From Candidatus Aenigmatarchaeota archaeon (GTDB taxonomy: Archaea > Aenigmatarchaeota > Aenigmatarchaeia > GW2011-AR5): DNA of 55,336 nucleotides. The position numbers and the translations under genes are program-made. Shown in pieces: positions 1-55,336 of this stretch. Under the pieces are notes generated by a model. It searched no databases, was not told where the DNA came from, and was given only the letters and a program-made list of their open reading frames with translations. Location: NCBI GenBank assembly GCA_016180925.1, contig JACPAH010000005.1, positions 1-55,336 of the forward strand, given 5' to 3'. Within the stretch, counting starts at the first letter, position 1, and each line of letters begins with the position of its first letter.

Positions 1-318
1 AGGAAAAGAGACGAGGCATTTGCATGCACATGCAGCCTTCCCTGGCTGCCGGGAGAGGTTTTCAGGGGGCTTCCCTACGAAAAAAACGGCGTCCCGAGCC
101 ACCACGCCGTGCAAATGTTCAGCCTCCTGGAAAACAAAATGAGCGTCTCCAGGGATGACGCAAAAAAATTCATTTCAGGAATGGACATAAAATGCGGCTC
201 TGACGGGCTTTTTGCAGTCGAATATCAGGGCGCGACCATTGGGAAAGGCGTGTGCAGAAACGGCACGATGAAGAACATGGTGCCGAAGGCAAAAAGAATG
301 GGCATAGAGTTTTTGTAA
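1..318 (+). CDS. C-terminal part of RNA cytosine-C5 methyltransferase (NOL1/NOP2/RsmF-like), truncated by window edge
   Basis: The frame is open from the first base, so the gene starts upstream; about 105 residues are visible. The end reads GKGVCRNGTMKNMVPKAKRM, which resembles the PUA-like tail of archaeal NOL1/NOP2/Sun RNA methyltransferases (a glycine-rich turn followed by 'kN.vPk.rR'). The methyltransferase core with its SAM motifs and catalytic cysteines would lie outside the window, so the assignment rests on the tail alone. A loop near residues 9-11 has Cys-Thr-Cys. The next gene is convergent, with stop codons directly abutting. It could be another PUA-like RNA-binding protein. Confidence 0.55.
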   Translation, partial: RKRDEAFACTCSLPWLPGEVFRGLPYEKNGVPSHHAVQMFSLLENKMSVSRDDAKKFISGMDIKCGSDGLFAVEYQGATIGKGVCRNGTMKNMVPKAKRMGIEFL

Positions 319-704
319 TCATTCGGGGCTTTTTATTCCGTTCCTGAGCGCAGACGCCCTTCCCATGGCCTTTTTCGCGAGTCCCCTAGCCCTCATCCTG
401 AATAGCTCCTTCCTGCTGTTCCTTTCCCATTTGTAAAGCCGCCACATCCTGCACATTTGTCCACGAGGGATTCTGTAATGCGGTTTTTCTCGCATCTCGG
501 GCAATAATACCTGTACATGACTTTTCCCTTGACCTTCATGTCGAGTATTTCAGGTCCTTCGGACGAGCAGAACTTGCAGGCGCTTGCCGGCTCCATGCTG
601 TCGAAGCTCCTTGCGCAAGACTTGCATATATAAAGAAAGTTGAATTTTTCCCTGAATTTGTCCAGGTTCCTCAGGCTATCCGCCGGTATATTATCGTACA
701 ACAA
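319..704 (-). CDS. Zinc-ribbon protein with basic tail, interrupted by a one-base frameshift
   Basis: The upstream frame (TTG start at 704) has four cysteine pairs (CKSC, CKFC, CPRC, CAGC), so two zinc ribbons are likely. In that frame it ends near 393. A second frame, open to 319, continues with a basic arginine/lysine-rich stretch (RKELFRMRARGLAKKAMGR) in the codon style of the host (AGG, ATA). Restoring one G in the GGG run near 427-429 joins the two into a protein of about 128 residues: two ribbons plus a nucleic-acid-binding-like tail. The total span is 3n+2 bases, as expected for one missing base. I do not recognise a named family. The frameshift is either an assembly indel at a homopolymer or a real mutation. 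Confidence 0.55.
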
Positions 705-774
705 TTATATCGCCCCATCATGTGCCCAAAGACATTTTCACTGTCTCCGGCATAAAAGATATGTCAACGACCAT

Positions 775-1074
775 TCAATCCTTCATTATATTGCCGAAAC
801 CCTGCATGGCGGCATCTTCCTGCTCGTCGTATTTTTTCAGGACCTTGTCCTTTTCCCTGAAGGCCGATGCCATCCCGGAAACCATATTCAGCGCCTTCTT
901 TATCGCGTGCTCGGGCGCATCGAGAATTATAAAGTAGCCGTCATCGTCAAATCCCATGGAAGAGGCGCTTTTCACCACTATGCTTCCCCTGTTTATTTCC
1001 TCGTCCTTCTTGAGCATGTCCTCGACCTTCTCCTTCTTGTCGGAACTTACAGCAAGGACCTCTTTCATTTCCAT
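775..1074 (-). CDS. Hypothetical 99-residue soluble protein
   Basis: A short acidic/lysine-rich protein with a Met-Glu-Met-Lys start, no signal peptide and no membrane segment. The middle has an alternating hydrophobic stretch (GYFIILDAPEHAIKKALN) suggesting a small alpha/beta fold. The C-terminus is helical and rich in charged residues. It is codirectional with the downstream zinc-ribbon gene at 704. I do not recognise the family; host-like codon use (ATA, AGG) supports that it is real. Confidence 0.5.
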   Translation of the reverse strand: MEMKEVLAVSSDKKEKVEDMLKKDEEINRGSIVVKSASSMGFDDDGYFIILDAPEHAIKKALNMVSGMASAFREKDKVLKKYDEQEDAAMQGFGNIMKD

Positions 1075-1139
1075 AAATATCTGCGGAACTCTTAAATGCT
1101 TGCTTCAGGCATATTTAATAAAGGAAAGAATAATTAATA

Positions 1140-1370
1140 ATGCAATCCGTCATAAGAGGCATCGGCATAGGGTTCTTCGCGTCCTTCTTCCTGTCGCTTT
1201 ATCTGGACAGCTTCATAGGCATAGCAATTCCGTTCTTCATGACGTACTTCATACTGGCGCCTCTCATATCGGCCGTTTCCATAATCATGATACTTTACTC
1301 GAAAAAAGACGAAAAGAGCAGTGCCGGGCTCGAATGGTGGGAAGAGGATACAAAAAAGAGCCCCGAGTGA
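1140..1370 (+). CDS. Small two-helix membrane protein
   Basis: 76 residues. Two hydrophobic segments (about residues 7-27 and 30-52) are followed by a charged cytoplasmic tail with EWWEED. The family is unknown. The last 11-12 bases overlap the 3' end of the convergent tRNA-Thr gene, a tight packing that would leave little room for a separate terminator. A T-rich stretch upstream may be its promoter. Confidence 0.55.
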   Translation: MQSVIRGIGIGFFASFFLSLYLDSFIGIAIPFFMTYFILAPLISAVSIIMILYSKKDEKSSAGLEWWEEDTKKSPE

Positions 1371-1445
1371 GAGTCGAACTCACGACCTACAGTTCTTCCG
1401 GCAAGGCATACGAAACTGTCGCTCTACCAACTGAGCTATCGGGGC
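1359..1445 (-). tRNA. tRNA-Thr(CGT) with a canonical 14-nt intron
   Basis: Acceptor GCCCCGA pairs with TCGGGGC; the T-arm is GTGAG/CTCAC with loop TTCGACT; the discriminator is T, as is usual for archaeal tRNA-Thr. The anticodon stem ACAGT/ACTGT encloses 21 nt: loop TTCGTA plus A, with an intron at 1395-1408. The bulge-helix-bulge fits: helix TTCG with CGGA, 5' bulge TAT cut after A, 3' bulge AGA cut before the last A. This is position 37/38, the standard site. Confidence 0.9.
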
Positions 1446-1490
1446 TTGTATATAGAATGAAGTAAGTCAGCCAACGTTTTTATATTACCG

Positions 1491-1793
1491 TCAGGCGCGT
1501 TGTTTCTTTCCAGGCCTAAGCTTCCTTACGCCGCTGTATACCGAGGCCAGCGACGAAATAACCACAGAGACAACCCATGCCCATCCGACGGTCATCACCT
1601 GGCCGGTCTGCTGATAGAAACTCTGCAGGCTCGCAGGGTCAGCCCCTGTCTGGGATATGAACTCCGGGTCCGCATTCCTGATGGCGTCCAATCCCTGGCC
1701 CACGACCAGAAGAACAAACATGAACACGATGGAGCCCACGAGGGCTATTATACCGAAGACAACAAAAACAATGCCCGTATACCTGTTATCCAT
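1491..1793 (-). CDS. Small membrane protein, two transmembrane helices
   Basis: 100 residues starting at ATG 1793. Helix 1 spans about residues 7-33 (IVFVVFGIIALVGSIVFMFV), an outside-like loop of about 35 residues follows, helix 2 spans about 68-88, and the tail is basic (RKLRPGKKQRA). The open frame continues upstream to 2321, but that part is the antisense of the gene at 1855, so I chose the ATG at the gene boundary. The family is unknown. It is divergent from 1855 with about 60 bp between them that must hold both promoters. Confidence 0.55.
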   Translation of the reverse strand: MDNRYTGIVFVVFGIIALVGSIVFMFVLLVVGQGLDAIRNADPEFISQTGADPASLQSFYQQTGQVMTVGWAWVVSVVISSLASVYSGVRKLRPGKKQRA

Positions 1794-1854
1794 ATAACGC
1801 ACAAGAGATAGATGCAGCCCACGGCATATAAAGTTTACTGAGAGAGTGTTTTGA

Positions 1855-2307
1855 ATGGAAGGTATGAAGGAAGAAATCAGGAAAAAGAAAAAAGAAGGGT
1901 GGATAGAGGCCATGTTCTCCATAGAAGTCCTGGCCATAAAGGAAGAAGTCGTCAGGGATTCCCTCTCGAAGCATACAGATGAGCTTGGCAAGGTCCTCGG
2001 GGTCTTCGTGTACGAAAAGACGTTTTCAGACAGCACCCTGGTGAAGAATCCCCTGAAAGGCGTCGAAGAGGCGTATTCCCAGATAGCCAATATAAGATTT
2101 TTTGTGAAAGACGTGATGACTCTGGTAAGCCTTGCAATAACATATGGCCCGTCATCGATAGAGATATTCAGCCCAAACGAGAAAAATATCAGCATGTCGG
2201 ATCTCCAGAACATGATGAACCTCATATCGGGTGTCATCCACCAGTTCGCCGCTGCCGGCATGGGCGGCATAGTAATCGCGCCCTCGAAAAGCCGCGAGCA
2301 GAAATAG
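1855..2307 (+). CDS. Hypothetical soluble protein, 150 residues
   Basis: Highly charged helical start (MKEEIRKKKKEGW), then a mixed alpha/beta region containing VLGVFVYEKTF and a terminal alanine/glycine-rich helix (FAAAGMGGIVIAP). There is no signal peptide or membrane span. Host-like codon use supports a true gene. I do not recognise the family. Its 3' flank carries the first large cluster of short hairpins. Confidence 0.5.
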   Translation: MEGMKEEIRKKKKEGWIEAMFSIEVLAIKEEVVRDSLSKHTDELGKVLGVFVYEKTFSDSTLVKNPLKGVEEAYSQIANIRFFVKDVMTLVSLAITYGPSSIEIFSPNEKNISMSDLQNMMNLISGVIHQFAAAGMGGIVIAPSKSREQK

Positions 2308-2364
2308 AGTTTTCTCCACAAGATTTATAATTAAGAAGGAAATGACCAAAGATGCTTATATCTC

Positions 2365-2514
2365 CGCCATCTGAAGATGGCGATTTCCGACATCTCTGCA
2401 GAGAGCAAAGCTCTCTGAGATCTCAAAGAAGTTTCACTTCTTTGCAGATTTGCCATCCCAGAAGCCTCTTTATGCTTATCTCACAACTTCAGTTGTGAGT
2501 TTTATAGAGGCTTC
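2365..2514. repeat. Cluster of short hairpins (paired-hairpin repeat family)
   Basis: Perfect inverted repeats in a row: 2365-2382 (arms CGCCATC, loop TGAA), 2399-2417 (arms CAGAGAGC, loop AAA), spacer AGATCT, 2424-2444 (arms CAAAGAAG, loop TTTCA), then a nested stem 2460-2514 (arms AGAAGCCTCT) enclosing CTCACAAC/GTTGTGAG. They lie in the 224-bp gap before the regulator gene at 2532. The paired layout with a 6-nt spacer recurs through the window. Confidence 0.8.
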
Positions 2515-2531
2515 TGTAGATAATAGACATA

Positions 2532-3422
2532 ATGAAAGCGATACTGGCCGCATTTTTCATGGTATTATTATCTTCATTTGCATACGCGTCCCTGGAAGAA
2601 TATAATATAGATGTATCCATAAATGACGACGGGAGCACGGATTGGCTCGTAAAACTCGACTACACGAACATAACAACCAAGAGCGACTATTTCATATTCG
2701 GGACGCCTGCGAACCTGGAAGTCACTGCAGACGGCAGTCCTATAAAATGCTCGGCAACGTCGAATGTCGGCGTATCCATAATATGCAACAACGTGAACTC
2801 AAAGAGCGTCGTGTATAAGTTCCGGCTGGAAAACTCGATAGAAAATATCAGGGACCTCCGCCGCTTTTCATACAAGTTCTCGATAACCCAGTTCACTGAC
2901 AGGTTCGCGGCCAGCATAAAACTGCCTTTGGGGGCCGCACTGGTCGAGACTTCAAGGCTTTCCGGCACAGGTCTTCAGCCATTTGAGCCGTCCTTCGGCA
3001 GGGAAGGCTCTGACGGAAGGAAGATATATATCGAGTGGATATCTAATATCCCTAAATTAGGTGAAACATACGATATATCGATAATTTATGAAGATATACA
3101 GCCTATAAATCAGCAAATATTGCCATTTTTTGTCATCATAGCCGCTTTATTGGCTATTATAGGCGGTTTCATAGTATACAACAAGAAATTCAGGGTAAGT
3201 TCGAAAAACATACTCCCTGTTCTTGCCGAAAACGAAAGAAAGGTGATGCAGATACTCATAAACGAGAAAAAGGACGTTGACCAGAGAAAAATAATCAAAG
3301 ATACCGACTTCTCAAAGCCAAAAGTGTCCAGGATAATAAAAGAGCTAGTTGGAAGGGGACTTGTAGAGAAGATTCCGAAAGGCAGAACCAACATAATAAG
3401 GCTGAAAAAACGACAAAAATAG
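2532..3422 (+). CDS. Membrane-anchored winged-helix regulator with extracellular sensor domain
   Basis: 296 residues. Residues 1-20 form a signal peptide or N-terminal membrane segment. A beta-rich outside domain follows to about 195. One transmembrane helix (FFVIIAALLAIIGGFIVYNK) lies at about 198-218. The cytoplasmic C-terminus (about 228-296) reads as a MarR-like winged helix: 'NERKVMQILINEKKDVDQRKI', a recognition-helix-like 'SKPKVSRIIKELVGRGLVEK' and a basic wing. This is a one-component surface-to-DNA regulator layout seen in archaea. The target is unknown; the S-layer gene downstream is a natural guess but unproven. Confidence 0.7.
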   Translation: MKAILAAFFMVLLSSFAYASLEEYNIDVSINDDGSTDWLVKLDYTNITTKSDYFIFGTPANLEVTADGSPIKCSATSNVGVSIICNNVNSKSVVYKFRLENSIENIRDLRRFSYKFSITQFTDRFAASIKLPLGAALVETSRLSGTGLQPFEPSFGREGSDGRKIYIEWISNIPKLGETYDISIIYEDIQPINQQILPFFVIIAALLAIIGGFIVYNKKFRVSSKNILPVLAENERKVMQILINEKKDVDQRKIIKDTDFSKPKVSRIIKELVGRGLVEKIPKGRTNIIRLKKRQK

Positions 3423-3808
3423 GGATGTTAGTAATTCAAAATTTATCCGAGGATAAAAAGAAATTTAACGTCTAAAACAGTTATATATTGACTTTAGAAC
3501 ATTTTATCTTTATATTTATCTCTTATAAACTATTAAAAATAAGTTTAAATATATATGGAACATAGATTGAAACTGTTTCAAGTCAGATTTATATATATAC
3601 CAAGTACATCTATATGGTACAGAATTTGGTCAGAATACGCTACGTATTCTGATGCGGCAATCCTAAACATATTCAAATCAAAAGGATGCTGTCATGTTTC
3701 AGATTAGGCGAGATGATATGAGTGCTATAATTATAGCATAAATATCTTCATGCCTGGTTTGATTCCGGAAAACAAACCAAATTATATAAAAAAGGAGAGT
3801 GCAGAAAA
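3423..3808 (+). promoter_or_regulatory. Long AT-rich leader/promoter region of the S-layer gene
   Basis: A 386-bp gene-free region before the most highly expressed type of archaeal gene. It holds several TATA-like stretches (TTTAAATATATATGG near 3543, TTTATATATATACC near 3588, AATTATATAAAA near 3779), a perfect hairpin at 3631-3651 (arms CAGAATAC, loop GCTAC) and an AAGGAG Shine-Dalgarno-like motif about 12 nt before the ATG at 3809. Multiple TATA boxes suggest more than one transcription start and a long structured leader. Confidence 0.5.
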
Positions 3809-6565
3809 ATGCAATTCAGAAAAGTTTTGGCTGCAGGTGCCATGGCAACCATGATGCTTGGTTCGTCAGTGGCATTTGCGCAATTGGACAAATACCCTGC
3901 ACCTTTCGTCTCCGGCAGTGAAATACCTACATTGGTAGTTGTAGGCGCAGAAGCTGCCCCGGCAGACGTCGTAGGTGCAATAGACCTCTCAGTAAGACTG
4001 GGAGGAGAAGTGACGCAGCTTGTCAAGACATCCGGCGTGTCCGGAACCACAAGCGTGAGCGGAGAAGGCAAGGCAGTGGCGACAACCAACACCAAGCTTT
4101 TCCTTGACGACAGTCTCGGAAAGAGCGGCCTGAGATCAACAATGACAAAAGACGACCTGCCTACATTGCTTGCAACCGGCACGTTGAACGATGCAGATGC
4201 GTCAACAACCCACAAATACCAGCAATTCATATACCTAACACCCGGAAGCACGACGGTACCCGAGTTCACAGCTCAATTCGAGAAGCCTTCAGGGGACTCC
4301 ACGAAGAACCCCACATACAGCTTCGGTGACTGGACAACGGCGCCTACCCCTCTTACCCTAACGACAGGAAACGCCTACATGTACAGGACATCGATAGTCT
4401 TCGACAAGGAGCTCAACGGCACGACAGCAGTTGGTGAAAAAATAAACATGTTCGGAAAGGAATTCACCATTCTGAGCGACACGACTTTCATCAACGGCGA
4501 CGCCTCAACAAGCAACAAAATGGTAATATCAGGCGGTGCCGAGACGAAGGTCCTCAAGTCTGGCGAGAACGTGCAGGTAACGCTCAGCGGAACGTCATAC
4601 GATGTCACCATGGTCGGTACCTCTTCATCAACAGCAGTTGTTTTGAAGGTAGGCAGCGACCAGAAGACAATCAACAAGGGCTCCACTACATCAGTCGGCG
4701 GCCTGGACATCTTCGTTGACGACGTGTTCCAGCTCTCATCCACGGACCAGAGCGTGAACTCGGCAAAACTCCTGCTCGGTGCGCAGAAGGTCATCCTTCA
4801 GCACGGAAGCAAGGTGAAGGTCGGCACGAATGAAGACACACTACAAGGTTCTTACGTAAACCTGACTGTTTCAAGCGGCAAGCTTGCATCATTCAACGTT
4901 TATGTAGGCGGTACCTCATCTGACAAGGACTTCCTTGCTCTTGGCGGTGAGTACATGGACCCTGTGTGGAAGACCTTCAAGCTGGCATTCCCTTCAGTAT
5001 CGCCTGGGCTTGACGACACTACAAACAGGAATACGCTCACAATAGACCCATCAGGAGACAACCTGATCAAGGCAACCGTAATAAACGACAAAGGAGAGAC
5101 GGCAACTGTCAGCTGGGCATACAAATCGGCGAGCACCGGAACGCTATTCGACCTCGCTGATTCGAGCGGATACAGAATACACGTGGCTGAGAACGAAACC
5201 ATCGCAAACAACGAATACTTCGTTGTAGACGCTGGTGACTTTTCGCACATGTTCCAGGTCAGCACTGTAAACCTTGACTCCACAACTTCGGCGTACATCG
5301 ACCTGAGGGACGTATTTTCGGGGACAACCCTGAGGGTAAGTACCTCATCCGACAACAAGGACTCGAAAGTCATAGACGGCCAGACATACTACTTCACAAA
5401 CAGGTCGTCAACGACTTTCGCCGTAACGTGGGGAACAAGCGCGGCTGACAACGTAGTCGGCACATATACAACCGTATTCCCTGTGCTGAAAGGCAAGCAT
5501 GGCGAGAAGTACGCATTCGTGAACGGCAGTGCGAATATAAACATAAACGCCACGACAACGATACAACTCCCTGGCGGCGCATTGGGCACTGTGACGATAT
5601 GGGCAGACGAGGTCGGATCTACTTCGTACCTGAACCTTTCGTCAGCAACGCAGGAAGACGGGACTGCATCAGCATGCCCGCAGTCACCATGTGTGTCGAA
5701 ACTCAACGTAACCTTCGGGTCAGGCGACTCCGAGCTCTTCAACCTGAGCAGAACAGCCACAGGCGGCCTGGTATACAACATATCAGCCTCCCGTGTAGGT
5801 TCAGGCTGGTTGAACATATCAGTCGCATCTGACCAGGACGCAACCGGTGCGGCAAGAGCAACACAGCCCGGCATCGTCCTCATGGAAGAGAAGGACGACG
5901 GCAGCAACGTATATTACGCATACGTGGCAGCCAGCACAGAAACATCCGGCTCGAACAACGTTGCAATACCGACAGCACCTGAATTCACGTCAGTGGAAGA
6001 CACAGACACACTCGGCAGCGACTCGAACGTCAACAGATATGTCGACCTGTACGGTACGTATGCAGAGAGAAAGACTTCAGGACAGGATACCGTGAAGATA
6101 TGGTATCCGGACGAGCAGACAACCCTAGACGTGTTCGTCCTGGCTGAAGGCGCGACAACCTCCGCATCATCCGGCGCTTCAGGAAGCACGGTGAAGCAGG
6201 CAGTCCCGGTAAAAACACCTATAGCAAAACAGGACTCTGAGGTCACGACAGCTGACAAGACAACCAAGAACCTTATCCTGGTTGGCGGACCTGCCGTTAA
6301 CAGCCTCGTAAGAGAGCTCGCAACTGCAGCCAAGACCAAGGACAGGCAGTGGTACCTTGACCAGGGCCCTGGAACAACGCTTGTCGACCTTGTTTCGGAT
6401 GCGTTCACGACCGGCAAATCAGCATTGGTTGTTGCAGGTTACAACGCCGACGACACAAGAACCGGAACCGGAGTCATGCAGAACTACGACGCTCATGCCA
6501 GCGAACTCACCGGCAAGAACAGAGTAGTCTGGAAGAACGGTGTCGTGAGCACGGCAGCTGCTTAA
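3809..6565 (+). CDS. Major S-layer protein
   Basis: 918 residues, secreted. A signal peptide (residues 1-24, ending VAFA) precedes QLDKYPAPFV. The next part, PTLVVVGAEAAPADVVGAID, and the C-terminal part, KNLILVGGPAVNSLVRELA followed by GKSALVVAGYNADDT, match the N- and C-terminal halves of archaeal S-layer domains. The bulk is serine/threonine/glycine-rich beta structure with many N-x-S/T sites, fitting a glycosylated surface lattice. It has its own 386-bp leader region. GC and codon use are slightly more optimised than in its neighbours (ACC, GAC, AAG), as expected for a highly expressed gene. A paralogous region lies in the 1007-residue protein at 20911-23934. Confidence 0.85.
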   Translation: MQFRKVLAAGAMATMMLGSSVAFAQLDKYPAPFVSGSEIPTLVVVGAEAAPADVVGAIDLSVRLGGEVTQLVKTSGVSGTTSVSGEGKAVATTNTKLFLDDSLGKSGLRSTMTKDDLPTLLATGTLNDADASTTHKYQQFIYLTPGSTTVPEFTAQFEKPSGDSTKNPTYSFGDWTTAPTPLTLTTGNAYMYRTSIVFDKELNGTTAVGEKINMFGKEFTILSDTTFINGDASTSNKMVISGGAETKVLKSGENVQVTLSGTSYDVTMVGTSSSTAVVLKVGSDQKTINKGSTTSVGGLDIFVDDVFQLSSTDQSVNSAKLLLGAQKVILQHGSKVKVGTNEDTLQGSYVNLTVSSGKLASFNVYVGGTSSDKDFLALGGEYMDPVWKTFKLAFPSVSPGLDDTTNRNTLTIDPSGDNLIKATVINDKGETATVSWAYKSASTGTLFDLADSSGYRIHVAENETIANNEYFVVDAGDFSHMFQVSTVNLDSTTSAYIDLRDVFSGTTLRVSTSSDNKDSKVIDGQTYYFTNRSSTTFAVTWGTSAADNVVGTYTTVFPVLKGKHGEKYAFVNGSANININATTTIQLPGGALGTVTIWADEVGSTSYLNLSSATQEDGTASACPQSPCVSKLNVTFGSGDSELFNLSRTATGGLVYNISASRVGSGWLNISVASDQDATGAARATQPGIVLMEEKDDGSNVYYAYVAASTETSGSNNVAIPTAPEFTSVEDTDTLGSDSNVNRYVDLYGTYAERKTSGQDTVKIWYPDEQTTLDVFVLAEGATTSASSGASGSTVKQAVPVKTPIAKQDSEVTTADKTTKNLILVGGPAVNSLVRELATAAKTKDRQWYLDQGPGTTLVDLVSDAFTTGKSALVVAGYNADDTRTGTGVMQNYDAHASELTGKNRVVWKNGVVSTAAA

Positions 6566-6681
6566 GCCTAAAAGGGGAAGCCGCAAGGCTCCCATCCTTT
6601 TCTTTTTTATTTCAATTTCCTTTTCAGCCATAATTTTCCAGCACATGAAATGAATATAAACTCTCCGCCCAACTGATTCAG

Positions 6682-7230
6682 ATGAAATTATATCTCCTAC
6701 TTATCGGAGTCATAATAGTTGCCGGATGTGTAGAGCAGGATTCTTCAATACGCGAGGTCGTCATACCAGGACATGCCGAAATTTATACTTTCAGCAACGA
6801 CCTGCGAGACGTGCTTGAAGTGCCGATAAACGATCCCGCAGGAATACGGGAACAGTTTTTCAGCAACAAGGTAAATTTCGTCTTCGACGGCTCAAGCCGC
6901 CAGGACAACGCCTACTTCACCGTGACGATGACTAACATCATGGCCAAAGTGCCGGCATACATGGCATACGAGGGCCGCATCATAGAATTCACGCCGTACT
7001 ATTTCATAGGCGACTTGTGGTACGACAGGAAAGGCGAAGAGATAGAGAGACCGGAATTCCAGGGCCCAGTACTGTGGCTCAAAGGCCCGTCGACAGGGGC
7101 CGAAGACACGTCGGTGAACATAGAAAACGCCACAATAACCGTGCAGGGAACTGACTATGGCAGCCTGGTGCTTGCCGGCGACAGGCTCGTTCTTGCAGTG
7201 ATGAAAATAGACGCCATACCGAAGGCTTAA
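6682..7230 (+). CDS. Lipoprotein, 182 residues
   Basis: Residues 1-16 form a lipoprotein signal with lipobox VAGC (Cys16 would be lipidated), placing the mature protein on the outer face of the membrane. The rest is beta-rich with no recognised domain (a tryptophan/tyrosine-rich part near residues 108-114, IGDLWYD). It follows the S-layer gene by 116 bp. The stop overlaps the convergent gene at 7227 by 4 bp. Its signal is close to those of the four lipoproteins at 48.9-53.7 kb, but the mature part is not obviously related. Confidence 0.65.
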   Translation: MKLYLLLIGVIIVAGCVEQDSSIREVVIPGHAEIYTFSNDLRDVLEVPINDPAGIREQFFSNKVNFVFDGSSRQDNAYFTVTMTNIMAKVPAYMAYEGRIIEFTPYYFIGDLWYDRKGEEIERPEFQGPVLWLKGPSTGAEDTSVNIENATITVQGTDYGSLVLAGDRLVLAVMKIDAIPKA

Positions 7231-7790
7231 TTGTATATCGGCACCACTGAAAGGATTTCATTCCTGCTTACCAATATCAATGCATAGACGGTGGCGATTA
7301 CGAACATCGTCAGGAAAAAGGATTTCCTGTAATCATAGCCAAGCTTCATCTTTATTCCTATCATGACAAAGAAAAGCGCCCAGAGGAGGCCTATCGCCTT
7401 CACGACGGCAAAAGGCACCCAGCCCAGCATGAACACAGGCGTGGACGCGTATGAAAGGAGGAAAAAAGACTTGATGAAGCCTCTTTTGAATCCGTATTTT
7501 TTCAGCGTGACGGAAGAAAAAATCAGCGCCAGCAGGAAAAAGCCGCCGACGAGCCCCATAAAATTCACAAGAAGGGACTCGGCAATGCCGACTTTCGGCA
7601 CATAATTCGTGAAACCGGCGCGTATTGACATCTCGTTAAGCGTGGCAAAAATGCCGACAACAGCCGCCATGTACGCAAAGGACTCCCAGAACGTTTCCCT
7701 GTATTTCTTGAAGAATCCGTTGGGGTTGTCGAGCAAAATCCTCATGAAGGCACCTATTTTAAATGGTAGATTAATTATACTTACAGTCAT
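7227..7790 (-). CDS. Yip1-like multi-pass membrane protein
   Basis: 187 residues from the ATG at 7790 (an upstream ATG at 7820 would add ten residues encoded by a hairpin repeat, so I prefer the inner start). The opening (FMRILLDNPNGFFKKYRETF) and five hydrophobic helices resemble archaeal/bacterial Yip1-domain proteins, a family of small membrane proteins without a firm function. It is divergent from the glycosyltransferase at 7893 and ends against the lipoprotein gene. An uncharacterised membrane protein of another family remains possible. Confidence 0.5.
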   Translation of the reverse strand: MTVSIINLPFKIGAFMRILLDNPNGFFKKYRETFWESFAYMAAVVGIFATLNEMSIRAGFTNYVPKVGIAESLLVNFMGLVGGFFLLALIFSSVTLKKYGFKRGFIKSFFLLSYASTPVFMLGWVPFAVVKAIGLLWALFFVMIGIKMKLGYDYRKSFFLTMFVIATVYALILVSRNEILSVVPIYN

Positions 7791-7793
7791 ATT

Positions 7794-7857
7794 CAAATAA
7801 CGTTGGACGTTATTTGACATATCTAAAAGACCTTAATATGTTGTTAAAGGTCTTTTA
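7794..7857. repeat. Paired hairpin between divergent genes
   Basis: Hairpin 1 at 7794-7816 (arms CAAATAAC, loop of 7), 6-nt spacer ACATAT, hairpin 2 with arms TAAAAGACCTT/AAGGTCTTTTA (7824-7857). The layout is the same as in the other paired hairpins. The outer ATG possible for the Yip1-like gene falls inside the spacer. Confidence 0.7.
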
Positions 7858-7892
7858 AATATATTTAATATGCTCGGAATTGAAGTGAATAT

Positions 7893-9380
7893 ATGGTTAG
7901 AAAAAGCTCCATAATACTCGGGATAATGATAGCGCTGATTTCATACTACTTCGCGTATGAAATAATTTATGTGTTCCCGAAAGTCACGTCAGCGGCCGGA
8001 ATGACGCTCAACATCATCCTGGTTTCCGCCGAAATCCTCACAGCCGTCTTCAGCATATATCTCTACCACTCGGTATTCTGCTCGATGGAATGGAGGCATG
8101 CAAATTACAAAGGCCTGAAAAAATTCCCGTTCGTCACGATACAGATACCTGTCTTCAACGAGCCTGCCGGCACCATAAGAGACACCATAAAGGCGTGCAA
8201 ATCCCAGGACTATCCAAAAGACAGGTACGAGATAATAGTAGCCGACGATTCCACCGACATGAAAAAAATGAGGATGGTGGAGAGCCTCTGCAGGAATGAG
8301 GGTGTGAAATTCTTCCACAGGAACCACAGGAGAGGGTACAAAGCCGGGGCGCTGAACGACATACTCCAGCACTCAAAAGGCAGTATGCTGGCGCTTCTTG
8401 ATGCCGACGACATGCCCGAGAAGACCTTCCTGCCGCATTCCGTCGAAGTCCTTTCAAGCAGCGGCAAAATAGCATACGTCCAGTCGAGGAACGCGGAAAG
8501 GAACGATGAAAAAAACGCCGTGACAGGCATAGGAAGGATGATACGCGACCTGTTCTTCGGCTCAATAATGAAGAGCAAGGACATGCGGAATCTCTCGATA
8601 TTTTGCGGCTCGAGCGGCGTGATAAAAAGGGATGTCGTGGAGGAGATGGGAGGCTGGCCGGAGCAGACGGTCACGGAGGACATAGACATATCGACCAAAA
8701 TATTCGCGAAAGGGTACACGTCAAGATTCATAAACCCCGTCGAATGCAGGGGGCTTCTTCCGCTGTCCTTCTCTTCGCTGACAGGACAGACATACAGATG
8801 GGCGCACGGAACCACGAAGACCCTCATGATCCGCTGGAAAAGCATAATGAAGATACCCGGCTTCTGGAGGAAAAGCGAGCATTTCCTTTCGTGCGCAACC
8901 TATGTTCTTGGACCAGCTATATTAATAATAGACCTTATCATGGTCGCGCACCTGATATTCAAGATACCCATATTCCACATGTACGAGCCTGTGGGCGTGT
9001 GGGTATTCGGCGTCGCGCTTACCCTGAGCTCGTTCTTCACGCTGCTTTACGTCCAATTTCTGGACGAAAAGATAAACATGAAGAGGATATTCGCATACAT
9101 ATTTGCAATGTACGGCCTCTCGGTGAACTTCACGCTGGCGGCGTTCAGCGCAATAACAGGGAGGAAGTTCGAGTTTTTCAGGACGCCGAAAACGGTGCAG
9201 AAAAAAGACTACAGAAAAATAGCGAAGCGCTTCTGGATAGAAACCCTGGTAGCGGCTGTCTCAATATACGCAGGCGCGACAAACCTCATGAACCCCATAT
9301 ACAACGCGCAGGCAGTGTGGGTCATATTCTTCGGCATAGGATTCCTGTCGGCGCCTCTGCTTGCAGTGAAGTACGGCTAA
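7893..9380 (+). CDS. Membrane-bound processive-type family 2 glycosyltransferase
   Basis: 495 residues. Two N-terminal transmembrane helices (about 5-60), a GT-A catalytic domain (about 75-320) and several C-terminal helices, the layout of cellulose-synthase/hyaluronan-synthase-like enzymes. Motifs seen: FVTIQIPVFNEP at the start of the fold, ADDSTD, DADD (the metal-binding DxD), TEDID (catalytic base) and QTYRW (the QxxRW acceptor-side motif). It would make or extend a surface polysaccharide or lipid-linked glycan at the inner membrane face. It stands beside two AglB-like proteins, suggesting a cell-surface glycosylation locus. The stop overlaps the convergent gene by 4 bp. Confidence 0.85.
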   Translation: MVRKSSIILGIMIALISYYFAYEIIYVFPKVTSAAGMTLNIILVSAEILTAVFSIYLYHSVFCSMEWRHANYKGLKKFPFVTIQIPVFNEPAGTIRDTIKACKSQDYPKDRYEIIVADDSTDMKKMRMVESLCRNEGVKFFHRNHRRGYKAGALNDILQHSKGSMLALLDADDMPEKTFLPHSVEVLSSSGKIAYVQSRNAERNDEKNAVTGIGRMIRDLFFGSIMKSKDMRNLSIFCGSSGVIKRDVVEEMGGWPEQTVTEDIDISTKIFAKGYTSRFINPVECRGLLPLSFSSLTGQTYRWAHGTTKTLMIRWKSIMKIPGFWRKSEHFLSCATYVLGPAILIIDLIMVAHLIFKIPIFHMYEPVGVWVFGVALTLSSFFTLLYVQFLDEKINMKRIFAYIFAMYGLSVNFTLAAFSAITGRKFEFFRTPKTVQKKDYRKIAKRFWIETLVAAVSIYAGATNLMNPIYNAQAVWVIFFGIGFLSAPLLAVKYG

Positions 9381-10732
9381 ACTTTGTACACCTTTATCCC
9401 GGCATTATCATACACTGCATCCAGCCCGGAAAGACAACTGATGCCATATCTTTCCGCGAACCAGTCCTCCATGTATATGTATGAAATGCCGTAGCCCTCC
9501 GGAACCCTGCAAGTCGAGTAGAAATCATGAAGCTCCAATATCCTGGTGTTGACGTCCGGGGCGTATTCGGCATAGCCGTCGACAAAGTTCTTCCGCCCGG
9601 CGATGCCGGATATCCAGTGTCCCCACTGCCAGTCCGACAGGACGACGGCGCCAGGAGGCGTGTTGTCCCTGAGCCAGTGGAAAGCGTCTATCTGCTGCCG
9701 TACCGGATAATCCTGCGCCAGCGCAACAGCGCGCGAAAAGCCGAACCATGCCATATAAACCACCAAAAATACGACAAGCATCCTGCAGAAATTTCTGCTT
9801 ACCGAAGACCTTACTTTAACCAGGCCGAAAACGGCCGTGAATGCCGCCGGGAACAGCATGTAGAAGAACATTCTTTCCGCCGTGAGGGCGAGCGCGATGC
9901 CAAAAATGAACCAGAATCTCATGAAATTGTTCCTTGAATAAAGCAGGCCGACGGCAGAAAGCGCCAGCAGAGGCAGCGTGAAATAGCCCTTTCCGAGCTC
10001 CCAGAGGAAGTTCTCAGCGGCAGGCGACTCCAGGCTGTATCTCCTGTCCCTGTATTCCTCGTGCAAAGAATTCGGCTGCGGCAGGCCGTTCTGCGCGAGG
10101 AAAGGCGCGTACCACGCGAAAAACACCAGGATAACGGGCACGGCAAACTTCAGGATGTCCTTTATTCTGATTCCCCTGTCCGACAAGACGTAAGCAAGCA
10201 CTACTATGAGCATTATCCCGGCCGATTCGGGATGGAAAAGAAAGGCTATTCCAAGGGAAATCCCGGAATGCAAATATCTCTTTTCCGACATGAGATAGAG
10301 GGATAAGATGCCCAGTGCAATAGGCGGCGCCCTGGTGGATATGTGCGAATTGAGAAATATAATCCCGGGCATGAGGACAAGAAACAGGGCAAACAAATCC
10401 TCCCTGAAATATTTCCTGCTGAAGGCGTACGCCGTGCATGTCCCCAGAGCGCCTGAAAGCGACACGAACACCATGCCGCCCAGATTCAATCCAAGAATCA
10501 AGGCAAACGCCGCGTGAAAGAGCGGGAAAAGCGGCGGATACGTCATGGGGCGGCCGCCGAAACTCAATTCGTCGTAATACTTGCCCTCCAATATGTTTTC
10601 GGCTATCCTTGTGTGGTAGAAAGTCGGGGTGCCGACTATCTCATCTATACCGTAATAAAACTGCCTCATCACAAACGGCGCCATGAAAACGACGAAAGAC
10701 ACAACAAACAGTGCGGCTATTTTCCTGTCCAT
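9377..10732 (-). CDS. AglB/STT3-like GT-C membrane protein (copy 1)
   Basis: 451 residues from ATG 10732 (a TTG two codons upstream is also possible). About ten transmembrane helices and a short soluble C-terminal domain. The first outer loop has the signature YYDELSFGGRPMTYPPLFPL, matched in the neighbour by YDELSYGGRPYAYPP. In the C-terminal part, SDWQWGHWISGIAGRKNFVD aligns in style with the WWDYG-type acceptor motif of archaeal oligosaccharyltransferase AglB ('WWDYGYWI...R...DN'), but the motif is degenerate. It is likely a glycan-transferring GT-C enzyme rather than a standard AglB. It is transcribed divergently from its paralogue across about 35 bp. Confidence 0.65.
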   Translation of the reverse strand: MDRKIAALFVVSFVVFMAPFVMRQFYYGIDEIVGTPTFYHTRIAENILEGKYYDELSFGGRPMTYPPLFPLFHAAFALILGLNLGGMVFVSLSGALGTCTAYAFSRKYFREDLFALFLVLMPGIIFLNSHISTRAPPIALGILSLYLMSEKRYLHSGISLGIAFLFHPESAGIMLIVVLAYVLSDRGIRIKDILKFAVPVILVFFAWYAPFLAQNGLPQPNSLHEEYRDRRYSLESPAAENFLWELGKGYFTLPLLALSAVGLLYSRNNFMRFWFIFGIALALTAERMFFYMLFPAAFTAVFGLVKVRSSVSRNFCRMLVVFLVVYMAWFGFSRAVALAQDYPVRQQIDAFHWLRDNTPPGAVVLSDWQWGHWISGIAGRKNFVDGYAEYAPDVNTRILELHDFYSTCRVPEGYGISYIYMEDWFAERYGISCLSGLDAVYDNAGIKVYKV

Positions 10733-10767
10733 ACGCAATTTTTATCTATTAGCATTAAATCTCTATT

Positions 10768-12081
10768 ATGAAGCGCGCCCTCGTGTTTCTCGCCGTCATA
10801 TTCGCTGTGGCCCTTGCAATAAGGATGACGCCTTATTTCTGGGAAGGCCGCCCGATAGGGCTTGACTCATACTATCATATAAGGATGGCATCAAGCCTTG
10901 AGGACGGCCGGCCTGCATACGACGAGCTTTCATACGGCGGCAGGCCTTACGCATACCCTCCTGGCATCCATCTCCTACTTTCGCTGCGTCCGGAAGCGGC
11001 GGCTTTCATAATAACCCTCATAGGATCGCTCCTGATACCGGCGACATTCCTCCTTGCAAGACATATTTACGGCGAAAAAGCCGGGATCCTGGCTGCGTTC
11101 CTTATCGCATTCGTGCCCGTGCATATATGGAAAAGCTCCAGCAACGTTCTAGTTACATCTATAGACCTGACGCTCCTGGCGCTTGCCGCATATTTCCTCG
11201 TGAAGAAAGACTTTATGAAATATTTCTCGGTATCGGCACTGATTTTCATATTCTCACCGGCAGTCTCGATCCTTTCGCTCCTGCTTTACGCGTCATGCGC
11301 AAAGAGGAACAATAAAACAATGCTTGTCGTTGCGCTAGCCGCAGCCGAAATCTTGGCGGCATACCTCCTTTACGGCAGCGCCATTGCCGTCTACACGCAA
11401 AGCATGCCGTGGGACATATCAAGCGCCCTCTTTGAGGATATAGGAATTGCAGACGTGTTTTACAGGCTCACGCCGTTCCTGATACCGCTGTCCGTGCTTG
11501 GTCTGTACATGTCAAGAAAGAGCGTAAGCAGGCCGGTTCTTCTATGGCTTGCCGTCATGCTCGTCCTGTTCGCAGCAGGGAAGATAGAGACAGACCGCGG
11601 GCTCGTCTACATGGGGGTGCCCTTGTGCATATTCTCCTCGCATGCATTGGCATCGCTGAAGAGGAAAGAGGTCATGGCAGTCATTCTCGCCATAACCGCG
11701 ATAACCGGCATCTACTCCCTGAACAACATCAGATGGGGAATAGTCACGGACGACGAATATGCAGCGCTGACATGGATAAAGGAAAACACGCCCGAAGACA
11801 CTACTGTACTTGCCCAGTTCCTTGAGGGCCACTGGATATCGGGCATCGCCGGAAGAAGGAACGTTGCGGACCCGAACCTCATAGGCGCGCCGGCAGCCGA
11901 GCGCCTCGAAGACATACTGGATGCGTACAGGAACGAGAGCCAGAAAGAAATCCTTCGGAAATACAACGTCTCCTATATATTGTATACGGAACGCGCGCCT
12001 CAGGTCGGCTCCCGACCCGAATATTTCCCATACACAGAAGTGCATAGGAGCGGGAACGTGATAATCTTTCAGACCAGGTAA
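10768..12081 (+). CDS. AglB/STT3-like GT-C membrane protein (copy 2)
   Basis: 437 residues, about ten transmembrane helices and a soluble tail. DSYYH in the first outer loop corresponds to the acidic metal-binding motif of GT-C enzymes; YDELSYGGRPYAYPPG follows, as in the paralogue. The tail has LAQFLEGHWISGIAGRRNVADP, aligned with DWQWGHWISGIAGRKNFVD of copy 1, so the WWDYG-like centre is weaker here (FLEGHW). The two genes stand head to head and must share a very short promoter region (TTTTTATCTATTAGCATTAAAT at about 10739-10760). It is likely a dedicated glycosyltransferase acting with the enzyme at 7893. Confidence 0.65.
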   Translation: MKRALVFLAVIFAVALAIRMTPYFWEGRPIGLDSYYHIRMASSLEDGRPAYDELSYGGRPYAYPPGIHLLLSLRPEAAAFIITLIGSLLIPATFLLARHIYGEKAGILAAFLIAFVPVHIWKSSSNVLVTSIDLTLLALAAYFLVKKDFMKYFSVSALIFIFSPAVSILSLLLYASCAKRNNKTMLVVALAAAEILAAYLLYGSAIAVYTQSMPWDISSALFEDIGIADVFYRLTPFLIPLSVLGLYMSRKSVSRPVLLWLAVMLVLFAAGKIETDRGLVYMGVPLCIFSSHALASLKRKEVMAVILAITAITGIYSLNNIRWGIVTDDEYAALTWIKENTPEDTTVLAQFLEGHWISGIAGRRNVADPNLIGAPAAERLEDILDAYRNESQKEILRKYNVSYILYTERAPQVGSRPEYFPYTEVHRSGNVIIFQTR

Positions 12082-12290
12082 TCATGAATTTTCTTCGTCG
12101 GGAGATGTCGCGCTGAGCTGACGGTCTATCTCCTGCTCAATTTCACTAATTTCTTCCGGCGTTACGACATAATTTTTATATTTTCTAACCTCTATTGAAG
12201 GCGCTTTACAATCTTTTCCGCTTCATTTTTATCAAGCTTGTCGATATACTTGACGACGCTTTGAGAAATGATAACATTATAATTTGGCAT
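12082..12290 (-). pseudogene. Small gene of about 70 residues with a one-base frameshift
   Basis: From ATG 12290 the frame reads MPNYNVIISQSVVKYIDKLD and then stops. Adding one A to the AAAA run near 12211-12214 continues it as KDCKAPSIEVRKYKNYVVTP then EEISEIEQEIDRQLSATSPD, ending at 12082. The join gives one compact charged protein in the host codon style, and the total length is 3n+2 as expected for one missing base. The family is not recognised; the N-terminus is loosely like small toxin/antitoxin proteins. The frameshift could be an assembly error. Confidence 0.4.
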
Positions 12291-12325
12291 AATGATATTG
12301 ATTTCAGTTCATATTTATACGCTGA

Positions 12326-13243
12326 TTACATTTTCTTCATCTCGTCAAGCAGAACCGTTGCATATGAGCCCTTCGGCAGGAAGAATTTCAATAGCGCAGT
12401 GCTGTTTTTTATCGCATAGCTTACCGTTGTCTTCACTCTGGTTTGTCTTTCGGAGCCTCTGCAACAAATCCTCATCCCCCTGAGCATGAAATCATCCGGC
12501 GACACGCCTTCCATGGCAAGGAAGCTTTTCATGAATGGGTTTTGTATCCTTGAGCCGTAACCGACCAGAGGCAGCTTGACAGGCACATTCCTGTTCTCGA
12601 TGCATTTCTGCAGCACGCAGTTGAATATCCATGACTGGTATGAGTGGATGAAGAACTTTATCTCGGCTTTCTGTAGAGATGACATGCCTTTCCCGGTCTG
12701 GCATTCAACGGCCTTCCCGGCCTTCTTCATGTCCCCCTTCACCATACACCTCCCAATCATGTAGTTGTCTGCGTTAACTCCGAAACGCTGCCTGCCGAAG
12801 AAGTTGTAGAAGCCTTCATCCCTTACGCTCCTGGCAAAATCCTCCAGCTTTTCTATTTCGGTGCACTCATGGAGCGTTATCTCGAAATCATTGCCTTTGA
12901 GGTCACCGACTGATATATGATTCGCCGTCTTCGATACGAAAGAGACGCTTATGTTCCCCATGTCCAAGTCATCGAACGAAGAGTCCTTGACCGTTATATA
13001 CTGATACGTCACAGCATTCTTGTCCTTCAGGCCCGCATATCCGACGTCTCTGGCTCCCGTCCTCTCACATATCTTCCTTATGACATCCCTGGTATTTTCG
13101 CCGCTCTTCATCATCAGGTAGAGAGAATAGCGGCCTTTTACCAGCCTGACGCCTGAAGATGTTCTCTCGAACTTCCTGAGAAATTTGTCGTCTATGACTT
13201 CCCGGACCACAAAGTCGTCGTTGGTTCTGAGGGCGAAATTCAT
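12326..13243 (-). CDS. truD: tRNA pseudouridine(13) synthase TruD
   Basis: 305 residues from ATG 13243 (a GTG three codons upstream is an alternative). TruD converts U13 (and sites in other RNAs) to pseudouridine. The sequence shows the family motif GYAGLKDKNAVTYQYITV with the catalytic Asp near residue 74, and FYNFFGRQRFG further on. It is somewhat short relative to other archaeal TruD proteins, suggesting a reduced insertion domain. It lies downstream of pth2 on the same strand, separated by a hairpin cluster that would be in its leader. Confidence 0.92.
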   Translation of the reverse strand: MNFALRTNDDFVVREVIDDKFLRKFERTSSGVRLVKGRYSLYLMMKSGENTRDVIRKICERTGARDVGYAGLKDKNAVTYQYITVKDSSFDDLDMGNISVSFVSKTANHISVGDLKGNDFEITLHECTEIEKLEDFARSVRDEGFYNFFGRQRFGVNADNYMIGRCMVKGDMKKAGKAVECQTGKGMSSLQKAEIKFFIHSYQSWIFNCVLQKCIENRNVPVKLPLVGYGSRIQNPFMKSFLAMEGVSPDDFMLRGMRICCRGSERQTRVKTTVSYAIKNSTALLKFFLPKGSYATVLLDEMKKM

Positions 13244-13295
13244 ACGGGACACTTATCTGCAACGACATTTAAATCTTTAAACATCGTTGAGATGA

Positions 13296-13375
13296 CAAAG
13301 AACTTTGTTCTTTGATTACTTCAGCATCTTTAAAGAAGTGAACTTCTTTAAGATCCTAAATAGCTTCGCTATTTA
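13296..13375. repeat. Three hairpins between pth2 and truD
   Basis: Perfect stems at 13296-13314 (arms CAAAGAAC, loop TTT), 13330-13351 (arms TTAAAGAAG, loop TGAA) and 13357-13375 (arms TAAATAGC, loop TTC). The last two are separated by about 5-6 nt (GATCC). They occupy almost the entire gap between the two codirectional genes and reach the pth2 stop codon, so they would be transcribed with both. Confidence 0.75.
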
Positions 13376-13707
13376 AGGAGTTTCAGAGAGCCCGTTATCT
13401 TGTCTATCTTCTTTTCCTCGTCGGGGCCTATGCCAAGAGCGGTCACAGTCCCTGGCTCCAATTCAGTCAAACCGGCATCGGAGATGAGGCAGGAAACTAT
13501 CGAGGATTTGTCGCATTTTTTCTTCATCTCAATCATGTCTTCCATTGCGGCCTGGAGTATTATTTTTTTCTGCCCATTCCTGAACCACGTATCGACATTT
13601 TTTTTCTTCGACTTCAACAAAGCTGAAACGGATGCATGACAGGATTGCGCGGCCGTCTTTCCGGGTGACATCGCTATGTCCTGTCTTATCACAATTATCT
13701 GCTTCAT
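13369..13707 (-). CDS. pth2: Peptidyl-tRNA hydrolase, archaeal type (Pth2)
   Basis: 112 residues, the normal Pth2 size. The start MKQIIVIRQDIAMSPGKTAA and QSCHASVSALL show the conserved Lys-Gly-K..aQ..HA segment of the family, and the end has EPGTVTALGIGP, the conserved glycine-rich turn before the final helix. It recycles peptidyl-tRNA released from stalled ribosomes. It is codirectional with truD and downstream of the glycosyltransferase at 13740, forming an RNA/translation pair. Confidence 0.95.
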   Translation of the reverse strand: MKQIIVIRQDIAMSPGKTAAQSCHASVSALLKSKKKNVDTWFRNGQKKIILQAAMEDMIEMKKKCDKSSIVSCLISDAGLTELEPGTVTALGIGPDEEKKIDKITGSLKLLK

Positions 13708-13739
13708 TGGTTTATTATGGGCGACTCCCTTAAAAAACT

Positions 13740-14381
13740 CTATACATACGACCTTATCAGTTCCTTTATCTGGTAGATTACAACCCTTACGCTTTCCTTT
13801 ATACCCATGCCTCTCCTCTTGTATTCGACGCTGACAGGTACCTGAATGACGCTGAGGCCGCGCCTAGAGGCCTTTATCATAGTCTCGGTCTCAAACTCGT
13901 ACCTGTTGCTCCTGAGCCCCATTTCAAGGAATTTGCTTTTCCTGAAAGCCCTGAAGCCGCAAAGAACGTCCCTGTAAAACCTTCTCGTGGAAAGGAAAAC
14001 CATGACAGCTGCAAAGGTGTTGGAAATCATTCGCTGGAACGGCACGTCGCTCCTACTGCGGAAACCAACGACCATGTCAGCCTTGTCCAAAGCAGAGACA
14101 AATTGCGGTATCTGATACGGGTCCAACTGGGAGTCGCCGTCAATGAAGACTATCTTTTCACACGACGCATGTTCGGCACCGACCCTGCATGCATACCCCT
14201 TCCCCGTGTTTTTTTCCAGACGTATGCACTTATCCGCCTTTTTTCCAAGAAATCCGCATATATCCATGTCGGAACCGTCGTCTACGACTATCACCTCATA
14301 ATCTTTCCTTATTTTTTTGAGGACGCTTTCTATGTCCTTCATTTCATTGTAGACGGGGATGATGACGGAGGCGGCAGGCAT
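13740..14381 (-). CDS. Family 2 glycosyltransferase, dolichol-phosphate-mannose-synthase type
   Basis: 213 residues, a GT-A domain only, without the C-terminal membrane helices of longer relatives. Seen: SVIIPVYNEMKDIESVLKKI, VDDGSD, ...FIDGDSQLDP (DxD metal site), VVGFRSRSD. Enzymes of this kind move a sugar from a nucleotide sugar to polyprenyl phosphate. The start codon directly abuts the stop of the CDP-alcohol phosphotransferase gene upstream, so they form one operon making lipid or lipid-linked sugar intermediates. Confidence 0.85.
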   Translation of the reverse strand: MPAASVIIPVYNEMKDIESVLKKIRKDYEVIVVDDGSDMDICGFLGKKADKCIRLEKNTGKGYACRVGAEHASCEKIVFIDGDSQLDPYQIPQFVSALDKADMVVGFRSRSDVPFQRMISNTFAAVMVFLSTRRFYRDVLCGFRAFRKSKFLEMGLRSNRYEFETETMIKASRRGLSVIQVPVSVEYKRRGMGIKESVRVVIYQIKELIRSYV

Positions 14382-14972
14382 TCAACCACTCCTTTTCACG
14401 GAAGCCGATATCCTCTGCAGAGCGCTCACATTCGTCAGGACTGCCAGAAGAGCTATGAAATATACCAGATACATGACATTAAATGAAGCCGACAAAATTC
14501 CCAGGAACAGCAGTATCATGCGCTCCCCGCGCTCGACCAGGCCTCCTTTCACCTCAATCCCGAGCTCTCTCATGGCAGCCGCCCTGACGAAGGTAGTCAT
14601 GATGCTGCCAAACAGGAGAGCCGTTATCCATAAGTTTGCCCCGATGAAGAAAGGCGGAAGCCCGGATGCCATAAGGGAAACTATCACGATAAACTCGACG
14701 TACCTGTCCACGACAGTGTCGTAAAAGGCCCCTTTCGGCACGGCCGAATTCCTGTACCTGGCAACCGAGCCGTCAACCATGTCCGAAAGCGCCGCCAGCG
14801 CAAATACAGCCGAGGCCTCTGCGAAACGCCCCATAATTATAAAATAAGCCGACAATATGGACAGCAGGAATGAAATTAACGTCCATTGGTTCGGCGTTAC
14901 CGGCACCCCGGACATCTTTTTCCCGACAAACCTTCCAATAGACTCGAACTTTTCCCTGTTCTTGTAGAGCAT
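14382..14972 (-). CDS. CDP-alcohol phosphatidyltransferase family protein (archaetidyl-alcohol phosphate synthase)
   Basis: 196 residues from ATG 14972; TTTAAATTC about 28 nt upstream fits a TATA box for this start, so the TTG 42 nt upstream is unlikely. The motif DMVDGSVARYRNSAVPKGAF then YDTVVDRY matches the family signature D-x2-DG-x2-AR-x8-G-x3-D-x3-D with all key Asp/Gly/Arg residues. Several membrane helices follow. The enzyme joins CDP-archaeol to an alcohol phosphate such as inositol or glycerol phosphate. CarS, which makes CDP-archaeol, is 1 kb away, so both steps of head-group attachment are here. The exact alcohol is not determined. Confidence 0.85.
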   Translation of the reverse strand: MLYKNREKFESIGRFVGKKMSGVPVTPNQWTLISFLLSILSAYFIIMGRFAEASAVFALAALSDMVDGSVARYRNSAVPKGAFYDTVVDRYVEFIVIVSLMASGLPPFFIGANLWITALLFGSIMTTFVRAAAMRELGIEVKGGLVERGERMILLFLGILSASFNVMYLVYFIALLAVLTNVSALQRISASVKRSG

Positions 14973-15030
14973 AACAATAATGCTTCCGCAGAAGAATTTA
15001 AATTGAAAAATCAACTCATATAGTGGTTAA

Positions 15031-15519
15031 ATGGTTGCTGAAATCCTCATAGGGCTTGTCACGTCTTTCGGCTACCTTGGCGTGTTTGCCGCCAGCCTCA
15101 TAGGCAGCGCCACAATAATACTTCCTGTGCCGTCGTTTTTCGTTATATTCTTTGCAGGGACCACACTGAACCCTCTGGCCGTAGGTATAATAGGAGGGCT
15201 GGGGGCTGCCATAGGCGAGATGACGGCTTATGCCGCAGGGTACGGCGGAAGAGCCATAGCCGACAGAAAAAAGACAGACTCAAAGAAACGCCTGAACAAC
15301 ATAGAGAAGCTGTTCAAGAAATACGGCGGGTTCGTTATAATATTCATATTTGCACTGACGCCGCTGCCCGACGACTTCATAGGACTGTTCTGCGGTGCCA
15401 TAAAATACAACCCGAAAAAATTCATAGTCGCCGCCGCTGCGGGAAAAATAATTCTTTACACTTTCCTGGCGTATGCGGGATTTTACGGGCTGGATATAGT
15501 CCTGAACTACCTTTCGTGA
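15031..15519 (+). CDS. DedA/VTT-family membrane protein
   Basis: 162 residues with about five hydrophobic segments. The opening half has a VTT-like pattern with glycine-rich reentrant segments (GIIGGLGAAIGEMTAYAAGY), a middle basic loop (RKKTDSKKRLNN) and FALTPLPDDFIGLFCGAIKY, resembling the conserved 'F.p..pd....aG' of DedA proteins. Members move lipids or lipid-linked carriers across the membrane. Its place among phospholipid head-group genes suits that role. Divergent from the gene at 14972. Confidence 0.75.
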   Translation: MVAEILIGLVTSFGYLGVFAASLIGSATIILPVPSFFVIFFAGTTLNPLAVGIIGGLGAAIGEMTAYAAGYGGRAIADRKKTDSKKRLNNIEKLFKKYGGFVIIFIFALTPLPDDFIGLFCGAIKYNPKKFIVAAAAGKIILYTFLAYAGFYGLDIVLNYLS

Positions 15520-15520
15520 T

Positions 15521-15581
15521 CAAAGACATTAATTCATAATGTCTTTGTCATGTCAACGGCATCAATAAAATGATGCCATTG
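15521..15581. terminator. Paired hairpin between convergent genes
   Basis: Stem 1 at 15521-15547 (arms CAAAGACATT/AATGTCTTTG), spacer TCATGT (6 nt), stem 2 at 15554-15581 (arms CAACGGCATC/GATGCCATTG with one G-T pair). It fills the 69-bp gap between the converging dedA-like and carS genes. It may act as a bidirectional transcript end, and it shows the same two-stem, 6-nt-spacer layout as the leader hairpins. Confidence 0.6.
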
Positions 15582-15588
15582 CACATAG

Positions 15589-16107
15589 TCACCATGGATT
15601 CTTCTTAACTTTCATCATATAGCATCCTATGTAGTTCGTGAACAGGTGTATCGGGGGCGTTGCCAGCAAAAGAGCTATCAATATGTACGGGTCCAAAGTC
15701 TCCACGACAGACGCGAACAAAAAAGCAGCAACCAAGAATCCCAGCTGGTCCATTATGACTGCGGAATCGCCGCTGTTCAGGCCAAATCTCCTCTTTATGA
15801 AGGAGCCTGCTATGTCTCCTGCCATGGTTCCCAGAACAAGAGCAATAATGAGAGGGAATGTCATGTGATATAGCTGCAGGGGTATCATGTCCTGGTAAAG
15901 AACCTGCAGGGAGCCGACGGCAAGTCCTGCTATAATGCCGCCAATTGTCCCTTCAATGGTCTTGCTGTTCCCAAGTATCCTGTGGTTCCTCAGGTTTCTG
16001 CCGAAATCTATCGGCTTTTTGCCTTTCATGACAGGGGGAAACCCGTTGGCGACGTATGACGAGGCTATAAACCAGAATATATTCACTACAAAAAGCAGAA
16101 AATCCAT
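15589..16107 (-). CDS. carS: CDP-archaeol synthase CarS
   Basis: 172 residues from ATG 16107 (the TTG further upstream is less likely). Seen: SYVANGFPPVMKGKKPIDFG near the start, RILGNSKTIEGTIGGIIAGL and GDIAGSFIKRRFGLNSGDSA then VIMDQLGF, the signature of CarS/CdsA-like cytidylyltransferases. It activates unsaturated archaetidic acid with CTP to give CDP-archaeol in the membrane. The product feeds the CDP-alcohol phosphotransferase encoded at 14382. Confidence 0.93.
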   Translation of the reverse strand: MDFLLFVVNIFWFIASSYVANGFPPVMKGKKPIDFGRNLRNHRILGNSKTIEGTIGGIIAGLAVGSLQVLYQDMIPLQLYHMTFPLIIALVLGTMAGDIAGSFIKRRFGLNSGDSAVIMDQLGFLVAAFLFASVVETLDPYILIALLLATPPIHLFTNYIGCYMMKVKKNPW

Positions 16108-16224
16108 TTCATTAGATTGCAACCGGATATTTTAATATGTTCTCTGAGCAGCCTGTCGAGCATCTTAAAAGTGTGGCTGCCATACTCTTTGTAAATGAAA
16201 ATCTCCAAAAAACAGGGTTTTGCG

Positions 16225-16310
16225 CAAAGAAGCGCAGCTTCTTTGACATCTCAGAGGAATTCAGATAATTCCCCTGCAGATATGAGATCTCAAAGGAGGT
16301 CTCTCCTTTG
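16225..16310 (+). promoter_or_regulatory. Hairpin cluster that captures the SD and TTG start of the GT4 gene
   Basis: Stem at 16225-16245 (arms CAAAGAAGC, loop GCA), an imperfect stem over 16252-16276 (CAGAGGAATT against AATTCCCCTG), then 16291-16310 (arms CAAAGGAG/CTCCTTTG, loop GTCT) preceded by AGATCT. In the last stem the Shine-Dalgarno GGAGGT (16295-16300) is in the 5' arm and loop, and the final TTG (16308-16310) is the start codon of the next gene, 7 nt after the SD. Folding would hide both. The same arrangement recurs at Pelota. Confidence 0.65.
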
Positions 16311-17453
16311 AAGATAGCGATGTTCACGGACTCGTACAGGCCGCAGATAAACGGCGTCGTCGCATCAATAGAGATGGCGAAGAAGTCTCTGGAAAAAAAG
16401 GGCCACGAAGTAATGGTTTTTGCGCCATCCGTGCCTAAATACACGGACACTGAGACCGACATATACAGATTCTCGTCTGTCTCCTTCATGGCCCACAGAG
16501 AATACAGGATAGGCGTGCCTGTCGAGTTTCTGAATGACAAAAATCTGAAGAAATTTGACTTCGATGTCATGCATGTCCACACGCCATTCTCAATAGGGGC
16601 CCTGGCGCTCGGAATAACGAGGAAATACCACGTGCCCTGTGTAGGCACATTTCACACCCTGTTCTCCGAATACATACACTATTTCATCAGGCCGCAGTTC
16701 ATAGGCGAGATAAAGGAGGTGAAGATGCTCTTTGACAAATTCTCATGGAGATACCTGCCTTGGTTCTACAACCAGATGGATTCCGTCATATCCCCCTCGG
16801 ACGCTATAAAGAATCTCCTGAAAGAGAGAGGCATAAAGAAAGACATGTTCGTGCTGCCCACAGGCATAAAGGATGGTATAATAAGCAGGAATTCAAGGAG
16901 CTGGTGCAGGAAAAAATTCGGGTTCGGCGGGGAGAAAATATTGCTCCATGTGGGCAGGATATCGAAGGAAAAAAACCTGGCATTCGTCATCAATTCCCTG
17001 AAAGACGTTCTTGGAAAGGGCGGCACCAGGCTCGTTATAACTTCCGAAGGCCCGGAGAGGCCTGTGTTGGAAAAACTTGCCAGAAAGCTGGGCGTTGAAA
17101 AAAACATCATCTTCACCGGATACATCAAAGAAAGCGACATAGCCGACATGTACAGGGCCGCCGATATTTTTGTAATGGCATCAAAAAGCGAAACCCAGGG
17201 GGTAGTGCTTCTTGAGGCGGCGGCCAACGGCCTGCCATGCGTGGTACTGGACGCACCTGTAACGTCGGATTTCGTCAGGAAAAACTGGACCGGAATCGTG
17301 TGCACGGAAGACGGATTCGCCGACGGCGTGGATAAAATGATACACGAAGGCGGCAGGTATGTGAAGAGCGCGCTGTCGTGCGGCAGGAAATACTCAGCAG
17401 ACAGATTTGCAGACAACCTGCTCAAGGTATACAGGTCCGCGGAAAAGCACTAG
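16308..17453 (+). CDS. Family 4 glycosyltransferase, glycolipid type
   Basis: 381 residues with a TTG start embedded in a hairpin; the reading KIAMFTDSYRPQINGVVASI is the normal N-terminus of the family, so TTG (not a later ATG) is the true start. Two GT-B domains; HVHTPFSIGALALG in the first, and in the second LLHVGRISKEKNLAFVI plus SKSETQGVVLLEAAANGLPC, the E-x7-E nucleotide-sugar motif. Relatives make diacylglycerol or polyprenyl glycosides, so a glycosylated archaeol lipid is likely. The stop overlaps a convergent GT2 gene. Confidence 0.85.
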   Translation: MKIAMFTDSYRPQINGVVASIEMAKKSLEKKGHEVMVFAPSVPKYTDTETDIYRFSSVSFMAHREYRIGVPVEFLNDKNLKKFDFDVMHVHTPFSIGALALGITRKYHVPCVGTFHTLFSEYIHYFIRPQFIGEIKEVKMLFDKFSWRYLPWFYNQMDSVISPSDAIKNLLKERGIKKDMFVLPTGIKDGIISRNSRSWCRKKFGFGGEKILLHVGRISKEKNLAFVINSLKDVLGKGGTRLVITSEGPERPVLEKLARKLGVEKNIIFTGYIKESDIADMYRAADIFVMASKSETQGVVLLEAAANGLPCVVLDAPVTSDFVRKNWTGIVCTEDGFADGVDKMIHEGGRYVKSALSCGRKYSADRFADNLLKVYRSAEKH

Positions 17454-18145
17454 GAGTCGTAGTCCCAGTAGCCTCTTATATGCGTGCCGTTAAGGAAATA
17501 AGCGAATGTCGACTTGATGTATATTTTCAACGCCCCCAGGAATCCCATTTTTCTCACCCTCCTTGAGGATGTCATGACATGGATATCGTCAAAATACATG
17601 AAACGCATGAGCTTTGAAGCCCTTATCGCCAAATCGTGGTCCTCGTTCGTCATGAGCAACGGGTCGAAGCCTCCGGCCCTCTCGAACACGTCTTTCCTGT
17701 AGATAAAACAGCTCCCGGCAGTCATGGCTATACGCAGCTTGAAAAGGAGCTTCATTATGACATGGGCAAGAGTATACAACGAAGAAAAACCGTCATAGGA
17801 ATACAGCCTGCAGATGAAGCCCCCTATGCCGGTTCCCAGCCTGGATTCAACGGCATCAAGGAAGTTATTTCCGACACGAACATCGGCGTCGATGAATATG
17901 AGCACCGAGCCGCGGGCCTTCCTGACTCCGGCGTTGCGCGCCGCTCCGGGGCCTTTCTCCCTTTCATGCACCACGACGGCGCCGCGTCTTTTCGCCAATG
18001 CCGCTGTAGCGTCTTTGCTGCAGCCGTCCACGACTATTATCTCATAGTCCTTCCTTTTCTGCCTCTTTATTGAGGCAAGGCAATCTCCAATATACTGCTC
18101 CTCGTTCAACGCCGGTATGATGAAGCTGAATCTTACTTTTTCCAT
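17450..18145 (-). CDS. Family 2 glycosyltransferase
   Basis: 231 residues from ATG 18145. Motifs: RFSFIIPALNEEQYIGDCL, IIVVDGCSKDATA, GPGAARNAGVRKARGSVLIF, IDADVRV (DxD-like), and TNEDHDLAIRASKL, a typical GT-A acceptor/base region. It has a weak C-terminal hydrophobic stretch but no clear membrane helix. It probably acts with the GT4 enzyme beside it on lipid or surface glycans. Convergent with that gene by a 4-bp overlap; tRNA-Arg lies just upstream. Confidence 0.85.
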   Translation of the reverse strand: MEKVRFSFIIPALNEEQYIGDCLASIKRQKRKDYEIIVVDGCSKDATAALAKRRGAVVVHEREKGPGAARNAGVRKARGSVLIFIDADVRVGNNFLDAVESRLGTGIGGFICRLYSYDGFSSLYTLAHVIMKLLFKLRIAMTAGSCFIYRKDVFERAGGFDPLLMTNEDHDLAIRASKLMRFMYFDDIHVMTSSRRVRKMGFLGALKIYIKSTFAYFLNGTHIRGYWDYDS

Positions 18146-18170
18146 CCAACACAATCCTGATTAATTATAA

Positions 18171-18273
18171 TGCCCCTGACGGGATTCGAACCCGTGTTTT
18201 AAGGTATTTGCATTTACACATTCCGCAACCTCATATTCTTTCTGTATTTAAATCCAGGCTAAATTACAGGGGC
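18171..18273 (-). tRNA. tRNA-Arg(GCG) with a canonical 17-nt intron and a D-loop insertion of about 12 nt
   Basis: Acceptor GCCCCTG/CAGGGGC, T-arm ACGGG-TTCGAAT-CCCGT, discriminator A. Anticodon stem TGAGG/CCTTA; loop TTGCGG plus A with intron at 18206-18222. BHB: TTGC pairs with intron GCAA, bulges GGA and ATA, cuts give position 37/38. The D-region is 12 nt too long: a normal Arg D-arm would read ATTT-AGCCTGGATA-GAAT, while the gene has extra bases inside 18239-18253, where CTG and CAG could form a relaxed helix. I therefore infer a second, very short D-loop intron. Confidence 0.85.
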
Positions 18274-18340
18274 CTTATTTAAAAAAGCACTCTATTTTAC
18301 ATTTATAAGCGTTTTTATATAAGAAACATAAGGTGTCAAA

Positions 18341-18499
18341 ATGAAGTGCACATCATGCCATACGGTCCTGATATCGGAGGATAATTTCACTAAATTTACA
18401 TGCTCCTCATGCTCAAAGGAAACAATAGTGAGATGCAAGACGTGCAGGCTGAAAAGCACCGTTTATACGTGCCCGGAATGCGGCTTCGAGGGACCCTGA
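18341..18499 (+). CDS. Small zinc-finger protein upstream of aEF-1beta
   Basis: 52 residues with four CxxC motifs (CTSC, CSSC, CKTC, CPEC) and an acidic glycine end, FEGP. It matches the small archaeal zinc-ribbon proteins that are usually encoded directly before elongation factor 1-beta. The stop and the next start are adjacent (TGA then ATG). TTTTTATATAAG about 25-30 nt before the ATG is a good TATA box. Likely an RNA-binding or translation-linked protein; the function is not established. Confidence 0.85.
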   Translation: MKCTSCHTVLISEDNFTKFTCSSCSKETIVRCKTCRLKSTVYTCPECGFEGP

Positions 18500-18751
18500 A
18501 TGGGAGAAGTCGCCGTAAGCATCAGGATAATGCCACAGCAGGATGCTGATGTCAATTCCATAAAAGCGAAGGTAAAAGAGCTTGGTGCCAGCAACATAGA
18601 AGAGAAGCCAATAGGATTCGGGCTAAAGATGCTGGAAGCCATATTCGTTTTCGATGACAGGCAGGGAGCCAATACGGACGGCATAGAGGAAAAGATACGC
18701 CGCATAAAGGGCGTCGGTTCAGCGGAAGCAGGCGATGCCGCGCTGATATGA
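18500..18751 (+). CDS. Translation elongation factor 1-beta (aEF-1B)
   Basis: 83 residues, the full size of the archaeal factor. It starts GEVAVSIRIMPQQDADVNSI and contains EEKPIGFGLKMLEAIFVFDD, the conserved ferredoxin-like fold that opens the nucleotide site of aEF-1alpha, promoting GDP/GTP exchange. It ends GVGSAEAGDAALI, the usual C-terminus. Directly joined to the zinc-finger gene, so the two are cotranscribed. Confidence 0.95.
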   Translation: MGEVAVSIRIMPQQDADVNSIKAKVKELGASNIEEKPIGFGLKMLEAIFVFDDRQGANTDGIEEKIRRIKGVGSAEAGDAALI

Positions 18752-18821
18752 AAGACCTGCTACAAGCCTGAAAAATACGTTCTATTAATTATCAAGAAGC
18801 CGCAGCTCCCATGAAACGCGC

Positions 18822-19166
18822 TTATCTGAGCGTCCAGCTTGTCTTCAGGTTCCCGGTATCGCACTTCTGCTCATTATTGTAAGGGTTTGTGCTGCCGTCA
18901 TTGAAGCATCCGTACGAGTTGCCGGCCTTGACCCAACATCTGTCTCCTGCAAGACAGCAGTCCGGGTCCGAAAGCCCGCACGCGCTCTGGCAGACGCCGT
19001 CAACCCTGTATGAGCAGGAAACTGCAGCCGGGCTTTGTGTATTGCTCACGCTGTATCCGGTGACGAAGCTCTCGTATGAGGAGAATCCAAGAGAGATAGC
19101 AAGAAGCAGCACAAAAATGCCAATCTCAGTCCTGCTGGCAAAGCGCCCTCTGCTCTGTTTTACCAT
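18822..19166 (-). CDS. Secreted cysteine-rich small protein with N-terminal anchor
   Basis: 114 residues. One N-terminal membrane segment (about 13-28) is followed by SLGFSSYESFVTGYSV, then a mature part with ten or more cysteines (CSYRVDGVCQSACGLSDPDC, CCLAG, C-W, C-F, KCDTG). The motif SYExFVTG is also at the N-terminus of the 1007-residue surface protein (LGSYEDFVQTGKL). The cysteines suggest disulfide-bonded outside folding. Function unknown. Confidence 0.6.
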   Translation of the reverse strand: MVKQSRGRFASRTEIGIFVLLLAISLGFSSYESFVTGYSVSNTQSPAAVSCSYRVDGVCQSACGLSDPDCCLAGDRCWVKAGNSYGCFNDGSTNPYNNEQKCDTGNLKTSWTLR

Positions 19167-19220
19167 TCTAATTTTATTGGAGCCGGGATTATTAAAGATT
19201 TCAAGGCAGATAATATTTCA

Positions 19221-20231
19221 ATGGGCATACAGCTGACTGACATAATAGGCGGTGAAGAAATATCGATTGACGCCCTTCTTGACAAGAAAATCGCCGTTGA
19301 CGCCTACAACTGGCTCTACCAGTTCCTTTCCATCATAAGGCAGGCTGACGGCGAGCCGCTGAAGGACTTCAAGGGCAACATAACATCCCACCTGTCCGGC
19401 TTGTTCTACAGGACGCTGAAGCTAATGGAGGCCGGAATAAAGCCCGTCTACGTCTTTGACGGGAAGCCGACGGAACTCAAGAAAGAGACCAACGAGAAGC
19501 GGCATGACGTGAGGGAGGAGGCTAAGGAGGAATGGAAGAAGGCCCTCGAAAAGGGGGATTACGAAGCCGCCCGCAAATACGCGCAGCGTTCATCGACAGT
19601 GACACAGGACATGGTAAGTGAATCGAAGAACCTTCTAGATGCAATGGGCGTACCGTGGGCGCAGGCACCCAACGAAGGCGAGGCCCTATGCAGCCTTATG
19701 TGCATGAAGGGAGACGTATATAGCGTTGCATCCCAGGACTACGACACGCTGCTTTTCGGCACGCCAAGGCTCATAAGAAACCTTTCGATGAGCGGGAAGA
19801 GGAAGCGCGGGAATGAATACGTGACTGTGAATCCGGAGATGATAAACCTGAAGAATGTCCTCCAGAAGCTGGACATAAGCAGGGAGCATCTCATAATAAT
19901 CGGCATGCTGATAGGGACGGACTACAACCCCGGCGGCGTGCTGGGCTACGGGCCTAAAAAGAGCCTGGAACTGGTGAAACAGGAAAAAACCTTAGAGGCA
20001 GTTCTGGAAAAAGTCAAGTGGAACTCTGATGCAGACCCGCAGGAGATATTCGATTTCTTCATGGAGCCGAAAGAGACCGACTACACAATAGAGTTCAGAC
20101 CCATTGACGAGGCGAAAATAATGAAGATACTAGTCGAGGAGCACGACTTCTCCCATGAAAGGGTGGAAAATGCCGTCGGCAAGCTGGGCATCAAGAAGCA
20201 GAGCTCTCTTTCAAGATGGACAAAAGCATAA
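19221..20231 (+). CDS. fen: Flap endonuclease 1
   Basis: 336 residues, normal for FEN-1. XPG N-domain: KIAVDAYNWLYQF; I-domain: APNEGEALC, ASQDYDTLLFG; then IGMLIGTDYNPGG, carrying the metal-binding acidic residues. A basic arch region lies at about 90-130. The C-terminus KKQSSLSRWTKA is a PCNA-interaction (PIP)-like tail, QxxLxxW rather than QxxLxxWF. It removes 5' flaps in Okazaki-fragment maturation and repair. A TATA-like TTATTAAAGATTTC lies upstream (about 19189). Confidence 0.95.
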   Translation: MGIQLTDIIGGEEISIDALLDKKIAVDAYNWLYQFLSIIRQADGEPLKDFKGNITSHLSGLFYRTLKLMEAGIKPVYVFDGKPTELKKETNEKRHDVREEAKEEWKKALEKGDYEAARKYAQRSSTVTQDMVSESKNLLDAMGVPWAQAPNEGEALCSLMCMKGDVYSVASQDYDTLLFGTPRLIRNLSMSGKRKRGNEYVTVNPEMINLKNVLQKLDISREHLIIIGMLIGTDYNPGGVLGYGPKKSLELVKQEKTLEAVLEKVKWNSDADPQEIFDFFMEPKETDYTIEFRPIDEAKIMKILVEEHDFSHERVENAVGKLGIKKQSSLSRWTKA

Positions 20232-20243
20232 GAATTTAAAGAC

Positions 20244-20267
20244 ATATGGGAATATGGGAATATGGGA
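20244..20267 (+). repeat. Three perfect tandem 8-bp repeats over an antitoxin start
   Basis: ATATGGGA occurs three times without a gap (20244, 20252, 20260). Each copy contains an ATG (20246, 20254, 20262); only the last begins the antitoxin frame. Eight is not a multiple of three, so repeat slippage would change which ATG is in frame. The copies could also be operator half-sites for the antitoxin. Confidence 0.75.
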
Positions 20268-20525
20268 GAATTAAAACTAAAAGTTTCTGATAACGTAGAG
20301 AAGAAATTCAGGGAATACGCCCTCAAAAGATTTGGGTACAGAAAGGGCGCGTTCAGCGAGGCTGCGGAAATAGCGCTGATAAAATTAATGAGTTCTGCAG
20401 AAAAAACCGCCAAGGACAGATTCCTCAAATCAGCCGGTGGCTGGCGGGACGTGGATTCCGATTCTATCATCAAGAGAATATATGAAAGCAGAAAAATATC
20501 AGGAAGGAAAGTTGAATTTGAATGA
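20262..20525 (+). CDS. VapB-like antitoxin, ribbon-helix-helix type
   Basis: 87 residues. ELKLKVSDNVEKKFREYALK then RFGYRKGAFSEAAEIALIKL fits a short beta strand plus two helices of a ribbon-helix-helix DNA-binding fold, followed by a charged C-terminus that would contact the toxin. The last codon overlaps the toxin start by 4 bp, the classic antitoxin-toxin order. The start lies in a tandem 8-bp repeat. Confidence 0.75.
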   Translation: MGELKLKVSDNVEKKFREYALKRFGYRKGAFSEAAEIALIKLMSSAEKTAKDRFLKSAGGWRDVDSDSIIKRIYESRKISGRKVEFE

Positions 20526-20914
20526 CATATCTGATAGATACGGACTGGATAATAAACTGGCTGAAAGGCAGGGAAAAAACGGTGGAAAAAATCAAAAACC
20601 TGCCAGAAGGCGGGCTTGCCGTGAGCATAATATCAATAGCCGAGATTTACGAGGGTATATTCGGCTCGAAAAATACGGAAAAACATGAAAATGCGCTGCA
20701 GGAATTTTTAAGTGGTGTCGAAGTCGCATATATAGACCAGGAAATATGCAAAAAATTCGGGGAATTGAGAAATGAATTAAGGAAAAAAGGAAATCTTGTA
20801 GGCGATTTTGACATTCTGATAGCATCGTCCGCGATATCAAAAAATTTCATCTTGCTGACCGATAACCTTGAGCACTACAATAAAATTCCCCGCCTGAAAA
20901 TCGGCAAAATTTAG
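20522..20914 (+). CDS. VapC-like PIN-domain ribonuclease toxin
   Basis: 130 residues. The opening YLIDTDWIINWLKG carries the first PIN Asp; SIAEIYEG has the conserved Glu; VGDFDILIASSAISKNFILLT DN has the later Asp pair (shown here in two parts). All catalytic acids appear present, so the nuclease should be active. It is paired with the ribbon-helix-helix antitoxin through a 4-bp overlap. Its stop overlaps the convergent surface-protein gene by 4 bp. Confidence 0.85.
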   Translation: MTYLIDTDWIINWLKGREKTVEKIKNLPEGGLAVSIISIAEIYEGIFGSKNTEKHENALQEFLSGVEVAYIDQEICKKFGELRNELRKKGNLVGDFDILIASSAISKNFILLTDNLEHYNKIPRLKIGKI

Positions 20915-23900
20915 ACTTTCTCAGCCTTTATCTTCGCCTGCGTGTCGCTGAGTGCCTCCATCGAAAGCCTGAAGCTCCTCCAGAACGGGTCGGTGAACTT
21001 CTCGCCGGCGGTCAGGTAGTTCCTGCCCTCATTGCTCTTCGTCACGTACACGACGAGCTTCGTGAGCCTTCCGCCGGAGTCGGTCTCGACATCAAGGAAG
21101 TATCCGGAGTTGCTCGTTTCGGAGTTTTCTGCCAAGTCCATCTTGTTTATGCCAGTGACAATAGCCACGCTGTTCTCGTCCTGCCTGCTTCCGCTGACAT
21201 AATTCAGCTTGGCGACACCAATGTACAAGTCTCCGACTCCGGAGTACCTGAATTTGTGGAAGCTTCCGGGATATATGTCAACACTATTCAAGCCAGACAA
21301 ACCCTCGGGCGTCATATAATCGCCGCCTGTCCTGACGACAAAGTTGGCCCTGTCAGCCCCTATAAACCTGTTCTCCGGTGCGTAGCTGGTACCGCCTATC
21401 GTTATGGTCACGGAATTCCTGCTGCTGCCCTGCCCCGTCAGAACTGTATACTGGCCGTCTGCAACAAGCGAGACGGATGAAGAGCTCGCCGAAAGCACCA
21501 TGTAGTCCTGGCCAAACAGATTGAGCTCGGTTCCGGCAAGCTCAGAAGGCGCAACCGGAGTCTGGAATTCGACAACGGTCTTGTAGAAATACGAGTTCCT
21601 TGACGCGACTGCCGGCAGGGGACCGAAGTTGAGCTGCCTTGCCGGGAGCTGCGCCCTCATGTTGTCGTAAGCCAGTTCATAATCCACCGTCGCCGGGGAT
21701 GTGAGGTCGATATAAGTGCTGTAGTTATTGAAAGCACCGGATGCTGTTGTAATAGCACTGCTAGTCACAAGCCCTAATCCGGAATCTGTAACCCTGCCCG
21801 ACATGGTAGAGTATTCGCTGAATGTGCCGGCTTCGACTGCGGCCGGCGCGCCGCCTTCAGCACCGCCAGCAGTCGATACAACGCATGAATCACCGCTCTT
21901 AGTATACCCGGAGACGCATGTATATTCGCATTTCGATGATGAACATGAATCCGAATTGACCAAAGTTATTGGCGTGTTTGCACTAAGTCCTGAATTGTCG
22001 CCCGAGCACAATTGCGCATTTTGCGGCGGCGTTCCAGTGCATACGTATACGACGCTGCTTACCGCAGTGCATGAATTTCCGTTTCTTTGATAACCGGATT
22101 CGCACTTCCACCTGCATTCAGTCGACGTTGTGGCAGATTCATCGTATGTCCACGCGGATGTCTCACCGGCCGAGTACCATGAAGAGCCTTTTATAAGATT
22201 AGTGCCTGAAGGCGTGGAACCGGAGCATGAACGCGCCGTTCCAAGCGTCCTGACCACCCTCCTTTTGCCGAAATTGTCGGCGAACGCAAAGAAATCAGTA
22301 TAGTCAACAACACCGTCCTTGTCAAGATCGAACTTTGCGTTGAAACCGGATTCGCCGGTCCTCTTCCCGAAAGCATCAGCAAACATGAAGAAGTCATCGA
22401 AGTCAACTATCCCGTCCCTATCATAATCGACTACGTTGGGTATTACCTGCGGAACGCGGACGACGCTGCTACGTTCTGTCACTGTCGTTGTAGTTCCTGT
22501 TCCGCCGCCAGTGGATGACGTTTGCACGCACGTTTCGCCATTTGTCTGGTATCCGCTAGCACATGTCCATGTACATGGGGGCCCTCCGCCTATTTGACTA
22601 TAAGTCCATGAAGTCACGGTGTCATCCGTTGAACGGTACGGATTCATATATATAACGCCTGAACCAACGGGCCTATTGCCTTCGCATGCTATTTCATCTG
22701 TTTCTTCCGGCTCTTCCTCTACAACCTCTACTATTTTGTTTAAGACCTTAGTTGCAACTTCCTGTATAAGCTCAGGCCTTTGCTCTTCAGGCGCATTCAG
22801 CACTTCAGCAAGTCTCTGAATCTGGTCCGGCGTCAGGTCACCGCTTCCAGTGGAACCGACCACGAAGCTCTGCAGCTGCCACTTGCCGCAGTCCGTGGCC
22901 GTGCGGCATCCGCACTTCCACTGGCTGTTCACGTACTGGCAAGTTCCGGCCGCAACATAATAAGTTCCAGGGCTCAATTGCATGCTGACATCGGATGATG
23001 CTGCCCCCTTTATCCATCCTCTTTCATACTTCTCGTCCTGAACGCCCCCGGCGGCGGCATCGACTGAGAATCCCGTCATCTGCCACGCGTTATTTCTCCA
23101 CATATACCAGTCCTTCCTGACATAGTCGCCCTTTGCCGTTACTCTGAAATTAACGTTTTGAGATAAAACTCCTGAAACGCCAACGCTATTAGATGAAACA
23201 CCCTTTGTTATCCTTGATGGGATTTCATTGCCATTAGCATCTCTTGCAAAAATGTACATAATTTCCAAAGCAGTTTCGCCATTAAGACTAGATACGTCAA
23301 AATCGGCCTCCCAGAACCGTCCTGAAAGCCCTATTGCTCCGGCATTCCTGAGCCACACAGTAATTCTTCCGTTATCAGCATTGAAAGTATTGTCCTTTTT
23401 AGTTGAAAAAGAATTTGCGCCGCCAAGCAATCTTCCGCTATATACACCATTCACGCGGGGGTCTATCTTATTTTTGTCAACCCCTAGAATTATGGTAAGC
23501 TCCTTCAGATTAACATTATAATCTATTATTTCTAGCCCTACGGTCACCACATTTTCACTCTTGCGGACAGGTGCTGTGAGTTGAATGTCAATATTCTGCG
23601 TGACGGTTTCAGTACCTATCGGCGGGCTTCCTACAGGACGCTGATATGAATATGTCAAAGATGCTTTATCATATGAAATTAGAGACGTGCTTTCACTAGA
23701 TTGGAGAACCGCAGGGTCAGGCGTTACTTGGATAAGCGCGTCGCCAACCGATATGCCTTCAGAGCTGAAGAGCGCCCACGGCACTCCGGCCCAAGAAACT
23801 GAGCTCAAAAGGGTCATATCATTTGCTGCTATCAGTTTTCCCGTCTGCACGAAGTCCTCGTATGAGCCCAGAAAACCCGCCACTGCAAGAAGGGCGACAA

Positions 23901-23934
23901 CCGCTACAATTTCTTTTTTGTGAAGAACATTCAC
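20911..23934 (-). CDS. Large S-layer-like surface protein with cohesin-like and dockerin-like parts
   Basis: 1007 residues. An N-terminal membrane segment (about 8-24) is followed by LGSYEDFVQTGKL. Residues about 65-250 form a beta-rich, cohesin-like region (VVTVGLEIIDYNVNLKELTI, LEIMYIFARDANGNE). Around 495-560 two EF-hand/dockerin-like repeats stand out: DYDRDGIVDFDDFFMFADAF and DLDKDGVVDYTDFFAFADNF, both ending FGKR. Several cysteine-rich short repeats (TCASGYQTNGETC, CESGYQRNGNSC, CVSGYTKSGDSC) lie on either side. The last 300 residues resemble part of the major S-layer protein (YFYKTVVEFQTPV..., ELNLFGQDYMVLS against KINMFGKEFTILS). It is likely a calcium-bound surface scaffold connected to the S-layer. 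Confidence 0.75.
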   Translation of the reverse strand: MNVLHKKEIVAVVALLAVAGFLGSYEDFVQTGKLIAANDMTLLSSVSWAGVPWALFSSEGISVGDALIQVTPDPAVLQSSESTSLISYDKASLTYSYQRPVGSPPIGTETVTQNIDIQLTAPVRKSENVVTVGLEIIDYNVNLKELTIILGVDKNKIDPRVNGVYSGRLLGGANSFSTKKDNTFNADNGRITVWLRNAGAIGLSGRFWEADFDVSSLNGETALEIMYIFARDANGNEIPSRITKGVSSNSVGVSGVLSQNVNFRVTAKGDYVRKDWYMWRNNAWQMTGFSVDAAAGGVQDEKYERGWIKGAASSDVSMQLSPGTYYVAAGTCQYVNSQWKCGCRTATDCGKWQLQSFVVGSTGSGDLTPDQIQRLAEVLNAPEEQRPELIQEVATKVLNKIVEVVEEEPEETDEIACEGNRPVGSGVIYMNPYRSTDDTVTSWTYSQIGGGPPCTWTCASGYQTNGETCVQTSSTGGGTGTTTTVTERSSVVRVPQVIPNVVDYDRDGIVDFDDFFMFADAFGKRTGESGFNAKFDLDKDGVVDYTDFFAFADNFGKRRVVRTLGTARSCSGSTPSGTNLIKGSSWYSAGETSAWTYDESATTSTECRWKCESGYQRNGNSCTAVSSVVYVCTGTPPQNAQLCSGDNSGLSANTPITLVNSDSCSSSKCEYTCVSGYTKSGDSCVVSTAGGAEGGAPAAVEAGTFSEYSTMSGRVTDSGLGLVTSSAITTASGAFNNYSTYIDLTSPATVDYELAYDNMRAQLPARQLNFGPLPAVASRNSYFYKTVVEFQTPVAPSELAGTELNLFGQDYMVLSASSSSVSLVADGQYTVLTGQGSSRNSVTITIGGTSYAPENRFIGADRANFVVRTGGDYMTPEGLSGLNSVDIYPGSFHKFRYSGVGDLYIGVAKLNYVSGSRQDENSVAIVTGINKMDLAENSETSNSGYFLDVETDSGGRLTKLVVYVTKSNEGRNYLTAGEKFTDPFWRSFRLSMEALSDTQAKIKAEKV

Positions 23935-24006
23935 CTAAAACCACTGATTACTATTATCTCTGGTGGCTTATAAACATTTTAACCCACAAAAATCAGTTAT
24001 GATTCA

Positions 24007-24354
24007 TTATGAAATAGGTGGAAGTCCGCCACTGGGGCCGCCACCAACCGTCAGGCATCCGCAATTCTGCTTGCAGATTTCCTCAGTTGACGATGTTCCG
24101 AACTTGTTCTGGCATATTGTCTGCAGGGTCAAAGAGCCTGCGCCCTGAACATTTGTTCTAAAATTCTGCCATCCTGTCGTGCATCCGCCACCCCTATACT
24201 GGGTGCATAACTGGGCGAATGCGGCTTCCTGTGAAATAGAACTGACGCCGCCGCCGAACTGGCTTGTAGTAAACGCGGTTATGATGACAAGAATAAGCAC
24301 CGCCAGCGCTATGATGACTATCATGTTTATTGGGAGTTCCATACCCTTCTTCAT
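24007..24354 (-). CDS. Type IV pilin-like secreted protein
   Basis: 115 residues from ATG 24354. TTTATATA about 25 nt upstream of this ATG is a good TATA box, so the 17 extra residues possible from 24405 are rejected. The start MKKGMELPINMIVIIALAVL fits a class III (pilin/archaellin) signal: short basic start, Gly-Met-Glu, then a long hydrophobic helix. The mature part is Gly/Ser/Cys-rich (CTQYRGGGCTTGW, CQNKFG, CKQNCGC), ending in prolines and glycines. It would assemble as a surface filament or pseudopilin. Codirectional with the large surface protein. Confidence 0.7.
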   Translation of the reverse strand: MKKGMELPINMIVIIALAVLILVIITAFTTSQFGGGVSSISQEAAFAQLCTQYRGGGCTTGWQNFRTNVQGAGSLTLQTICQNKFGTSSTEEICKQNCGCLTVGGGPSGGLPPIS

Positions 24355-24401
24355 GTTTGTTATTTGGAGGGGCGCCGTATATAAAGATTTTTTCGGGCGT
24401 T

Positions 24402-24830
24402 TCATGATTTGTAATCCAGAGGGTCTATCCTCTTTGCAAAATCAACTTTGTCGAAATCCTCATCGGCGGATATTATTTTGCTCAATGAATTCATCTCCAT
24501 GGATGCTATATGTATGCAGTCTATTCCGGAAACGTCGAAGTCGTACTCGCTGGCCCTTTTTATCACCAGGAAGTTCAAATCAAGCCATACTATCGGCAAG
24601 GAAAGTATTGCATCCACATTATCCCTTATGACAAGCTCTTTTTTGCCTTCCTTCGCCAGAATTCTGTTCAGTTTTTTCAGGACATTTATGCATTCCACCA
24701 GAACAATAACCGATGAATAAGCCTTCAGCTTCCCGGACTCCACTTCAAGAAGCACCTGTTTGCAGTGTTTGCCGTATTTCTCATTGTTCTCGATCGCATA
24801 AATTATTACATTCGTATCGAGATAAATCAT
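24402..24830 (-). CDS. VapC-like PIN-domain ribonuclease toxin
   Basis: 142 residues. MIYLDTNVIIYAIENN carries the first PIN Asp, SSVIVLVECINVL the conserved Glu, and VSGIDCIHIASMEMN then SADEDFDKVD the later acids. The start ATG overlaps the antitoxin stop by 4 bp. It would cut tRNA or rRNA when freed from VapB. The palindrome at 25060-25081 upstream of the antitoxin gene is the likely operator for the pair. Confidence 0.85.
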   Translation of the reverse strand: MIYLDTNVIIYAIENNEKYGKHCKQVLLEVESGKLKAYSSVIVLVECINVLKKLNRILAKEGKKELVIRDNVDAILSLPIVWLDLNFLVIKRASEYDFDVSGIDCIHIASMEMNSLSKIISADEDFDKVDFAKRIDPLDYKS

Positions 24831-25057
24831 CCGAATTCTTCCCTGGATTCCTTCACAAGCCTTACGGCATCTTCCTTTATCTTACACTGGGACGTAAGAA
24901 ATTTGACAGGATTTTTCACCTTTCTGGAAGAGCTCACGACGACCATGCCCTTGAGAAGATGCCATTCCACTTCCTCGTTGGGCCTTATATCAAGAACCTT
25001 TCTCATCCTCTTCGGTATCGTGGTCTGATACTTTGATGTCACTTTCGTATTTTCCAT
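24827..25057 (-). CDS. VapB-like antitoxin, AbrB/SpoVT fold
   Basis: 76 residues from ATG 25057; an open frame continues upstream but that part is antisense to the isomerase gene. MENTKVTSKYQTTIPKRMRK then VLDIRPNEEVEWHLLKGMVV is a swapped-hairpin AbrB DNA-binding domain, followed by a charged tail for VapC binding. The TGA/ATG overlap with the PIN gene gives the normal antitoxin-toxin order. The start lies 2 bp after a 22-bp palindrome. Confidence 0.85.
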   Translation of the reverse strand: MENTKVTSKYQTTIPKRMRKVLDIRPNEEVEWHLLKGMVVVSSSRKVKNPVKFLTSQCKIKEDAVRLVKESREEFG

Positions 25058-25059
25058 GA

Positions 25060-25081
25060 AAAGTATTACACGTAATACTTT
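25060..25081. promoter_or_regulatory. Palindromic operator of the VapBC pair
   Basis: Arms AAAGTATTAC and GTAATACTTT, perfect over 10 bp with a 2-nt centre. It lies directly before the antitoxin start and also within the region upstream of the divergent isomerase gene, so the antitoxin may control both sides. A TATA-like TTTAAATATG follows on the plus strand (about 25079). Confidence 0.8.
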
Positions 25082-25136
25082 AAATATGTTTCTGCAAGCA
25101 TATGAACACTTTTTACCAGAGCCGACAATTATTATC

Positions 25137-25895
25137 ATGACATTCGTGGACGACGTAAGGAGCATGAAGATACAGTCGGCGACAACCATAGCTATACGCT
25201 CCCTCAGGCACCTGAAAAAAAGCAGGAACCCGCGGAAGGAGGCGGAAGCCCTTCTGAAAGCAAGGCCGACGGCTGTCGTCCTGCGCAATGCCCTCGGCAG
25301 GGCAGGCAAAATAGGAATTGACAGGACAATAGCCGAGCTTGAGGCATCAAGGAAGAAAGCATCCAAGAATTTTTTGGCTTTCATATCGAAGCGCTGCAGG
25401 AAGAAATCGCTGACAGTGCTTACGCACTGCCATTCAACTCTCGTGGTTGGCGACCTGACTGAGCTGAAAAGGAAATACAGGCTTCATGTGATAGTGACTG
25501 AAACGAGGCCGCGCAACCAGGGGCTTCTGACGTTGAGGGAACTGTCAAAGAAAGGGATAAAAGCCACCTATATCGTGGATTCTGCAGTGGCGCCGTTCAT
25601 GAAAAGCGCCGACTTCGTTCTCGCGGGAGCAGACGCGCTGCGCAAAGAAGGCGTGGTGAACAAGATAGGCACTTATCCGCTTGCCGTCTTCTCGAAAGCG
25701 ATGAAGAAGCCTTTCTACATCGTCTCGACGAGCTTCACTGAGGACCGGAGGAAGAATATCATGATGGAGGAAAGGCCGGCGGCTGAGGTGCTCAGGAACC
25801 GCATCAGAGGCGTCTCCGTCAGGAACCCGGCGTTCGACATAACGCCGTGGAAATACGTGACGGCATGCATCACGGACAGGGGCGCCAGGAAATGA
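25137..25895 (+). CDS. Ribose-1,5-bisphosphate isomerase (R15Pi, eIF2B-like)
   Basis: 252 residues from ATG 25137, shorter than the roughly 320 of thermococcal enzymes. It belongs to the eIF2B-alpha/MTNA/R15Pi superfamily. Seen: LTHCHSTLVVGDL, with Cys98 in the place of the catalytic cysteine, and FVLAGADALRKEGVVNKIGT, with Asp166 in the place of the catalytic Asp. It converts ribose-1,5-bisphosphate to ribulose-1,5-bisphosphate. The next gene, overlapping by 4 bp, is AMP phosphorylase, which makes its substrate. This is the archaeal AMP/nucleoside pathway that normally ends in type III RuBisCO, not present in this window. Confidence 0.85.
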   Translation: MTFVDDVRSMKIQSATTIAIRSLRHLKKSRNPRKEAEALLKARPTAVVLRNALGRAGKIGIDRTIAELEASRKKASKNFLAFISKRCRKKSLTVLTHCHSTLVVGDLTELKRKYRLHVIVTETRPRNQGLLTLRELSKKGIKATYIVDSAVAPFMKSADFVLAGADALRKEGVVNKIGTYPLAVFSKAMKKPFYIVSTSFTEDRRKNIMMEERPAAEVLRNRIRGVSVRNPAFDITPWKYVTACITDRGARK

Positions 25896-27394
25896 AGCTC
25901 AGGGCAAGGCATCTTGACATGGAATCCGGCGGGAAGTACATAGCCGTCATAAATGACGAGGATGCGGCGGGGCTCGGGGTGTCGCCGCTGGAAAGGGTAA
26001 TAGCCAGGAACGGCAGGAGGCACGTGACGTGCATAATAAACACATCCTCAAAGTTCGTCAGGAAAGGCGAGATATTCCTGTATTCGGAGACTGCGGAGGC
26101 TTTGGACACCAGAAAAGGCTGCATACTGGAAGTGGAGCCGCGCGAGGAGCTCGTGAGCAAGGCCTACATAAGGAAGAAGATAGACGGCAGGGAGCTCAGC
26201 GAGGAGGAATCAAGAAAAATAATATATGACGTCATGGAAAGGAAACTGAATGATTTGGAAATAGCCGCGCTGATAACGGCTTTCCACATACGCGGCATGA
26301 CGCTGGAGGAAAGCTACTATTTCTCAAAGACCATGATTGAAACCAGCAAGAAGCTGCATTTTCCGGGAACCGTGGTTGACAAGCATTCGGTGGGAGGAGT
26401 CCCTGGCGACAAGACATCGATGGTCCTGGTGCCTGCGGTGGCGTCAATGGGGCTGACGATGCCGAAGACGTCGTCGCGCTCGATAACATCCCCTGCAGGG
26501 ACGTCGGACAGGATGGAAGTGCTGGCGCCTGTGGAGCACAGCGCCGACAGCATAAGGCGCATCGTGAAAAAATGCAACGCATGCCTTGTATGGGGAGGGG
26601 CGATGGACCTTGCGCCTGCAGACGACCTTCTAATAAGGGTGGAGCATCCTCTGGCGCTTGACCCGTTCCTCCTTCCGTCGGTGATGAGCAAGAAAAAGGT
26701 CGCCGGCTCGAAATACGTCGCGATAGACATCCCCAGAGGCCCAGAGACAAAGATAAAGACCAACGAGGAGGCCGAGCGCCTCGCAAAGGACTTCATATCG
26801 CTGGGCAAGAGGCTTGGAATAAGCGTGGATTGCGCGATAACACGCGGCGACCAGCCCATCGGCCACGCAATAGGGCCCGCTCTCGAGGCGAGGGAGGCCC
26901 TGGAAACCCTGATGGGACGCGGGCCAGAGGACCTTGTGAACAAAGTCGCATCGATAGGCGGCCTCCTCCTCCAGATGGTCAGGAAAGGGAACCACAGGAC
27001 GATAATGGAGACGCTGGAGTGCGGCGGCGCCGAGAAAAAGATGAGGCAGATAATAAAGGCGCAGGGCGGCAATGCGGATATAATGCCGGAGGACATACCT
27101 TATGCCAGATACAAAAGGGAAGTGAAGTCGGATAAAAGCGGCATCGTCGGCAGCATAAGCAACAAGTCCCTCGTCTCCATATCGAACTCGGCCGGGACGC
27201 CGAAGGACAAGCTGTCCGGAATATTTCTTCACAAAAAAATAGGGGACAGCGTAAGGAAGGGCGAAGCGCTCTTCACCATATATTCCGAAAAGAAGGAAAA
27301 GAGCAGGAAGGCCTTCAGCAAGGCGCGGCTCCAGGAAACTTACGGCATCCTTTCCCACGGCGGGAGCAAGATGCTGATAGAAAGCGTGAGATGA
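25892..27394 (+). CDS. deoA: AMP phosphorylase
   Basis: 500 residues from ATG 25892, overlapping the isomerase stop. It carries the archaeal N-terminal domain (residues 1-90), then the thymidine-phosphorylase fold: KHSVGGVPGDKTSM, MPKTSSRSITSPAGTSDRME, and AITRGDQPIGHAIGPALEAR. It phosphorolyses AMP (and CMP, UMP) to the base and ribose-1,5-bisphosphate. Archaeal AMPpase is often annotated as deoA. With the isomerase before it and ApgM after it, the operon feeds nucleotide ribose into central carbon metabolism. Confidence 0.95.
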   Translation: MKLRARHLDMESGGKYIAVINDEDAAGLGVSPLERVIARNGRRHVTCIINTSSKFVRKGEIFLYSETAEALDTRKGCILEVEPREELVSKAYIRKKIDGRELSEEESRKIIYDVMERKLNDLEIAALITAFHIRGMTLEESYYFSKTMIETSKKLHFPGTVVDKHSVGGVPGDKTSMVLVPAVASMGLTMPKTSSRSITSPAGTSDRMEVLAPVEHSADSIRRIVKKCNACLVWGGAMDLAPADDLLIRVEHPLALDPFLLPSVMSKKKVAGSKYVAIDIPRGPETKIKTNEEAERLAKDFISLGKRLGISVDCAITRGDQPIGHAIGPALEAREALETLMGRGPEDLVNKVASIGGLLLQMVRKGNHRTIMETLECGGAEKKMRQIIKAQGGNADIMPEDIPYARYKREVKSDKSGIVGSISNKSLVSISNSAGTPKDKLSGIFLHKKIGDSVRKGEALFTIYSEKKEKSRKAFSKARLQETYGILSHGGSKMLIESVR

Positions 27395-28611
27395 TGAAAA
27401 AGTTCGTTCTTGTTATATTAGATGGCATGGCCGACGAGCCTGAAGGCACGCTGCTGGAGGAGTGCAACACACCGAACCTGGATGAAATATGCCTGAAGGG
27501 CAGCATGGGAACGCTCAGCGTCCTGCCCAAGTCCGAAAGATTGCCGCAGTCTGACGAGGCTATATTCTCGCTTCTAGGAATGGACACGGGCAAAGGATAT
27601 CCTGGAAGGGGGCCTGTCGAGGCACTGGGTTGCGGCTGCATAAAGGAGCGTGATAAAAACTATCTTGCGCTAAGAACCAACTTCGAGACCGTTGACAGCA
27701 GGGGCTCCATATGGGATTCGAAGATAAAAGACAGGAGAGTCGGAAGGAGCCTGACGACAAAAGAGGCGAAAACTCTCGGGAAATTACTGAACGGAATTGA
27801 CATAGGCTGCGATTTCACGTTCATGCCGACTGTCGAGCACAGGGGCGTTCTTGTCCTGAAAGGAAAGTTCGGGAAAGCCGGAGACACAGACCCGTCGTAC
27901 AGTGGGGACGGCAGGCCGCGGAAATCGGGCCTGCGCGAGCTGGATTCTTTTGTGGAACAGTCGCACGAACTCCTGCCGTCCCATAAAATAAACAAAGAGC
28001 GCGCCGGAAAGGGCATGCTCCAGGCCAATGCCGTGCTTACAAGGGATGCAGGAAGCAGGCTACCTGACATGAAGTCCGTCATGTCGTCTTACGGAATGAG
28101 ATGGTGCGCCATAGTCGGCATGCCGCTGGAGACGGGCATCGCAAAGGTGTGCGGCATGAAAATAAGGCGCTTCAAATACCCGGAAATAAGCGAGAAATCG
28201 CTGAAGGACCTCTATGGAAAGCATTTTCACCCCTCGCTGGAAAAGACTTCGAGGATGTCGGCGAAGCTCCTGGAGGACAATTTCGACGATTTTGACGCCT
28301 TCTGGCTCCACCTGAAGGAGTTTGACATCGCAGGGCATGACGGGAGGCGCGGCGACAAGAAGAAGATGATAGAAACAGCAGACAGGAACCTGTTTTCCTT
28401 TCTGAATGGCTTGGGAGCCGCAGTCGTGGTGACATCAGACCATGCCACGCCTTGCAGGCTCAAGTCACATTCCAAAGACCGTGTTCCGCTTGTGCTTTAC
28501 GGAAAGGCGGACGGTAGGAAAAAGGCTTTTTCGGAAAAAGACTTCCTGAAAGGCTCGCTGGGAAATATAAAAGGCCACGAGCTCATAACCAAGATACTGG
28601 GAATGATATGA
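27391..28611 (+). CDS. apgM: 2,3-bisphosphoglycerate-independent phosphoglycerate mutase, archaeal type (ApgM)
   Basis: 406 residues. The start FVLVILDGMADEP carries the metal-binding Asp; SDEAIFSLLGMDTGKGYPGR has the catalytic serine region; the end VVVTSDHATPCRLKSHSKDR then VPLVLYG has the remaining metal ligands. It interconverts 3- and 2-phosphoglycerate, the step after RuBisCO products, so its position in this operon is metabolically fitting. Start overlaps the AMPpase stop. Confidence 0.95.
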   Translation: MMKKFVLVILDGMADEPEGTLLEECNTPNLDEICLKGSMGTLSVLPKSERLPQSDEAIFSLLGMDTGKGYPGRGPVEALGCGCIKERDKNYLALRTNFETVDSRGSIWDSKIKDRRVGRSLTTKEAKTLGKLLNGIDIGCDFTFMPTVEHRGVLVLKGKFGKAGDTDPSYSGDGRPRKSGLRELDSFVEQSHELLPSHKINKERAGKGMLQANAVLTRDAGSRLPDMKSVMSSYGMRWCAIVGMPLETGIAKVCGMKIRRFKYPEISEKSLKDLYGKHFHPSLEKTSRMSAKLLEDNFDDFDAFWLHLKEFDIAGHDGRRGDKKKMIETADRNLFSFLNGLGAAVVVTSDHATPCRLKSHSKDRVPLVLYGKADGRKKAFSEKDFLKGSLGNIKGHELITKILGMI

Positions 28612-29405
28612 TGATTCTTGTAAAGAAAGCCGACGGCAGGAAGGAGGAATTTTCGCCCGGCAAGATACTGAATACATGCATGCGTGCCGGGCTGTCAAGG
28701 AAGGCCGCGGAAAACATCGTAAGGAAGGTGGAAGCCAGACTCTTTAACGGCATAAGAACCCACGACATATATGAGATGGTGCTGAAGGAACTGGAGAGGA
28801 TTGAAGACAGGTCCTCCATGGTCTTCAGGCTGAGGGAAGCCGTTTCCGAGATACCGTCCGACAAGTTCGAGCTCTACGTGAAGAAGATACTCGAGTCCTA
28901 CGGCTACAAGTGCCAGTGGAACGTGCTGGTGGAAGGCAAGTACGTCGAGCACCAGGTCGACATACTGGCGGAGAAAGGCGGGAAGAAGTATCTCGTCGAA
29001 TGCAAGCATCACATAAACCCCCACAGGTTCTGCGGCCTCGGCATAGTTCTTCAGGTACAGGGAAGGCTGGAAGACGTACAGGATGGCTACAGGGAAAGGA
29101 AAAACCGCCTGAACTTCTCCGGCGCGTGGGTCATAACCAACACAAAATTCTCCGAGCACGCCAAGATGTACGCGAACGGGAGGGGCATTATGCTGTCGGG
29201 ATGGAAATACAAGGCCAAGGGCTCGCTTGAGAGCATGATACAGGCGAAGAAACTCTATCCCATATGCATAATAAAGATGGACAAATCGCTGAAAAAAACC
29301 CTCTTTGAGCGCGATATAATAACGATACAGGACGCCATTGGAGCCGAAATCAAGGACAAAAAGGCGTCTGAATACATAAAAACACAGGCAAGGCTCCTTG
29401 CCTGA
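28608..29405 (+). CDS. ATP-cone plus Mrr-like restriction-endonuclease fold protein
   Basis: 265 residues, start overlapping the apgM stop by 4 bp. Residues 1-85 form an ATP-cone (VKKADGRKEEFSPGKILNTC, MVLKELERIE), the nucleotide-sensing module of ribonucleotide reductases. From about 88 an Mrr-like nuclease core follows: KFELYVKKILESYGYKCQWN, then VDILAEKGGKKYLVECKHHI, the D-(x)n-E-x-K catalytic pattern (ECK). The C-terminal part is helical. Similar fusions are known as uncharacterised archaeal proteins. Being fourth in an AMP-salvage operon suggests an (d)ATP/AMP-gated nuclease. Confidence 0.8.
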   Translation: MMILVKKADGRKEEFSPGKILNTCMRAGLSRKAAENIVRKVEARLFNGIRTHDIYEMVLKELERIEDRSSMVFRLREAVSEIPSDKFELYVKKILESYGYKCQWNVLVEGKYVEHQVDILAEKGGKKYLVECKHHINPHRFCGLGIVLQVQGRLEDVQDGYRERKNRLNFSGAWVITNTKFSEHAKMYANGRGIMLSGWKYKAKGSLESMIQAKKLYPICIIKMDKSLKKTLFERDIITIQDAIGAEIKDKKASEYIKTQARLLA

Positions 29406-29466
29406 AAGGCGGAAAGCTTTTATTAAGATTGGCTCCAATTATGATTCGGCCGGAGAGCATCTCAGG

Positions 29467-29485
29467 CTTATAGCTCCGCTATAAG
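29467..29485. terminator. Hairpin between convergent genes
   Basis: Arms CTTATAGC/GCTATAAG with loop TCC. It lies in the 101-bp gap where the AMP operon and the ttuA-like gene converge. It is a member of the window's short-hairpin class but single, and its outer bases are CTTA rather than CAAA. Confidence 0.5.
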
Positions 29486-29506
29486 TCGGTGTCCTTTGTG
29501 ATACCT

Positions 29507-30424
29507 CTATGAGCTTTGATCCGGCCGCTTGACCTTCAGCGAAAAAAGCAGCTCACATGCTTTGCATAATGCTCCGGAAGAGGGCTCGCCGCATTCCTCA
29601 CACTCTTTCAGCGAGCCTCCAGGAAGTGGCAAAGAACCTCTGAGCCTGTCATAAAACCCCACAACCTGCTGCTTTGTGCCGGGATACTTCAGCTCGAAAT
29701 CATTGAGGACGCCCTGCATGTCGCGCCTCACGTTGTCGAACGAATGCGGACATTCGTCTCCGGAGAATTTTATGCCTTTGAGCACGGCGTAAGCGGCTAT
29801 CTCCTTTTCCGGTATGTCCCGGAGGGGCTTTATCCTGGGGACGAACTTCGGGCTTTCGCCGGGGGATGCCCCAAGCCTGCTGAAACGGTTGAGGTCGCCC
29901 CTCACAAAATTCATCATGACACTTTGGGCCTCGTCGTCAAGGTTGTGGCCGACAGCAAGCTTTGCCGCCCCGAGCTCCCTGGCCTTTTTGTTCAGAACAT
30001 AACGCCGGAAAACGCCGCAATACGTGCAGTTCTTGACCTTCTTTCCGGCAAGCTCCTCCAGGCTGTCCATTTCCATCCCTATCTCCTTCCTGTACGAGTA
30101 AACGTGATGCTCTATGCCGAGGAAACGGGCGAGTTCGGCAGCGCATTCTATTCCTTTCGGCCTGTATCCTGAAATTCCCTCGTCTACCGAGAATGAGATA
30201 AGGCTGAAGCCCTTGGCGATGCCGTTAAGCAGGTACAGCATGGACAGGGAGTCTTTGCCGCCCGAGACGGCAACGGCCACCTTGTCGCCTTTTCTGATAA
30301 GCTTGTTCTTCGAGACTGTCCTGCGAAATTTCTTCTCCACGCTGTCGAGGAAGCATTTCATGCAGTAGCCTCTCGCCTCGTATCTTCTATAATATACTAT
30401 GTCAGAACCGCACTTGCATTGCAT
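29507..30424 (-). CDS. tRNA 2-thiolation protein, TtuA/Ncs6 family
   Basis: 305 residues. CKCGSDIVYYRRYEARGYCM then KCF is the N-terminal zinc finger; VAVAVSGGKDSLSMLYLL is the PP-loop that adenylates the tRNA; NCTYCGVFRRYVLN and the third conserved cysteine later in the core fit the TtuA class; CEECGEPSSGALCKAC is the C-terminal zinc finger. It adds sulfur to uridine in tRNA (position 34 or 54; not resolved here). The next gene upstream, one base away, encodes a ubiquitin-like sulfur carrier, making the pair self-contained. Confidence 0.9.
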   Translation of the reverse strand: MQCKCGSDIVYYRRYEARGYCMKCFLDSVEKKFRRTVSKNKLIRKGDKVAVAVSGGKDSLSMLYLLNGIAKGFSLISFSVDEGISGYRPKGIECAAELARFLGIEHHVYSYRKEIGMEMDSLEELAGKKVKNCTYCGVFRRYVLNKKARELGAAKLAVGHNLDDEAQSVMMNFVRGDLNRFSRLGASPGESPKFVPRIKPLRDIPEKEIAAYAVLKGIKFSGDECPHSFDNVRRDMQGVLNDFELKYPGTKQQVVGFYDRLRGSLPLPGGSLKECEECGEPSSGALCKACELLFSLKVKRPDQSS

Positions 30425-30425
30425 G

Positions 30426-30614
30426 TCAACCGCCGGAAATCACGCTTATAGTCTCTATGACATCGCCTTCCTTCAGCTGTTCGATATCGGCAATGAGCCC
30501 GCCGGCACGTTTCACGAGCACGGTTTCCTGGTTTATGCCTGCCTTCCTGAGGGCATCTGCCGCAGTTGAGCTTTCCGGAAGCTCCAGAATGCTGCCGTTT
30601 AGAGCTATCTTCAT
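30426..30614 (-). CDS. Ubiquitin-like sulfur carrier (ThiS/MoaD/TtuB-like)
   Basis: 62 residues, a beta-grasp protein ending in Gly-Gly (ISVISGG), the diglycine that is adenylated by an E1-like enzyme and carries sulfur as a thiocarboxylate. Core MKIALNGSILELPESSTAAD. It is transcribed first, one base before the TtuA-like gene, so it is probably the sulfur donor for tRNA thiolation and possibly a small protein modifier as well (SAMP-like). Confidence 0.85.
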   Translation of the reverse strand: MKIALNGSILELPESSTAADALRKAGINQETVLVKRAGGLIADIEQLKEGDVIETISVISGG

Positions 30615-30661
30615 AGAGTTAGTGAATTTTAAAAAGTATTAAAGCCTCCATATCTCATCAG

Positions 30662-30775
30662 GCCGGCGTCGCATAAAGGCGCGCGATGCATTGCGTGCGC
30701 CATGTAATCTGGCATTGCGCCAGTCTCGAAAACTGGTGTCCTTCGGACTTGCAGGTTCAAATCCTGCCGCCGGCG
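30662..30775 (+). tRNA. tRNA-Ser(CGA) with a 31-nt intron in the D-loop
   Basis: Acceptor GCCGGCG/CGCCGGC, anticodon arm CCAGT-CTCGAAA-ACTGG, long variable arm, T-arm GCAGG-TTCAAAT-CCTGC, discriminator G: a type II Ser tRNA. The D-region is too long by 31 nt. BHB geometry is exact: GCAT pairs with ATGT, 5' bulge AAA, inner stem GGCGC/GCGCC, 3' bulge AAT. Cutting after the second base of each bulge removes 30677-30707 and leaves GCATAATCTGGCATTGCG, a normal D-arm. The anticodon loop itself has no intron. Confidence 0.92.
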
Positions 30776-30806
30776 CTTTTATCTTTTTCATTTAATATCT
30801 ATCTGT

Positions 30807-31100
30807 GCCAGGATGGCGGAGCTAATCCATGAAGGGGTAAGTCCCTTCTGGATGTCGCAAATTCACGGAATTTGCAACATGCTCAAGGTATGAATAGGGC
30901 GGGAAAGAGCTTCTGCTCTTCGGATTGCGTCCTATAGTGACTACGAGCGTCTCCATTGGTCCAACCAAACTTTTCAAAAAAGTTTGACCAAAACGAAAGT
31001 TTAGGACTATACGCGCTAGCCTTGAGAGCTAGTATGCTTCACTGAAACGGCCCCGGGCCTTTCGAAGTTGCATGCGCAGGTTCGAATCCTGCTCCTGGCG
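30807..31100 (+). tRNA. tRNA-Ser(TGA) interrupted by about 180 nt in the D-loop and a 27-nt intron in the variable arm
   Basis: Acceptor GCCAGGA/TCCTGGC, discriminator G, anticodon arm CTAGC-CTTGAGA-GCTAG, T-arm GCAGG-TTCGAAT-CCTGC. Variable-arm intron 31043-31069: outer helix ATG/CAT, central helix CTTC/GAAG, bulges ACT and TTG; removal gives ATGC-TTCAC-GCAT, a good variable stem. D-stem GCG (30816-30818) and CGC (31012-31014) are separated by 193 nt instead of about 13. CTAA/TTAG could be the central BHB helix, but the exact cut is not settled. The insert holds several hairpins (GCAAATTC/GAATTTGC, AAGAGC/GCTCTT, AAACTTTT/AAAAGTTT). Confidence 0.85.
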
Positions 31101-31246
31101 TCCTCCATTTGTAATTACTGCGTGATTTCTGCGTGTCCAAAACCTTTATTAACGGGGTTTACCAAGTCTAATACAGCCTATAGGATATCTTTGAAGGAGA
31201 CACCTTCTTTGAAGATGTGCACATCCAAAAGGGAGGAGATAAAAAA

Positions 31247-31873
31247 ATGGTAGTAGAAATCCTCGCGGGACTGGCGGCATCCACGGTAAAATTCCTTCCA
31301 CAACTCATAAGCGCCATAATCCTGCTGGTGATCGGTCTGATCGTCGGCAAGATAGTGGGCAGGGTCGTCAAGGAAGTTTTGCTGAGGGTAAAGCTCGACT
31401 ATTATGTCTCGGAGACAAAGAAGCCTGTATACAGCCTCGCTGACATATTCTCTTTGATAACGCGATGGTGGATATACCTGGCTTTCATTTCAGCAGCCCT
31501 GTCAAGGGATGTGCTGGGAATAGCGTATCTCGCGACATGGATAGCCGAAATAACAGCCTTCATACCCAGAGTAATAGGAGCGTCACTGATTCTCGTGGTA
31601 GCCTTTGTGCTGGCCGAATACATAAAAGGCCATATAAAGAAGACAAACACGCTGTGGGGATCAGTCGTCGGCAAGGTGCTGTTCTTCTTCGTCATGTACG
31701 TTGCGATAGCACTCGCGTTGCCTATACTCGGCGTCTCGTCAACGCTGGTCGACAACATATTGCTCGTGATAATAGGAGCGATAGGCCTCGGCGTTGCGAT
31801 AGCACTGGGATTGGGTCTGAAAGACGCAGTCAGCGAAGTGTCCAAGAAATACGTCAGGAAAATAAGAGTATAA
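31247..31873 (+). CDS. Membrane protein with MscS-type conserved TM helices
   Basis: 208 residues from ATG 31247, chosen because GGGAGGAG lies 9-10 nt upstream; an ATG 30 nt earlier lacks this. About four to five hydrophobic helices. The first (FLPQLISAIILLVIGLIVGK then IVGRVVKEVL) and the last (LLVIIGAIGLGVAIALGLGL then KDAVSE) match the 'conserved TM helix' domain related to the pore helix of small mechanosensitive channels, but the beta domain of MscS is absent. It may be a minimal channel or scaffold. Upstream region 31185-31215 carries a degenerate short hairpin. Confidence 0.75.
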   Translation: MVVEILAGLAASTVKFLPQLISAIILLVIGLIVGKIVGRVVKEVLLRVKLDYYVSETKKPVYSLADIFSLITRWWIYLAFISAALSRDVLGIAYLATWIAEITAFIPRVIGASLILVVAFVLAEYIKGHIKKTNTLWGSVVGKVLFFFVMYVAIALALPILGVSSTLVDNILLVIIGAIGLGVAIALGLGLKDAVSEVSKKYVRKIRV

Positions 31874-31943
31874 AACCTGAACTTTTTTCTTTTTTCTTTC
31901 CCTAATTTTTACGAATTTAAGCGTAAGCTCCATCTAACATTAT

Positions 31944-32031
31944 GCGCTTGTAGTCTAGCGGTAGGATACGACCTTGCCAAGGTCGCGAGGCGAAAGCCCG
32001 ACAAACCCGGGTTCAAATCCCGGCAGGCGCA
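31944..32031 (+). tRNA. tRNA-Gly(GCC) with a 17-nt intron in the variable loop
   Basis: Acceptor GCGCTTG/CAGGCGC (one G-T), anticodon arm CGACC-TTGCCAA-GGTCG, T-arm CCGGG-TTCAAAT-CCCGG, discriminator A. After the anticodon stem 21 nt occur where 4-5 are normal. BHB: GTCG pairs with CGAC, 5' bulge CGA, inner hairpin GGC-GAAA-GCC, 3' bulge AAA. Cutting inside the bulges removes 31988-32004 and leaves CGAC, a normal variable loop. Confidence 0.92.
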
Positions 32032-32087
32032 CTAAAAACCGGCACATATCCATACAGCTATTTAAGCAGGGAATTCCATTTCTTATT

Positions 32088-32531
32088 ATGCTGTTCAAGA
32101 GGCGCGAGAAGGACGACTACAGCGAGATAAAGGATGCCATAGAGGAGCCGACGAGCTACAAGGAATATGACGAGGAGCCCCTGATGGAAAAGCCGGTGAT
32201 ATCCGCCCCGCTGTTTGTAAAGATAGACAAATACAGGGATGTAATATCTGGCATACAGGAAATGAAGCTTTTCATATCGAACATCAAGCAGGTCTTCGGC
32301 GTTCTCCACGAGACCGAAAGCATAAGGTCGGACGCGCTGAAGGTCATGAGGGCGTCCATACAGAGACTGGAAAAGAGCGTCCTGGAGATAGACTCCGAGC
32401 TCGTGAGGCCGAAGGGAATAGACCTGGAAGACCTGCAGGGCAAGGAGGAAATAGGGCACATAGAGAACTCGCTGACGGACCTGCAGAAGCAGCTGGGCGA
32501 CCTGAAGCGGGAGCTTCAGGACATGCGCTAA
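32088..32531 (+). CDS. Coiled-coil protein, 147 residues
   Basis: Starts MLFKRREKDDYSEIKDAIEE at ATG 32088; the frame is open further upstream but that part is the tRNA-Gly gene. After a disordered acidic start, residues 50-147 are almost entirely helical with heptad-like hydrophobics (FISNIKQVFGVLHETESI, ASIQRLEKSVLEIDSEL, LQKQLGDLKRELQDM). The family is unknown; similar short coiled coils are common in DPANN genomes. A paired hairpin follows the stop. Confidence 0.55.
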   Translation: MLFKRREKDDYSEIKDAIEEPTSYKEYDEEPLMEKPVISAPLFVKIDKYRDVISGIQEMKLFISNIKQVFGVLHETESIRSDALKVMRASIQRLEKSVLEIDSELVRPKGIDLEDLQGKEEIGHIENSLTDLQKQLGDLKRELQDMR

Positions 32532-32535
32532 TCTG

Positions 32536-32577
32536 CGAAAGACAAAGTCTTTCGAGATGCCAAAAGCTTTGCTTTTG
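32536..32577. repeat. Paired hairpin after the coiled-coil gene
   Basis: Stem 1 32536-32554 (arms CGAAAGAC, loop AAA), 6-nt spacer AGATGC, stem 2 32561-32577 (arms CAAAAGC, loop TTT). It lies just downstream of the stop at 32531 and before the C-terminus of the convergent peptidase gene. Clean example of the two-stem, 6-nt-spacer unit. Confidence 0.75.
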
Positions 32578-32582
32578 AGCAA

Positions 32583-33304
32583 TCAGTAAAGAAAGCTCTT
32601 CATGAAATGCCGCAACGCCATCAGGTGAAGCTCGACACGCTTCTCGAAATCTATCAAGCCGGGCGTTTCTATGCACACGACGCGCTTCGGCTCGATACTA
32701 TCTTTATGCCGCCGCGGTTCAGGATGCCGTACATAGTCTTGTCGTGATTTATGGGAACACCTTTCCTCTCGACGGCGCGGAGGAACAAGACATCATCGGC
32801 TATTATTTTGCCCAGCCTGCCGGCATCAAAGCTCCCCGTCTCATACATGTAGAACGACTCCATGTCAACATCCTCGTGGAGGGACATCATCATATCGAAG
32901 CTCTTCCCGTTCATGTAGTTTTCAACAATGGAGTTTTCCTTGTGGAATTTCTTGCATCCAAAATGCCTGTTCATGTCTATGGGACCGTTCTTCCTGATGT
33001 CCTTTGAAAATCCTACAGGATTCATCAGAGGTAATATCGTAAGCGAAAAATCCTTGAGGAAAACCGGCGTCTTCTCGTCCTCTATGAAGCGTACGGCAGC
33101 TTCCGGCGCGGCTTTTTCATTGCCGTGTATTCCGGCAGCGACAAGGACTTTTTTCCTGCCGTTCCCTATCTTTATCGCCACTATGGGGCATTTCGTGTTT
33201 TCGTGCACGACCATGCCAAGCACATTGGTATGGAAAGCCCGGTAATTCTTTGACGCGTTTGCATACCTTTTCAGGAGGGAAAAGCACCGGCCCGGATTGA
33301 ACAT
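32583..33304 (-). pseudogene. M14-family zinc carboxypeptidase/deacylase, frameshifted near its C-terminus
   Basis: Starts at ATG 33304, just after the tRNA-Leu 3' end. Motifs of the succinylglutamate-desuccinylase/aspartoacylase class: LVAAGIHGNEKAAPEA (zinc ligands His, Glu), NPVGF, DMNRHFG (Arg), SLHED (zinc His). The frame stops at 32669, but a neighbouring frame continues as EPKRVVCIETPG then FEKRVELHLMALRHFMKSFL to 32583, which contains ETPG, the usual position of the catalytic Glu region. The junction is near 32690-32705. The total span is 3n+2, so one base is missing. The break is not at a long homopolymer, so real decay is possible. Confidence 0.7.
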
Positions 33305-33307
33305 AAG

Positions 33308-33580
33308 TGCGGGAGGGCGGATTCGAACCGCCGAACGGACTAACCGACAAGATTGCCCATCTGGACTTGAGTTTCGCAATCATCCTGCCGTCATAACTCA
33401 AGATGCATCCTTGCGCCTTTTTCTGTCGGAATGAGACCAGATTTCCACATCTTTTCTTTCTGCTGTTCTTTTCTGCAGAAGACGTAAGTCTTCTGAGAAA
33501 TCCAAGAAGATTTCTTTGGAGTCTTCTTGGGATTTGGTACAGCTTTTCTTCTGAAGAAAAGGTGTCTTGGCTACCCCCGC
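33308..33580 (-). tRNA. tRNA-Leu(CAA) with at least three introns
   Basis: Acceptor GCGGGGG/CTCCCGC, discriminator A, T-arm GGCGG-TTCGAAT-CCGCC, variable stem CGG/CCG. Intron 1, canonical, 33354-33365 (12 nt): CTCA pairs with TGGG, bulges AGT and CAA. Intron 2, 33373-33409 (37 nt), between positions 30 and 31 of the anticodon stem: CGCA pairs with TGCG, bulges AGG and AAA. Splicing both gives CAAGA-CTCAAGA-TCTTG, a perfect anticodon arm. The D-loop between GCC (33569-33571) and GGC (33415-33417) has about 138 extra nt; TCTGGTC in the middle looks like the D-loop core, so this is probably two more introns. A paired hairpin unit lies inside the insert. Confidence 0.88.
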
Positions 33581-33606
33581 TTCAGTAGAAATTGTTTGCC
33601 AAAACA

Positions 33607-34608
33607 TTAAATGCCGATTTTATAGCGCAGAAATGCCGCCAATCCGCCCATGGAAAGCAGCCGCTCGCCGGCCTCATGATTGGAATAAATTATCTTCACT
33701 TCGGCGCCCCTTGATTCCGCCGTCTTAAGCAGGCTGTCCTTTTCCCTCACGAGCTTGTCCGACACCAGAAGCATGGAAACGGCCCCCATTTCCACGGCAT
33801 TTTCCACCTCCTTCGGGCCGTACATGACCTTTCCGTCTGCGGCCAGCTCGGAAAAAAACTTCTCCACGAGCCGCGTCTGCTCCGCAACAGCCGAGGACTT
33901 CACGAGCTTCTCGACAATGCCGCGGCGCAGGAGCTCCCTGACGCCGGCCTCCCCTGTATGGGCTATGCCGTCCATAATTATCTTCGATGCAAGGCTGCCG
34001 CCGGTTTCCTTCACGAGCTTCATCAGGTCGTCCTTCGCGAATCCCGGGCCGGCCAGTATTATCCTGAAGCAGTCCTTGTCCTGCATGTACTTCACGAGCT
34101 CGCCGTAGTACTTCTCCCTATTTTCCTGACCGTAAGTCTTCCCGGTGACTCCCCTGAAAGACGCAAGCGGCTGGAGCTTCTCCGTAAGCACGAAAAAATC
34201 AGCCTCGCCGTCGTCCATGACGCATATAAGCACTTTTGGATGCTTCACCTTCGCGTCATCGAGCCTCTGGAGCTCATACTTCTTCCATTCCCTTTCTATT
34301 GAGACGCTTTCGTTGGGCATTATCTCGAAGGCGTGCCATCCGCGCTCCCCTTCCGAGCACTCAATGATGCGGCCTGAAGCACGGAGCTGGCTTTCCTCAA
34401 AATCCACCTTCTCCACCGATACCCGCACGAATATGCTCTTCCTTACCGAAGTATGGGTGTCGCCGCGCTCTATCTTTATCGAGCGGAGGGTTTTGCCGCC
34501 GACTATGTCGCCCTTTCCGACTATTTCGGATATGAGCCACAAGTCGTCGGGGTTTTCTGGCACCAGGACGACGGTGTTGTGCCGGAGGTCTTTTTTCAGT
34601 ATCCTCAA
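33607..34608 (-). CDS. pelA: mRNA surveillance protein Pelota (Dom34)
   Basis: 333 residues from TTG 34608, giving RILKKDLRHNTVVLVPENPD, the normal Pelota start; the open frame further upstream would translate a hairpin repeat. Three eRF1-like domains; the central one contains VLICVMDDGEADFFVL and the last VENAVEMGAVSMLLVSDKLV. No GGQ motif, as expected. It binds stalled ribosomes to promote no-go decay with the Hbs1/aEF1A partner. SD GGAGGT and the TTG are buried in a perfect hairpin. Confidence 0.93.
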   Translation of the reverse strand: MRILKKDLRHNTVVLVPENPDDLWLISEIVGKGDIVGGKTLRSIKIERGDTHTSVRKSIFVRVSVEKVDFEESQLRASGRIIECSEGERGWHAFEIMPNESVSIEREWKKYELQRLDDAKVKHPKVLICVMDDGEADFFVLTEKLQPLASFRGVTGKTYGQENREKYYGELVKYMQDKDCFRIILAGPGFAKDDLMKLVKETGGSLASKIIMDGIAHTGEAGVRELLRRGIVEKLVKSSAVAEQTRLVEKFFSELAADGKVMYGPKEVENAVEMGAVSMLLVSDKLVREKDSLLKTAESRGAEVKIIYSNHEAGERLLSMGGLAAFLRYKIGI

Positions 34609-34650
34609 AGGAGATACCTCCTTTGGGATATCAAAAAGCTCTGCTTTTTG
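34606..34650 (-). promoter_or_regulatory. Paired hairpin capturing the SD and TTG start of pelA
   Basis: On the minus strand: stem 34632-34650 (arms CAAAAAGC, loop AGA), spacer ATATCC (6 nt), stem 34606-34625 (arms CAAAGGAG/CTCCTTTG, loop GTAT). The second stem contains GGAGGT and ends in TTG, the Pelota start, with a 7-nt SD spacing. It is identical to the hairpin at the GT4 start except for one loop base. This excludes the 21 upstream codons as natural N-terminus. Confidence 0.65.
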
Positions 34651-34707
34651 CATATCCTCATGGATAAACATGGGAAATTAATATTTTAAGTTCCATAATA
34701 ATGCCCA

Positions 34708-35421
34708 ATGGAACCTGTAAAGTATACGTTGATATCAGGCAATGAAACCGAGCTGTTCTCATTCTTCTGCCTCAACTTATGGCTCCAGTCAAGAATAGAT
34801 ACAGATAATGAAAGTGACGGCGATGAAGAGGTCAATACGTATGTTTCAGGCGTTCTTTACAGAGATGCATTGGGTATGTATATGACAGACGGCGCCGAAA
34901 CGAGGTTGAGAAAAAAGGCCGTTGACGTTGAATTACTTGCCGAGACGACAGAAACACCGCGAGAAAGACACGGAATTTATGCGAGAAATGCCGACCTCAG
35001 ATTCCTGAATGACGGCATATATGATGACAGAAGAATAACGGGTTGCGGAGACGTGTTTTATGAAAATGCGGCAGCTGCCCTAGAGGGAACCAAAATACGA
35101 AGAAACATGAGGCCGATGTTAGACAGACTGTCATCCGGATACCTTACCTATGTCAGCATTCTCCGCTACATGAAGGCCATGCACCTTGACATGATAAAAA
35201 GACTTTCACAGCAGGAAGTGGCCTCATTGCAAAATGACGCGCAGGAAGCGGCAGTGCCGTATATGAGAAGACTGGCTTATGCCGCCTTCACAGATGCTTA
35301 TGCGGATGCAAGGAATGCAACAGAGCCTGCAGCCCGTGCAGAAGCCGAAAGACGCGCCAATACAATAGCCGACCAGCTCAGAGGGATAGACCCGGGCTTC
35401 AGGTTCGATGGCTTCCAATAG
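34708..35421 (+). CDS. Hypothetical soluble protein, 237 residues
   Basis: No signal peptide or membrane span. The N-terminal half is mixed, with DNESDGDEEVNTYVSGVLYR; the C-terminal half (about 130-225) is a run of alanine-rich helices (AAVPYMRRLAYAAFTDAYAD, EPAARAEAERRANTIADQL). It is the first gene of a codirectional series leading to the 1603-residue transglycosylase-like protein. Not recognised. Confidence 0.5.
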   Translation: MEPVKYTLISGNETELFSFFCLNLWLQSRIDTDNESDGDEEVNTYVSGVLYRDALGMYMTDGAETRLRKKAVDVELLAETTETPRERHGIYARNADLRFLNDGIYDDRRITGCGDVFYENAAAALEGTKIRRNMRPMLDRLSSGYLTYVSILRYMKAMHLDMIKRLSQQEVASLQNDAQEAAVPYMRRLAYAAFTDAYADARNATEPAARAEAERRANTIADQLRGIDPGFRFDGFQ

Positions 35422-35464
35422 ACTTTTAAAGGTTTCTATGTTAATTACTTCTAAGTGACAAATT

Positions 35465-36616
35465 ATGGCAGATGAGGTTGTTAATCTGTTTCCACATGCA
35501 TTTGTAGCCGGCATCACGATACTTGCGGTGCTGCTTATCATATTCAACGTCAACACCTTTGTCCAGCTTCCGGTGCCGGGGACTGGGTTCCTTACCAGGG
35601 AGAGGTTTGACGAGAAGGATCTGAAAGGCGCGTTCTTCACAGGGATCAACTTCACTGACCAGTTCGCGGCCTTCAACTTCGACTTTGCCGTGGACAACCT
35701 TGCAGGCACCAAGACGGCAGGCATAGGCCAGAGAGAAGTGTCGAACGGCATATTGTTCGGCGAGAAGTCAGTCAGATACACGCTTGAGAAAGGCGAATCC
35801 GTCACCATAAAGTTCAGGATAGAAAGCACAAATGCCCTTACGCCTCTCGTATTCCGGCTCGGCGGCAAGGATTATGTTTACGACCTCAAGGAAGGCATCC
35901 ATGAAGTGACGATAGACGAGCCCTTCGAATACGGCAGCGTGCTTGAAATAACAACAGCCAGTTCAAACTGGAAAATATGGGCGCCGTCGCTTTACAGGCT
36001 TGAAGGAATAAGCATAAACGTCAAGGCGTTCAAGGAGGATGTCGACCAGTACATATTCAACGTCGACAAGGAGTTCGAGACGCTCCAGGGCGGGAGGATG
36101 GACCTTTACCTGAAGGAGAACGCAGGCATCCTGAAGATAGAGCTCAACGGCAAGGTCATATTCGACGGTATAGCGAGGGACTTCCAGCCCATACGCTTCT
36201 CAAGCAGCGACATAGAAAAAGGGCAGAACATACTCACATTCACGGCCACTCCAGAATCAAAGTTCTCCGGCGGGGCCACGATGGTCCTGTTCTACAAGCA
36301 CGGCGACCAGAAGGAAGTTAAAGCCGTGATAAACCTGACTGAGGCCGAGCAGAAGGCCGTAAAGCGCGGATACATAAGGTTCAAGATTGTTGACGTCAAG
36401 GAAAACGGCGGCGTCGCCGTACGCATAAAGCGCGGGGACGAGACAACGTTCAGCACATTCGCCCGCGCCGAAACAGGCTCCTATTCATTCGAGTTCACGA
36501 AAGACGAGCTCAGGCAGGGCATAAGCGTCGTCTCGATAGAAGCGATAGACGGCGCCTCCTTCCTGGTGAAGGAGCTTGACGTGAAGCTGGAGAAAGGCAT
36601 TGTATTGCAATTATAG
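35465..36616 (+). CDS. Membrane-anchored beta-rich surface protein, 383 residues
   Basis: An N-terminal helix (AFVAGITILAVLLIIFNVNT, about residues 12-32) without a cleavage site anchors a large outside domain made of alternating beta strands, probably two or three jelly-roll/Ig-like units (VRYTLEKGESVTIKFRIEST; KENAGILKIELNGKVIFDGI). It is second in the codirectional surface series; 44 bp after 34708's gene and 10 bp before the next. Not recognised, but fits a structural or adhesion role outside the membrane. Confidence 0.6.
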   Translation: MADEVVNLFPHAFVAGITILAVLLIIFNVNTFVQLPVPGTGFLTRERFDEKDLKGAFFTGINFTDQFAAFNFDFAVDNLAGTKTAGIGQREVSNGILFGEKSVRYTLEKGESVTIKFRIESTNALTPLVFRLGGKDYVYDLKEGIHEVTIDEPFEYGSVLEITTASSNWKIWAPSLYRLEGISINVKAFKEDVDQYIFNVDKEFETLQGGRMDLYLKENAGILKIELNGKVIFDGIARDFQPIRFSSSDIEKGQNILTFTATPESKFSGGATMVLFYKHGDQKEVKAVINLTEAEQKAVKRGYIRFKIVDVKENGGVAVRIKRGDETTFSTFARAETGSYSFEFTKDELRQGISVVSIEAIDGASFLVKELDVKLEKGIVLQL

Positions 36617-36626
36617 AGGCGAAAAA

Positions 36627-36959
36627 ATGCTCGGCGACACCCACAGGCTTCTCAGAAGACTGAAAAAGCATCATTATCTGGTGAGAAGAGAGACCGATAG
36701 TAATGACGGAGTATGTTGGAATATTTACCAGCCTCAAGGCGCTCACACCGCACCTGATATGTGGGACAGAAACGATGCCTATGTAGGGACTGTTCAAAGC
36801 TTCAATCCGGGGCCTGTTCAAATCAGAGACGCATACTTGTGCTTCGGAAGGCCGACCTTATTTTTCAACGAAACCCACGAAAAGACGGATGTAAAGAAAG
36901 AACTCCAGCAGATTGTAAGTTACTTTCCGCGGGCGAAATTCATCCAGAAAAGGCTATAA
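36627..36959 (+). CDS. Hypothetical protein, 110 residues
   Basis: Start ATG 36627, 10 bp after the previous stop with GAGGCG upstream; an earlier ATG overlaps the previous gene and is rejected. Sequence LGDTHRLLRRLKKHHYLVRR then ETDSNDGVCWNIYQPQG; basic N-terminus, no membrane span. It may be a small cytoplasmic partner of the surface genes or a nucleic-acid-binding protein. Not recognised. Confidence 0.5.
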   Translation: MLGDTHRLLRRLKKHHYLVRRETDSNDGVCWNIYQPQGAHTAPDMWDRNDAYVGTVQSFNPGPVQIRDAYLCFGRPTLFFNETHEKTDVKKELQQIVSYFPRAKFIQKRL

Positions 36960-36984
36960 TTCTAACAATCCTATAATAATAGTC

Positions 36985-37194
36985 ATGCAAGACGCCATGA
37001 CAGAGATAAAATCGCTTGAAAACGATAAAAAGCGCATAAAGCTCCTGCACTCGCTCGGCAAGATACCTTTCGAACAGAGCAAGAAGGAGATACGCATCCT
37101 AGACAGCAGGTTGAAGGTATTGATGGACAGCCTCCCTGAGAAAGAGAGAAGCATGCTCCTTTTCAGGAAGGAATATCATTCGGTTCATTACTAG
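36985..37194 (+). CDS. Small coiled-coil protein, 69 residues
   Basis: MQDAMTEIKSLENDKKRIKL then LHSLGKIPFEQSKKEIRILD: two short helices with a Pro/Phe turn, ending ERSMLLFRKEYHSVHY. Host codon use (ATA, AGG). It lies 25 bp after the preceding gene. Not recognised; its size and charge pattern suggest a helical-hairpin adaptor. Confidence 0.5.
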   Translation: MQDAMTEIKSLENDKKRIKLLHSLGKIPFEQSKKEIRILDSRLKVLMDSLPEKERSMLLFRKEYHSVHY

Positions 37195-37275
37195 CCTATT
37201 CTAACCTTTTTAGGGCGGGTTTCACCAATAATAAAACAGAGAAATTGTCATAACTAGATATGATTAGGTGAAAAA

Positions 37276-40200
37276 ATGGCTATTGACAAAGCAACAAGGG
37301 ACCTGGCTATAACAGAAGCGAGGGTATTAATGGGTAAAGGACTGACAGAAAGCGAAGCTGTACAACAAATCATGTTCAATTTTCCCGGAATATCAAGAGT
37401 AGAAGCCCAGAACATTGCTCATATTGCCTTTACTACCCCTGTCAGGGAAGAGCCTTACTTTTATGTGAATATACTTTCCCCACAAGACAGTCAATTAATC
37501 AATATAGAAACCGATACGACGTCAGAATCTCAGAGAAACCGCTTCTTTCACAAGAGAATTAATTTTTACTTCCAGATAACAGGCGGCAAGCCTCCTTTCA
37601 GATATGAAACAAAAGTGAGGAGAATAGGCCCGAGAGTTCCACATGAATACAACGACCATTTCTGGCCGTACAGAAGAGATGGAAACAATTATGTACCTGT
37701 TCGTATAAATCAAAATCTGAACGAAAACCGTGTCGGTGAGGAAAGAATAATACAGTTCTTTAAGGGCGGCGACTCACAGGAAGAGTTCCATCCTTTCAGG
37801 GAAGATGACGACCCGAACGCACAAATGACCGACTCCAACGGCAGCCTGCCTGAAGGAAGATACGAGATAAAAGTCATCGTAAAGGATGACGATGGCAACG
37901 GCAAGGAAACGACAGCAACATCAACGTTTCAGATAGTCTCAAAACCGCGCAGCAGGCTCCATGCCGTGATAACCTCGCCTGTTCTGAGCACGGACGAGGA
38001 GAAAGCGATGAAAGAGAAAGGCATAGAAGCCGTGCCTTCATATAAAGTCAGGTCTTCCAACACATCCGAGCAGGAATATTCATACACACAAGACGAGGAA
38101 TACTCAGAAGGCGACAAGCGCAAAGGGAAGAACAAGTATCATGACGAAATCACATTTGATTGTAGTGTGGACGGGGGCTCCGGGAGATATTATTATGAAT
38201 GGTTCATACAGGATGTAAGGCATGTGGGGGATATAAGCCCGAATGCCGGCGATGCTCCCGTAAAACTACCTCTCCGTTTTCTGGGAGTAAAGAATTTCAG
38301 CATAGGCGGCACAAACCACCCGATAGAGGAAATACCGGAAGGCAACCATGAAAGGGTGGACCCTCGTGCAAGCCTTCCTGAAGGACTTTACAGAGTCATC
38401 CTGAGGGTGACCGACAGGAGAGGCCTGAATGTAAGCGGCATGACAGGAGGCGGACTGAATGTCGCGCAAAACGCTTCGTCAGAGGCGACGGCATGGATAC
38501 GCATCGGCGAGGAGCAGGGGCCGACAACGCGCTCCCTCTCGTCATATGTCGGGATGAGGCCCGGCGTGGCGCGCATAGGGGGCGGATGGGCTGGCGGGCC
38601 GCGGGGTGCTTACACGCGGCGGCAGGCTGTGACAGGAATCAGCGAAAGGGCCATGCACAGGGTGCAGCATCCGATGTCGGGCTCGGGCAGAGCCCTCAGT
38701 TTCATAAAAAACGAGAAGAAGGAAGGAACGGGAACATGGGGCAAGGAAGGCACCAGGGGAACTATAAGGTCCAATATCGCGGTTCAATCGGCAGTGAACC
38801 AGGGAAAGCGCGAGCTCAACAGGTGGGCCAGGCAGATGTTCAGCCCGGAATTCCAGAGGCTCCAGCGCGAACTAAGAACCCTCACGGATACTTGGAGAAA
38901 CAGGAGGCGCGAATGGCTTGACATAAGAAACCAGGCAAGAAGGCAGTACGGAAGGTGGAGGGATTACCTCAAGGGCCAAGGCGGGGCTGATGCTCTCACG
39001 AATTCCATCGCCGTTGCGCAGCAGCGCGGCCGGGTAAACGAGGTGCAAGCTAGGCTTCTGACAGACCAGATAAACCAGGCATACAACAGGTTCACGAAAT
39101 CCGAGGAGGATCTCCTGAACTTCAGCCACAGCAAGGCCGGCGAATTGCATAAAACTATAAACGACAGGATGGAAAAGGTTGCGGAACAGGTCGCTGGACG
39201 CATCATCTACAGGTTCAAGATAAGGGATACGGCCGCAGCAAAGGATATCGAAAATGAGCTCAAACTTGAAGCCGGTAAAATCGCAAAAAGCATGGTGGAA
39301 AAAGGCAGGGACACGCTTTCAGGCCCGCTCGGGATGATAAGAAGCGCCTCCATGGGAGCGAAGACGGTAGGCGCCACATACTACAGCTTCTGGGAATTCT
39401 GGAGGGAAATACTGACGGCGCCTTTCATATGGGGGACGCTTTTCGCTATCGTCCAGTACCTCTTCATATTAACGTATGTGGGCTACAACCCGACATACCT
39501 TCTGGTATATCCGATAATAACGGCACTGTTCACTTTCCTTGTTTACTTCGGGGACCTCTTCGAGGGGGGTGCGCGGCCTTTCGATTTGTTCAACCACCTG
39601 GCATCCGGCGCCATCATAGGCTATACAGCAGTGCTGCTGATGCTGGCCTTCGGATTCCAGACTTTTGTAAGCACGGGATGGTTCTGGGGAATATGGATAT
39701 TCTTCAGCCTTGTCGGCATCTTCCAGTTTTACCATTCGGGAGGATTCAGGATAGTGCTCCAGGGCGGCGTCATAATACTGCTGTTCGCGTACATCGCGCT
39801 GGGGCCGTATTCAGGATACTATCACCAGGCCATAGACCAGGTAAGGGGGCCTGTTGTCGTCGCGTATGATGCGGTGGAGAAGACTATAAGCGATGTATAC
39901 CTGCTGGCAACGAACCCGACGGAATGGTACGCAAGGCAGCAGGTCCAGAATGTAAGGCCCGAAAGGTCTACTGTCGGCGCAAGAGCACTGGAAATCACGC
40001 TGTTCGACGCATTGCCTGCGAGCGTGCCGGCCGGGCAGCAGTTCGCGGTTACGACTGTCCTGAAGCATGAAGGCGTGCTGGACAACGTCACCGACATGAA
40101 AGTGGCGTTCTCATGCAACCAGTGGTGCTTAATTGACGGCGTCACAGCCACGGACAGCGACGTTGGCAAGACGAGCAAAGGGAAATTCACGATAAACAAT

Positions 40201-42087
40201 GCCGCGGGCGGGCGGAGCATCCTACTGAAAGGCGAATCGATAGTGGCATCGTTCTCCGGCTTCATCTCGAAATCGGTGACGAACAGGGAGAACGAGTACA
40301 GGCTGGCAAAGGTCACGATGAACGTTTCATACAGGTACTCGACGACAAGCTCGCTGTTCGTCGAGGCGATAAACAGCGAGGAGCTCAACAAGAGGACCAA
40401 CGAAGGGAAGAACTTCAGGAACGTGGTCGCGACAGGCAAGAACGGCCCGGCGCAGCTTTCCCTGAACGTGGGACCGCAGCCCCTGATAGCCGGGAAGAAC
40501 GCGCTACTGCTCGTGTCCGTATCGAATTCGCGCGACGACAGTTCCGTGATACTGAATGACGGGACCGAAATCACTATAAGGATGCCGCGCTCAGTTGGCA
40601 GCGGGCTGGACTGCGAAGGGTTCGGCCACAACGGAGATGACGGAGACCCGGACTTAACGGGCATTGAGGTCGTGAGGTACAAAGTCACGCCGAAGACAAC
40701 CGACAGGGTGGAGATAAAGGCGTCGGACTTCAATTCCATATTCCCGTTCATATGCAGCTTCACGGCAAATGAAGTGCGCGGGACAGGACCGCTCACGCAG
40801 ACAGGACTCGTGACGGCGGAGCTGCCTTCGTACGAATTCACGGTCAAGAAGGAGAAGGACGTGCCAGTGACTGTGCCTCTGGGAATACTATTCGACCCGT
40901 ATGACGCCGTGTGCAGGCAGTGCGGCAGCACTGGCCTGTGCGACGCGGCGGAATGCCAAGCCCTTTCGTCCGACAGGGGCACCTGCTACTTCGAGGACAG
41001 GGGAGCGGCGGAGACAGGCCTGTCGCAACGATGCTACTCGTGCGGCGAAGCGGCATGCGAGCAGTTCAGGGATGACGTCAGCTGCCTCGAGGAAAGCAAG
41101 AGATGCGGGCTGTCAAACTGCGGCTGGGATGGCGATGCGAAGAATGAGATAGGTGTGACGACGGGCAAGTGCTTCCAGAAGCCTTACCAGATAAACGGCA
41201 ACGTTAGTAGCGCAACGCTTTCGGGAGATGTTGTGGAAAAGATAATACAAGTGTCTAAGGCTTCAGGATTCAATGAAGAAGACACTAAGAGGGTGCTGGC
41301 CGTAGCGGCACAGGAGAGCGGATTCAGGATGGTCTCCGGCGACGGCGGCAATTCGGCAGGCGTCTTCCAACTGAACAAAAAAGCGCATCCGATGTGGTTC
41401 GACCCGCTGCTGTCCGGATGCCCTGAAGGACAGACAGCAATGGATGAGGACTGCAACATAAAGCTTGGAGTGGATTTCATCAAGAGCCTGCATAACCAAC
41501 ACTTCAGCTCACCGCCAAAGCAATATGCATGCAGGAACGTTCAATACAGCGGCTGGGATGCAGTTTTCAGATATTATAACGGCTGGGCCAATGATTGCAG
41601 CGGCGATCCGGATTATATAAGCCATGTGAATGGGTGGCTAACATGCAGGGACAAGGCAAACTGCGTTGAAAATATCTTAGTCAAGAAGATTGATGATGCG
41701 CGCGGTTACGAGAGCTTGATGGAAGCCGTATTCGCCGGAAAAGGAAGCGTGGATTTCTGCAGGGAAGCCAGAGTCGACATAAACAACAAAGCGAACAGCT
41801 GGTCATACGGGCCCGGATTGTGTATAGAAGGAGAAGGAGGATGCGAAGGCGACGGGCAGTGCGGCAGGCTGTTTGAAGGCGGCAGGATAGACAATTCAGG
41901 AATCTGCGTGAAGCCCGGGCACGCCAGCTACGACGAGGTTGCGCAGCCGTTCGCGAGCTCGGGAAAACTCCAGAACGGCGCCGGCATTTGCTGCTGGACC
42001 GACGCGAGCGGCAGCATAGATGCGAACAAATGCAAGAGTGCCTACAGCCAGTGGTTCGGCTCGTCGCCGTTGTTTTCCACTCCATAA
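37276..42087 (+). CDS. Giant membrane protein with PKD-like domains, TM bundle, shared beta module and lytic-transglycosylase-like domain
   Basis: 1603 residues; SD AGGTGA precedes the ATG. Residues about 55-420 are PKD/Ig-like repeats (FQITGGKPPFRYETKV, DGGSGRYYYEWFIQ). About 470-700 is an arginine-rich helical region. About 706-852 holds about five membrane helices (FIWGTLFAIVQYLFILTYVG and others). About 895-1200 contains beta modules; VTMNVSYRYSTTSSLFVEAI and GPAQLSLNV (1014-1060) match the downstream lipoproteins. About 1217-1300 is a cysteine-rich segment. About 1315-1475 reads as an SLT/GEWL fold: LAVAAQESGFRMVSGDGGNS then AGVFQLN, with candidate catalytic Glu1347. It may open a glycan wall of a partner cell or remodel its own surface; pseudopeptidoglycan/murein action is inferred only. 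Confidence 0.7.
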   Translation: MAIDKATRDLAITEARVLMGKGLTESEAVQQIMFNFPGISRVEAQNIAHIAFTTPVREEPYFYVNILSPQDSQLINIETDTTSESQRNRFFHKRINFYFQITGGKPPFRYETKVRRIGPRVPHEYNDHFWPYRRDGNNYVPVRINQNLNENRVGEERIIQFFKGGDSQEEFHPFREDDDPNAQMTDSNGSLPEGRYEIKVIVKDDDGNGKETTATSTFQIVSKPRSRLHAVITSPVLSTDEEKAMKEKGIEAVPSYKVRSSNTSEQEYSYTQDEEYSEGDKRKGKNKYHDEITFDCSVDGGSGRYYYEWFIQDVRHVGDISPNAGDAPVKLPLRFLGVKNFSIGGTNHPIEEIPEGNHERVDPRASLPEGLYRVILRVTDRRGLNVSGMTGGGLNVAQNASSEATAWIRIGEEQGPTTRSLSSYVGMRPGVARIGGGWAGGPRGAYTRRQAVTGISERAMHRVQHPMSGSGRALSFIKNEKKEGTGTWGKEGTRGTIRSNIAVQSAVNQGKRELNRWARQMFSPEFQRLQRELRTLTDTWRNRRREWLDIRNQARRQYGRWRDYLKGQGGADALTNSIAVAQQRGRVNEVQARLLTDQINQAYNRFTKSEEDLLNFSHSKAGELHKTINDRMEKVAEQVAGRIIYRFKIRDTAAAKDIENELKLEAGKIAKSMVEKGRDTLSGPLGMIRSASMGAKTVGATYYSFWEFWREILTAPFIWGTLFAIVQYLFILTYVGYNPTYLLVYPIITALFTFLVYFGDLFEGGARPFDLFNHLASGAIIGYTAVLLMLAFGFQTFVSTGWFWGIWIFFSLVGIFQFYHSGGFRIVLQGGVIILLFAYIALGPYSGYYHQAIDQVRGPVVVAYDAVEKTISDVYLLATNPTEWYARQQVQNVRPERSTVGARALEITLFDALPASVPAGQQFAVTTVLKHEGVLDNVTDMKVAFSCNQWCLIDGVTATDSDVGKTSKGKFTINNAAGGRSILLKGESIVASFSGFISKSVTNRENEYRLAKVTMNVSYRYSTTSSLFVEAINSEELNKRTNEGKNFRNVVATGKNGPAQLSLNVGPQPLIAGKNALLLVSVSNSRDDSSVILNDGTEITIRMPRSVGSGLDCEGFGHNGDDGDPDLTGIEVVRYKVTPKTTDRVEIKASDFNSIFPFICSFTANEVRGTGPLTQTGLVTAELPSYEFTVKKEKDVPVTVPLGILFDPYDAVCRQCGSTGLCDAAECQALSSDRGTCYFEDRGAAETGLSQRCYSCGEAACEQFRDDVSCLEESKRCGLSNCGWDGDAKNEIGVTTGKCFQKPYQINGNVSSATLSGDVVEKIIQVSKASGFNEEDTKRVLAVAAQESGFRMVSGDGGNSAGVFQLNKKAHPMWFDPLLSGCPEGQTAMDEDCNIKLGVDFIKSLHNQHFSSPPKQYACRNVQYSGWDAVFRYYNGWANDCSGDPDYISHVNGWLTCRDKANCVENILVKKIDDARGYESLMEAVFAGKGSVDFCREARVDINNKANSWSYGPGLCIEGEGGCEGDGQCGRLFEGGRIDNSGICVKPGHASYDEVAQPFASSGKLQNGAGICCWTDASGSIDANKCKSAYSQWFGSSPLFSTP

Positions 42088-42243
42088 CAACAGGTTCAGA
42101 CACAACAACCGATTGATGCAATTGTTTCAGAAGGTATATACTTCCCATAAAATCCGATTTTTTGTGTAACTCCGATTTATTGTGCAAAGCCGTTTTCTTC
42201 ATATGAAAGCGCGGCCTGCAGACCTCCGCGAGGAGCGGGAGGC
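42088..42243. other. Boundary of the GC-rich segment with a short direct repeat
   Basis: No gene seen. 42148-42186 holds two near-identical units, TCCGATTTTTTGTGTAA and TCCGATTTATTGTGCAA, directly adjoining. After it the base composition changes from AT-rich to GC-rich, and CCTCC-GCGAGGAGC-GGGAGG (about 42223-42242) can fold as a terminator for the minus-strand gene that ends at 42244. The repeat marks the left edge of the foreign-looking segment. Confidence 0.5.
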
Positions 42244-42720
42244 CTAGAACGGAATGCCGAACTCCAGCCGTGGTCCGAAGACCACGTCGCCGAAATGGCC
42301 GCCGACCTTGGTATCGAACTCGTCAGGGACGAGCTCGACCCTCAGCGCGACCCTCTCGCGTCCGTCGAAATCGAGGAACTCGAGAGAAACCCCCGCCTCG
42401 AGCCCGGCGCCGAAGCCGAACTTCCAGTCACCGTCATTCCACGTGACGATGCCAGAACCGGTCGGGAGGATGTAGAGAATCCTCCGCTCGAACGAGTACC
42501 CGGCCGACAGACCGAGCGCGTTCGTCTTGTACAGGCCCACACGTTGGTACGACAGCTGCACGACAGACTGGTCGTTGTGAAGGCCCGCAGAGCCGCCGAA
42601 GACGTTCTCGGAAGCCGGAAAAGCGCCTCCTGAAGTTGCGGCGGCCGTGAAGAACCTGCTGTCATCCGCTCCCGATAGTACAGGAATCAGGACGACAGCG
42701 GTCGTGAAGAGCCACCTCAT
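42244..42720 (-). CDS. Secreted beta-barrel-like protein of bacterial character
   Basis: 158 residues from ATG 42720; AGGAGAG lies 5-6 nt upstream, a strong SD. MRWLFTTAVVLIPVLSGADD is a signal peptide. The rest consists of alternating hydrophobic strands (FGFGAGLEAGVSLEFLDFDG, FGDVVFGPRLEFGIPF) and ends in Phe, as outer-membrane beta-barrels do. Codons are GC-rich (CTC, GTC, CGC) with no AGG/ATA bias, unlike the archaeal genes on either side. An outer-membrane barrel is unexpected in an archaeon, so the gene is either transferred or the DNA is not from this organism. Confidence 0.6.
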   Translation of the reverse strand: MRWLFTTAVVLIPVLSGADDSRFFTAAATSGGAFPASENVFGGSAGLHNDQSVVQLSYQRVGLYKTNALGLSAGYSFERRILYILPTGSGIVTWNDGDWKFGFGAGLEAGVSLEFLDFDGRERVALRVELVPDEFDTKVGGHFGDVVFGPRLEFGIPF

Positions 42721-42787
42721 GGTCTCTCTCCTGTGGTTGGAGCCTGGGAAGTGCAATGCATGCCTTCCCCGGCTCGCAGTGCGTTGG

Positions 42788-44902
42788 TCAGCGGCTGAAC
42801 CTGTGGGCCTTCTTGCGGGCCTTCTCGAACTCGCTGCGAGTCGGCCACCCGGACGGCGGCCTGACGTCGTGCGAACTGTCTTGGAGGGCGTCGATAGCGG
42901 CCTCCAGACTCCGCGCCTCGTCCTTATTGAGGCGCTTCTTCGCGGCAAGCTCATTGAAGGTCGTGAGGTTGTTGACGACCTCCCCTAGGCGCTGTTGCTC
43001 CAGCTGCTGCTGCTGGCGCCTTTCCGCCTCATGCTGACGCCTCTCAGCTTCGGCGGCGGCGGCCCCCGCCTGCAGCTGCGCCTGCAACTCTTCGACACGA
43101 TGATGGATGACCTCCTCCGCCCGTGTCGTGTCCGGAGCGTTGAGGTCACGGAACCTCTTCAGAACCCTGCGGAGACTCTGCAGCCTTTCGTCGTCCGGGA
43201 ACTCCAACACCGGCGCCGTGAGGCTGTCGAACTCGGCTCTGACGGAAGCGATGCGCTTGGACAGAGCTGCCCTCTTCCCGCCGCCGAGACGCTGCTGGAT
43301 GCGGGCATCGATGCGCGACCTGTCGCCTGGCCATGTGATCTTCCCGGGCTCAAGAGTGCCGACTGCAGGCGACGTCGGGAACCCCGTGACCTTGAGGACG
43401 ACCATGTCGTTGAACTTGATGCCTTCGGGCACCGTCACGAGATACGGTGTGCCCTTGTCGTCGTACTGAACGAGAGGGTACACAGTCGACACGGAGGTAC
43501 TGGACTTGTACCCTGCAGTGTACGCGGTCGGCGGCCTCATGTCGAAGGACGACGGCAGCTCGACCACATCCGTGTAGTCGAGAAGCCAGAAGGTCACCAG
43601 TCCCGCCTTCATGTTCTTGAGGAACTCTCGGGCGGGGCCTTCCTCCCTCTTCCGGATCTCGACGATGACCTGGTTCTTGCCGCCCAGGAACTCCGGAGCG
43701 TCATACTCGACGCGCAGCTTGGTGATGACCTCGCCTACGCGCAACGTGGCGATGTCGCGAAGCGCGCTCTGCCAGACCGCCGGGCCACCATCCTGGACGA
43801 TGATCAAGTCTTGACGCATCGGCTTGCGGAACGCCGACGTCCTCATGTGCAGCTCCAGCGTCCCGACTAGGTGGCTCTCGGAATTGCCGGGCACATACGA
43901 GAGCCTGTCACCCGGGACGAACTTCCCGGCGGCGGCACGGCACTCTTCCAGTGTGCCGGCGAAGCGCAGCTCGTGGCCATTCGTCGTCGTGGGGCGGTAC
44001 TCAGCCGTGCCGTCAGGAAGCGGGATGACCTTCTCGCTGACGAGCACGAAGGTCGCGCCCTCGACCTGCGGAGGGCCGGACATGGCCTCTTCTGCGGCCG
44101 GAGCTTCAGAACCTCCTCTGAGCCTGTCTCCGATTGGATCCGAGTCGCCGCATCCCGAGACAACGAAGACGAGGGCCAGAGACAGCATCTTCAGGACACC
44201 TCTGATAGCGGTAAGGTGCGTCCTGACAGAGTCTCCTTCGTCGCCTTCTGGCGTCAGTCCCGAGATCCCATCCAGTCCGGCCACGATCTTCCTGACGTTC
44301 TCCCGGCGACGGCTCCTGCGCATCGCCGCCACGACAAACACGACGGCGAAGACGATGATGTTAACGACGAGCACGAGCTCGACGAAGTGAGTGACGTTCA
44401 TGGCGCTCTCCTTCCTGATGTGCATGCGAACTTCATTGCGTGCGCTGTTGATGGATTGCTCGTTGCGAGCGGGTTGTGCCTTCACGGTGCTCTCTGCTGG
44501 CTTCCTGACCTTGGCGGAAGCGGGAGGAGCGCGGCCTTCTGGCTCTTGGTTATTGGAGGCTGTGCCTGTGACGGCCGAGGCGACTACTGCAAGGACCACA
44601 TATATGGCCATGACCTTGTAGATTCGCCTCTTCCTTTTTCCCCAGTCAGGATGTCCTCCCTTGGTCCTCATCAGACGATAGTCGGCATATCCCGTCTCGA
44701 GAAACCCGAAGGTCAGGATGCAGAAAGGGACTGTCAACAGCCAGTGAATTCCCGCGGCGGTGACGGCCAGGCATCCTGCCGCGAGTCCAAGACAGCAGAA
44801 GCCCACCGCTACAGCTCTCTGCAGCAGAAACCAGACTGCCAGCAGGACAGCCAATGCGGCTACTGGACCAAAGACGGCTACTGGACCAAAGATGTTATCC
44901 AT
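42788..44902 (-). CDS. GC-rich open frame with membrane part, second start and lipoprotein part
   Basis: 704 residues from ATG 44902 (SD GGAGGAAGAG). Residues 1-70 are hydrophobic helices. A second in-frame ATG (MNVTHFVELVLVVNIIVFAV, about residue 169) has its own SD AAGGAGAG. Further on, MLSLALVFVVSGCGDSDPIG (about 237) is a complete lipoprotein signal with lipobox VSGC, followed by about 330 soluble residues and a glutamine/glutamate coiled coil (EAERRQHEAERRQQQQLEQQ). It therefore resembles three joined units without stop codons: a fused gene, or separate genes kept open by high GC. No family recognised. GC is near 60 percent. Confidence 0.55.
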   Translation of the reverse strand: MDNIFGPVAVFGPVAALAVLLAVWFLLQRAVAVGFCCLGLAAGCLAVTAAGIHWLLTVPFCILTFGFLETGYADYRLMRTKGGHPDWGKRKRRIYKVMAIYVVLAVVASAVTGTASNNQEPEGRAPPASAKVRKPAESTVKAQPARNEQSINSARNEVRMHIRKESAMNVTHFVELVLVVNIIVFAVVFVVAAMRRSRRRENVRKIVAGLDGISGLTPEGDEGDSVRTHLTAIRGVLKMLSLALVFVVSGCGDSDPIGDRLRGGSEAPAAEEAMSGPPQVEGATFVLVSEKVIPLPDGTAEYRPTTTNGHELRFAGTLEECRAAAGKFVPGDRLSYVPGNSESHLVGTLELHMRTSAFRKPMRQDLIIVQDGGPAVWQSALRDIATLRVGEVITKLRVEYDAPEFLGGKNQVIVEIRKREEGPAREFLKNMKAGLVTFWLLDYTDVVELPSSFDMRPPTAYTAGYKSSTSVSTVYPLVQYDDKGTPYLVTVPEGIKFNDMVVLKVTGFPTSPAVGTLEPGKITWPGDRSRIDARIQQRLGGGKRAALSKRIASVRAEFDSLTAPVLEFPDDERLQSLRRVLKRFRDLNAPDTTRAEEVIHHRVEELQAQLQAGAAAAEAERRQHEAERRQQQQLEQQRLGEVVNNLTTFNELAAKKRLNKDEARSLEAAIDALQDSSHDVRPPSGWPTRSEFEKARKKAHRFSR

Positions 44903-44966
44903 CTCTTCCTCCGTTGCGCGCTGGGTTGTCCTCCTCCCACTGCGCGCAGTTTGGATGGGTGGATGG

Positions 44967-45273
44967 TTACGTCTGAACTTCCTTCGCCTGGCGAACAGCC
45001 TCAAGGCGCCTGATGAGCTCGGGGTCGAAGTGCATATCGTACTCGAAGCGTCTCCAGACGACCTCGGACATCCAGAGGGACCTAAGACTCTTCCTGACGT
45101 CCCAGACCGTCAACCCGTCCCAGTCCCTGCAAGCATCAACGATGAGACGCGCCAGTTCGGCTGCATTGGGACGGACCCGAGACCAGACTCTCTGCGTAAA
45201 GCAGGAGTTCAGCCCACTCCAGGCGACTGCAATCCACCACTGTGAACTCCCGGTATATCCAGTAAATCTTCAT
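44967..45273 (-). pseudogene. Small GC-rich gene with a one-base frameshift
   Basis: From ATG 45273: MKIYWIYREFTVVDCSRLEW then AELLLYAESLV; from about 45190 the next frame continues RPNAAELARLIVDACRDWDG and ...WRRFEYDMHFDPELIRRLEA to the TAA at 44967. Both parts share style and composition, and the span is 3n+1, so one extra base would explain it. About 101 residues if repaired. No family recognised; same bacterial-like codon use as its neighbours. Confidence 0.5.
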
Positions 45274-45349
45274 GGTGTGATGCGGAACAAATCCTTTAGC
45301 CTTTTTTCATAGACTCTCCTTCCGGAAATCTGGGCAGGATTCATCAGGG

Positions 45350-45634
45350 CTAGCCTTTTCCGTCTTTCATCCATGTGGAGACTTGAGCTTCCACCGCCTT
45401 GATATTCTCGAAGGCGAGCCTCAAGTCTTCCGCATTTGCGATGCCGACGGACTGAAGAACGAATGCGATGACAGGGAGCAGTGCAACCTGCTCTCGCAAA
45501 TTGTCCTGAATGACTGGCATCCTCGGTTTGCCTTTGGCATCGATGTACCTCTCCGCGACAGCTGCGCATGAATTGCATAACGTCTGGAGGGCATTGCTTT
45601 TTTCTTTGCCACAGGCCTCGCATGTAGCCATCAT
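45350..45634 (-). CDS. Small zinc-finger protein
   Basis: 94 residues. Start MMATCEACGKEKSNALQTLC then NSCAAV has two CxxC motifs (CEAC, CNSC), a single zinc ribbon; the remainder is helical with a hydrophobic mid-part (LREQVALLPVIAFVLQSVGI). It belongs to the same minus-strand run as the GC-rich genes and uses ATC rather than ATA. Not recognised. Confidence 0.55.
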   Translation of the reverse strand: MMATCEACGKEKSNALQTLCNSCAAVAERYIDAKGKPRMPVIQDNLREQVALLPVIAFVLQSVGIANAEDLRLAFENIKAVEAQVSTWMKDGKG

Positions 45635-45719
45635 CCGGCCTTTCTTCTATGATGTCTTCCGACATCCTTGGTTGAAATTAAGCCGTGTAGAATTCTAGGT
45701 TTGGCTACTTTTTTCTTTC

Positions 45720-45830
45720 TGAGGTTTCCCTCGCCCAAACGGGTGGCTGAAGGAATGCTCCCGTCCTTTTCAGGCAGGGAACATTCCATAGGCTGACATG
45801 ATTCAACGCACATGGAGCACGGAATCAATG
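45720..45830 (-). mobile_element. Solitary right end of an IS200/IS605-type (tnpB) element, possible orphan guide RNA
   Basis: Minus-strand sequence ATCATGTCAGCCTATGGAAT then GTTCCCTG resembles the 3' end of the tnpB at 47544 (ATCAGCCTATGGAAAGCTCC). The translated remnant QPMECSL mirrors QPMESSL there. GGAATG-TTCCC and GGGA-GCATTCC fold as a hairpin, as tnpB-associated guide-RNA scaffolds do. A TATA-like CTTTAAATAC lies upstream at about 45928-45937 and a hairpin AAGTGGT/ACCCACTT at about 45867-45890. No tnpB body is attached, so it is a remnant or a free-standing guide-like RNA. Confidence 0.5.
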
Positions 45831-45965
45831 TCAGACCTGGTTCTTTGTGTATTTGGTTTGAAGGCCGTGAAGTGGGTTTTCACCACTTAACAGCCGTGAC
45901 ATTCATTTAAGAGTCTAACGCAGAAAAGTATTTAAAGATTTTGTTACTTTTTGGTGGTTTATATT

Positions 45966-46376
45966 CTATAGAAATTTGCCTATCGGGATCCTCTTGAGTT
46001 CCTTCACAGAATCAAAATCCGGGTCATCACTTATTATTTCCCTGATGCCGCGCGAAATGGCTGTTGCAGCATGGATGGCATCACGAGGCTTCAGGTTGTA
46101 TTTTTCCATCAGGTTTTGGGCGTTGTCTATTATCAAAGGCTCTGCCGGCAACAGTACAAGATTCGGGAATTCCATGAACTTTTTTCCCTCTTGCTTTGCC
46201 CTAGCACTGTCAAGCATTTTTTTGACAACCCACACTATCTCGTCCCATGTAAGAACAGAGGTATATGCAGCGCGCTTTCCGCCGGCTATATCCGTGAGAA
46301 ACTCCCTAGTCAGACGGGCTTCTTCATCGTCATACAAGGCGGCACTGAGGAATACGTTAGCGTCTATGTAAAGCAT
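45966..46376 (-). CDS. VapC-like PIN-domain ribonuclease toxin
   Basis: 136 residues. MLYIDANVFLSAALYDDEEA carries the first Asp, SVLTWDEIVWVV the Glu, and KPRDAIHAATAI then ISDDPDFDSV the later acids. The start overlaps the antitoxin end by 20 bp. With the AbrB-type antitoxin and a palindromic operator it is a complete pair. Sits between the GC-rich segment and a DUF63 gene; host-like codon use. Confidence 0.88.
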   Translation of the reverse strand: MLYIDANVFLSAALYDDEEARLTREFLTDIAGGKRAAYTSVLTWDEIVWVVKKMLDSARAKQEGKKFMEFPNLVLLPAEPLIIDNAQNLMEKYNLKPRDAIHAATAISRGIREIISDDPDFDSVKELKRIPIGKFL

Positions 46377-46626
46377 GGGGGAGCTCCTCCTCGTACTGCT
46401 CGTCGATAATCCTCTTTATTTCCCTTGTAGTAAGCCTTTTCTTGAGCTTCGGCAAATTGCAAAAATCTTCAACAAATTTCGCCGGGTCGGCGGCTGTCCT
46501 GATTATTATTTCCCTTTCCCTGACCTCGAAACTGACTTCTGTGCCAGGCTTTATGCCAATATAATCCCGTATGTCCTTCGGCAGGACTACCTGTCCTTTC
46601 TCGCCTACTGTGCGCTTTATCTGCAT
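46357..46626 (-). CDS. VapB-like antitoxin, AbrB/SpoVT fold
   Basis: 89 residues. MQIKRTVGEKGQVVLPKDIR then DYIGIKPGTEVSFEVREREI is a classic AbrB DNA-binding domain; the C-terminal half (KLKKRLTTREIKRIIDEQYE) is the toxin-binding tail. Starts 5 bp after the palindrome at 46631. Overlap with the toxin gene suggests translational coupling. Confidence 0.88.
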   Translation of the reverse strand: MQIKRTVGEKGQVVLPKDIRDYIGIKPGTEVSFEVREREIIIRTAADPAKFVEDFCNLPKLKKRLTTREIKRIIDEQYEEELPHALHRR

Positions 46627-46630
46627 GCAG

Positions 46631-46651
46631 ATATTTAGTTATACTAAATAT
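46631..46651. promoter_or_regulatory. Palindromic operator of the second AbrB-type VapBC pair
   Basis: Arms ATATTTAGT and ACTAAATAT around a 3-nt centre TAT, perfect. It overlaps a TATA-like sequence and lies just before the antitoxin start. Its sequence differs from the operator at 25060, so the two antitoxins should not cross-bind. Confidence 0.8.
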
Positions 46652-46680
46652 TTATACCTATTCCTACCTTCAAGTATAAC

Positions 46681-47493
46681 TTAGACGCCCATGACGAGGC
46701 GCGAGAAGTTGCGGAGGCCCGGGCCCAAGCCGAGGACAAGGACTACGAGCTTCAGGAAAGTCCTTTTCTGCACCTCCTTGGAAAGCTCCTTGTCCAGGGC
46801 GTACAGAACGAGCGGGACGACGACAAGCTTCAGAATGAACATGGAGGCGGGACCAAAAAGGCCTATAATAAAGCCCGGCAGGACGTGCTGCTCGAAGTAG
46901 TTGGGGAAGAACTGGAGCGCCACGAAGGTCGTCGTGGCGTCGAACATATGCACGGCAATGAGGAACGAATTCTCTTCGGAAAGAAAGTTCCTGATTTTTA
47001 CGCCGCCAAGCTTTCTTGCTGCAAAAATCGCTGCTGCCCATGCTGCTGTGATGCTGAGCATGGCGTACAATGCAAAGGCGCTTTGCAGCGTCATCTGCGA
47101 TACTGCAATAATGACAAAGAGCATGCCGAGCGAAAACCATATCTTGTAATAAGGCGTTTTTGTCCATCTCTCCATGAGCTTTGAAAATAGCAGGGCAGCC
47201 AGAGCAATGACAAAAATTGAAATATATATTAATGGAGTTATGAGGAATATGTTTTTGGCCAAACCTGCAAACTCGCGATAGTCTTCAAGGGCACGTAGGA
47301 AACCTCCCAGCATCACGAAGGGCACTATGCTGAAAAAAAACTTCCTGTCTATCTCTATTCCAAGTCGCCGGAGCAGTTTGTAGGTTAAAAACGCCGCCGC
47401 TACCAGCAATACTGCATACGCGGCAGTGTTGTAAACATTGTATCCGGTGCCGTTCAGTATTGGATTGACAAAATATTCCTCGAAGAAACCCAT
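46681..47493 (-). CDS. DUF63-family multi-pass membrane protein
   Basis: 270 residues, about seven transmembrane helices. The signature HMFDATTTFVALQFFPNYFE then Q with FGPASMFILKLVVVPLVLYA matches the archaeal DUF63 family, whose biochemical role is not known. It starts FFEEYFVNPILNGTGYNVYN, typical for that family. Archaeal codon use; it is a host gene lying inside the accessory block. Confidence 0.85.
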   Translation of the reverse strand: MGFFEEYFVNPILNGTGYNVYNTAAYAVLLVAAAFLTYKLLRRLGIEIDRKFFFSIVPFVMLGGFLRALEDYREFAGLAKNIFLITPLIYISIFVIALAALLFSKLMERWTKTPYYKIWFSLGMLFVIIAVSQMTLQSAFALYAMLSITAAWAAAIFAARKLGGVKIRNFLSEENSFLIAVHMFDATTTFVALQFFPNYFEQHVLPGFIIGLFGPASMFILKLVVVPLVLYALDKELSKEVQKRTFLKLVVLVLGLGPGLRNFSRLVMGV

Positions 47494-47543
47494 ACTAACT
47501 TTAATTATGGGAAAACCTAATAAATCACTGTAAACTACCCCGG

Positions 47544-48830
47544 CTAACGCAGGGAGCTTTCCATAGGCTGATAATCATGTTGCACAGCAACGACATTACC
47601 AACGACATCGGAACGCAGAAGTGCGTTTACAGGCACTCGTCTGCTGGAAATCTGGATAGAACCCAAGTTGGTAAGACTGTGAGTTTTGTTCCGCTCCAGC
47701 AGAGATTTTACAGCGACGGCAAGCGAGGCTTTCTTGTCGCTGTTCACGGTTTGACCACACGACTTGCATTTGTAAAGGGCATAATTCATCGAACTATGCC
47801 CTTTGTTCACTGCACCGCAGCGGGAACACCATCTGGAAGTGTGGTAAGCATCAACTTCGTGAAGAGGAATCCGGAACATCTCGCAGTTGGACTTGAGGAA
47901 CTGGTTAAACTTTCCGTAAGGAATTTTGCCGATTTTCTGGTTAGCCTTCCTGTTAAATTTTCCTTTTTTGCCTCTGACATTCTTCAATTTTTCGACAGAA
48001 ATATAGGCATCATAAGACTTCGCAAGATTTATGATTTCTTTGGCAACCTGACCGCTTCTCGTCTTGACAAAGTTTCTCTGATTGTTCCTGAGTTTTCTAA
48101 GGCTTTTCTTTGCTCTGCGAGAGCCTTTGTCAGCAAGGCTTTTGAGATAAGCCCTTCTTTTTATAAATCTTCTTTGATGTTTGGCAACATCCCTTCCGAA
48201 ATAAAGCTGTCTGACGACTCTTCCTTCAAGAGAATCAAAGACCGTCACGGCAGCAAGGGTCGAAGAGCCGATGTCAATGCCAATCACGTATCTCTGCCCG
48301 ATTTCCTGTTCGGGAAACTCCTTTTCGAGAACAATGGAGATTTTTCCGTCAGACAAAAGAGAGATGTTGTCAAAAGTCCACCCGTCGTTCAGAAAGGAAT
48401 TAAATCTTTCGTACTGCCTGTCGGTCTGGACAGGAATCACATAAGACTTTCTTGGAGAATATGTAATCTTGAAGCACGGATTCCCCCTGTCGGTCTTGAT
48501 GAATCTGAACCATCTCTTGTTCAGGCGGATGGAACACCGCTTAAAATCAGTTCCTTTGGTAAATCCGTTGCCTTCAAAATATTTTCCCTGTTTCCAAGCA
48601 TCTTTTCTGGCTTCCTGAACAATGTCGCTTGGCAGGAAGGAGGTCTTGCGAATGCCTGAATATGTGAGATGGTGTAGGTTTACAGAAGAATCAGCCAAAG
48701 GAAGTTGCAGTAAATGTGCATCAAGGACACGCATGTATTCAGAAGTGAACCTATCCAAAACTTCCGACTTTTTGGACGTTAAGTCTAGATTATTCAATAC
48801 AATACACTTTCTCACAGTCTTACCAGTCAT
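47544..48830 (-). CDS. tnpB: TnpB, RNA-guided nuclease of an IS200/IS605-type element
   Basis: 428 residues from ATG 48830. RuvC-like active site: Asp186 in VIGIDIGSS, Glu280 in YISVEKLKN, Asp365 in NSDKKAS; zinc site CSRCG...CKSCG between them. All key residues are present, so the nuclease could be active. No tnpA transposase is adjacent, so the element moves only in trans. The end QPMESSLR overlaps the right-end sequence (CCGGGGTAGTTTAC), where the guide RNA scaffold should lie; the next bases (AGTGATTTATTAGG) would serve as guide. Confidence 0.92.
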   Translation of the reverse strand: MTGKTVRKCIVLNNLDLTSKKSEVLDRFTSEYMRVLDAHLLQLPLADSSVNLHHLTYSGIRKTSFLPSDIVQEARKDAWKQGKYFEGNGFTKGTDFKRCSIRLNKRWFRFIKTDRGNPCFKITYSPRKSYVIPVQTDRQYERFNSFLNDGWTFDNISLLSDGKISIVLEKEFPEQEIGQRYVIGIDIGSSTLAAVTVFDSLEGRVVRQLYFGRDVAKHQRRFIKRRAYLKSLADKGSRRAKKSLRKLRNNQRNFVKTRSGQVAKEIINLAKSYDAYISVEKLKNVRGKKGKFNRKANQKIGKIPYGKFNQFLKSNCEMFRIPLHEVDAYHTSRWCSRCGAVNKGHSSMNYALYKCKSCGQTVNSDKKASLAVAVKSLLERNKTHSLTNLGSIQISSRRVPVNALLRSDVVGNVVAVQHDYQPMESSLR

Positions 48831-48872
48831 ACTTATAGACACAAGAATATTTAATATTATGCCACAATTACT

Positions 48873-48892
48873 CTCCATTCTTTCGGATGGAG
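48873..48892. mobile_element. Left-end hairpin of the tnpB element
   Basis: CTCCATTC pairs with GGATGGAG (one G-T) around a TTTC loop, 43 bp upstream of the tnpB start, where IS200/IS605 left-end stems are expected. It lies 20 bp from the SD of the lipoprotein gene at 48912, so the insertion point is just at the head of the lipoprotein series. Confidence 0.55.
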
Positions 48893-48911
48893 CCTCCTTG
48901 AGGTGATTAAG

Positions 48912-49949
48912 ATGAAATCATCGTATATAGCTGTTCTTTTGCTCGTTTTCGCCGCCGGATGCACCGGGCTGTCCGGCGTGTTCGGGGGAGACATCCTCAA
49001 CATAAAGCAGAACCTCATCCAGGAGGGGCAGAAGGATATAGTGGTTATAAAGGACGTCTCGACGATACCCAAATCCCCCATGCTCCCGGAACAGTCATTT
49101 GTACTGACAATGCTTCTGGAGAACATCGACAAGACCGAGGACGCCAGAAACGTCGTGGTGGACCTCTTCAACGCGCCGACCGTGAAAAAGGACGACGAAC
49201 CGAATAAGGGAAATGTGTGCAATGCAGGAAGCGGAAGCGTATGCATCCCGGACAAATGCAGCAGCGAAGGATGCCTGATGCTTCCTGGCGAACAGATACC
49301 GATAAACTTCTACCTGAAGACGCCGACAGAGGATGAAATAGTAGGCATAGAGACCAAGCCGTCCCTCGACTACAGGGTCACATACGATTTCGAGTCGTCG
49401 TCGCTGTATGTGATGCCGTCAGTAAACCTGGACGAGATAATAAAGAACCAGAGGAGCAACGACAAGGTCAATGTCCAGGTGACGAAATCCTACGGCACCG
49501 GGCCTGTCAGGATTGACATGGAGCTATTCGGCACGCCGTACATACTTTCGGGCCAGTCGGCGACCTTCATATTCAAGATAACGAATACCGGGAGGGGCAA
49601 CGTCATAGGCTCCCAGATAGACGCCGGAAATTTTGAGGTAAGCATACCGAAGAGCCTGATAGGAAGCGGCAGCCTCGAGCTTCCGGGAGGCGGCGCCATC
49701 GAGCCCGGCCGGTACACGCAGACGACAGAGAGATTCTCGTGCACGGACGACACGACATACGTGACATGCACAAACACCGACGCCATACAGCTCTACAAGG
49801 ACCAGACGCGCGGCTCGCTGCGCTTCGAGGTGAAGGGGGTGGCAGACATAAACCAGCCATTCATATCATACGACATAAGGGCGTCGGTGAAATACAGGTA
49901 CGAGCTGCGCGGCACACAAGAGATAACGGTAAAGCCGTTTGAAAGCTGA
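48912..49949 (+). CDS. Surface lipoprotein 1 with shared beta module
   Basis: 345 residues from ATG 48912 (GAGGTGA upstream). Lipobox AAGC, Cys17. After about 20 residues: QSFVLTMLLENIDKTEDARN then VVVDLFN, an Ig-like (CARDB-type) strand pattern. A cysteine-rich loop follows (CNAGSGSVCIPDKCSSEGC). Then the shared module: VTYDFESSSLYVMPSVNLDE, GPVRIDMELFG and ATFIFKITNTGRGNV. The module recurs in the next three lipoproteins and in the 1603-residue protein, so these products probably belong to one surface complex. Confidence 0.7.
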   Translation: MKSSYIAVLLLVFAAGCTGLSGVFGGDILNIKQNLIQEGQKDIVVIKDVSTIPKSPMLPEQSFVLTMLLENIDKTEDARNVVVDLFNAPTVKKDDEPNKGNVCNAGSGSVCIPDKCSSEGCLMLPGEQIPINFYLKTPTEDEIVGIETKPSLDYRVTYDFESSSLYVMPSVNLDEIIKNQRSNDKVNVQVTKSYGTGPVRIDMELFGTPYILSGQSATFIFKITNTGRGNVIGSQIDAGNFEVSIPKSLIGSGSLELPGGGAIEPGRYTQTTERFSCTDDTTYVTCTNTDAIQLYKDQTRGSLRFEVKGVADINQPFISYDIRASVKYRYELRGTQEITVKPFES

Positions 49950-49954
49950 TTTTT

Positions 49955-51154
49955 ATGAAGTATGCAATCATGCTCGCGTTCCTGATAGCAGCAAGCGGAT
50001 GCGTTTCCCAGAGCGCCTCTTATGGAGGGCTCGTTGTCAGCATGTTCGCGGACCCGCCGCAGGTATTCCAGAACCAGGCAACGACGCTTTTCATCGACAT
50101 GGACAACAGGGACGTGAAGAATGTCAACAACGTCGTCTTCGAGGTGTTCGACACAGGCATCATGCGCATCATGGACGGCCCGAGCAACCAGTTCGTGCAG
50201 TCACGGTGCCAGGACGCGGGCTATTCTGTCAGGGAAGGCGACCTTCTATGGAACATAGTGAAAAGCCGATACGGCATAACTAGCAACCAGGAAATCGCAG
50301 GGAAGGTGAACGAAATCGCCAGCTATAACGCTGCCAGGCTCCCGTCCATTACAATAGACAACAGGAGATTCGACGTTGCAGACGACCCGTCAACCCTTGT
50401 CGCTTGCGAAACGGAGCCGTGCGACAACATCCGCGGCGACGTTCTCCGGCCCGGCGATGTAATACAATTCCCGGAAGAGGCGTGCGGAACAGCGGAAACC
50501 GCGACTGTGTCCGGATGCAGAAAAGCCTTCTCCAATATGAAGCCGAAGGAATTCCAGACTTTTTCATGCAGGCTGGCGACAGGAAGCGTCGGCGAGAGCG
50601 TTGTCAACAGGATAAGCGCAAAAACCACTTTCAGCGCCGAGCTGAACGCGGTGCAGCTCATAGAGCTCATATCGAGGGAGGAATACGAGAGGAGGAAGGC
50701 GGCCGGCACATTCACCACAGCGCCAAGGAAATACACTTATTCCGACAGCAACGTGGCGCTTGACATAGAATTCAGCGAGGATCTCCCGGTGATAGAAAGG
50801 GACGGAAAGAGGTACTTCATACACATGAGCGTCAGGAATGCAGGGAACGGCTACATAAAGGAGCTGGAGCCCGGTGATTTCATAGTGACTCAGAAAACGT
50901 CTGAAAGTTCGCAGATACTCCCGGAAACTGGAGAAACGAGAATAGTGAGAGTTGCCGATACCCGGGCCGACAGCCTAGTCAGGTGCGACGGCCTAGAAGA
51001 AAGGATGTCGCCAATAGGCGACAAGTTCCCCAGGGTGACGTGCGAGTTCGTGCCGCCCGAGAACATAGACGTAATAGGCAATTACCCCATGGGAGTGAAG
51101 ATAAACTACGACTATGAAACAAGGCAGAATCTAGATATAAGAATAATAAAATGA
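49955..51154 (+). CDS. Surface lipoprotein 2 with LysM-like domain and shared module
   Basis: 399 residues. Lipobox ASGC, Cys16. Early CARDB-like part (ATTLFIDMDNRDVKNVNNVV). About residues 90-173: YSVREGDLLWNIVKSRYGIT and ...VNEIASYNAA, then LRPGDVIQFP after an insert, which fits a LysM domain (start Y-x-V-x-x-GD-x-L-W-x-I, end L-x-PGD-x-I-x-(x)-P) with a loop bracketed by cysteines. LysM binds amino-sugar glycans. Then the shared module: TFSAELNAVQLIELISREEY and MSVRNAGNGYIKELEPGDFI. Starts 5 bp after lipoprotein 1. Confidence 0.7.
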   Translation: MKYAIMLAFLIAASGCVSQSASYGGLVVSMFADPPQVFQNQATTLFIDMDNRDVKNVNNVVFEVFDTGIMRIMDGPSNQFVQSRCQDAGYSVREGDLLWNIVKSRYGITSNQEIAGKVNEIASYNAARLPSITIDNRRFDVADDPSTLVACETEPCDNIRGDVLRPGDVIQFPEEACGTAETATVSGCRKAFSNMKPKEFQTFSCRLATGSVGESVVNRISAKTTFSAELNAVQLIELISREEYERRKAAGTFTTAPRKYTYSDSNVALDIEFSEDLPVIERDGKRYFIHMSVRNAGNGYIKELEPGDFIVTQKTSESSQILPETGETRIVRVADTRADSLVRCDGLEERMSPIGDKFPRVTCEFVPPENIDVIGNYPMGVKINYDYETRQNLDIRIIK

Positions 51155-51207
51155 AGCCAAAAAATCTTTTTAAAGAGGTGCAGTCATAACTATAAAGAGA
51201 GATAAAA

Positions 51208-52182
51208 ATGAAAATCGGACTCCTTTCAATTCTTGCTCTTATATTCGTTGCGGGATGTGTAGGCAGCGGCACAAGGCCAGCCACTATCAGCGACACAGAA
51301 GGCGTCCGCATCTCGTCATTCACGGCAACGCCCTCTGTAACCGATGTCTTGTCGGGTGACACGGTCATATTCGATGTCGAGGTGGAGAACATCGGCGGGA
51401 CGACAGCTTCTGGTGTCGAGGTCACCCTGTCCGGGATAGAGAACCAGTGGAGAGAGACGAGCGGCGTTGCGGCGCCGCAGGTCATAGCAAAGTCATTCTC
51501 ATCGTTGAGGCCGCCGCAGGCGGAAAGGAACATAGCCGGCGACTTCCGCATCGCGCAATGGGAATACATGACGCCAAGAATACCGGAAGGCCTCAGGACG
51601 CCGCTGAACATAGAGGCACGCGTCACTTATGATTATAACACCAACGGGTTCCTGCAGCTTACCGCCGTAAATGACGAGGAATTCAGGAGGCAGCAGGTCA
51701 TAGGCTCCTCGATAGACCCCCCTGTAGTGCAGAACAGCGCCGGCCCCCTGAAGCTGTCAGTGCCGTCAACGGAGAAGAGCAGCTTCGTTATAGTCGACAC
51801 GGCATCCACGGAACCGGAATTCATATACCCGCTCAAGATAGAATTCAGGAACGTCGGCGCCGGATTCCCCCTGGGAACTGATTCAACCAATCAGGGCAGG
51901 CTGACCGGAACAATAAAATTGCTCGGGCCTGGCGTGGAGTTCTCCAGCTGCCTCGGTGTTACGAGCGGCCGGGAAGTCACCCTTCAGGACAGCGGCGTCA
52001 ACGACGTCATAGTCAAGCTAAGAGATACGCAGAACGTGCCGATTGTATGCAACCTGAAATTCACAACGTCGGAATGGCAAAACAGGCCCACCGACAAGGT
52101 GAGCCTGGTCTTCGACATAGACTACACGTATTTCACCAAGCAGACTGTCACCGTGAACGTCCTGGGAAGAAGGACAGAATGA
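51208..52182 (+). CDS. Surface lipoprotein 3 with shared module
   Basis: 324 residues. Lipobox VAGC, Cys17. CARDB-like start GDTVIFDVEVENIGGTTASG then VEVTLSGI (about 50-77). Shared module about residues 137-225: EARVTYDYNTNGFLQLTAVN, EEFRRQQVIG, AGPLKLSV, PLKIEFRNVGAGFPLG. Fully codirectional with lipoprotein 2 (53-bp gap) and its own ATG with GAGAGATAAAA before it. Confidence 0.7.
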   Translation: MKIGLLSILALIFVAGCVGSGTRPATISDTEGVRISSFTATPSVTDVLSGDTVIFDVEVENIGGTTASGVEVTLSGIENQWRETSGVAAPQVIAKSFSSLRPPQAERNIAGDFRIAQWEYMTPRIPEGLRTPLNIEARVTYDYNTNGFLQLTAVNDEEFRRQQVIGSSIDPPVVQNSAGPLKLSVPSTEKSSFVIVDTASTEPEFIYPLKIEFRNVGAGFPLGTDSTNQGRLTGTIKLLGPGVEFSSCLGVTSGREVTLQDSGVNDVIVKLRDTQNVPIVCNLKFTTSEWQNRPTDKVSLVFDIDYTYFTKQTVTVNVLGRRTE

Positions 52183-52417
52183 GCTTTTTTGATTTATAGT
52201 TAACCAAGCAAAGAATCCGGATATAACTTGGTTTACTATCTGCAAATCTGTGAAAAGCAGAGCTTTTCAAGACCCCAAAGAAATTTCATTTCTTTGCGGG
52301 AGACAGAGTCTTTTGAGATGTCAAAACCTTCCGGTTTTGCACATATGTGACCAACTTGTGTAATACCTGAATATTAAGTTGGTCAGCTATATATACAGCA
52401 ATTTCTATAATTAATGC
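52183..52417. repeat. Hairpin cluster before lipoprotein 4
   Basis: A 235-bp gap with stems at 52251-52269 (arms TGAAAAGC, loop AGA), spacer AGACCC, 52276-52296 (arms CAAAGAAAT, loop TTC), a degenerate stem at about 52297-52315 (CGGGAGAC/GTCTTTTG), spacer AGATGT, and 52322-52339 (arms CAAAACC, loop TTCC). Four stems with 6-nt spacers make it the most complete array of the family. It lies in the leader of the next gene. Confidence 0.8.
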
Positions 52418-53677
52418 ATGAAGGTTTATCTCCTGTTAGTTCTGGGCCTCATTTTTGCTGCAGGGTGCGTTTCGCAGGCGAAGAACCCGAACAACGGCAT
52501 CGTGATAAACGAGTTCACGGCCGACCCGAAGATAGCGGAATACGGCGACACCGTAAGATTCTTTCTGGACGGCGAGAATGTAGGCGGCACTACGGCACAG
52601 TGCGTCACCACGGAGCTGTTCGGGCTTGAAGGCGGATGGACGGACCTTACAGGGGCGCCGTTCGCCATTCCGTATGTAGGGCAGACGATAAATGCAGGGC
52701 AGCCAGGCATCACAATAGGCTTCGAATCATGGGGGTTCAACATACACAGAGTCAACGACCGGTGGGGAGGCTCCATTTTCTACAACGACCTCAGCGTGGA
52801 AGGCGGCAGGAGCATAGTCGCATCGATTGAAGGCGGGGACTTCTCGGTCAGCGGCGGCTTTTACAGCATAACGACAGCCATAGACACTTCATTCAGGGCA
52901 TTCGCTGCCGACTACTGCACCTACATAGGGGGCAGATATCCAGGCAAGATAAAGTTCGAGCCCGTCCTGTCGCCGCCTCTTCCGGAAAGGAACAAACCCG
53001 GGCAGTCGTTCACTGCAGACTGGATACTGAAACCGCCGCTGATTCCGGAGGGCCTGTCGGTCGATTATCCTGTCACAGCACGCACTTCATTCTTCTACAC
53101 ATCAAATGCCCAGGTTAACATACCTGCTTACAGCAAGGCCGAATACAAGAGAAGGCAGGACATAGGGGAAATCACCGACTCGCCCCTGAATGTCATCAAC
53201 ACCCATGCAGCCCCGATACAGGTCGGCATAACCAGGGGCGCGAGCCCGATAGTCGTCAATACTGACAGCACATTTTCGAGCCTGCCGGAAGAGACCTTCA
53301 ACTACCTCATTGAACTGCAGAACGTCGGGCAGGGATATCCACTGCCTTTCAGCGACGTGCAGACAACCGGAGGGAACGACATAAGTGTCGAGAGCGGCTT
53401 CGTCATCGCGACGATGAGCATAGCAGGTCCCGGCGCGCGATTCGAGGACTGCCTGGGCCAGAGAGGACAGGAAGTCGTTATAGGCCCTGATATAGTTGCA
53501 AGCCTGGTGAAGCTGCGCTCCGACGGCAAGGCGCCTTTCGGATGCAAGGTGGCGATAAACAAGGGCGCATGGCAGACGACGCCTGTCGGCACCGTCAGCA
53601 TAACGTTCAACATAATGTACAGATATTACGTGGACAAGTATGCAACAGTGACCGTGATAGGCCCTTCAAGGTCGTAG
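52418..53677 (+). CDS. Surface lipoprotein 4 with shared module
   Basis: 419 residues. Lipobox AAGC, Cys17. CARDB-like part GDTVRFFLDGENVGGTTAQC. Shared module: PVTARTSFFYTSNAQVNIPA, YKRRQDIG, APIQVGITRG, FNYLIELQNVGQGYPL (about residues 208-310). N-terminal half contains a longer insert with FCVxxY-like DYCTYIGG. End overlaps the convergent EndoQ gene by about 12 bp. Together the four lipoproteins look like successive duplications of one ancestor. Confidence 0.7.
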   Translation: MKVYLLLVLGLIFAAGCVSQAKNPNNGIVINEFTADPKIAEYGDTVRFFLDGENVGGTTAQCVTTELFGLEGGWTDLTGAPFAIPYVGQTINAGQPGITIGFESWGFNIHRVNDRWGGSIFYNDLSVEGGRSIVASIEGGDFSVSGGFYSITTAIDTSFRAFAADYCTYIGGRYPGKIKFEPVLSPPLPERNKPGQSFTADWILKPPLIPEGLSVDYPVTARTSFFYTSNAQVNIPAYSKAEYKRRQDIGEITDSPLNVINTHAAPIQVGITRGASPIVVNTDSTFSSLPEETFNYLIELQNVGQGYPLPFSDVQTTGGNDISVESGFVIATMSIAGPGARFEDCLGQRGQEVVIGPDIVASLVKLRSDGKAPFGCKVAINKGAWQTTPVGTVSITFNIMYRYYVDKYATVTVIGPSRS

Positions 53678-54884
53678 GAAACGCGCAAGGCTTTCCTTCT
53701 CTTCCCCCATCTTCCCGTATACGCCGTCATACCCCGGCACTATCTTCAACGAGCCTTCACGATTTCTGATTATAAGAGATGCAAGCTTCTCGTCGCAATA
53801 CTTTGCAATGTCATCGCGGCTCGCATCAAGAAGTATGGAGAACTCGTTTCCGATTCCGCCCGTAAGCCTGTTGTAAGCGTTCCAGACTTTTTTCGTCTCA
53901 ATACCGGAATTCACGGAATGGGCGATAAGCTCGTGGAGAGGCAGAAGGCGCTTGAACGGGACTGCATTCTCCGGCCTGAAGCCTTCAGGCCTGTCGGCAA
54001 GCTCCTCAACACGGTTCAGGACGCCGATTGTAAGATGTTTGCCGCATTTCGGGCATAATCTATTGAGTTTTTTCGTCTCATCAGGCATGCACGAGAAATT
54101 ACACAACCTGTGGCCGTCGGCATGATACTTGCCATATTCAGGCGGCGTTTCCACCGTGAACACGAAATTCTTCCGCGTTCTTATCGAATCCATCACGTCG
54201 CCATATGAAAAATCATCCTTCAGCTCGAAGACGTTTGCCTCCCGGCCAAGGCGCCATGGGTAAGGGGAATGCGAGTCGCTGTTGCTGACAAGCGTTATAC
54301 CGTCAAGCTGCGACAGCCTCCAGTTCATCGACGGGTCGCTGCTCATTCCTGTTTCCAGAGCATGTATGTATCCTGTCTGGTCGCCGAAGCACTCCTTCAG
54401 CGAATCGTAGCCCGACATGGAGCCGAAGAGAGCAAACCACGGCGTCCATGCATGCGCAGGTATTATCTCTATGTCTTTGCTGATTTGCATCATCGCCTCC
54501 GTGAATTCAGTGCAGGAGAAGCCGAACACAGGCCTGCCGTCGTAATCTCTCCTTCCTTTCTTGTCAAGCCATTCGTTCATCTGGTCTGCAACATCAAACG
54601 ATGGCGCGTGCAAGAGAAGGTGAACCCTCCGCTGCTTCCCGTTGTGGGAATATATGAGCGATATTTCCCCGGTGAGCATGAACTTCGTGCCGTCGTATTC
54701 ATATACCGTCACCGCTTAGTTTTTGTTTGAGATTTTCCATCCATATCGGATGCGTGAAATCTCCTGTGCCTACAAGGCCCAGTCCCTTGATACCGGACCA
54801 TTTTGATATCTCCTCTATCGTCATGCTAGGGGAAGTCGCCCTGGAGAACTTGGAGTGTATCTGCAGGTCTGCAATGATTCTCAT
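53666..54884 (-). pseudogene. Endonuclease Q (EndoQ, PHP family), split by a one-base frameshift
   Basis: N-terminal part (ATG 54884): MRIIADLQIHSKFSRATSPS, LGLVGTGDFTHPIWMENLKQ, the PHP metal-binding start of EndoQ. The frame stops, and the next frame resumes with VYEYDGTKFMLTGEISLIYS, VHLLLHAPSF, ...IIPAHAWTPWFALFGS, SNSDSHSPYPWRLGREANVF, and CMPDETKKLNRLCPKCGKHL (zinc finger). One extra A at about 54706 (span 3n+1) would explain the break. EndoQ cuts DNA 5' to deaminated bases (hypoxanthine, uracil, xanthine, abasic sites). Combined length about 405, normal for the family. Confidence 0.85.
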
Positions 54885-54917
54885 GATATTTTAATATGCA
54901 GAAATTATTAATCATTA

Positions 54918-55310
54918 ATGAGGATATCTGCAGGAAAAAAGATGTTTTCAGTGAAGGACTGCCGCGGCCTATCATGCGTGAGGGGGCTGATGTTCGACGG
55001 AATGGAGGATATAGACGGCGCGCTCGTCCGGGGCAGCAGCATATGGATGCCTTTCGTGAAGCATGAGCTGGAGCTGTTTTTTATTGACAGAAACATGAAG
55101 ACAATAAAAAAATCACCTGCCGTGCCAATGAGCCTTAACCCAAAGACGTGGAAGACGTATTCGTGTAATGGCGCAAGGTATTGCCTCGAAATGAAGAAAG
55201 GCTTGTGCAAGGCGAAAGTTGGAGCTAAAGTCAAGATAATGGGCTCGGCAGGAAAATCGGCCAAGCGCCAAAGCGCTTCTGCTTTCGAACCTGCGGCCTC
55301 CTGCGTGTGA
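54918..55310 (+). CDS. DUF192-family protein
   Basis: 130 residues. CRGLSCVRGLMF, GSSIWMPFVKHELELFFIDR and TYSCNGARYCLEMKKGLCKA match the DUF192 pattern (RGLM, WM...F..pLDi.Fid, LE...G). It is a small beta-barrel of unknown function, often exported elsewhere, but here without a signal peptide. Its last 70 bases run antisense over the tRNA-Val gene, so the natural end may be earlier than 55310. Confidence 0.75.
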   Translation: MRISAGKKMFSVKDCRGLSCVRGLMFDGMEDIDGALVRGSSIWMPFVKHELELFFIDRNMKTIKKSPAVPMSLNPKTWKTYSCNGARYCLEMKKGLCKAKVGAKVKIMGSAGKSAKRQSASAFEPAASCV

Positions 55311-55336
55311 AGCAGGCGTATGCTAGCTATGCTCAT
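55240..55336 (-). tRNA. tRNA-Val(CAC), 5' end cut by the window, with a 30-nt intron in the T-loop
   Basis: Seen: 3' acceptor strand CGAGCCC with discriminator A, anticodon arm CCTGC-TTCACAC-GCAGG, T-stem GCAGG/CCTGC. The T-loop reads TTCGAA, then an insert at 55254-55283, then T. BHB-like: TCG pairs with CGA (the fourth pair is mismatched), bulges AAA and TTT, inner stem AAGCGC/GCGCTT. Removal gives TTCGAAT, the standard T-loop. The D-arm lacks an obvious GG, so a further intron may be present. Confidence 0.75.

Follow-up and report, generated by a model that had tools for sequence, protein, structure and literature searches.

A tRNA-Leu(CAA) gene with four introns in an uncultured archaeon, one of them carrying a putative guide to its own wobble nucleotide

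How can a tRNA gene that is interrupted in its D-loop and again around its anticodon yield a canonical tRNA, and what might the interrupting pieces be kept for? The gene in question, a pre-tRNA-Leu(CAA) of 273 nt, lies on the minus strand at positions 33580-33308 of the window (the whole stretch of DNA analysed, 55,336 nt), flanked by a pelota-like gene (34671-33607) on one side and by a downstream reading frame on the other. Its host is a tiny uncultured archaeon whose genome assembly is 844 kb and 81% complete. The unspliced gene was missed by both ARAGORN and Rfam, and Rfam run at lax thresholds on the locus gave chance matches only. The initial annotation had placed a tRNA-Leu(CAA) with three or four introns at 33308-33580; it was right about the location and sequence, on the minus strand, and about the CAA identity, the joined exons GCGGGGGTAGCCAAGTCTGGTCAAAGGCGCAAGACTCAAGATCTTGTCGGTTAGTCCGTTCGGCGGTTCGAATCCGCCCTCCCGCA (86 nt) being called tRNA-Leu(caa) by ARAGORN. 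Four rather than three is the number of introns that stands, with a BHB and an empty site for each. The parts of the locus are as follows.

33566-33580, 33435-33441, 33410-33420, 33366-33372 and 33308-33353, minus strand: five exons, 86 nt when joined
33442-33565, minus strand: intron I1, D-loop position 15/16, 124 nt; BHB 3/4; empty site in relative G001
33421-33434, minus strand: intron I2, D-loop after C20a, directly 3' of TCTGGTC, 14 nt; BHB 3/4
33373-33409, minus strand: intron I3, position 30/31, 37 nt, with the putative guide module inside; BHB 4/4; empty site in relative G005
33354-33365, minus strand: intron I4, canonical position 37/38, 12 nt; BHB 4/4; empty site in relative G006
33366-33372, minus strand: exon 4, ACTCAAG, nt 31-37, the anticodon loop with CAA
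33607-34671, minus strand: pelota-like gene upstream of the tRNA, syntenic in JACPJX010000019.1; named from its sequence, without a family search

The scores listed are those of the central helix at the proposed register, under a single rule: bulge 1 is the last two exon nt and the first intron nt, the central helix pairs exon p-5..p-2 with intron -6..-3, and bulge 2 is the last two intron nt and the first exon nt. Registers slid by up to 4 nt were never better; the sole ties (3/4), I1 at -3 and I2 at -2, are disfavoured because the D-loop would then be non-canonical. The I1 and I2 BHBs, with one mismatch each, are of the relaxed form, and the outer helix of I1 is poor. The initial annotation had proposed exact BHBs for a 12-nt intron at 37/38 and a 37-nt intron at 30/31, and both indeed score 4/4; the D-loop insert of about 138 nt that it saw around TCTGGTC resolves into two introns (124 + 14 = 138). 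Its description of the two anticodon-arm introns as nested was too strong, since neither I3 nor I4 lies inside the other. At its 5' end I1 has the junction GCCAAG/ACACC, which gives the mature D-loop GCCAAGTCTGGTCAAAGGC and the tRNA length of 86 nt.

Same-family relatives among the Aenigmatarchaeota supply an exact natural empty site for each of the four introns, which makes the four more than a chance arrangement. G001 lacks I1 and reads GCCAAGTCTGGTC, and there too the tRNA follows the pelota-like gene in synteny. TCTGGTCAAAGGCGCAGGACTCAAG is contiguous in G005 (L103), so this genome is without I1, I2 and I3, and ACTCAAGATCTTG is contiguous in G006 (L085), giving the empty site of I4. The I2 site is empty in G002, G004 and G005 and occupied in G001, G003, G006, G007 and G008; the G001 intron shares the place and has a different sequence, and for the relatives' I2 and I4 introns generally position is common and sequence is not. 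The last part of the tRNA, nt 41-86, is 100% identical to that of a relative. The locus therefore has BHBs at both splice sites of its introns (relaxed in I1 and I2), a canonical tRNA after excision, and intron-free homologues, and at the level of sequence we regard it as confirmed that four BHB introns interrupt one tRNA-Leu(CAA) gene.

The tRNA-Leu(CAA) genes of two relatives also have four introns, at other combinations of sites: 15/16, 30/31, 37/38 and T-loop in G009, and 30/31, 37/38, variable arm and T-loop in G012; both spliced forms are called Leu(caa). In G003 (L088), G007 (L087) and G008 (L086) a second, partial tRNA-Leu 3' end (CGGTTCG...CAATCCGCCCTCTCGCA) is found just downstream of tRNA-Leu(CAA), its T-loop broken by an intron-like hairpin insert; this may have been the donor in a gain of a T-loop intron, or be its relic. 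The tRNA was sought in phage records, and a viral relative was sought for the neighbouring gene; neither was found.

A source for I1 can be proposed from within the same genome. The D-loop intron of tRNA-Glu (L066) is nearly identical to I1 over its 5' end (ACACCTTTTCTTCrGAAGAAAAGCTGTACC), and its 3' part matches as well, a hairpin-rich insert of ~66 nt setting I1 apart, and tRNA-Leu(CAG) carries a shorter relative of I1 at the same site. A recent gain of I1, from a family of D-loop introns common to these two tRNAs, is probable. The likeness looks like intron spread between tRNA genes, which has been reported in Thermoproteales (PMC4033280). Hairpin modules of the form CTCAG-hairpin-CTGCAG recur within introns (I1, the second intron of tRNA-Leu(CAG), the T-loop insert of G008), and may possibly be a small mobile element.

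Other tRNA genes of the genome, of which our inventory is partial, also depart from the plain form. The tRNA-Leu(CAG) gene (G000:C16 near 5000-5700, minus strand; L012, L067) has three introns, at 15/16, at a second D-loop site and in the T-loop, and adjoins another Leu-type tRNA gene. Both tRNA-Gly(GCC) (window 31944-32032, plus strand) and tRNA-Thr(CGT) (window 1358-1445, minus strand) are longer than an intron-free tRNA, which suggests an anticodon-loop intron in each. At G000:C38:5634-5737, minus strand (L063, L171), there is a Ser-type tRNA body (G73, Ser-like D-arm) in which a 37/38 BHB (CTCA/TGGG) leaves the loop CTCAAGA, with the Leu anticodon CAA. Among the 19 family genomes a full-length match to it occurs in this genome only; such a tRNA, if real, would offer serine at UUG, and an assembly error is possible.

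The initial annotation overlooked a conserved module inside I3, which bears on why this intron is kept. It has three elements.

33396-33402, minus strand: putative guide CTTGAGT, exact antisense of the tRNA's own nt 31-37
33391-33394, minus strand: D'-like box ATGA, separated from the guide by one nt
33378-33383, minus strand: C'-like box ATGATT, beyond the loop that follows the D'-like box

Counting upstream from the D' box, guide position 5 faces C34 (33369). Across the family, the usual form of I3 is CTTGAGT-N-WTGA...RTGATW-GCGAW before ACTCAAG, at lengths of 29-84 nt, and its WTGA and RTGATW elements look like boxes D' and C'; the consensus boxes CTGA/ATGATG occur in G049, G075, G136 and G143. 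The tandem G.A of a kink-turn is kept and the D1-C5 pair covaries, and the nucleotide at position 5 is nt 34 in Leu, Ser and Trp tRNAs alike. By chance the module arises 34 times per million shuffles of I3. By inspection, no terminal C/D boxes are conserved beside C'/D' within the intron; the module is therefore half of a normal archaeal guide, and we call it C/D-guide-like instead of filing it as a full C/D sRNA. Its guide duplex, at 7 bp, is below the usual length. The guide is not indispensable, for G005, in which I3 is absent, has none in this gene (L103). L137 fits our covariance model (below) yet is without the antisense. We also considered that the antisense merely supports the BHB of I3 itself and rejected this reading, because that BHB uses nt 25-28 and the 3' end of the intron, and antisense and BHB together would make a pseudoknot. 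The best explanation of these features is that I3 would carry a compact guide of C/D type, directing 2'-O-methylation to the wobble C34 of its own tRNA.

Recurrence across the class is consistent with this explanation. We searched 156 class genomes with a covariance model based on seven members of the family, and it matched 43 of them at E<=0.1, the weakest matches being non-tRNA and due to chance; among others, L143, L144, L146, L149, L150, L152 and L153 were set aside as lacking tRNA context, and L140 and L148 are the 37/38 form of the module. The D1-C5 pair, which adjoins the U.U of the C/D kink-turn, is formed in 35 of 37 distinct composites from Leu, Ser and Trp tRNAs (94.6%; U-A 17, C-G 12, A-U 4, U-G 2), with both sides changed in 16; none of 500 shuffles was as good, and shifting the partner destroys the pairing. 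Since the guide core was the query by which these composites were gathered, the unselected tests are D1-C5 and nt 31 only. For the latter, 29 Leu(CAA) genes of the class have the guide in the 37/38 intron, downstream of its target, and 28 of these have a guide position 7 that agrees with nt 31 (T:A 19, C:G 9). The window's own family has the guide in the 30/31 intron, upstream of the target, and family f2 contains the 30/31 form in G075 and the 37/38 form in G074. To judge from these sequences, it is the module that is kept, not the intron position.

The module also appears with other targets. In seven genomes a 30/31 intron of tRNA-Ser(UGA) has the same boxes and spacing with the guide CTCAAGN, antisense to CTTGAG, and since the spacing is kept the target would be U34; the pattern matched 13 genomes, lying within tRNA-Ser in those seven only. 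In tRNA-Trp, TGGAG stands at the same spacing in the 37/38 intron of many class genomes; this pattern matched 55 genomes, the copy in our own genome (L062) included, versus 2 for a reversed control pattern. When the genome's own tRNA regions were scanned for further guide modules, a convincing one was found in tRNA-Trp only. The one-motif C34 guides in tRNA-Trp introns of the class (e.g. L177-L205) are much shorter than other archaeal guide introns described.

The splice sites of I3 are conserved as well: 117 of 124 central pairs of its BHB are kept over 31 loci, through exon/intron types that include CGCA/TGCG, CGCC/GGTG, CGAT/GTCG, CGGC/GCCG and CGCT/AGTG. Because this BHB covaries while the guide pairing is kept, one short intron appears to be under two constraints, splicing and guide. 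Our sample consists of draft genomes, and relatedness inflates the counts, so the case rests on the pairing-preserving changes and on the swap among Ser, Leu and Trp.

How would the two constraints be served by one precursor? Folding the full precursor, a check that the initial annotation had proposed, returned a picture that it did not foresee, in which the guide:anticodon duplex is predicted to exclude both anticodon-arm BHBs: in the predicted ensemble, where kink-turns and pseudoknots are outside the model, the duplex forms with P 0.72-0.95 and the I3 and I4 BHBs with P <=0.04. If the duplex excludes these BHBs, methylation would precede splicing. The initial annotation suggested that splicing may be ordered because the 30/31 intron disrupts the outer helix of the 37/38 BHB, and at the level of structure this is borne out: this helix has 5/5 pairs without I3, and with I3 only one contiguous pair before a mismatch. 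I3 would accordingly have to leave before I4. The possible need to remove one intron before the next BHB forms was already stated in the tRNAscan-SE 2.0 paper (PMC8450103), and RNA-seq in Methanopyrus kandleri has modification before intron removal, with the D-loop intron leaving last (PMC3695527).

We infer that the gene is transcribed, methylated and spliced in a set order. The 7-nt antisense of I3 would pair with the tRNA's own nt 31-37, beside the D'/C' kink-turn, and L7Ae, Nop5 and fibrillarin would 2'-O-methylate the wobble C34. Guiding may take place in cis on the unspliced precursor or in trans via the excised intron; the two are equally possible, and trans action by the excised intron has been reported for Haloferax tRNA-Trp. 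According to the fold model, modification is probably the first ordered event, after which the duplex would be opened, I3 cut, the anticodon stem formed and I4 cut. The archaeal tRNA splicing endonuclease would remove all four BHB introns, and the exons would be ligated.

Genes for two parts of this machinery, the endonuclease and fibrillarin, are present. The genome has one PF01974 endonuclease gene (193 aa; L068:647-1228, G000:C12), and one is likewise seen in every matching family genome, among them all five that are at least 90% complete. The enzyme is nearest in kind to those of M. jannaschii and N. equitans and has a conserved, inserted Lys-rich loop, GVQLKKGPKSAKEH, which is like the loop of the Nanoarchaeum alpha subunit, GVIPKKGKRSEREH; such a loop has been linked to broad substrate range (PMC12397907). 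All 14 aligned members (our own and 13 relatives) have Ala at the position aligned with the catalytic Lys156 of M. jannaschii, so that either a Lys of the loop substitutes for the catalytic Lys or a divergent partner subunit exists. Fibrillarin is above the cut-off in 16 of the 19 family genomes. The fibrillarin gene of this genome (G000:C6:550-1172) is in two overlapping frames, as if frameshifted, and is a single longer frame in G001.

A possible objection is that the four introns are real and that the I3 module has a role in splicing or folding alone: its antisense would hold the anticodon loop, its kink-turn would give the intron its shape and might bind L7Ae, and no methylation would take place. 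Pairing between anticodon and intron is common in pre-tRNAs, the guide duplex dominates the predicted fold, and terminal C/D boxes were not seen. However, Leu, Ser and Trp tRNAs share the fixed one-nt spacing that sets nt 34 at position 5, and so do the two intron positions, the same site is a C/D target elsewhere, and a duplex predicted to block both BHBs would be counter-productive as a splicing aid; we think this reading unlikely.

The imperfect I1 and I2 BHBs, and the reliance on a single metagenome assembly, could also be taken to mean fewer than four splicing events, with I1 and I2 leaving otherwise, together with exon 2, or with the D-loop insert being an assembly artefact. We find this very improbable, given that the exon between them, TCTGGTC, is essential to the D-arm (G18G19), that introns occupy the I2 site in the five relatives named above, and that 15/16 introns are found also in Leu(CAG), Glu and G009. 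Least credible of all is that the gene has decayed into a non-functional copy, loaded with mobile intron sequence, UUG being read by another tRNA: the assembly does hold a second CAA-anticodon tRNA, the one with the Ser-type body, and I1 is enlarged by its hairpin insert, but the exons give a canonical tRNA-Leu with a 3' part identical to that of a relative, as described above, and exons, BHB and guide are conserved while introns turn over. We therefore prefer, with good confidence, the joint explanation of four BHB introns, I3 as a guide to C34, an order of methylation, I3 and I4, and a recent gain of I1. A broader proposal is that a guide-D'-loop-C' element of ~25 nt suffices for methylation of its own wobble nucleotide without terminal C/D boxes, that the duplex acts as a checkpoint blocking the 30/31 and 37/38 BHBs until methylation, and that the element moves between introns and is re-targeted (Trp, Leu, Ser); we offer this tentatively, as something that could well be right though we lean slightly against it.

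Taken singly, BHB introns, multi-intron tRNAs and intron-borne C/D guides have each been described before. The closest precedent is the archaeal pre-tRNA-Trp guide (sR50 in Pyrococcus; Haloferax volcanii), in which an intron likewise guides 2'-O-methylation of C34 of its own tRNA, with the same spacing rule and kink-turn boxes (PMC7994747; PMC4090602). That guide occupies a 37/38 intron of median 65 nt and targets C34 and U39, whereas here a 37-nt 30/31 intron of tRNA-Leu(CAA) has one D'/C' motif and one putative target. One review treats the tRNA-Trp guide as unique among archaea. A further host is described elsewhere, in Nanoarchaeum equitans, likewise a DPANN archaeon, where a 66-nt intron of elongator tRNA-Met has C/D elements (PMC3491384). 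The target nucleotide itself is familiar: Pyrococcus C/D sRNAs are directed to C34 of tRNA-Leu(CAA) (PMC7994747), although from separate genes in trans and not from an intron, and C34 of this tRNA is a predicted C/D target in Sulfolobus (PMC7668247). In yeast, the same nucleotide of the same tRNA undergoes an intron-dependent modification by Trm4 (PMC4090602), a protein enzyme without a guide, and hence convergent at best with the I3 guide.

Several BHB introns at non-canonical sites are likewise reported from Thermoproteales (Pyrobaculum) and from Asgard Atabeyarchaeia (PMC4033280; PMC8450103; PMC11291895). In the freely readable main texts of two of them (PMC4033280; PMC8450103) the maximum is three introns per gene; the four found here exceed the reported archaeal maximum as far as this literature shows, and the Asgard study (PMC11291895) may hold four-intron genes. 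With Trp, and Met in Nanoarchaeum (PMC3491384), as the known hosts, intron-borne guides in tRNA-Leu(CAA) and tRNA-Ser(UGA) would be new as far as the literature shows, as would a one-motif guide in a 30/31 intron.

This family exceeds three introns per tRNA at least three times, and because single introns are gained or lost between close relatives, intron gain can be traced gene by gene. A reason for retaining tRNA introns becomes visible here, with the putative guide principle class-wide in tRNA-Leu(CAA) and present in tRNA-Ser(UGA). The module is compact enough for a minimal guide assay, and it predicts that methylation would come before splicing.
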